From positions 1-26,944 of IMG/VR virus record IMGVR_UViG_3300005613_000346: DNA of 26,944 bases. One strand, written 5' to 3'. The DNA is from a virus. Every line of letters begins with the position of its first letter. Positions within the stretch are counted from its first letter, which is position 1. The position numbers were made by a program, and so were the translations under genes. Positions 1 through 26,944 of the stretch are shown here, one piece after another. The notes under the pieces are model-generated. The model ran no database searches, was not told the DNA's origin, and saw only the letters and a list, made by a program, of their open reading frames with translations.

Positions 1-169
1 AAAAGGCATAAGCTCCACAATGTCGGCATTTATAACACCAACCACCTGCAAATTTTCTGCCAGTAATATCATAGACTTTGATAAAATGTCTATCAATTTC
101 TGCTAGGTTATCAATAGCTTGACTCCCCTCCGCTACAATATTGATTGGTATCTTCTTCAAGTGTCCCAT
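1..169 (-). CDS. Cys-rich small protein, 3' end outside window (partial)
   Basis: The frame opens with ATG at 169 and runs off the left edge after 56 codons. A strong SD (GGAGGG) sits 7 bases upstream of the ATG, which decides this start. The visible part ends in a zinc-binding-like cluster with Cys at about residues 45, 48 and 51 (motif WCYKCRHCG). It overlaps the end of the upstream Cys-rich gene (111-299) by 59 bases in another frame. The real SD and the Cys pattern support a genuine gene. No family is recognised and the C-terminus is missing; a small zinc ribbon is the most that can be said. Confidence 0.6.
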   Translation of the reverse strand, partial: MGHLKKIPINIVAEGSQAIDNLAEIDRHFIKVYDITGRKFAGGWCYKCRHCGAYAF

Positions 170-299
170 TTTTTTCCCTCCATTCTTTGCAAAATCTTCC
201 ACAATTACAATCATTTTTTGAAATTGACATCACAAAAGATAAGCAATATAAATTTTCACCAATTTTATGAGCATTACCGCAATTATGACAAGTTTTCAA
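111..299 (-). CDS. Small Cys-rich (zinc-ribbon-like) protein, TTG start
   Basis: A 62-residue protein with six Cys at about residues 4, 7, 19, 31, 33 and 37, including CHNCGN at the N-terminus; it probably binds one or two zinc ions. The start codon is TTG at 299-297, preceded at 5-6 bases by AAGGAGGTG, one of the best SDs in the window, so the TTG start is convincing. It follows the HNH-like gene (315-530) by 15 bases, in what looks like a short three-gene unit. Cellular role unknown; phage zinc ribbons often bind nucleic acid, but that is only family-level inference. Confidence 0.65.
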   Translation of the reverse strand: MKTCHNCGNAHKIGENLYCLSFVMSISKNDCNCGRFCKEWREKNGTLEEDTNQYCSGGESSY

Positions 300-314
300 T
301 TTTCCACCTCCTTT

Positions 315-530
315 TTAATTAACCAACATTCTATCAGCTCTTAATAAAACTTCTGAAGCCTCTCTAAAAGTTCTATTCCCAAACAATAAGTGGAAAGCAT
401 TATGTCTATTTTCGTCTAACCTCACAATATTTTTACTTAATCCAGTTCCCCCTCTTGATTTTGCAACATTATGATGTTTATTCTTTATCCCCTTCCTTTT
501 CTTAAATTTTTTTTTAGCTTTTTTTCCCAT
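315..530 (-). CDS. Small basic HNH-like protein
   Basis: A 71-residue protein with a very Lys-rich N-terminus (residues 2-18), then HH at 19-20, KSRGG at 24-28, N at 34 and an HxxxHLLFGN motif at 43-52. The order His-His, SRGG, Asn, His resembles a degenerate HNH/ββα-metal fold, so DNA binding or nicking is plausible but unproven. The ATG at 530 has AGGAGG 7 bases upstream. It is the first gene after the extended -10 promoter overlapping the end of the VRR-NUC gene. It lacks the CxxC pairs of many HNH enzymes; it could be a nucleic-acid-binding protein that has lost catalysis. Confidence 0.65.
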   Translation of the reverse strand: MGKKAKKKFKKRKGIKNKHHNVAKSRGGTGLSKNIVRLDENRHNAFHLLFGNRTFREASEVLLRADRMLVN

Positions 531-566
531 AAGTAATCCTCCTGTTTTAAAAGAACGATTTACTTT

Positions 567-596
567 ATTATATCACTTTTTAAAAATTATTGTACC
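567..596 (-). promoter_or_regulatory. Extended -10 promoter for the leftmost gene unit
   Basis: On the minus strand TATAAT lies at 572-567 with an extended -10 TGA at 575-573. A weak -35 (GGTACA, 596-591) sits at 18-base spacing. The TGA is also the stop codon of the VRR-NUC gene, so the promoter is tucked into its 3' end. Transcription would start near 560, giving a leader of about 30 bases with an SD before the ATG at 530. Confidence 0.6.
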
Positions 597-923
597 AAAG
601 GTACTAGTAAACCATTTCTCTACATCATCAAAACTAGTAGCAACAAACCCAACCCCTCCAGCTTCTCTAATATTATTTAAAAATTTCTTTTGATTATCTG
701 AAACATTTTTAACTCTTTCGGGAGTTTTTACTTCTATAGCAAAAAACTTTCCCTTATAAAGACAAAGAATATCAGACATTCCTGGCATATTATATCCATT
801 TTGTTTTCTCCAACCACCTTTCGCTCTAGGGTCGGGTACTCCCATATTATTAACTCTCCAGCAAAGAATATTTTGTTCCCGAAGTTTTTTTAATATGTCT
901 TTTTGAATTTCTGTTTCTTTCAT
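573..923 (-). CDS. VRR-NUC domain nuclease
   Basis: A 116-residue stand-alone VRR-NUC protein of the PD-(D/E)XK superfamily, typical of phage replication/repair modules, where it cuts branched or flapped DNA. Visible motifs: an N-terminal E (E5), GMSDI with the catalytic Asp near 51, and AIEVK with E64 and K66. Length fits the stand-alone family. The start ATG overlaps the stop of a 36-residue gene by one base (TAATG), suggesting translational coupling, and there is no SD. It stands a few genes downstream of the SNF2 helicase; VRR-NUC proteins are often linked to SNF2-type helicases, so the two may cooperate. Its TGA stop doubles as part of the next promoter. Confidence 0.88.
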   Translation of the reverse strand: MKETEIQKDILKKLREQNILCWRVNNMGVPDPRAKGGWRKQNGYNMPGMSDILCLYKGKFFAIEVKTPERVKNVSDNQKKFLNNIREAGGVGFVATSFDDVEKWFTSTFGTIIFKK

Positions 924-1033
924 TATTTTAAGATAATAGTTAATAATTCAATAATAAAATTTATTTGCTTCTTAGTAAATCCTGCTTTTTTAGCCTTTAT
1001 TTTTAATTCTTTAATTGTAATTTTATTATCCAT
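923..1033 (-). CDS. Small hypothetical protein, 36 aa
   Basis: ATG at 1033 and TAA at 923-925 give 36 residues: a Lys-rich N-terminal half (KELKIKAKKAGF) and a hydrophobic C-terminal helix (IIELLTIIL). The stop overlaps the VRR-NUC start by one base (TAATG) and the gene begins 3 bases after the upstream stop, so it fits the compact operon exactly. No SD. Function unknown; it could be a peptide that couples translation of the nuclease or a small helical partner. Confidence 0.5.
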   Translation of the reverse strand: MDNKITIKELKIKAKKAGFTKKQINFIIELLTIILK

Positions 1034-1036
1034 TTT

Positions 1037-1303
1037 TTAATTATTAATTATTTTACCTCCAAATCTTTTTTGAGCTTCTTTTAATAAGTTTTTTTCTTCA
1101 ATAGTTTCTGTTTTATTATACTTATATTTTTGTGGTAAAAATGGCATACCCATTATTTTGGCTAAAGTATTATAAGTATTAACTGGCAAAAACCATTGTG
1201 AAAGAGATAATTTATTTTTAGCATACTTTCTTCTTTTGTATTCTCCACTATTCCATTCATCACTTATCTCTTTTATTGTTTTTTTTATTAATGTTTCGTT
1301 CAT
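1037..1303 (-). CDS. Hypothetical protein, 88 aa
   Basis: An 88-residue basic protein without recognisable catalytic motifs. Helical N-terminus (KKTIKEISDEW), a Lys/Arg-rich stretch (YKRRKYAKNK), then an SQWFLPVNTYNTL segment. It overlaps the 3' end of the HAD phosphatase gene by 44 bases, so translation is probably coupled. No SD; the ATG follows an A-run. Could be a small DNA-binding protein on charge alone; I do not recognise it. Confidence 0.55.
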   Translation of the reverse strand: MNETLIKKTIKEISDEWNSGEYKRRKYAKNKLSLSQWFLPVNTYNTLAKIMGMPFLPQKYKYNKTETIEEKNLLKEAQKRFGGKIINN

Positions 1304-1646
1304 TTTTTTTATAATTATGTTTATTCCATTCTTGCCTAGAGATTTTATTTTTAAGTCTTTTTACTTTCACATTAACAGTTGCTAAATTCACATCACAATC
1401 ATCAAAAGCAATATCTATTCCACCTTTTTCATTCTTATCAATAATAGCATCAGGTTTTAATCCCAGTTTATCAGCCCACATTCTAGCATAGTCTTTTCCT
1501 CCTCCACTCCAAATTATCATTACGTGTCCTTGAGATTGAAACCATTTATAAATTGTAATAATTTCATAATTAGGTGTATCAGTAGCTAACCCTGTTGCCA
1601 CAGAAGGAATTATTAAAGTATCATCAACATCAAAAGCTATACGCAT
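1260..1646 (-). CDS. HAD-superfamily phosphatase
   Basis: A 128-residue protein starting with HAD motif I, DVDDTL (Asp6 nucleophile, Asp8 acid/base). A motif II-like IIWSGGG lies near residue 45, and a C-terminal acidic motif (IAFDD) near residues 79-83. Such small HAD phosphatases in phages act on nucleotides or on DNA/RNA 3'-phosphate ends (compare the phosphatase half of polynucleotide kinase); the substrate here is not evident. The last 30 residues are a Lys/Asn-rich tail that runs into the next gene in another frame. Transcribed 4 bases after the 91-residue gene. Confidence 0.8.
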   Translation of the reverse strand: MRIAFDVDDTLIIPSVATGLATDTPNYEIITIYKWFQSQGHVMIIWSGGGKDYARMWADKLGLKPDAIIDKNEKGGIDIAFDDCDVNLATVNVKVKRLKNKISRQEWNKHNYKKNERNINKKNNKRDK

Positions 1647-1650
1647 ATCT

Positions 1651-1926
1651 TTATTTATTATTATCTTTATTCTTAAAACAAGCCATAAAGTATCTAAGAG
1701 ATTTTATATTTTTATTAGCCATATATTCTCTTACTTCTTTAATTTTCCACCACATACCTTTAGCCATCTGTCTTTTTAAAAACCCAAATAAAATACTTAC
1801 ATCTTTCCCTTTTAAATTAAATTCCTCTGCTAATTCTAAAGCAATCTCTTGAAATTGAAACTTAACTTTAACTTTAGGCTTTTTGTTAAAATTTTTCTTA
1901 CCTAAAATTATTTCAATCCCTTTCAT
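1651..1926 (-). CDS. Hypothetical protein, 91 aa
   Basis: A 91-residue basic protein with a Lys-rich β-like N-terminus (KKPKVKVKFQF) and a helical remainder, including ALELAEEFN and a WWKIKEVREYM segment. Its ATG overlaps the stop of the upstream zinc-ribbon gene by one base (TAATG), the usual coupling in this operon. No SD. No recognised family; the helices could form a DNA-binding unit, but nothing proves it. Confidence 0.55.
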   Translation of the reverse strand: MKGIEIILGKKNFNKKPKVKVKFQFQEIALELAEEFNLKGKDVSILFGFLKRQMAKGMWWKIKEVREYMANKNIKSLRYFMACFKNKDNNK

Positions 1927-2141
1927 TATTTTTTACTTAATATTTTCTCATTTTCAATATCCATATCTCTCCTTTGTTTAGCTGTTTTACAATTATCACA
2001 ATAAACTTTTTTGGAAGTCTTAATTTTAGGCGTTCTACTCAAATCAACGAACCCTTGTTTATTAAGCCAATCTCCACAATGTTTACATTGGCAAATTGTA
2101 TATTCTATATCTTCTTTTGGTCTTGCTCCACTAAATCCCAT
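1926..2141 (-). CDS. Zinc-ribbon protein, 71 aa
   Basis: Two CxxC knuckles (Cys19/Cys22 and Cys48/Cys51) frame a 25-residue loop, the layout of a zinc ribbon, with a basic C-terminal helix (KQRRD). This suggests a single zinc ion and nucleic-acid or protein binding. The start overlaps the end of the upstream zinc-ribbon gene (2131-2325) by 11 bases and the stop overlaps the next ATG by one base. The two neighbouring ribbons are not close in sequence and look like separate families. Confidence 0.7.
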   Translation of the reverse strand: MGFSGARPKEDIEYTICQCKHCGDWLNKQGFVDLSRTPKIKTSKKVYCDNCKTAKQRRDMDIENEKILSKK

Positions 2142-2325
2142 TTTTTTCTTTTAATTTTTTAATATAATTTTTCCTCCTTTTGTCATATCTTAAAAATGCT
2201 TTTTCAGGAGTACTTCTCCCACAATTACTACAAATAACTTTAAAATAAGTCCTATTATCAATAAAATTATGAATTAAGTTTGCTTGACAAAACCTACACC
2301 AACCTTTTTTTTGAAAGTTGCTCAT
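2131..2325 (-). CDS. Zinc-ribbon protein, 64 aa
   Basis: CRFC at residues 10-13 and CSNC at 32-35 form a zinc ribbon, followed by a strongly basic helix (residues 46-62). Small ribbon plus basic tail is typical of phage nucleic-acid-binding or transcription-modifying proteins; the partner is unknown. Its 5' end overlaps the coiled-coil gene (2294-2470) by 32 bases. No SD. Confidence 0.7.
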   Translation of the reverse strand: MSNFQKKGWCRFCQANLIHNFIDNRTYFKVICSNCGRSTPEKAFLRYDKRRKNYIKKLKEKNGI

Positions 2326-2470
2326 CTTGTTTTTTTAATAGTCTAATTGACGTTTTTACTCTATCTAGTGTTTCTAAAGAGTTCTCAAAATTTGAGTTCA
2401 TTTCTTCTAATTCTTTCTCAAGCTCTAAAACTCTACTTTCTAATTCTTCTAAGCTGATTATTGTGTTCAT
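2294..2470 (-). CDS. Small coiled-coil protein, 58 aa
   Basis: ATG at 2470, TAG at 2294-2296, 58 residues. From about residue 6 to 50 the sequence follows a heptad-like Leu/Glu pattern (LEELE, LELEKELEEM, LETLD), so it should be a parallel coiled coil. Its ATG overlaps the TGA stop of the SNF2 helicase (ATGA), indicating translational coupling, and it overlaps the downstream ribbon gene by 32 bases. It may be a small helicase-associated subunit; that is inference from position only. Confidence 0.6.
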   Translation of the reverse strand: MNTIISLEELESRVLELEKELEEMNSNFENSLETLDRVKTSIRLLKKQDEQLSKKRLV

Positions 2471-4101
2471 AATCCTTTTATTAAAGTTTTAATATGTACT
2501 TTTCTAGCCTCTTCACCTGCCATTATTTTATTAATCATTGTTTCTTTTCTTTTAAGCATTTTCCAAATCTTTTCTTCAATTGTTTTAGGGGTAATAAAAT
2601 AATAAACATTTACATTGTTTTTCTGACCAATTCTATAAGCTCTATCCTCCGCCTGTTGATGAGTAGCTGGTGTCCAATCTAAGTCTGTGAATACAACAGT
2701 ATCGGCTTCTGTAAGTGTAATCCCAACCCCACCTGCCTTAATAGTAGAGAAAAAAATTCTACAATCTCCATCTTCCTGAAATTTGTCAATAAGTTCTTGT
2801 CTATTTTTTGTAGGTGTGTCTCCAGTGAGTTTAACAGACTTTGTACTATATGCTTCATGTAATTTATTAATTACTGTTTTATACTGGCTAAACACAATTA
2901 TTTTTTTCCCTGATTCTAATAAATTATCCAGCTCTTTTTTTACGTTCTTGTTCTCAACTACAACTTGCTTTAAATAATTTACTTTAGTAAGTGCTTCTGC
3001 AAAAACAGCTTTCTCATTTAACTTTTTTCCTTTTAACCAACCTCTAAAATCATTTAAAATCTCCCTGTAATCTTTCCAACTTTCCATTTTAGTTTCCAAA
3101 ACATTTATAGTTTTATCGGGAAGTTCATCTAACACTTCTTTTTTATCTCGTCTTATCATGAAAGACATTTTTTCCTTTAATTCATCAAGGTTTGTCGCCC
3201 CTGTATAATCCCACCTACCAAAGTTATCTTGAATTAATCCACAGTATCTTCTCGCAAAACCATTATCACCCCAAAAATCCATAGGACGCATAAAATTAAA
3301 AATATTATAGATTTCATGTGGTTTATTTAGTATCGGAGTACCTGTTAAAAATAAAATATCCTTATTTTTCTTTAATAAATTTATAGTTTTTTTAGTTCTA
3401 ATCGCTTTCTTATTTTTTATGTAATGAGCTTCATCAACAATTATTAATTGATAATCTTCTTTTCTAATATAGTCCCAATATTTTGTTAAGTTTGGATAAC
3501 CTATAATTTCCCAGCCTCCTCGCTCCTTAGTATCAGTTAGAACATTTGCTGAAACACCACTAAACGCAAGAATTTCACGTTTCCAGTTAGTTTTAACGCT
3601 AGCAGGACAAATCACTAGCACTCGTCCATAATTTTTGAATACAGCGTACCCTATAGCTTCAATTGTTTTGCCCATTCCCATGTCGTCTGATATTAAAGCC
3701 CGTCCTCCAATTTTATTAACAAAATCTACTGCTTCTCTCTGAAAAGGAAATAATGGCTTTAAAGTTTTAACTTCTAGTTCCTTATTTAAGTTGTCTTTAT
3801 TAATAGATTCTAGTTTTTCTAGCCTTTTTTCTAGTTCTTCTGTCTCATTTTTAATTTTTTCCATTTCCTCTTCAACATTGTCTTCAACAAAAGGCTCAAA
3901 TTCTTCATTAATTAATTTAAAAACTTCAAAAGACGAAAAAACCCAACCAATATTCCCTTTTTTATCATTAAAGAAATTTAATCCTTTCCACCCATCAGAA
4001 TTACTTACCTGAATTTCCTTCATTTTATTGACTATAAAAGGAACATAATCAAATTGAAATATATATTTATGATATGTAGTTTTAAATTTTTTAATTATCA
4101 T
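2467..4101 (-). CDS. SNF2-family DNA helicase/translocase
   Basis: A 544-residue superfamily 2 ATPase of the SNF2 type, closest in layout to the short SMARCAL1-like phage helicases. Residues 1-115 are a variable N-terminus with a charged coiled coil (about 76-110). Walker A DDMGMGKT is at 139-146, DEAH at 223-226, motif III TGTP at 253-256. In the second RecA-like lobe, STIKAGGVG (452-460) and motif VI QAEDRAYRIGQ (483-493) carry the arginine finger. It should translocate on duplex DNA and remodel branched intermediates during phage replication or repair. It overlaps the upstream gene by 11 bases and the downstream coiled-coil gene by 4. All core motifs are intact. Confidence 0.95.
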   Translation of the reverse strand: MIIKKFKTTYHKYIFQFDYVPFIVNKMKEIQVSNSDGWKGLNFFNDKKGNIGWVFSSFEVFKLINEEFEPFVEDNVEEEMEKIKNETEELEKRLEKLESINKDNLNKELEVKTLKPLFPFQREAVDFVNKIGGRALISDDMGMGKTIEAIGYAVFKNYGRVLVICPASVKTNWKREILAFSGVSANVLTDTKERGGWEIIGYPNLTKYWDYIRKEDYQLIIVDEAHYIKNKKAIRTKKTINLLKKNKDILFLTGTPILNKPHEIYNIFNFMRPMDFWGDNGFARRYCGLIQDNFGRWDYTGATNLDELKEKMSFMIRRDKKEVLDELPDKTINVLETKMESWKDYREILNDFRGWLKGKKLNEKAVFAEALTKVNYLKQVVVENKNVKKELDNLLESGKKIIVFSQYKTVINKLHEAYSTKSVKLTGDTPTKNRQELIDKFQEDGDCRIFFSTIKAGGVGITLTEADTVVFTDLDWTPATHQQAEDRAYRIGQKNNVNVYYFITPKTIEEKIWKMLKRKETMINKIMAGEEARKVHIKTLIKGL

Positions 4102-4852
4102 TTTCTAATTCAAATAATCTTTCTTCTGATATGATTCCTGCTCTCCTTTTTCTTAGTGAAGCTCCTTCATTTTTTCCTTCTTTAATAAAATTTTCTAACA
4201 TATTTTTATATCCATCAATCCCCATGAAAGAAATTAATTTTTTTTCTACTTCAATCATTTCTTTTTCAGAAATAAATCCTTTTTCACAATTATTTTTTAA
4301 TATTTTAACAATTTCTTTTCTTTTTAATGCTTTTCTATCACTTAATCCATTAATATATTTTTTAACTCTTTTTATTCCTTCTTTAGGAGAAATTTTCCCA
4401 CTTGTAACTAATTTATCAATTTTGTCTAACTCTTCTTTTTTAGCAAGAGGTATTTTATTAATATCAATCCCCATTTCTTTAACCTCTTCTTCCCCAAAAG
4501 GTTTTTCTGCATTATTAATCTTTTCTTTTTTATAATTATCTAGAATATCATTATTTATAAGAGATTTTTTTATATCATCACTTATTTTATCAATTACATT
4601 TTTATCTTTAATAATAAATATTTTTTCAATAAAATTAGAAATATTAAGTATAATGTTATCAAGTCCATGTACTGCGTTAGCTGTTGCCCCTTCTATTTTC
4701 CCTTTTTTTATTTTATTAGCACTTAAACTAAAACCAATTTCATGCTCTATATTCTCTTTTACTAAAACAGCTGTTTTACTTGCTATTTCATATATTTTCA
4801 TAATTGCATTGTTTATCTCTGTTTCTAACTCTTTTTTACTTATTTTGCTCAT
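4091..4852 (-). CDS. Hypothetical helical protein, 253 aa
   Basis: A 253-residue, Lys/Glu/Ile-rich, apparently all-helical soluble protein without cysteine clusters or known catalytic motifs. Residues 150-225 (SGKISPKEGIKR, then LSDRKALKRK) look like short helix pairs. It directly precedes the SNF2 gene with an 11-base overlap, so the two are co-translated and may interact. No SD; the ATG follows AATTAAGAAAA. I do not recognise the family. Confidence 0.65.
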   Translation of the reverse strand: MSKISKKELETEINNAIMKIYEIASKTAVLVKENIEHEIGFSLSANKIKKGKIEGATANAVHGLDNIILNISNFIEKIFIIKDKNVIDKISDDIKKSLINNDILDNYKKEKINNAEKPFGEEEVKEMGIDINKIPLAKKEELDKIDKLVTSGKISPKEGIKRVKKYINGLSDRKALKRKEIVKILKNNCEKGFISEKEMIEVEKKLISFMGIDGYKNMLENFIKEGKNEGASLRKRRAGIISEERLFELENDN

Positions 4853-4875
4853 TTTTCTTAATTAATTGATAATAT

Positions 4876-5324
4876 TTAAACTTGTAATTTGCACGCTTCC
4901 TTAGATAGTTTATCTGACATTTCATTTTTTTCTCTTGGTACCCATTCAAAGCTAATTTTTTCAAAATTTTCTTTTAATTCAAATACCCTATCTTGAAAAT
5001 CATCCATCCTATCATTTTTCCATTTAGCTTTAATAGGTCTTGCTCCATTTGCTCTATTAGTAACTATTTTAGAATCTAATTTAAAAATAACCTCTCCTTT
5101 ATTAACGCTTTAAATTCTGCTTCATTATTTGAAATTCCTTCCATTTTTTCTTTATGATATGTCGCTGTTTTTACCTCTGTTATTTTATTATGGGTTTTTA
5201 TAATTAAATTAGATTTAATATACACACCAATTCCAACTTCGCTAACAATTCCTAGTTTCCCATTATGCCCAACTGTAGCTCCATCAGTATATACATAAGT
5301 CTTGGATTTAACGCTTGTCGCCAT
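4876..5324 (-). pseudogene. RNase H (type HI-like), split by a frameshift
   Basis: The N-terminal 82 residues are read from ATG 5324 and end at TAG 5076; the C-terminal half continues in the -1 frame to TAA 4876-4878. Together they make about 149 residues, near the usual RNase HI length, and carry all four expected acidic residues: YTDG (Asp14), NNEAE, KLDSK and NEMSDKL. The frames join around 5095-5102 (ALIK then GEVIF). About 8-10 residues of the helix normally found between the Glu and the third-acid strand appear to be missing, so a small frame-breaking deletion is likely. The second frame has no ATG, GTG or TTG near the junction. Alternatives are a programmed -1 shift or a sequencing error. 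The role would be removal of RNA primers or R-loops. Confidence 0.75.
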
Positions 5325-5358
5325 ATTTTTTTAATAAATTATATATAAATAATAATAT

Positions 5359-5769
5359 TTAAATCTTTCTCCAATCTTCCTTATATTTTTCACTATCTAA
5401 ATACCCCCTCATAAAACTACTTTCTATTTCTCCATTTAACACTTCTTTATTTTTTAATCTTAAAACATGAAATCCCCTAACCCCTATTAAAAACCTGTCT
5501 TTCCTTTCGTCTTTAATTTTTTGTTCTTTATCACTATGATATTCACCATCAATCTCAATGCAAATTTTATAAGGTCTAGGTAAATAAAAATCTACTATAC
5601 AATGATACCTATCTCCAAAAAACCCTTTCTGAAAAATATATTTAACCTTAATCTCATCTAATACTCCCTTAAATTTTAATTCTGCCTTAGTTGCTCTAGC
5701 CCTTAATTCATCTAAATACATTTTATTCCTCCTTTGCATTTCATTTATTTCTTTGTTTGGACGATTCAT
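5359..5769 (-). CDS. DUF559-like (Vsr-type fold) endonuclease
   Basis: A 136-residue protein of the PD-(D/E)XK/Vsr-like DUF559 group. Visible motifs: an N-terminal Glu in TKAE (about 30), VDFYLP with Asp60, IEIDGEYH with Glu72/Asp74/His78, an RKDRFL helix near 89-94 and a late strand HVLRLKNKEV. Family proteins are nicking or repair-type nucleases. The first 29 bases overlap the RHH-like gene, so the two are co-translated. RNase H follows after 34 bases. No SD. The family match is good, the substrate unknown. Confidence 0.85.
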   Translation of the reverse strand: MNRPNKEINEMQRRNKMYLDELRARATKAELKFKGVLDEIKVKYIFQKGFFGDRYHCIVDFYLPRPYKICIEIDGEYHSDKEQKIKDERKDRFLIGVRGFHVLRLKNKEVLNGEIESSFMRGYLDSEKYKEDWRKI

Positions 5770-5914
5770 ATTTTAATATTTTTTTTAAAATAAACATATT
5801 CCAACTCATCCCATGTTTACTTTTTTCTTTTTTAAATTTATCCCAAGTTTGTGGAAGCATTCTTATTGAATAACTTTTGTACTTAATCTTTGATTTTTCG
5901 CTTGTTTTAGCCAT
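5741..5914 (-). CDS. Small ribbon-helix-helix-like protein, 57 aa
   Basis: ATG at 5914 and TGA at 5741-5743 give 57 residues. A short β-like segment (KYKSYSIRML) is followed by two predicted helices (QTWDKFKKEK and SWNMFILKKILK), the pattern of Arc/CopG ribbon-helix-helix DNA-binding proteins. It is the first gene of the left operon. Just upstream lie two perfect 11-base tandem repeats and a 7-base inverted repeat, the kind of operator such proteins bind, so autoregulation is likely. It overlaps the nuclease gene by 29 bases. The RHH assignment rests on pattern and context, not on a firm family match. Confidence 0.6.
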   Translation of the reverse strand: MAKTSEKSKIKYKSYSIRMLPQTWDKFKKEKSKHGMSWNMFILKKILKYESSKQRNK

Positions 5915-5930
5915 TTTTTTATTGTTTTTT

Positions 5931-5973
5931 ATGTACTACAAATGTACTACAAATGTATTGCCTATAGCAATAC
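5931..5973 (-). promoter_or_regulatory. Tandem operator and inverted repeat upstream of the RHH-like gene
   Basis: On the plus strand ATGTACTACAA occurs twice head to tail (5931-5941, 5942-5952), with a partial third copy (ATGTA, 5953-5957). The period is 11 bases, about one helical turn. Next to it GTATTGC (5955-5961) and GCAATAC (5967-5973) form an inverted repeat with a 5-base spacer. A weak minus-strand promoter, TTGCTA (5970-5965) to TACATT (5946-5941) with 18 bases between, would be covered by these repeats. Confidence 0.55.
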
Positions 5974-6001
5974 CATATAAATACCCCTTTTTCCGTTAGT
6001 A

Positions 6002-6024
6002 TTTCTTTCTCCCTCCCTCCCTCT
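6002..6024. repeat. Polypyrimidine/polypurine tract with three G-runs
   Basis: A 23-base uninterrupted pyrimidine tract on the plus strand containing CCCTCCCTCCC. The minus (transcribed) strand has GGGAGGGAGGG, with a GGGG about 24 bases further on. In such an AT-rich genome this is exceptional; it could form a triplex or, with the fourth G-run, a G-quadruplex in the RNA. Confidence 0.6.
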
Positions 6025-6069
6025 AGAGTGTGTTTTATAGTCCTTCTATATCCTACTTCCTGCTGTCCC

Positions 6070-6114
6070 CCGAATAAATAGTATTCGGTCTAGGTATTAT
6101 TCTCAACGAATAAT
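6070..6114. other. Two perfect hairpins in the intergenic region
   Basis: CCGAATA (6070-6076) pairs with TATTCGG (6082-6088) around a 5-base loop, and ATTATTC (6096-6102) pairs with GAATAAT (6108-6114) around another 5-base loop. No coding frame or T-run accompanies them; they look like part of a long structured leader of the left operon. Sequence between 5974 and 6290 otherwise holds no gene that I can support. Confidence 0.5.
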
Positions 6115-6150
6115 TAACAATGGAAATAATTTATAAAAATGTAACACTCC

Positions 6151-6166
6151 GTCGGTCGGTCGGTCG
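6151..6166. repeat. GTCG tetranucleotide repeat (four copies)
   Basis: Four perfect copies of GTCG (GACC-type CGAC on the other strand) in tandem. This is the most GC-rich short repeat in the window and lies between hairpins in the non-coding region. No unit-length spacers, so not CRISPR. A protein-binding iteron or slippage-prone microsatellite are both possible. Confidence 0.7.
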
Positions 6167-6183
6167 TGAAGTTCCTTTAGTCT

Positions 6184-6279
6184 AATGGTTCAATTCACAG
6201 AACCATTGCTCCACAAAGAGCAATTGTAAGATAAAAGTAGAAAAAGAGGTGAGCTTGAAAAACTTTTATCCTACAAATT
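6184..6279 (-). other. Cluster of three RNA hairpins
   Basis: AATGGTTC (6184-6191) pairs with GAACCATT (6200-6207). ATTGCTC (6205-6211) pairs with GAGCAAT (6218-6224). A longer stem joins 6225-6238 to 6262-6279, including GATAAAAGT with ACTTTTATC. In the long stem the only internal plus-strand mismatch (A6229 opposite C6271) becomes a U-G wobble on the minus strand, which points to a minus-strand RNA. No tRNA can be folded here. Confidence 0.5.
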
Positions 6280-6290
6280 GGTCTTCGTTA

Positions 6291-6380
6291 TTAGGTTATA
6301 ATTTTAAAAAACAAAAAAACAATAACTGATATTATCAGGATTATTGTTGAAATTTCTAAAAATAATTGTAACTTAGTCAT
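6291..6380 (-). CDS. Single-span hydrophobic peptide, 29 aa (toxin- or holin-like)
   Basis: ATG at 6380, TAA at 6291-6293. The 29-residue product begins MTKLQLFLEIST and continues as an unbroken hydrophobic helix (IILIISVIVFLFF) ending KIIT, the size and charge layout of type I toxin or small holin-like peptides. The leader is A-rich (AAGAATAAAAAT) like other phage genes here and lies directly behind a long stem whose 3' arm ends about 10 bases upstream of the ATG. A hairpin followed by T-runs lies within the coding sequence. Could be a chance frame in AT-rich DNA, but the composition is striking. Confidence 0.4.
   Translation of the reverse strand: MTKLQLFLEISTIILIISVIVFLFFKIIT
6302..6348 (-). 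terminator. Candidate intrinsic terminator inside the 29-aa frame
   Basis: On the minus strand an 8-bp stem plus 4-bp stem (AACAATAA and CTGA arms, 2-base bulge, TAATA loop) spans 6348-6318. It is followed at once by TTTTTTT, G, TTTTTT. The shape is right for Rho-independent termination, but the same bases encode the hydrophobic peptide, so the T-run may simply be Phe codons. Confidence 0.4.
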
Positions 6381-6381
6381 A

Positions 6382-6511
6382 TTTTTATTCTTATAGGGAG
6401 AGTTAAAATAATAATAGTAAAGAGATTGTCTAAATAACAAACCATTATGTAAAAAGTTTAAACATTACAAAAAACTTTTCGTATTTTAACTCATCCCCCT
6501 ATAAAGATAAA
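6382..6511 (-). other. Long stem-loop leader before the 29-aa peptide
   Basis: Arms 6400-6410 and 6482-6492 pair perfectly over 11 bp (GAGTTAAAATA with TATTTTAACTC), and 6391-6398 with 6497-6504 over 8 bp (TTATAGGG with CCCTATAA); a partial A/T extension follows. The roughly 70-base interior contains a second 8-bp hairpin (6452-6459 with 6472-6479). The 3' arm ends just before the ATG at 6380, so the stem could control access to that start. Confidence 0.55.
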
Positions 6512-6566
6512 AAAAACACAATAGCGTGGGGTAATCCTTAGGAGGAAACCCCCACACTACTGTGTT
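6509..6566 (-). terminator. Strong intrinsic terminator (17-bp stem, T8)
   Basis: AACACAGTAGTGTGGGG and CCCCACGCTATTGTGTT pair over 17 bp with two G-U wobbles on the minus strand, followed by eight consecutive T. It would stop transcripts coming from the methyltransferase operon and from the promoter at 6611-6638 unless the upstream 12-base segment disrupts it. Confidence 0.75.
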
Positions 6567-6604
6567 CTTGTTCCTAAGGATTAAAATATGAAATTTAAGA
6601 AACT
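6509..6604 (-). ncRNA. Structured leader/small RNA with alternative folds
   Basis: Begins about 7 bases after a perfect promoter and ends at a T8 tract, giving a unit of about 95 bases. Its core is a 17-bp stem (6566-6550 with 6531-6515); two plus-strand mismatches (C6525/A6556, A6521/C6560) become G-U wobbles on the minus strand, so the minus RNA is the folded one. The 18-base loop holds TCCTAAGGATTA (6543-6532), a perfect 12-base complement of TAATCCTTAGGA (6583-6572) just upstream. With no linker between loop and stem both helices cannot form fully at once, so this looks like a terminator/antiterminator switch. The loop also shows CCTCC, an anti-SD-like run. It may act as an attenuator or as a free small RNA. 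Confidence 0.6.
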
Positions 6605-6610
6605 AACTAC

Positions 6611-6638
6611 ATTATAATTAATCATTATTTTTTGTCAA
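6611..6638 (-). promoter_or_regulatory. Perfect consensus sigma-70-type promoter
   Basis: Minus-strand TTGACA (6638-6633) and TATAAT (6616-6611) are both exact consensus with a 16-base spacer. The -35 box lies inside the last codons of the 55-residue membrane gene and the -10 straddles the region after its stop. The transcript would begin near 6604 and enter the switch-like leader. Confidence 0.8.
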
Positions 6639-6785
6639 GGAAATATGAATTATTAAATTTATTATGGCAAAAAATAAATTTAAAAAAATAAAAAAATAAT
6701 TTCCATCAAGAAAAAATAACATTATTGCAGAAGAATAACAAATTATAAATGCAAATAAATTAATATTATATAATTTCATTTTCAT
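6618..6785 (-). CDS. Small two-span membrane protein, 55 aa
   Basis: ATG at 6785 (a second in-frame ATG at 6779) to TAA at 6618-6620. Two hydrophobic segments, about residues 9-26 (LFAFIICYSSAIMLFFL) and 30-50 (YFFIFLNLFFAIINLIIHI), separated by DGN, with a charged KNND tail, predict a two-helix hairpin in the membrane. It starts 21 bases after the methyltransferase stop, behind the same 27-base leader that precedes the methyltransferase. Size and topology recall small holins, antiholins or superinfection-exclusion peptides; no family is recognised. Confidence 0.55.
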   Translation of the reverse strand: MKMKLYNINLFAFIICYSSAIMLFFLDGNYFFIFLNLFFAIINLIIHISLTKNND

Positions 6786-6809
6786 ATACTTATTTATTTA
6801 GATTGGTTA
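6783..6809 (-). repeat. 27-base leader repeat, copy 1
   Basis: Identical over 27 bases to 7545-7571. It includes the methyltransferase stop (TAA), an AAATAAATAA-type leader and the ATG of the 55-residue gene. The two copies place the same translation-initiation region before two consecutive genes, as if one leader were duplicated. Confidence 0.8.
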
Positions 6810-7547
6810 TAGTATTTTTGTTGGTATGTTTTTTATTCTTTCTTCTGCTATTTTGCAGTATTCTTCGCTAATTTCTATACCTATAAATTTTCTGTTGAGG
6901 TTTTTACAGGTTACTCCAGTTGTCCCAGAACCCATAAAAGGGTCTAGAATAGTTTCAGTTTTTTTTGAGAAATTTAATATAGCTGTTTCAGCTAACGCTT
7001 CTGGAAAAGTTGCTCCGTGTATTCCCTTAATGTTTCTTTGCCTATTTATTCTCCAAATATCTGATAATTCACCCCTTTTAAAATTGTAATTTTTTAATAC
7101 TCTACCTGCCTTTGGACTACTTTCTAAAACTAATATCAATTCAGTAGCTCTATTTATACAACCATTGTGCATTGCTGGTTGACCGTGACCCTTGTCCCAC
7201 ACAATAATGTCTTTGATATTTTTGCTAAAATCACCAATTATCTTGAATATAGCTTCTTTACTTCCAGTTACTACTGCAAAATTCCATAAAATAATTTTAG
7301 ATATTCTTAATAATTGTTCTAAAACTTCTTTGTGAAATATATAATATTCTTGTATTGATAATGCATCGTCAAAGTATTTATACTTTTTGCTAAAGTGTTC
7401 AGACTTTTCTCTTGTTGTGTATTTACCATTTCTGACTCTTGTTCTCATATTATAAGGGGGTGATGTAACTGTTAAATCAATACAATTATCTTTAAATGTT
7501 TTCATTACATCTAAGCAATCACCGCAGATTATTTTATTTAACTCCAT
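6807..7547 (-). CDS. Site-specific DNA methyltransferase (N6-adenine or N4-cytosine)
   Basis: A 246-residue S-adenosylmethionine-dependent DNA methyltransferase in the circularly permuted β-type order. The catalytic motif IV TSPPYN is at 28-33, after the usual CGDCLDVM start, and the cofactor-binding motif I DPFMGSGTTG is at 202-211 near the C-terminus, followed by FIGIEISEEY. A short target-recognition segment lies between about 110 and 180. No restriction enzyme accompanies it, so a solitary phage methylase that shields DNA from host restriction or marks replication is likely. TSPPY does not settle whether A or C is methylated. Leader is the 27-base repeat; a 12-bp-arm palindrome lies 27 bases upstream of the ATG. 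Confidence 0.93.
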   Translation of the reverse strand: MELNKIICGDCLDVMKTFKDNCIDLTVTSPPYNMRTRVRNGKYTTREKSEHFSKKYKYFDDALSIQEYYIFHKEVLEQLLRISKIILWNFAVVTGSKEAIFKIIGDFSKNIKDIIVWDKGHGQPAMHNGCINRATELILVLESSPKAGRVLKNYNFKRGELSDIWRINRQRNIKGIHGATFPEALAETAILNFSKKTETILDPFMGSGTTGVTCKNLNRKFIGIEISEEYCKIAEERIKNIPTKIL

Positions 7548-7571
7548 ATACTTATTTATTTAGATTGGTTA
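7545..7571 (-). repeat. 27-base leader repeat, copy 2
   Basis: Second copy of the sequence at 6783-6809, here ending in the methyltransferase ATG (7547-7545). Together with copy 1 it brackets the methyltransferase gene, so homologous recombination between the copies would delete that gene cleanly. Confidence 0.8.
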
Positions 7572-7573
7572 AC

Positions 7574-7598
7574 TCCTTATATTCCTGGAATATAAGGA
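7574..7598. promoter_or_regulatory. Perfect palindrome upstream of the methyltransferase
   Basis: TCCTTATATTCC (7574-7585) and GGAATATAAGGA (7587-7598) are perfect 12-base arms around one central base. It fills the gap between the 65-residue gene and the methyltransferase leader. No T-run follows on the minus strand, so it is not a normal terminator; an operator, an RNA processing hairpin or a translation-shielding stem fit better. Confidence 0.65.
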
Positions 7599-7603
7599 AC
7601 TAT

Positions 7604-7801
7604 TTAAAACTTTATGTTTTTTATCATTTTTTCCGTTGATTGTTTTTCGCTCTTTTTTTCTCTGCGATATTCTTTCAAACTCATTAAATCAAGCCAGTAT
7701 TTAATATCAGCATTCGAAACCATCTTTTTAGGGTTATCTATCCTATCTTCATTTAACCATTGTCGGAGAAAAGATATTCTTAATTCTGATATTTTTTTCA
7801 T
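7604..7801 (-). CDS. Hypothetical protein, 65 aa
   Basis: A 65-residue basic protein, predicted helical, with a possible HTH-like arrangement (ISELRISFLRQWL, then SNADIKYWLDLM) and a Lys/Arg-rich C-terminus. It begins 7 bases after the Fic gene stop and has the AAATAAATAA-type leader seen before the methyltransferase. No recognised family; a small DNA-binding regulator is possible. Confidence 0.5.
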   Translation of the reverse strand: MKKISELRISFLRQWLNEDRIDNPKKMVSNADIKYWLDLMSLKEYRREKKSEKQSTEKMIKNIKF

Positions 7802-7808
7802 AGTTTAT

Positions 7809-8324
7809 TTATTTAAACCATTTATAATATTCTAATTGCTCTTCTCCTGTATGGATTATATGTATAGGTAATTTAGTTTTAATTCTAAGTAAATTATATA
7901 AAATTCTTCCTACTCTGCCATTACCATCTTTAAATGGATGAATTTTCTCAAATTGAATATGATTATATCTAGTAAAATCATGTTTTAATTTTTTATCAAT
8001 AACTTTAATTGTTTTAATATAGCTATTAAAATTTATAATCCAACCCTCTAATTGTGATATTAAAAACTCTTCTGACATAAACTTTTTAATATTTCCTCCA
8101 ATCCAAACATCACAATCTCTAATCTTACCAGCTATTTGTGGATTAATATTTTTCAAAAGTAACCAATGAATCTTTAAAACAGACTTTAATTTTAAGTCAT
8201 TAAGTGTAGAAGCATATCTCCAAGCCTCTAGGGCGTCCTCTAAGGCTTCATTTGAGTAAACACGCTCTATGGCATTAGATTCTTTCAAAAACTCGTTTAT
8301 TTCTTCATTTGTTGGTTTTTTCAT
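7809..8324 (-). CDS. Fic-domain AMP-transferase
   Basis: A 171-residue Fic protein. The catalytic motif HPFKDGNGRVGR (129-140) is complete, including the base His129 and the anion-binding loop, and an upstream GKIRDCDVWIGG segment (66-77) matches the family β-hairpin region. An N-terminal SNAIE motif at 16-20 matches the inhibitory (S/T)xxxE(G/N) helix of Fic proteins, but the usual G/N is Arg21. Fic enzymes transfer AMP (or related groups) from a nucleotide to Ser/Thr/Tyr of target proteins; phage members may modify host proteins or act as toxins. The start overlaps the upstream membrane gene by 4 bases (ATGA). A HIT hydrolase is two genes upstream. Confidence 0.92.
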   Translation of the reverse strand: MKKPTNEEINEFLKESNAIERVYSNEALEDALEAWRYASTLNDLKLKSVLKIHWLLLKNINPQIAGKIRDCDVWIGGNIKKFMSEEFLISQLEGWIINFNSYIKTIKVIDKKLKHDFTRYNHIQFEKIHPFKDGNGRVGRILYNLLRIKTKLPIHIIHTGEEQLEYYKWFK

Positions 8325-8677
8325 TGTTTATATTTAGTGGCACAATTATTTATATCTTGTTGTTTAATTTTTTCAGCTCTATCCCAGTAAGAATTTAAAG
8401 CCCAAATAGTTCCATCATCTTTTTTAGTCCCATTTAATTCCATATAATTCCAATATTTTGAATTTGCTGAAACAACACAAAGATTATAAAGAGATTCTTT
8501 CTTTTCTGCTTCTTTTTTTTGTTCATCTAATAAATCATTTTCTTGTTTTATTTTTAATTCAACTTGTTTTTCAATTGATTCTTGTTTATTTTTTTGGACA
8601 TAAATAAACGAAAATCCTAAAAACAAACAAGAAAAAATAATTGATGCAGGGATAGCTAATCCTATAAGTTTATTCAT
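8321..8677 (-). CDS. Membrane-anchored coiled-coil protein, 118 aa
   Basis: An N-terminal hydrophobic segment (residues about 5-27, LIGLAIPASIIFSCLFLGFSF) acts as signal anchor. It is followed by a Lys/Glu/Gln-rich coiled coil (28-65) and a C-terminal globular part with two Cys (about 67 and 112) that could form a disulphide outside the membrane. The layout resembles an i-spanin or a small inner-membrane effector. Its start overlaps the HIT gene by 8 bases and its stop overlaps Fic by 4, so it is translated together with both. No lipobox; family unknown. Confidence 0.65.
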   Translation of the reverse strand: MNKLIGLAIPASIIFSCLFLGFSFIYVQKNKQESIEKQVELKIKQENDLLDEQKKEAEKKESLYNLCVVSANSKYWNYMELNGTKKDDGTIWALNSYWDRAEKIKQQDINNCATKYKQ

Positions 8678-9020
8678 ATAATTTTATTAAATGATAATGT
8701 AAATGATGTTTTTGAGATTGTTTATTAGTTGAATTTTCAATCCACATATCATAAAAGTCATCTCTATTCCATTCATTTTTAAAAAATTCTAATTCCTCAA
8801 TTTCTTCCATTGTTAACTCATTTAAAGTATCAACATGTCTTAGTGGATAAAACAAATAATGCTCTTTAGCTATTCGGTCATAAGGAAAGTCATTTTTCTT
8901 TAAACCCCAATGTTTTAAAGTTAGTAAAGATTTTTTATCACAAAAAATACATTTTCCATTATATTCTTCTTTTAAAAACTTCTGATACTTTTCTTCAGAT
9001 TCTTTTTCTCTTAATATCAT
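8670..9020 (-). CDS. HIT-family (histidine triad) nucleotide hydrolase/transferase
   Basis: A 116-residue HIT-domain protein. CIFC (24-27) is the zinc-type knuckle of Hint-like members, RHVDTLNELT (61-70) is the conserved region after the PLRH segment, and the triad HLHYHLI (106-112) fits HxHxHxx near the C-terminus. HIT proteins hydrolyse AMP linked to amines, phosphates or DNA ends. The domain is compact and ends just after the triad. The start overlaps the upstream 60-residue gene by 4 bases. The short distance to Fic suggests a shared AMP-chemistry role, which is inference. Confidence 0.85.
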   Translation of the reverse strand: MILREKESEEKYQKFLKEEYNGKCIFCDKKSLLTLKHWGLKKNDFPYDRIAKEHYLFYPLRHVDTLNELTMEEIEELEFFKNEWNRDDFYDMWIENSTNKQSQKHHLHYHLIKLYE

Positions 9021-9199
9021 TTTTTTTCTTCGTCTCTTAATGCTTTAGCAAAATCAGCAATAACCTTACTAACACTTAATAATGTTTCAGGATTATCTGT
9101 CCCAAATAATAATGTTTTATCTTTGTGAATTTCTACAATTTGAACTGGATTTTCTTTTAACACTAAAGTAACATGCCCATCTTTAAATTTACTTTTCAT
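9017..9199 (-). CDS. Hypothetical protein, 60 aa
   Basis: A 60-residue soluble protein: β-like first half (HVTLVLKENPVQIVEIHKDK), then a helical, charged end (VSKVIADFAKALRDEE). It overlaps the next gene (HIT) by 4 bases (ATGA) and the previous one by 11, so it belongs to the coupled Fic/HIT cassette. No known family. Confidence 0.6.
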   Translation of the reverse strand: MKSKFKDGHVTLVLKENPVQIVEIHKDKTLLFGTDNPETLLSVSKVIADFAKALRDEEKK

Positions 9200-9524
9200 A
9201 CTTTTTTAATTTAATTTTTAGCTCTTTATTCTCTTCTCTTAACTTGTCATTCTGCCTCTTTATTTCTTGGGAAATAATTTTATTCAAATCTTTCCCAATC
9301 ATTGTGTCCATTGTCATCTCTCCACCTTGAAGATGTTTAGTAAAAATTTGAACTGTTAAAATACCAGTTTCAATCCCTCTTTCGTCAATGGTAACAGCAG
9401 ATAAAATTCTGAAATGCTCTTTAATAAAAGGGAAGGTTTCATTAATTTTTTTAGCTAAATCTAATTTAGCGTCAACTTCTTCTCGACAAGGTTGTCGTTT
9501 GATAGCTTTTTGAACTTTTTTCAT
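9189..9524 (-). CDS. Hypothetical protein with C-terminal coiled coil, 111 aa
   Basis: A 111-residue protein. A helical N-terminus, a central β-rich domain (FRILSAVTIDERGIETGILTV region, about 38-60) and a C-terminal coiled coil (about 80-110, DKLREENKELKIKLKKYEK). Only four bases separate it from the upstream acidic-tailed protein. Possibly an oligomeric accessory factor; no family recognised. Confidence 0.6.
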   Translation of the reverse strand: MKKVQKAIKRQPCREEVDAKLDLAKKINETFPFIKEHFRILSAVTIDERGIETGILTVQIFTKHLQGGEMTMDTMIGKDLNKIISQEIKRQNDKLREENKELKIKLKKYEK

Positions 9525-9528
9525 AAAT

Positions 9529-10506
9529 TTATTTTATAGGTATATCTTCTATTTTAATTTCATTAGAATCAGCTTCTTCATCTTTTTCATAAGCTTCAAT
9601 TGGAGGGGTATCTTCTGAAGTAGGAATACCAGTATTATTAGTATTTTCTTCTTCCACTATATCAATAGGACTTTTTGTAGGGGCTGATTCAATTGCTGTT
9701 ACATCTGAAGTAGGATTTTTTAATTTAAGAATATTAGTTTCATTAGGAGCAACCAACATTGATAATTTAGTTTTAGCTCCTTCTATTAAAGATTCTATTC
9801 TTTCATTTATTTGTTCTTCACTAATAGGTCTTTTTGGTTGACCATCTTCATTAGTAGCAACTGAAAAAGCAACTGCATGTTTTCCATAACTTTTTTCTAA
9901 GTAAGTAGATATATTAGTAACAACTTGTGGAAGATTTAATCTATAATCTTTAAATAATTTCTTTTGATAATTAAATAAATTTCCTCTTCCTTTACCTCTG
10001 AATTTTAATTTAACAATTTCAGAATCTTCATCATTCATTTTAATTAAAACATATAAAACAATAGTATAAACAAAATCCATTCCTTTTAATTTTTGTTCTT
10101 TACCAAGTTTTAAGTCTTCATAAAAAGCATATTCAACAATACTTTTACCATTATCATCTTTTTGCCTTTGCCCATTAAAATCCAGTTGATATAAAGGGAT
10201 TAAAGCTTTTGCTCCATCTCTTTTTTTAGTAAGCATTGGATTAAATTCTTCTGATTCCCAAACTTTTTTCTTAGTTTGCGTTTTATCTCTATAAGTTAAT
10301 ATAGCTTTTGATGAAAGAATTACTCCAGTAAGTTCTTTCCCAAAAAGCTTTTTACTTCTTTGGTCTTTTTCATCATAAGAAATTTCCGCAAATTCTCCTG
10401 TTGCATCTGTCCCTGAAATATCTGCACCATTATCAATAGTTAAACTTTTATAGGTTTGGAAAGCCCCTCCTCCAAAACCTGCTTCTCGCATTAAATCTTG
10501 ATTCAT
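9529..10506 (-). CDS. Acidic-tailed protein, possible ssDNA-binding or annealing protein
   Basis: A 325-residue protein. It has a Gly-rich start (EAGFGGGAF), a probably β-rich core (about 30-200) with basic patches (KLKFRGKGRG), a helical segment (210-240), and a long acidic, Pro/Thr-rich, disordered tail (about 265-325). A core plus acidic tail is typical of phage single-strand-binding proteins, and it is encoded directly after a RecB-like exonuclease, a common exonuclease/ssDNA-protein pair. I see no RecT, Redβ or Erf signature, so the role is context-based inference. Confidence 0.6.
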   Translation of the reverse strand: MNQDLMREAGFGGGAFQTYKSLTIDNGADISGTDATGEFAEISYDEKDQRSKKLFGKELTGVILSSKAILTYRDKTQTKKKVWESEEFNPMLTKKRDGAKALIPLYQLDFNGQRQKDDNGKSIVEYAFYEDLKLGKEQKLKGMDFVYTIVLYVLIKMNDEDSEIVKLKFRGKGRGNLFNYQKKLFKDYRLNLPQVVTNISTYLEKSYGKHAVAFSVATNEDGQPKRPISEEQINERIESLIEGAKTKLSMLVAPNETNILKLKNPTSDVTAIESAPTKSPIDIVEEENTNNTGIPTSEDTPPIEAYEKDEEADSNEIKIEDIPIK

Positions 10507-10517
10507 TTTATTTATTA

Positions 10518-11375
10518 TTATTTATTAAGCTTAATTTTTCTTCCTTTCATTTTAAAAGAAATATCGACTGAAATTTTCTCTTTAGGTTTTTCTTCTTTTG
10601 GTTCAGCATTTTTATTAGTAGCATGCCAAAGTTTTTTAGTTAAAATAAAATTATCCCAAGCTTCTTTTTTATCAATAACTTCTTTTAATTGAAATTTCTT
10701 TTTAGTACTCTTTGCTAAGTATAGAATGCCTAATCTTAGCTTAAAATTACGATTATACATCTTACATAATGCTTTATAATAAGAAACTAATTGTAATTCA
10801 TAAGCTAAAGAATGTTGATTAGATATTTTATAATCTATTAACCACGCTTCATATTTTTTCTCTTTTTTATTCCATAAATATTGAATAGCATCAAGTGTCC
10901 CAGCATATCTTAAAGCCTTATGATAAACTTGCATTTCTCTTGCCACAACAACTGGTTTAAACTCATCCCAATAATTATTAAAACCTATAATTCCATTGTT
11001 TTCTCTAATAGTAAATGGTTGTAATAAATAATTTAATAATTCATCATCTTTTTGTTTATCATCAGAAGTCTCTAGTGGAAGTTTATAAATTTGTTCTTTT
11101 GTTAACCCAATATTAGGGTCAATTATTTCTCCTCCACTTAACAAAAAACAAGCGTGATGAAGTTTAGACCCTTGAATCTTTCCATCTTCTTGTTTTTGTT
11201 TAATTTCTTCAGGTGAAGTATTTTCTAACCAAAATCTTAATCCACTATTAGGGAAACAATCTAATACATTAGTAACTGATGGAAGATTAGCTCCATCAGG
11301 GAAGTCTTCATTTTTAATGAAGTACCAATGTGAATTTTGAGTATTTAATAATTTAAAAATATTTTTTTTGCTCAT
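10518..11375 (-). CDS. PD-(D/E)XK (RecB/Cas4-like) exonuclease
   Basis: A 285-residue nuclease of the RecB-like PD-(D/E)XK branch. Motifs in order: GSKLHH (69-74), a conserved Glu in AREMQV (about 147), GTLD with Asp162, the core LIDYK with Asp181 and Lys183, then QLVSY (195-199, the QxxxY motif of RecB/Cas4-like nucleases). The C-terminal 50 residues are Lys-rich. It probably degrades one strand of phage or host DNA during recombination or replication, with the following acidic-tailed protein as likely partner. There is no Cys cluster, so no iron-sulphur domain as in Cas4/AddB. Confidence 0.88.
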   Translation of the reverse strand: MSKKNIFKLLNTQNSHWYFIKNEDFPDGANLPSVTNVLDCFPNSGLRFWLENTSPEEIKQKQEDGKIQGSKLHHACFLLSGGEIIDPNIGLTKEQIYKLPLETSDDKQKDDELLNYLLQPFTIRENNGIIGFNNYWDEFKPVVVAREMQVYHKALRYAGTLDAIQYLWNKKEKKYEAWLIDYKISNQHSLAYELQLVSYYKALCKMYNRNFKLRLGILYLAKSTKKKFQLKEVIDKKEAWDNFILTKKLWHATNKNAEPKEEKPKEKISVDISFKMKGRKIKLNK

Positions 11376-11390
11376 TATTATATATTTTTA

Positions 11391-11789
11391 TTAATCATTA
11401 ATAATAATTGGAACTTGTTTTTTTTGCTCATATTTTTTTGATTCTACAAATTCTTTAACTGTTTTAATCTTATTTTTTTTACAAAATTCAACAATATCTA
11501 ATAAAGTATATCTAACTTCATCAGCACTAAAATTATTATAAATTTTTAGTTTTCCTGTTTTATACTTTTGTTTAAAATCTTTAATCCATTGACCTGAAAT
11601 CAAATATCTTTTTCCAGTTGCTCCTGTAGATTTTATAATTGTTATTTTTCCAACAGACCATTCTGCCCCTTGATATTTTTTAATATACTTTGCAAAAGTT
11701 TCTTTACTTTTGAATGGCATAAATTCTAACGCTTTACTAAAAGTATAAATACTTTCTGCCTTTAATTTTTTCTCTTTATTTTTTTCCAT
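11391..11789 (-). CDS. Possible DNA-binding protein, first gene of the middle operon
   Basis: A 132-residue basic protein. A region at about 22-72 (SKETFAKYIKKY, then KRYLISGQWIKDFKQKY) recalls helix-turn-helix/excisionase-type folds, and the C-terminal half is helical and Lys-rich. It is the first gene after the promoter at 11920-11948 and its structured 120-base leader, a usual place for a regulator. No firm family match; confidence in the function is low, in the gene high. Confidence 0.65.
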   Translation of the reverse strand: MEKNKEKKLKAESIYTFSKALEFMPFKSKETFAKYIKKYQGAEWSVGKITIIKSTGATGKRYLISGQWIKDFKQKYKTGKLKIYNNFSADEVRYTLLDIVEFCKKNKIKTVKEFVESKKYEQKKQVPIIIND

Positions 11790-11816
11790 AAATATTTAAA
11801 ATTATTATAAATTTTC

Positions 11817-11899
11817 AAAAGCTCGCAGAAAAAGAATTAAGAACCCCAATCCCAAATGAGCTTTTTATAAATATGTTCGCAATTTAGTCCAATACTAAA
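11817..11899 (-). promoter_or_regulatory. Structured 5' leader of the middle operon
   Basis: Two stems lie in the untranslated leader: TTTAGT (11883-11888) with ACTAAA (11894-11899), 5-base loop; and AAAAGCTC (11817-11824) with GAGCTTTT (11858-11865), 33-base loop. The loop holds a C-run (CCCC on plus, GGGATTGGGG on the RNA strand) unusual here. No known riboswitch is recognised. Confidence 0.4.
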
Positions 11900-11919
11900 A
11901 ACCAACATAGCATATAAAT

Positions 11920-11948
11920 AACTTATCATACTAGAGAAATTTTGTCAA
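11920..11948 (-). promoter_or_regulatory. Promoter of the middle (DNA-metabolism) operon
   Basis: Minus-strand TTGACA (11948-11943), 17-base spacer, TAAGTT (11925-11920) with an extended -10 TGA (11928-11926). The -35 box starts two bases after the late terminator stem, so the two operons are packed back to back. The start site would be near 11913, about 120 bases before the first ATG. Confidence 0.65.
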
Positions 11949-11949
11949 T

Positions 11950-11977
11950 AAAAACTCCCTATCACTAGAGAGTTTTT
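11950..11977 (-). terminator. Late-operon intrinsic terminator with GNRA loop
   Basis: On the minus strand a 12-bp stem (AAAAACTCTCTA with TAGGGAGTTTTT, one G-U wobble) closes a GTGA tetraloop and ends in TTTTTATT. On the plus strand the same pair is a C-A mismatch, so it is built for minus transcripts. It ends the structural/lysis operon. Confidence 0.88.
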
Positions 11978-11988
11978 AAAAAGTATTT

Positions 11989-12180
11989 TTACCAATTACT
12001 ACATTTACCATTATACTTACCACGATTATCAAAACATTTTTCTTTGCGTTCAGACATAATTTCTGTAGCTTTTTTATCAAATCCACTAACAAATTGTACT
12101 AACCCAAATACTGCAAAAAAGATAATTAAGAAAACTACAATTAAAAATGTCCAAACCTTGAATTTTTGTTCGAGGTTTAT
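11989..12180 (-). CDS. Single-span membrane peptide without a standard start codon
   Basis: An open frame from 12189 to TAA 11989-11991 that clearly reads as protein: basic/polar start (INLEQKFKVW), a transmembrane helix (TFLIVVFLIIFFAVFGLVQF) and a Cys-containing polar end (KCFDNRGKYNGKCSNW). No ATG, GTG or TTG precedes the helix; the best candidate is ATA at 12180 (63 residues). The only ATG lies after the helix. It sits between the peptidase stop (12197) and the terminator, thus last in the lysis cassette, where spanins or antiholins often are. Either a rare start codon or a damaged 5' end; the start is uncertain. Confidence 0.55.
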   Translation of the reverse strand: MNLEQKFKVWTFLIVVFLIIFFAVFGLVQFVSGFDKKATEIMSERKEKCFDNRGKYNGKCSNW

Positions 12181-12196
12181 AAGCGTAAATTAATAA

Positions 12197-12676
12197 TTAT
12201 TTAATATCAAAAGTTGAACCACCTGAGATATTTATTTTATGAATAAGTTTTCTTTTTCCACTTGGTAATGGATATGGGTCTGCAACCAAATAATAATTAC
12301 CAATCTTTTTAATACCAACTACCCAATGAACTAAATTACCATTATAAAGCCTTAATAAACAAGCTGTATTTTTGCCATTTAATGCTGGTAAAATTCTTGC
12401 TTCATCATAACTATAAAATCTCCAAGTAAATTTGAAACCAAGACTATCGTATTCCTCTATTGACCTCCAATAAAGTAATCCAGTACTTGTAAATTTTAAT
12501 TTTTTAGCAAGTTTTTTAGGTGTACAAAATTTACCTGCATAACGATAACGACTATACCAATCTGATAGCATTGAAATATCAGTTATAGTGCATCCATATC
12601 TCCCAATAGTTGCATCTGATTCTCCTATTGTAACATTAGCCCAATCTGGGTCTCGTTGAGACAAAAGTTTCATCAT
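12197..12676 (-). CDS. C39-like cysteine peptidase, probable endolysin
   Basis: A 159-residue papain-fold protein resembling peptidase C39-like (C39_2) proteins. The N-terminus QRDPDWAN is followed by TIGRYGC with Cys29 as nucleophile, VHWVVG with His117, and YLVADPYP with Asp133, the expected Cys-His-Asp triad. The gene is directly downstream of the holin and no other lysin is seen, so cleavage of cell-wall peptide cross-links is the likely job. It has no signal peptide (holin-dependent release) and no separate wall-binding domain. Two ATGs start it (MM) without SD. An alternative is processing of a virion protein. Confidence 0.75.
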   Translation of the reverse strand: MMKLLSQRDPDWANVTIGESDATIGRYGCTITDISMLSDWYSRYRYAGKFCTPKKLAKKLKFTSTGLLYWRSIEEYDSLGFKFTWRFYSYDEARILPALNGKNTACLLRLYNGNLVHWVVGIKKIGNYYLVADPYPLPSGKRKLIHKINISGGSTFDIK

Positions 12677-12710
12677 AATTTTATTATTAATAATTAGTTA
12701 TAAATTATTA

Positions 12711-13202
12711 CTATTTTTTTGTTGATTCGTCAACCATTTCTTTAACAGAACCATCTCTGTCTTTTTTATTGTCATGAAGTAAATCTTTATATTTACTATT
12801 AATAAAAGACATAAATTTAGTAGGTAGTTCTAAACCTAATAACGATAGTTTTTCAAAATTACTTATTACTTCAGTAAGTATAAAAAACATTGTTATATAA
12901 TGAACAGCCCAACCAAATATTTTTTCATCAGCAACAGCTAATAAATAAATAGTGCCAATAGCTAAACCATATCTAATTAATTTCATTGACCCTTTTCTGC
13001 CTAACGCATAAGATGTAAATTTTTTATATTTAATAGCGAGCATTACTCCTAAAATAGTATCGATAATGGTTAATAAAAATAAACACATTATTACACTCCA
13101 CCATTCTTCTTTAAAGAAGAAATAGCTAAAAGGAATTGCTAAAAAACATTTTATTGCAGTAGCTTTAATCATTGTTTTAAAATTCTGAATAAACAGTTTC
13201 AC
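12711..13202 (-). CDS. Phage holin (toxin secretion/phage lysis type)
   Basis: A 163-residue membrane protein with about three to four spans (about 13-30, 33-56, 75-92, 98-115) and a charged, Lys/Asp-rich C-terminal tail (140-163). The segment TIIDTILGVMLAIKYKKFTS followed by LGRKG and KLIRYG is the signature of the toxin secretion/phage lysis holin family. It permeabilises the inner membrane at the end of infection. Its first 26 bases overlap the end of the giant ejection protein gene, and the peptidase follows 34 bases later. Confidence 0.9.
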   Translation of the reverse strand: MKLFIQNFKTMIKATAIKCFLAIPFSYFFFKEEWWSVIMCLFLLTIIDTILGVMLAIKYKKFTSYALGRKGSMKLIRYGLAIGTIYLLAVADEKIFGWAVHYITMFFILTEVISNFEKLSLLGLELPTKFMSFINSKYKDLLHDNKKDRDGSVKEMVDESTKK

Positions 13203-16200
13203 TAATTATACTTTGTTCTTTTAAGTCTAATAAAAATTCAGAAAAATCTTTTTTATTCATGCTTTTTTGATAACTCTTTAATAATTCTATTTTAGCATCA
13301 TTTCTATAAGTTGACATCACAGCCTTAGTCTTAGTATCTCCAAAGCCTTTAAGAATGGTTTTTTTATATTTACTTCTTATATAAGAAGCTTGTTGCGTAT
13401 CGGGTTTATTGCCTAAAATATTTTTTACTAATTTTTCTTCTATTTTATCTCTGTTGGCAACAGTTTTTTCTCCCTTACTATATTCTTTTACTGATTTATT
13501 TATTTCTTTTTCCCATTCTATTAATCTTCTTGAATTTTCTTTTTCGACCTTTTTATTAATATTCCTTGCTTCTTCAATTTGACCATAATCAGAAATTCTA
13601 ACCCATCTTCCGATTACATTACTTACTAATGGTAAACGTAAAACTTTTTCTCCAAAAGACTTAGAAGAAGGAGATTGTTCTACTATATTAACATTAAACA
13701 AAACACTTGCTCCCATTTTTTGTAATCCCCATAGCATAAAAGGTTTCAAAGCATATTTTCCTCCAGCTTTAAATTCTGTGTCAGGAATTATACTTCTACC
13801 TCTAAAAAAGTCATAAGGATTTCTACCTGAAATAAATTGTCTAGTAGCGGTAGCTACATCTAATACGGGTGAAATACTTGGAAGTTGACCTCCAGTATAA
13901 TCAAATAATTGGAATAAATTATCAAGACCATCTTTATTATCACTAAAGGCAGTTGTTGTTTTCCAAACAATACCACCAATAAATCTACTAGTTTCATCTT
14001 GTGGAATCCTTAAATACATAGTCTTGCCATCTTTATTTATTCCATAAGGAATAGTAAAATAATTTGTTTTATCATATTCAGATATATTTTTAAACATTTC
14101 TTTTAATGGTTCTCCAAATAGTCCTAAAGATGCAGCAACCATTAATAATTTTGGTGCAACTGTAGCACCAACAGTTTTAGCCCAATATCCATTTCTAGTT
14201 TTTGGGTTCTTCATTACCATTATATCAGACCTAATTGCTTCTTTAATAGCATTAGAGAATAAGAAAACTTCATTAGTCCAACCATATCCAGCATTTTTTC
14301 TAAAAAAATCAGGAGAACCAACAGAAGTTCTTATAAAACTTTTCATTTCTTTTTCAGAAAATAAAGTACTATCTTTTAAATAAGAATAGCCAGCTATCTT
14401 TGGCAATGATTCAACTACTTGCCCAATTTCATCAATGCGGTCAAGAACTTTTATAAACGGAGCAAGTATCTTATTCCTTTTTTTAGGAGTAGTAGGGGTT
14501 AACCCTGATTGTTCTAAAACATATTCTATTTGTTTATCTGTACTTTCTTGTCCTGAAATCATTTCATTATAAGTAACACCAATAATTTTTTTCTTTTCCA
14601 TTTCAGACACTAATGAATCAAGCTCACCTAATGCTCTTCTTTTTGCAATAGGGAGTGCTTTTTTATAAAGAGAAAAAGCTTTCCCAAAACGCATACCAGG
14701 AATATTTTTCCAAAATCTCCAAAAATCTCTTACAAGGTTAAAAGTTGTAAACCCTAAATTATATTGAATAAACGCTGGTCTAAACACTCGTTTATTTATA
14801 GTTCTCAACGCTGGTATTAATGTATATTTATTTGTAATAGTTGAATTTCTTTCAAAAATGTCATTAAGATAAGGGTCGATATAATATCCTTTTATTTTTC
14901 CATTCTCTAGTATTTTAAACAGAGCTTCGTCTGGGTTTTTTGATTCAATTGCTTCATGAAATATTCCATTAAATCTAGTTTCAGCATCTTTAATATTTTT
15001 GTTATCAAATTCTTTTAAAAAATCAACCATTGATTTTTTAGTTAAATTAACTTCAGCAGCTCTAATAATGCTAGTCATTTTCATGACAGTAGAAGTAGCT
15101 GGATTAGCGACATCAGAAAACGTACCTATTTGTCTTTTAATTGAAGCAGGAATGTAATCTTCAAGATAATCAATTACTTGAAAAGTTGCATAAGTTTTGT
15201 TTGCGTTCATCTGTGCTAATAATTCAGGAGTATATAAACCAGCATCTTTAGCCATTTCTATAACTTCATCAGTAGCATTTCTAAAATTAATTATATTTTC
15301 TTTAAGTATTTCAAATTTTTCTTTTCCTAGTTTTTTAGAAATAAAATCCAATTGCTTTTCGGCATTTTCTGTTGAAAATCCACCTGGATTAGCCATCTTT
15401 CCACGTTCTCCTTCAGCTCTTTCTAACAACAAAACTGCTCCAAAATCTTCCCAAGTAATACCATTTTCTTCTAAGTTATTCATTATCGGTTGTATTTTTG
15501 TTTCAACATAATTTTTAACAACTCCAGCTAAATAATTATATTCTTCTAAAAAATAAATAGGATTAGTTTCATCAGAAATTTTCTTGCCTTCTTTAACAGC
15601 TTTTTTAACTTTATCAATCATTGGTTGATTTCTATCCATCAATTCAGTTTTTAACTTCATCATAAAGTTTTCTTTTGTCTCTTTATTTTCTTCTCTTTTA
15701 ATTTTAAAAACATCTTCAGCTTTTTGGAACATTTCATAAATAGTTTCTTGCCTTTTAGACAACAATGCTTCCTCTCCTTTATTAATAAGTTCCCAAGTAT
15801 CATAAAAAATTCTTTTAACTTTAGGTTTTTTATCTAATTCACTTAAAAATGATTTATAAAATTTTGGAGCTATTGTTTCTAGTAAAGAAGGGTCATTAAA
15901 TAAAACACTTATAGCATCAGCATAAAGTTCTTCAGAGCTTTTTCTATATCTTAAAAATGATTCTGAAGAATTAAGAGGAACAGGTCTCCACATCTTAGAA
16001 AGTTCCCATAATTCGTCTCTAATTTCTTTTTGAGTTATGACACCATCTTTTGTAGTAAAAGTATGTTTTAAAAAACTCCTAAGACTTCCAATCCTTCCAA
16101 GAATGTTTCCTCTAGTCATTGTTTTTTCAGGAAGAAAATCAGTCATGTGTCCTAACTCATGAGCAAGTACTTTATTTAATACTTCTTTGTTTCCAACAAT

Positions 16201-19200
16201 ATTAGGATTTAATGCAATTCGCATAGTAGCTGTTTGAAAAACTCCACGCTTAGTTTCTCTCATTTTTTTGAGATAAGGAGCATTGCCTGATAATTTTTTA
16301 ACTATCCCAATTAATTCAGGTAATTCAACGTGAGAAAATTTATTAATATGTTTTTCGTAACTTTTGACGTTAGAAAAATCGCCAACACTAGCTAACTTAC
16401 TTCCTTTTAATACTTCTACTTCTTTTTTAAATGTAATTTTTAAGACGTTGTTTCCTCCAGCTTCTTGGACATTTTCAATTATAGGATTTTGTTTTAATTT
16501 TTCAATTTCACCAATTTGATGTCTTTTGAATTTTATGTAAGCGATTCTTCCACTGCTTTTCCAAAGGCTATGAACTGACTCAACTTTATCAAAAATATCG
16601 CCAATTTGTTCTTTTAATTTATTTAAATAATTATCGACTGGTTTTTTTGCGGGCTTAGACTTTTTAGCCCCTACTTCTTCCTGTCTTTTAATCTCTGCTT
16701 TTACTTTTTTAACTATTTTACGTTGACTTTTCTTAGCAAGTTGTTTTTTAGTTTCTTTAACAATCTTTTTAACTTTTTTAACTGGCAACGCTTTTTTACC
16801 TAATTTAGTATTAGCCTTCATAACAACATTTTTTATCCTAGTTAACCCAGCACTAGGAACTCCTTGTTGTCTAGCAGTTTCAATCATTCTAATAGCTCGT
16901 TGAATACCCATTTTCATAGCTTTTGCTCTTGTTCCAAATTTAGGAACATAATTAATAGCCTGACTACTCTGTGGAGTATTCATTGTTATCGCATATCCAT
17001 ATTTTAAGTTAGGAAGTTTTTTAACTGAAATAGTAAAGGCAGACTGTTTATCTTTACCAGTTTTAACATCTACAAAAGTCGTAGCATCTTTTTTAAGGTT
17101 TTCTGCTATCTTTGCTCTAAGTGTTTGACGTGTAGCTAAGGCTTCTGTTTTTCTAGCCTCATCTTTACTTAAAGTATCTTCATCAATTTTTGCTAATCTT
17201 TCTATTGATTTATCAATAGTCTTTGGAGTTACTTTTTGAATATCAACTTCTACTTTTTCAACTTCAACTTCAGATTTTGGAGGAGTAACAACTTCAGACG
17301 CTGCTTCAGTTTTTGCTTCTACTGGTGCAGTCCCACCAAGTGTTTGGATATTTTCTACAATTACTCCTTCTCCAATATTTTCTGCAGCAGCAATCCCTTC
17401 CAACCCAGTTATTAAAATAGCTTTTTGTTTTTCACTTAACCCAGTTACTTCTTCTTCTGTTAATGGTTTTGTAATTGCTTTAGCAAGTTGATTTGTTACC
17501 TTAGCTTTTTCAGCTTCAGCAAAAACATATTTTAAATCTTTTTTTGGAACAGTATCTTTAAGACGGACTGTTTCAGCAGCTTTTTGTACTCCTTTTATTT
17601 GTTCTTCAGGAGAAACAGCATTTTCTTCTATTTTTGGAGTTATTTGCTCTACTTGTTGTGAATTAAGTTGAGATATATTTGTTCCATTCATAATGACTGG
17701 AACTGTACTATATCCAGCTTTTTTATATGCCCACAAAATATGATTTCCATCAATTACTTTTAATTTCCCATCTTTAAACTCTGCAACAACTGGTTTTCCT
17801 TTCCCAGCTTTCACTTGTTTTAAAGCGTTTTTAGATTGAGGGTCATTACCAAAATCATTATCTTGCATACCATCATACTCAATTTCTTGAGGAGCAACTT
17901 GAGTTTGACGTAAGGTTTTATCACCTTTATTAGAAACTAATTCAACAGCATTATTAAACTGGGTATCTCCCTCTATTAAAACATCTTTTAATTTAACCTT
18001 AGTTTCAAACCCAGTTGCTTCGTTAAATGTTTTAACATCAGTAGGAGACATTCCTTGTCTTATTAACCCTTGAACTACAGCAGTATATTCTTGAAAATTA
18101 TTAAATGTTTTCCCTTTTAATCCAGCATTTATATAATTACTTAACGCCTCTCCTTGCGTTCCTAATTTGTTAATTTTCGTAGTTAAGTCTCTAGTAACTC
18201 TTTCTTGTATTTTAGAATTTAATTTTCCATCTTCTATCATTTTTACTCCTGTCTTTAACCCAGCTTTAAAGTTTTCTTTCCTCCCTTTTTCCATTAATTC
18301 AAAATCACTCATTGATTCTTTAAAACTTTCTGAAACTTTTTCTCCAATTTCTATTTCTGTTTCAGCTAATTGTTGTTGTTGTTTTTGAATAGCTCCTTCT
18401 TGCATCATTCCTAAACCACTAAGAACTGCAGCACCTGGCAAAGCCATAACTGAAGCCATTTCTCCTTGTTTCATGGCTTCAGGCATTTTATCAACAACTC
18501 TTTCAAACATATTTCTTAAATCATCTTTTTCTTTAAAAATTGCTTCACTAACTAACATTGGCAAAGCTTCTTGCACAAATTCTTCTCCCATTTCAGTCGC
18601 AACTTTAGACCCCCAACTTGTGATACCTTTTAATAAATTATTAGAAATTCCACTTATTATTTTATCAGCTATAGGAATTTTTCCAGTACCCGTCATCACT
18701 TTAAATGTAAAGTTTTCAAGCCAAGCATTCACTAATCCCATTCCCATAGAGAAAAGAACTTCTTTATTAGTAGTAGCTTTTTCACCTCTCATAAGAGCTT
18801 CTGCTCTTTTTTCTGTTAATAATCCACCTGATTCTAAAGCATAAAGAGAAGGAACTCCTCCAGCCTTAGCAACAATACCAGTAGAAACAGCATTAGATAA
18901 ACTATTTAAAATAAATTCAGGGTTAACTAATAGTTTAGGAATATTTTTTAAAGTTATATCTTCAGCTTTATATGTAGCACTCCCAAATTCTTTCTGTTGG
19001 TATTCACTAACTTTATTAGCCCAATCCATAACATACTGTGAAGCAGTTTTGTCTATTCCAAGTTTTTCTTGTATTTTATTTGCTTGTCCAAGAGTATTAA
19101 TCATCTCAATTTGTCTAATCATACCTCCAGTAGCTGATAATAATTTACTTGCTCCTCCTAATCCAACATTACCAGAAAGACTTCTCCCAATAGCACCAAC

Positions 19201-19626
19201 TTCTTCACCTGAAATAATAAGCTTATCCATTAAACTCAAGTCTTCCCAATTTTTACCAGCAATTTTATTTACATGACTATCAACAAAGTATTTTTTTTGA
19301 CCAGTTTTTGGGTCAACAACAGAAATATTACCTTTTTCACGAAGATTTTTAATCTTATCTTCTTCACTAACCTCATCTGTTTGAATATCTCTAGCTAATT
19401 GTTTTTGTTCAACTTGTTCTCTTACTAAATTAGGGTCTTCAGTCGGTCTTTTAAAAATTTCTTTTTCAAGCTCTCTTTCACTATCTCGATTATCCCAATA
19501 ACCATTTTCTTGCATCCCTACATTAACATCTTTTTTTGTTACTAATGGGTCATAAGAAGCAGTCCTAAGTAAGGGTTGTTGTTGTACCTCTTGTTGTCTT
19601 TTTAATTGTGAATAATATAAACCCAT
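13177..19626 (-). CDS. Giant polyvalent/internal virion (ejection) protein, 2149 aa
   Basis: Residues 1-430 form a helical N-terminal region with a Gly/Ala-rich hydrophobic stretch near 245-410 (ATEMGEEFVQEALP). At about 595-650 a ParB/sulfiredoxin-like motif appears (VIDGNHILWAY...TVPVIM). Residues 765-1000 are Glu-, then Lys-rich linkers. A zinc metallopeptidase motif HELGH is at 1156-1160 with a likely third ligand Glu1233 in EELYADA. Residues about 1600-2010 resemble large polyvalent protein-associated domain 38 (YNLGFTTFNLVRDFWRFW and following). The C-terminus is helical. Such proteins are packed in the head, ejected with the DNA and may protect it or modify the cell. It follows two other putative internal proteins and precedes the holin with an overlap. 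Confidence 0.85.
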   Translation of the reverse strand: MGLYYSQLKRQQEVQQQPLLRTASYDPLVTKKDVNVGMQENGYWDNRDSERELEKEIFKRPTEDPNLVREQVEQKQLARDIQTDEVSEEDKIKNLREKGNISVVDPKTGQKKYFVDSHVNKIAGKNWEDLSLMDKLIISGEEVGAIGRSLSGNVGLGGASKLLSATGGMIRQIEMINTLGQANKIQEKLGIDKTASQYVMDWANKVSEYQQKEFGSATYKAEDITLKNIPKLLVNPEFILNSLSNAVSTGIVAKAGGVPSLYALESGGLLTEKRAEALMRGEKATTNKEVLFSMGMGLVNAWLENFTFKVMTGTGKIPIADKIISGISNNLLKGITSWGSKVATEMGEEFVQEALPMLVSEAIFKEKDDLRNMFERVVDKMPEAMKQGEMASVMALPGAAVLSGLGMMQEGAIQKQQQQLAETEIEIGEKVSESFKESMSDFELMEKGRKENFKAGLKTGVKMIEDGKLNSKIQERVTRDLTTKINKLGTQGEALSNYINAGLKGKTFNNFQEYTAVVQGLIRQGMSPTDVKTFNEATGFETKVKLKDVLIEGDTQFNNAVELVSNKGDKTLRQTQVAPQEIEYDGMQDNDFGNDPQSKNALKQVKAGKGKPVVAEFKDGKLKVIDGNHILWAYKKAGYSTVPVIMNGTNISQLNSQQVEQITPKIEENAVSPEEQIKGVQKAAETVRLKDTVPKKDLKYVFAEAEKAKVTNQLAKAITKPLTEEEVTGLSEKQKAILITGLEGIAAAENIGEGVIVENIQTLGGTAPVEAKTEAASEVVTPPKSEVEVEKVEVDIQKVTPKTIDKSIERLAKIDEDTLSKDEARKTEALATRQTLRAKIAENLKKDATTFVDVKTGKDKQSAFTISVKKLPNLKYGYAITMNTPQSSQAINYVPKFGTRAKAMKMGIQRAIRMIETARQQGVPSAGLTRIKNVVMKANTKLGKKALPVKKVKKIVKETKKQLAKKSQRKIVKKVKAEIKRQEEVGAKKSKPAKKPVDNYLNKLKEQIGDIFDKVESVHSLWKSSGRIAYIKFKRHQIGEIEKLKQNPIIENVQEAGGNNVLKITFKKEVEVLKGSKLASVGDFSNVKSYEKHINKFSHVELPELIGIVKKLSGNAPYLKKMRETKRGVFQTATMRIALNPNIVGNKEVLNKVLAHELGHMTDFLPEKTMTRGNILGRIGSLRSFLKHTFTTKDGVITQKEIRDELWELSKMWRPVPLNSSESFLRYRKSSEELYADAISVLFNDPSLLETIAPKFYKSFLSELDKKPKVKRIFYDTWELINKGEEALLSKRQETIYEMFQKAEDVFKIKREENKETKENFMMKLKTELMDRNQPMIDKVKKAVKEGKKISDETNPIYFLEEYNYLAGVVKNYVETKIQPIMNNLEENGITWEDFGAVLLLERAEGERGKMANPGGFSTENAEKQLDFISKKLGKEKFEILKENIINFRNATDEVIEMAKDAGLYTPELLAQMNANKTYATFQVIDYLEDYIPASIKRQIGTFSDVANPATSTVMKMTSIIRAAEVNLTKKSMVDFLKEFDNKNIKDAETRFNGIFHEAIESKNPDEALFKILENGKIKGYYIDPYLNDIFERNSTITNKYTLIPALRTINKRVFRPAFIQYNLGFTTFNLVRDFWRFWKNIPGMRFGKAFSLYKKALPIAKRRALGELDSLVSEMEKKKIIGVTYNEMISGQESTDKQIEYVLEQSGLTPTTPKKRNKILAPFIKVLDRIDEIGQVVESLPKIAGYSYLKDSTLFSEKEMKSFIRTSVGSPDFFRKNAGYGWTNEVFLFSNAIKEAIRSDIMVMKNPKTRNGYWAKTVGATVAPKLLMVAASLGLFGEPLKEMFKNISEYDKTNYFTIPYGINKDGKTMYLRIPQDETSRFIGGIVWKTTTAFSDNKDGLDNLFQLFDYTGGQLPSISPVLDVATATRQFISGRNPYDFFRGRSIIPDTEFKAGGKYALKPFMLWGLQKMGASVLFNVNIVEQSPSSKSFGEKVLRLPLVSNVIGRWVRISDYGQIEEARNINKKVEKENSRRLIEWEKEINKSVKEYSKGEKTVANRDKIEEKLVKNILGNKPDTQQASYIRSKYKKTILKGFGDTKTKAVMSTYRNDAKIELLKSYQKSMNKKDFSEFLLDLKEQSIISETVYSEF

Positions 19627-19643
19627 ATTAAAATTTTAAATTA

Positions 19644-20729
19644 TTATTGTTGTCCTCCAGTTTGTTGTAAATAATTTTGATACAACAAATAATCAATTTC
19701 TGCTGGAGTTAATATCCCTTGATAAATTATTGATAAATTTTTCTTTATATCATTCACTGAATCACTTTCTAAATAACTTTCTAATGACTGAATTGTTTGT
19801 TCTCCAGTTTCTTCATCAGTAGTAACTGGTGAAATCCCTTTTTCTTGTGTTATACCACTAATATCATCAAGAGCTGCTCTTTCATAAGCAGGTTTTGCAA
19901 TTTCGGGTGTAATATTAGGATATTTTTGTTCAAGTTCTTTATAAGTTAATGCTTCAGCGTCATTGCTTTGAAGTTTATCAAATTCACTTTGAAGACCAGG
20001 CATTTCTTTAACTGCTTCTGCTCTAGCTGCAAAAGTAGGGTCTGTCATTTTATAAAGCTCTGCTTCTGATTCAGACATCTGACCAGTAGCGTATCTATCA
20101 TATTTAACAAGATTTTCAGCTTCAACATTAGAATATCCAAGACTTTTATAATAATCTTCTTGAAAACTCTCTTTCATAGCTTCAGGAACTCTTTGTGCTA
20201 ACCTTGCTTCAACATCTTCAATTTTCCATTGAGCTATATCTCCTTCTCCAATTGGCACTCCTTCTAATTCTTTTTTTAATTGGTCAAGTGTCTTGAAAGT
20301 TCCATCTTCATTTCTAGGATTATTCATATAATCTTTAATAGCTTCATCTAATGGGTCTGTTGCTTCAAACCCAGCTAATTGTTTATAAGCCTCTCCTCTA
20401 GCACTTGCAGAAGATGCTTTACTTTTTGCTCCTCTAGCAAGTTGTTTTTGATAACCAATTTCTTGATTTCTCAAACCTATTCCTGACCCAACTAATTGTC
20501 GTACTCCTCCTGGAGTTATATTTCCATGAAGAAAACTTTGTTCAACTCCACCTCCCATTACTTTTTTTATACCAGGTTCATCAATGCCAGGCATTTGAGC
20601 CATTTGATTTGTGTACCCTATAAAATTAGAAACATGTTTTTTTAACGCATCAGCATGTTGCTGGTCATCTCCTGCATATTTAGCAATAGCATTATTTAAT
20701 GTTTCTTCGCTTATTTGTTCATTAGCCAT
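19644..20729 (-). CDS. Putative internal virion protein, 361 aa
   Basis: A 361-residue, mostly helical, acidic protein. Gly-rich loops near 60-85 (MGGGVEQS, TPGGVRQLVGSGIG), an Ala/Ser-rich linker (about 100-112) and Glu-rich helices after 120. It contains no enzyme motif. Position between a coiled-coil protein and the giant ejection protein fits the trio of internal/ejection proteins in short-tailed phages. A 9-base gap separates it from the previous gene and 17 from the next. Exact family unknown. Confidence 0.6.
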   Translation of the reverse strand: MANEQISEETLNNAIAKYAGDDQQHADALKKHVSNFIGYTNQMAQMPGIDEPGIKKVMGGGVEQSFLHGNITPGGVRQLVGSGIGLRNQEIGYQKQLARGAKSKASSASARGEAYKQLAGFEATDPLDEAIKDYMNNPRNEDGTFKTLDQLKKELEGVPIGEGDIAQWKIEDVEARLAQRVPEAMKESFQEDYYKSLGYSNVEAENLVKYDRYATGQMSESEAELYKMTDPTFAARAEAVKEMPGLQSEFDKLQSNDAEALTYKELEQKYPNITPEIAKPAYERAALDDISGITQEKGISPVTTDEETGEQTIQSLESYLESDSVNDIKKNLSIIYQGILTPAEIDYLLYQNYLQQTGGQQ

Positions 20730-20738
20730 TTTTTTATA

Positions 20739-21554
20739 TTAAGACATTAAAGCTTCCCAAAGAGCTGGTTCATATTGTTCTTGTTTTCGTTGACTATCAA
20801 ATTGACTTTCGACTAAAGCAATATCAGTATCTTTAGCATAGTCTTCAGACCATAAATTTTTCTTTTTTCCAAGTTTTAAATTTGCTAAAGAAGAGGTTTT
20901 AGATTGTTCCGCTTTTTTAACTCCAAAATCAATAGCTTGTATTCCTCTCTCTTTTGCTGTTGTTGCATCTTCTACATCTCTTCCATATTGAGTTTCTATT
21001 GCTGCATTTTTAACAAATTCTAATCTTTCTAAATCTTGGAATGACCTTTTAGCTGTTCTCATATAATCTGATTTTTCGGCTTCATATTCTTCTGTAATAT
21101 CTCCTTCTTCCTTACCTCTAATTCCTCTTAGACCTGAAAACACTAAACCCCTAGCCGCTAATGATTCGGCTTCTCTATCCATAGTTAAATTAAAATTCCT
21201 TAAAGAATTTGCAAGTGATACATCTAAATCTTCTTGTGTTCTTTCTTTTGTAGTATTAAGATAATAATTTAATTCTTCAATATCAGTAGCCTTATCTTCT
21301 TCAAGCCTTTTAATATTCCTAGAATAATCTTGCAAAAGATTAGTTTTAGAAAAACCAGCTTCTTCTAAAACAAGTTCAAAATCTTTCTGAAGCTTCTCTT
21401 TATCAAGTTTGTATTGCTTCTTAATAAATCCTTCAGATTCTTTATAATACTTTTTAATTTTACCGACTGCTGTTCCTTCAGCAGAAGATTTATAAGCTGT
21501 TTTGCTTTTGCCTGTTTTAGCAGCCCAACGCTCTCTTCTTGACATTTTAGCCAT
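20739..21554 (-). CDS. Coiled-coil virion protein, probable internal/ejection protein
   Basis: A 271-residue protein, basic at the N-terminus (MSRRERWAAKTGK), then extended charged helices (about 32-135 and 150-240) that should form coiled coils. A motif SLAARGLVFSGLRG (about 131-144) is of a kind common in phage internal virion proteins. Placed among tail and ejection genes. It probably lines or fills the head/tail channel; this is inference from composition and order. Confidence 0.6.
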   Translation of the reverse strand: MAKMSRRERWAAKTGKSKTAYKSSAEGTAVGKIKKYYKESEGFIKKQYKLDKEKLQKDFELVLEEAGFSKTNLLQDYSRNIKRLEEDKATDIEELNYYLNTTKERTQEDLDVSLANSLRNFNLTMDREAESLAARGLVFSGLRGIRGKEEGDITEEYEAEKSDYMRTAKRSFQDLERLEFVKNAAIETQYGRDVEDATTAKERGIQAIDFGVKKAEQSKTSSLANLKLGKKKNLWSEDYAKDTDIALVESQFDSQRKQEQYEPALWEALMS

Positions 21555-21574
21555 ATTTTTAATTTAATTCTAAT

Positions 21575-22735
21575 TTATATTATCATAATTCTTGGTGTAA
21601 ACGCTCCCCATGTTGGATTTCCTATTTTAACTACCCCTTTATAATTAGTTTCATAATAATCATAAGCAAATATTGCACTAGGAGTTGTTGCTCCTGGAAA
21701 ATAATCTATTCGTGGATAAGGAACTCCAGTTCCTGCATAGGTTGCATATTTATCTATCTCAAAATTATTAATAATTTTTGTTATAGAGCTTCCTGAAATT
21801 GATAATTGCTCTGCATATAAATTTTTTCCATCTCTATTATAAAAGAAAATAATAGCTCTTTCTTCACTTTCAACACTTATTGATATATAATTAGCTCTTG
21901 TTGCAAAATTTAATCCTTCATAAATTAAAATATCATCATCTTCACTTAAAGTTAAACCGCTTCTAGTCATCAGCTTAACTCGTAAATCCCAATTATTGTC
22001 TCCTGAATCATATCTTAAATATGCAATTAAGCATTTTGTTGAATTAAGACAAACTACATCAGCAGACCATTCTGCGTTTGAAGTACTAAAATCTATAAAA
22101 GAACCTAGTGTTACAGTTGTCCCTGATAATGAAAATAAAATCACTTGTTCATATCCATTTACTCCTGATTGTAATGTTATTATTCCATAAGTTCCATCAA
22201 AATTTTCAACTCTTGCAAATGTTTTAGACCTTGTTCCCGTTGTATTAGCGACAGCACCCCAAGAAAATGTTTGTGCTACTTTATTAACAGTCGCAGCAGC
22301 GACATAAACTAATTTATTTCCACTTCTAGCTGAACCAACAACTACAACAGTTGAATCATCCATTGAACATATATCATTATAATTTCCTGGTACAGAAGAA
22401 TATGAATTAGCTCCAGTACTTAAAACTACACCACTCATTGAAAAACACTTACAACCACAAGTATAATCACCACTTTGTTTATACATAACAACTCCATTAT
22501 CATCATCCAATCTTGTAACTCCTACTATACTAGTAGTACCTCCTGGAGAAAAAACTGATAATTCAGAACCTAATGTTGGGGCTAAACCACTTACAGAGCC
22601 ACAAATTACATATCCTTGAGTTCCTCTAGTATAAGCAACAACAAAATGATTTTGGTCTATTCCAGCAACATCAATGTTATAAGGAAATGCTGTATTATCT
22701 ATAAAATCTGTTCTTGAGCCTAATGTAATAGCCAT
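21575..22735 (-). CDS. Predicted β-propeller virion protein (tail appendage)
   Basis: A 386-residue β-rich protein with repeated blade-like units of about 45-55 residues: LDDDNGVVMYK, MDDSTVVVVGSAR, NSTKCLIAYLRYD, SEERAIIFFYNRDG and a closing FAYDYY. The pattern of an Asp-containing turn, then a hydrophobic strand, then TLG- or LSG-type connectors matches phage β-propeller proteins of tail or receptor-binding structures. An unusual Cys cluster (CGCKC, about residues 92-96) sits in one blade. The start is two bases after the 171-residue gene. Receptor binding is possible, not shown. Confidence 0.65.
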   Translation of the reverse strand: MAITLGSRTDFIDNTAFPYNIDVAGIDQNHFVVAYTRGTQGYVICGSVSGLAPTLGSELSVFSPGGTTSIVGVTRLDDDNGVVMYKQSGDYTCGCKCFSMSGVVLSTGANSYSSVPGNYNDICSMDDSTVVVVGSARSGNKLVYVAAATVNKVAQTFSWGAVANTTGTRSKTFARVENFDGTYGIITLQSGVNGYEQVILFSLSGTTVTLGSFIDFSTSNAEWSADVVCLNSTKCLIAYLRYDSGDNNWDLRVKLMTRSGLTLSEDDDILIYEGLNFATRANYISISVESEERAIIFFYNRDGKNLYAEQLSISGSSITKIINNFEIDKYATYAGTGVPYPRIDYFPGATTPSAIFAYDYYETNYKGVVKIGNPTWGAFTPRIMII

Positions 22736-22736
22736 A

Positions 22737-23252
22737 TTATTCGTAATAAAACTTATCTACTATAAAGTACAACTGAATAACTAACCCTTGCGTTCCTGTT
22801 CCTATCGAATCTAAATTAACTTTAATTTGGTCATATCTTACAAATGAATTATACCTCGAATCTACAACTGGTTGATTAACTGCATTTTCAGAACCGAACT
22901 CATTTGCATCTACTGTTAGCCATCCTGCTAAAATATCATTTGCATTTTTATCTTCTAAAGATACTTCTACTACTCCTGATGTTGAAGCTGTTGTTACAAA
23001 TGCTTGAGCTGCTACCAATCTTCCATCAAAAGGAATTGTTATTGTTACTTTATTATCTCCTGTTTCTAAATCAGTACTAGGTTCATAAACAATAACTTCA
23101 ATCTGCCTATAAGTAGCATTTGGGTCTGTAACTGTATCTTGGTTATAAATATCCTGTCTTAATATTTCATCTACCAAACTTCTTTCTGTTCTAATAGGAA
23201 TACCAAGATATTCTTGCTGAACTGGCTCTAAAAAATCATTTATATTATTCAT
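22737..23252 (-). CDS. Virion structural protein, 171 aa
   Basis: A 171-residue protein with a helical N-terminus and a β-sandwich-like remainder: ITIPFDGRLVAAQAFVTTAST (about 70-90), VEVSLEDKNANDIL and a late VIQLYFIVDKFYYE strand. Such IPFDGRI-type domains occur in phage head/tail and decoration proteins. Its first 8 bases overlap the nozzle gene, so it is co-translated with it. Could be a tail-fibre adaptor or a decoration protein. Confidence 0.6.
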   Translation of the reverse strand: MNNINDFLEPVQQEYLGIPIRTERSLVDEILRQDIYNQDTVTDPNATYRQIEVIVYEPSTDLETGDNKVTITIPFDGRLVAAQAFVTTASTSGVVEVSLEDKNANDILAGWLTVDANEFGSENAVNQPVVDSRYNSFVRYDQIKVNLDSIGTGTQGLVIQLYFIVDKFYYE

Positions 23253-25164
23253 GTTCTAATATTAATTTTCTGATAATTGGTTCATCAGCTTTATCACCAA
23301 TATGCTTAATTCTATATTGAAATAAATTAACATCTTGTTTTTTAATCGGAAATCTAGTTATTGGAGACTTCATTCCATCAATAGTTTTCCAATTACCTTT
23401 TTCAGACAATCTTTTATCAAATCTATATTGAAATTTACAATTATCTAATCTTTCTCCAACTAAATACATATTTTTTACTGCTCTCCTATCATAACTTTCT
23501 CTATACCCTTTTGCCCCTCTTGCTAAATCGTAGGGATGACTTTCAACATCCAAAACGATAGGACTTCCAGGTGTCCCAGCACTCTCATATCCATCTGTAT
23601 TTCCTTCATTTGCTTGCCAAACTTGTCCATCATTATCTCCAAAATAAAGACTTGTAGAATTACTTATTGTAAGTAAATTCATTATTTTTGCTGGATGAGT
23701 GAAACTCCAAGCTCCTAACCAACGATTGGTTATAGCATTAAAAACTAAATAACAATGGTCTATATTAATATTTTCATTTTTATTTTCTACTGCTCCAATA
23801 TAAGCAACATATAAATGATTAATAACTCCAGCAACAACTGTTTGACCTGCAGTCATACCATCAATATAAGGTTGAACTGGCTCTGAAATTATTTTTGGTT
23901 CAGCATCAGCTAATGAATTATATGAATAAAATCCTTTTTTAGAATTTTTTATTCCATCATTAAAAAATATCATTTGTCCTGAAACAACCTGAATACAATC
24001 TTTACTATTAGCTCCAATATTATCAGTTAAGTTCTTAATACCATTTGCTGCTACTGGGACAATAGTTCTTGAAATAGAGCTATTTTTAAAAAGAAATAAT
24101 GCTCCTCTATATTTTTGCCCTGCTATTAATTCTTCTCCATCACCTAAATTAACAGAAACATTATTATTTCTATTCCATTTTATTTCATAATCATCACTAT
24201 CATTTTTATATGGAATATCCGACCAAAGAATATCACTTTCATATCCTTCAATTCCTATTAAAAATAGAGAACTTCCATAAGCTACAATATCATTAGCTGG
24301 AAGAGAAAATTGGACAGTTAAAGACCCTTCTTCATCTGTTACAGCACCTAAACCAGCGGTTGAATAAACTATAGTTGTTGAAGTTACCGCAGTTACTGTA
24401 AATGTTCCATTATAACCACTAGGGGCTAAATCAGAAACAGTAATTTCATCTCCAACCACTACCCCATGACCTGATGGAACAGTTAATGTAACCAATGGGT
24501 CTGCATAAGAAACTGCAGATATTTCTACAGTATTTAAAAGATTAGTTGTTCCCCAAGTGATACCATCTGCGGAACTTTTTATTTCATCTCCATTCGTAGC
24601 AAAACAATAACTAATAAAATTTTCAAATCTCATTTTAACACTCGGAGTAAATCCTTTTTTAGCTAAAGTCCACCCAGCAGAATAATACATTATCTTAGAG
24701 AATGTAATTGTTCCAGTAGTTGTTGTTAAAGCTCCTAATCCTGTAACTTCATATTCAATTTCAGTCGCAGTTACCGCAGTAACAGTAGCAGTTACATTAT
24801 ATCCACTAGGGACAAGACCCGATACTACAATTATATCACCTGCAACAATACCATGACCTGAAGCAACTGTAAGAGTTATAGTAGGGTCTGAATAAGAAGC
24901 GTTTGTTATAGCAACTGTATCATTAATTACTGATAAAGGAACTCTTGTTCCACCATCCTTAACAAAATCAAAAAGACCTAATAAATCATTACTAGACACT
25001 ATTTGAGAACCAAAGATTTTATAGCCTTTTCTTTTTCTTAAAGAACCAGGCTGTTTTTCCATATCAGCATTTAAAGCTTTATATAGAGCTGTTGGTTTAT
25101 TACTTATAATAATATCTTCATTGAATCCAGCAAGAACTTCTTGCCAAACATATTGTTTTAACAT
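23245..25164 (-). CDS. Tail nozzle/stabilisation-like protein, 639 aa
   Basis: A 639-residue β-rich protein. The N-terminus (ALYKALNADM, PGSLRKRKGY, about 26-48) matches the entry segment of short-tailed phage tail-tube B/stabilisation proteins, and the body (about 285-560) shows propeller-like blades (NDIVAYGSSLFLIG, GQMIFFNDGI, HLYVAYIG, CYLVFNAITNRWLG, SLYFGDNDGQVW). Two closely related β-domains of about 70 residues (about 84-155 and 213-284) are inserted. Its ATG overlaps the stop of the adaptor gene by one base (TAATG). Role: distal tail tube or nozzle; inferred from pattern and gene order. Confidence 0.75.
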   Translation of the reverse strand: MLKQYVWQEVLAGFNEDIIISNKPTALYKALNADMEKQPGSLRKRKGYKIFGSQIVSSNDLLGLFDFVKDGGTRVPLSVINDTVAITNASYSDPTITLTVASGHGIVAGDIIVVSGLVPSGYNVTATVTAVTATEIEYEVTGLGALTTTTGTITFSKIMYYSAGWTLAKKGFTPSVKMRFENFISYCFATNGDEIKSSADGITWGTTNLLNTVEISAVSYADPLVTLTVPSGHGVVVGDEITVSDLAPSGYNGTFTVTAVTSTTIVYSTAGLGAVTDEEGSLTVQFSLPANDIVAYGSSLFLIGIEGYESDILWSDIPYKNDSDDYEIKWNRNNNVSVNLGDGEELIAGQKYRGALFLFKNSSISRTIVPVAANGIKNLTDNIGANSKDCIQVVSGQMIFFNDGIKNSKKGFYSYNSLADAEPKIISEPVQPYIDGMTAGQTVVAGVINHLYVAYIGAVENKNENINIDHCYLVFNAITNRWLGAWSFTHPAKIMNLLTISNSTSLYFGDNDGQVWQANEGNTDGYESAGTPGSPIVLDVESHPYDLARGAKGYRESYDRRAVKNMYLVGERLDNCKFQYRFDKRLSEKGNWKTIDGMKSPITRFPIKKQDVNLFQYRIKHIGDKADEPIIRKLILEHE

Positions 25165-26504
25165 TAGCTTTTTAATGTTCCTCTACGACTGTCAGGATAA
25201 AGCTTAATCGCTGGCTTTAAAGCTGTTTCCGTAGGAGATACATCTTTAGATTTATATTTTAATAACTGATAATTAAACTTTTGGTCTAATGATTGAGCAT
25301 CTTTTTCTCCTTTTTTCTCTGCAATCGCTGCTCTCAAAAAACTTATATATAAATGAGGAGGAAATGCTAATTCATCTGAATCTAAGGTAATATTTGTATA
25401 TTGTTTAGAATATAAAATTTCTATTGTCTTCGCATCATCAGACGAATCTATTAAAGTATTAATATAAAGATACCCATCATTTACAGATACTAAATCAGGA
25501 ACTCCTGTATTAGGGTCGTACCAAACTTCATCTCCTGTGGAGTGAGTTGAACTTATGCTTGTTACTCCTGATAGAACATTTGTGCTTCTATCATTAGCTG
25601 TATAATCAATTGAATCATCTCCAATTGTTATAGACCCTTCGTCAGGCAAATCAGAAGAATCTTCTACAGTTATAGTTGTATCAACTAAGGCAACATCTGC
25701 TGCTAAAGCTGTATTAACAGAACTGCCTAATTCTGATAAAAAATTATCAAAAGTTGTTAAAGCCATTTTTTCTCCATCACATTTAGCATAAAGAACACTA
25801 CTTATAGTTAATTGCTCTTTAAAGTATGAAGAAATATCATATTTAGTTTGTCCTACAGCAGTCTCTATCGTTAATGTTCCAAATTCATCTTTCCAATTAA
25901 TTTTTTCTTCTCTAATTAAATCATCTGCTTCAGTAACTATATCATTCAAAAAGTCTTCTGTTATATCAGGGTCTCCATCAAAAACATTCTGCCTAGACAT
26001 AGCTACTCTTTTTATATAACCTCTTGTTCTTCTATCGTTTTTATCGTATTTTATGATTTCCCAATAATCTTGATATGCTGCTGCTCCTGCCTCATTCCAA
26101 AATCTTGCTTTACCAAAACCAGTAGAATTAGTTGTATCTTCATAAGTAGTAATAAGAGCTTCAGCATCAATATCAACTTTTGCTAATTCTGCATAAGTTC
26201 CTGTAGCTGTAGTAGCTCTCATAAATTGAAGTTGATTTGCGTTTAATAAATATACTGGAGTTCCTGCTGGATGGTCTTTGGTTACAGCCCCAACAGTTAA
26301 AACATTGCTAGTAGCACTTGTGAAAACAACAATCTCTGAATTTTCATCACCAAAATTACCAAATAAAACATATTTATTAGAGCCAGTAAATCTTTCATCT
26401 GAAAGAACAGCAATTGTTGTATCAGTAGATTCCATTAATTCAGTAATTTGAGTAAATGGAGTTCCCGCATTGATTATTCTTTGATTTTTAAATTTTAGAA
26501 TCAT
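25164..26504 (-). CDS. Head-tail adaptor-like virion protein, 446 aa
   Basis: A 446-residue protein. A helical segment with FLNDIVTEADDLIREEKINW (about 180-205) and a C-terminal helical part (LAFPPHLYISFLRAAIAEKKG, about 375-400) resemble phage adaptor/neck proteins that bridge portal and tail. Two small β-domains of virion type flank it: about 25-85 (TTIAVLSDERF, ENSEIVVFTSA) and about 262-325 (TTITVEDSSDLP, DSIDYTAND). It is immediately followed by the nozzle gene with a one-base overlap, as in short-tailed phages. No SD; the leader is AATATAAGATT. Confidence 0.7.
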   Translation of the reverse strand: MILKFKNQRIINAGTPFTQITELMESTDTTIAVLSDERFTGSNKYVLFGNFGDENSEIVVFTSATSNVLTVGAVTKDHPAGTPVYLLNANQLQFMRATTATGTYAELAKVDIDAEALITTYEDTTNSTGFGKARFWNEAGAAAYQDYWEIIKYDKNDRRTRGYIKRVAMSRQNVFDGDPDITEDFLNDIVTEADDLIREEKINWKDEFGTLTIETAVGQTKYDISSYFKEQLTISSVLYAKCDGEKMALTTFDNFLSELGSSVNTALAADVALVDTTITVEDSSDLPDEGSITIGDDSIDYTANDRSTNVLSGVTSISSTHSTGDEVWYDPNTGVPDLVSVNDGYLYINTLIDSSDDAKTIEILYSKQYTNITLDSDELAFPPHLYISFLRAAIAEKKGEKDAQSLDQKFNYQLLKYKSKDVSPTETALKPAIKLYPDSRRGTLKS

Positions 26505-26547
26505 AATCTTATATTATATTATTGAAATCATATTGCTATTAATTGTT

Positions 26548-26944
26548 TTATAGATAAGCACATACTGCACGAATTGTGGCTGGATAACCACTTCCTCCAC
26601 CCAAAAAATAAATATTACTAATACTATTCAAAGCCGACATTGCGTTTAAATAATAAGTGTCTTTTGTAGTTAAACTCAAAACTCTTTCTTTTGATAAATG
26701 TATATCTACTCCTGTAAGAGAAACAGGTTGAACCATTACTTTAAAGTAGCTATCACTAAAAGAGTTATTAGCGGTTGAAAGACCAACCCATCCTTGAAGT
26801 TGTGCTGAAGATGAATGACCAATTCTAAAAAGAACATCAAACGAGGTTATCCAAATGCCAATTGGAATGTTTATACTAAAACTTCCAAGATTATATACGG
26901 TGCCATTAGCTGGACTTGATTGACCACTATCACTTGAAAGAATT
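26548..26944 (-). CDS. Virion structural protein, C-terminal part (5' end outside window)
   Basis: The frame is open from the right edge to TAA at 26548; 131 codons are visible and no start is needed inside. The product is β-rich with Ser/Gly/Asn-rich loops (TVYNLGSFSINIPIGIW, LQGWVGLSTANN, IYFLGGGSGYP) and ends ATIRAVCAYL, typical of a tail or capsid surface protein. An internal ATG at 26736 would give only 62 residues and lacks an SD, so the long partial frame is preferred. Lies 43 bases upstream of the adaptor-like gene. Confidence 0.65.
   Translation of the reverse strand, partial: ILSSDSGQSSPANGTVYNLGSFSINIPIGIWITSFDVLFRIGHSSSAQLQGWVGLSTANNSFSDSYFKVMVQPVSLTGVDIHLSKERVLSLTTKDTYYLNAMSALNSISNIYFLGGGSGYPATIRAVCAYL

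Follow-up and report, generated by a model that had tools for sequence, protein, structure and literature searches.

An open frame for a small membrane peptide without an ATG, GTG, or TTG start at the end of a viral lysis cassette

In S. aureus, ribosome profiling has placed the starts of infC, ccpN, citZ, and cvfC1 at AUA or AUU codons, which are reported to work at about 10% of the level of AUG in poor medium and, for one of them, at up to 30% in rich medium; the same report predicts extended Shine-Dalgarno motifs for the infC, cvfC1, and ccpN starts (PMC13009471). In C. difficile, the first start of a holin gene is ATT in 4 of 44 strains, with normal starts further down (PMC6200909), and on that account start variation in lysis-type genes has a precedent. 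No natural ACG start from a bacterium or phage was found among the matches listed for openly licensed papers, as far as their titles and the openings of their abstracts go. Reinitiation at non-canonical starts (PMC4648390) was considered as a parallel and set aside, as that account concerns eukaryotic ribosomes.

The open frame described here, which we call the orphan, resembles the S. aureus cases in presenting a near-cognate codon on an intact frame. It differs in that the S. aureus starts were profiled, three of them having predicted extended Shine-Dalgarno motifs, whereas the orphan is known from sequence alone. The window, i.e., the whole stretch of DNA that was analyzed, is a 26,944-base virus record with 29% GC, in which all 33 called genes lie on the minus strand. 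ATG is the start codon of 32 of these 33, although the ORF lister used offers ATG, GTG, and TTG only, so that this count is blind to near-cognate starts. A changed genetic code was rejected as the reason for the missing start, given that TAA (23), TGA (6), and TAG (4) all terminate called genes (n = 33) and that table 11 leaves the long frames open. Scanning the whole window against Rfam at the gathering threshold gave no match, nor did a tRNA scan of the whole window. The features around the orphan are as follows.

12711 to 13202, minus strand: holin, Phage_holin_4_1 (E 2e-14, 54.1 bits against a cut-off of 22.2)
12197 to 12676, minus strand: C39-like cysteine peptidase/amidase of 159 aa (Pfam 14.1 bits, under the cut-off of 24)
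11989 to 12189, minus strand: orphan open frame, 66 sense codons (12189-11992) plus stop (11991-11989)
12184 to 12186, minus strand: ACG near-cognate codon (context score 4.16, the best of the positions scored; 15 of 32 ATG starts equal or lower)
12178 to 12180, minus strand: ATA codon (context score -1.34; 3 of 32 ATG starts equal or lower)
12157 to 12189, minus strand: first 11 orphan codons, atypical (GC3 0.45 against 0.09-0.24 in ten genes)
12153 to 12178, strand not assigned: inverted repeat across early orphan codons (10-base arms, one mismatch, 6-base loop)
11949 to 11978, minus strand: terminator-like stem (13-base arms, 92% complementary, 4-base loop)
11920 to 11948, minus strand: TTGACA-17-TAAGTT, a promoter-like motif that heads the next operon, directly after the terminator-like stem

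The initial annotation had reported this frame, its coordinates, and the absence of ATG, GTG, or TTG at its 5' end, all of which we confirmed: the earliest such codon in frame among the 66 is the ATG at 12057, codon 45, past the membrane segment. Read along the minus strand, the in-frame stop TAA (12192-12190) is followed by TTT 12189, ACG 12186, CTT 12183, ATA 12180, and AAC 12177, the near-cognate codons at this end being the ACG and the ATA. The membrane helix that had been described is borne out by a best 18-residue Kyte-Doolittle mean of 3.13, starting at residue 14. The 35 residues after this segment have a mean of -1.27; the tail is hydrophilic and carries cysteine, as had been noted, but with just two of them (residues 52 and 63) the term "Cys-rich" was generous. 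AlphaFold2, run on the single sequence without an alignment, predicted one helix over residues 2-52 with a mean pLDDT of 79.8. The orphan fills the gap between the peptidase stop and the terminator-like stem, with 10 bases between the peptidase stop and the ACG and another 10 between the orphan stop and the stem. A dedicated terminator scan found none, i.e., it did not pick up this stem.

To score possible starts, we built a profile from the upstream contexts of the 32 ATG starts in the window, which are A/T-rich without a consistent Shine-Dalgarno stretch; the profile is blunt, its score rewarding mainly A/T richness. No Shine-Dalgarno sequence was seen before the orphan frame. Bacteroidota are reported to do without Shine-Dalgarno sequences and to tune initiation through adenines upstream of the start, including the one at -3 (PMC6847099). 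The start contexts of the window appear to recall those of Bacteroidota. ATA 12180 had been put forward as a start candidate, which its weak context does not favor (-1.34, 3 of 32), the ACG at 12186 being better placed (4.16, 15 of 32). The score of the ACG is about that of the median ATG start and is reached by 2.5% of minus-strand positions, and the codon is preceded by T at both -3 and -6, positions at which 24 and 25 of the 33 genes, respectively, have A. TTT 12189 scored 2.59 and CTT 12183 -2.76, and the maximum over the 13 positions scored downstream of these codons was -1.04. As a chance level, of 2177 minus-strand stops, 2.9% have a near-cognate codon in such a context among the next four codons.

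The first 12 orphan codons have a synonymous-codon score of -0.55, the lowest first-12 score of 31 genes being -0.25; the orphan thus scores under all 31 gene starts, as if coding began later. Codons rare in this phage within 12189-12157 are ACG, AAC, CTC, TTC, and AAG, and both codon choice and GC3 become gene-like from about 12156. The start-like context of the ACG and the atypical early codons therefore point in opposite ways. Codons 12189-12157 also span most of the inverted repeat, for whose arms (AAACCTTGAA/TTCGAGGTTT) the pattern tried found no second copy in the window. A stricter hairpin census (at least 4 G-C pairs) missed this repeat; when the census was loosened to at least 3 G-C pairs so as to include it, there were 6 hits at 5 sites, against a mean of 1.8 and a largest count of 6 in 50 shuffles, so the class barely exceeds chance in the window. 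RNA folding of 12100-12215 gave a z of 0.26, i.e., a stability that is not unusual.

How often such a frame arises by chance was estimated from 20,000 dinucleotide-Markov copies of the 208-base interval, with thresholds chosen after the orphan frame had been seen. Frames open for 62 codons or more on the orphan's strand occurred at a rate of 0.020, those with a similarly strong N-terminal helix at 5e-5 (one case), and those with both the helix and a hydrophilic tail not at all (0 cases). With the whole minus strand as the source, the corresponding rates were 0.012, 0, and 0. A laxer test, which accepts a run of 66 or more open codons in whichever of the six frames of the 407-base gap, gave P = 0.13. 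Of 165 non-primary open frames, 60-120 codons long, from the window, L003, L004, L005, and L011, the orphan was the only one to join a strong N-terminal helix to a hydrophilic tail; a frame counts as "non-primary" if more than half of it lies under a longer frame, which for the orphan is on the opposite strand. One opposite-strand frame is open across the orphan stretch. By codon score, the last 34 orphan codons (0.434) are gene-like, the median of 66-codon gene windows being 0.50 and the 99th percentile of 155 off-frame windows 0.38 (largest 0.437). Over its whole length, the orphan scores 0.079, which is lower than 99.8% of 619 gene windows and is exceeded by 17% of the 155 off-frame windows. 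Profile searches with the peptide retrieved no family above its curated cut-off; the match to T4SS_pilin (PF18895), for instance, reached 15.9 bits, under the gathering cut-off of 26.6.

Searches for relatives, which may leave out near copies of the window, retrieved none for the orphan peptide in viral contigs and no match for either the orphan peptide or the peptidase in the phage collection. Relatives of the peptidase were found at eight loci on eight contigs (L012-L019; L002 shares the contig of L012). The DNA of L017 ends within the peptidase, and in the other seven the frames listed over the 900 bases that follow belong to other genes, none of them orphan-like; some of these frames in L015, L016, and L019 are, by eye, small membrane proteins with ATG. 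The orphan had no significant match to the 886 open frames of L012-L019 (best E 0.69, taken as chance), and a phmmer search against 2092 frames from L001-L011 and the window had none beyond the window and its copy L001. The best match outside the window in that set (E 0.055) is a frame antisense to a gene of L003 and was taken as chance. Within the set, L001 is the window itself, and L007, L008, and L010 are on the contigs of L004, L005, and L003; L006 (GC-rich and distant) and L009 (a partial exonuclease match) were part of the phmmer search and stayed outside the cassette comparison. The holin has a relative on one contig (L003, again as L010), at 51% over the matched stretch. No relative was found in genome contigs searched with the 2149-aa protein and with the peptidase, and in the phage collection the 2149-aa protein retrieved one distant match, over a 1107-aa part, to Pelagibacter phage Baldr.

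Three relatives of the 2149-aa protein (L004, L005, and L011) have the genes after the cassette in common with the window and differ in the cassette genes. With like genes on either side of different lysis cassettes, this location is possibly a swap hot spot. A promoter-like TTGACN-17-TAARYT lies at the corresponding place past the lysis cassette in the window, L003 (4559), L005 (16223), and L011 (17178); in L004, no promoter-like motif with the 17 spacing was found at that place. As a looser form of the motif matches in 50 of 100 window shuffles and L005 has a second match elsewhere, what argues for the motif is its shared position.

The nearest likeness to the orphan is a small ORF in L003 (4616-4819 of IMGVR_UViG_3300037504_000578), which has 67 residues, a hydrophobic N-terminus, and a hydrophilic tail with Cys, and which, like the orphan, comes soon after a related holin. 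Unlike the orphan, it has an ATG start and comes after the promoter-like motif rather than before it, and the similarity of the two peptides is not significant (BLASTP E 0.016 as a single comparison, phmmer E 4.3). An N-terminal membrane anchor with a hydrophilic tail in a lysis cassette also recalls Rz-like i-spanins. These have a long periplasmic helical domain of about 100 residues or more, whereas the orphan has just 35 residues past its membrane segment, and its matches to the i-spanin PHROGs 1026 and 2536 (E 0.017 over residues 7-39 and E 0.048 over residues 10-52) are weak and not convincing. Class III holins of the T4 T type share with the orphan a single helix and a tail that is probably outside, but the orphan is much shorter and its cassette already has a Phage_holin_4_1 holin.

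Taken together, we consider it probable that the orphan is a gene or was one until recently. That the orphan is no gene, but a frame left open by chance in untranslated, T-rich 3' DNA, seems unlikely to us: the six-frame P of 0.13 would allow it, as would the overlap of its codon score with off-frame windows, the open frame opposite it, the family matches that stay under their curated cut-offs, the weak PHROG matches, and the other genes that L004, L005, and L011 carry at its place, but its helix with a hydrophilic tail almost never arose in shuffles, is not seen in the 164 other non-primary frames, and is accompanied by gene-like tail codons. The initial annotation had offered three options, namely a rare start, read-through from the peptidase, and a lost start, of which the first and last were carried on as readings. 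The orphan directly follows the peptidase, which speaks for an extension of that protein by read-through or frameshift; simple read-through is nevertheless excluded because the two frames differ and the TAA at 12192-12190 blocks any ribosome that shifted before the peptidase stop. Read-through plus a shift past 12190 would be required, which makes this explanation very improbable.

Two further readings keep the gene and differ in where translation would begin. Initiation at a near-cognate codon, most likely ACG 12186, at a low level and helped by ribosomes finishing the peptidase ten bases upstream, would fit the best context of the positions scored, the ten-base spacing, the intact frame, and the functioning AUA and AUU starts reported in S. 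aureus (PMC13009471); yet the orphan shows no Shine-Dalgarno motif of the kind predicted in that report for infC, cvfC1, and ccpN, its early codons are atypical, and the matches listed held no natural bacterial or phage ACG start, so we regard this as rather unlikely. It is quite doubtful that the lysis-cassette peptide initiates at ACG or another near-cognate codon without a Shine-Dalgarno sequence in such a way that the weak start keeps a membrane-active lysis factor at a low dose. The start might instead lie further down, near 12156, with 12189-12157 as an untranslated leader around the hairpin and the true N-terminus either disturbed or set by an unrecognized codon. Gene-like codon choice and GC3 from that point, the inverted repeat, and the L003 peptide, which would begin about there when aligned by eye on a G-x-DK motif, are consistent with this. 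However, no in-frame ATG, GTG, or TTG occurs at that point, each of the nine positions scored between 12159 and 12123 outscores 3 of the 32 ATG starts at most, the TTG at 12154 lies in another frame, a stretch of eleven codons is short, and the L003 similarity (E 4.3) is not significant; a later start also seems improbable.

The orphan is most likely a real gene with a start that was lost or weakened, and of the specific forms this could take we tentatively favor, at somewhat short of an even chance, a small late gene that has lost its start in this contig. Because ATG begins 32 of the 33 called genes and the contig has a second broken gene, the simplest account is that the start was lost or that a base is in error. 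The late operon would run holin, peptidase, peptide, terminator, and the peptide would have had its original initiation site at 12186, ten bases past the peptidase stop. The ACG now found there may be a natural mutation or one wrong base in the metagenome contig. The product, of about 65 residues, is predicted to begin with a short cytoplasmic segment, to cross the membrane as a single helix, and to have its hydrophilic tail, which carries two cysteines, exported; a start-lost allele would yield little or none of it. Judged by position and shape alone, the peptide is probably a lysis accessory, either a holin partner or an envelope helper. Gene callers limited to ATG, GTG, and TTG would skip the orphan or annotate no more than its last 22 codons. 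Translation of the orphan would mean that small phage lysis proteins with near-cognate starts go unnoticed; without translation, a lysis operon has undergone start loss, which would be unusual yet no proof of new biology.

The second broken gene is an RNase H-like gene (5324-4876, minus strand) that is split over two frames, a break that is either a real lesion or a fault of the contig.

5324 to 5076, minus strand: RNase H-like piece 1 (PF00075, E 0.0044, profile positions 3-52, under the cut-off)
5109 to 4876, minus strand: RNase H-like piece 2 (PF13456, E 3.1e-9, profile positions 63-123, over the cut-off)

Elsewhere on the minus strand, 8677-8321 encodes a 118-aa protein that by eye has an N-terminal helix and two Cys in its tail, with no Pfam match at E 0.01, and 8324-7809 encodes a Fic/DOC-family protein (PF02661, E 3.7e-12).
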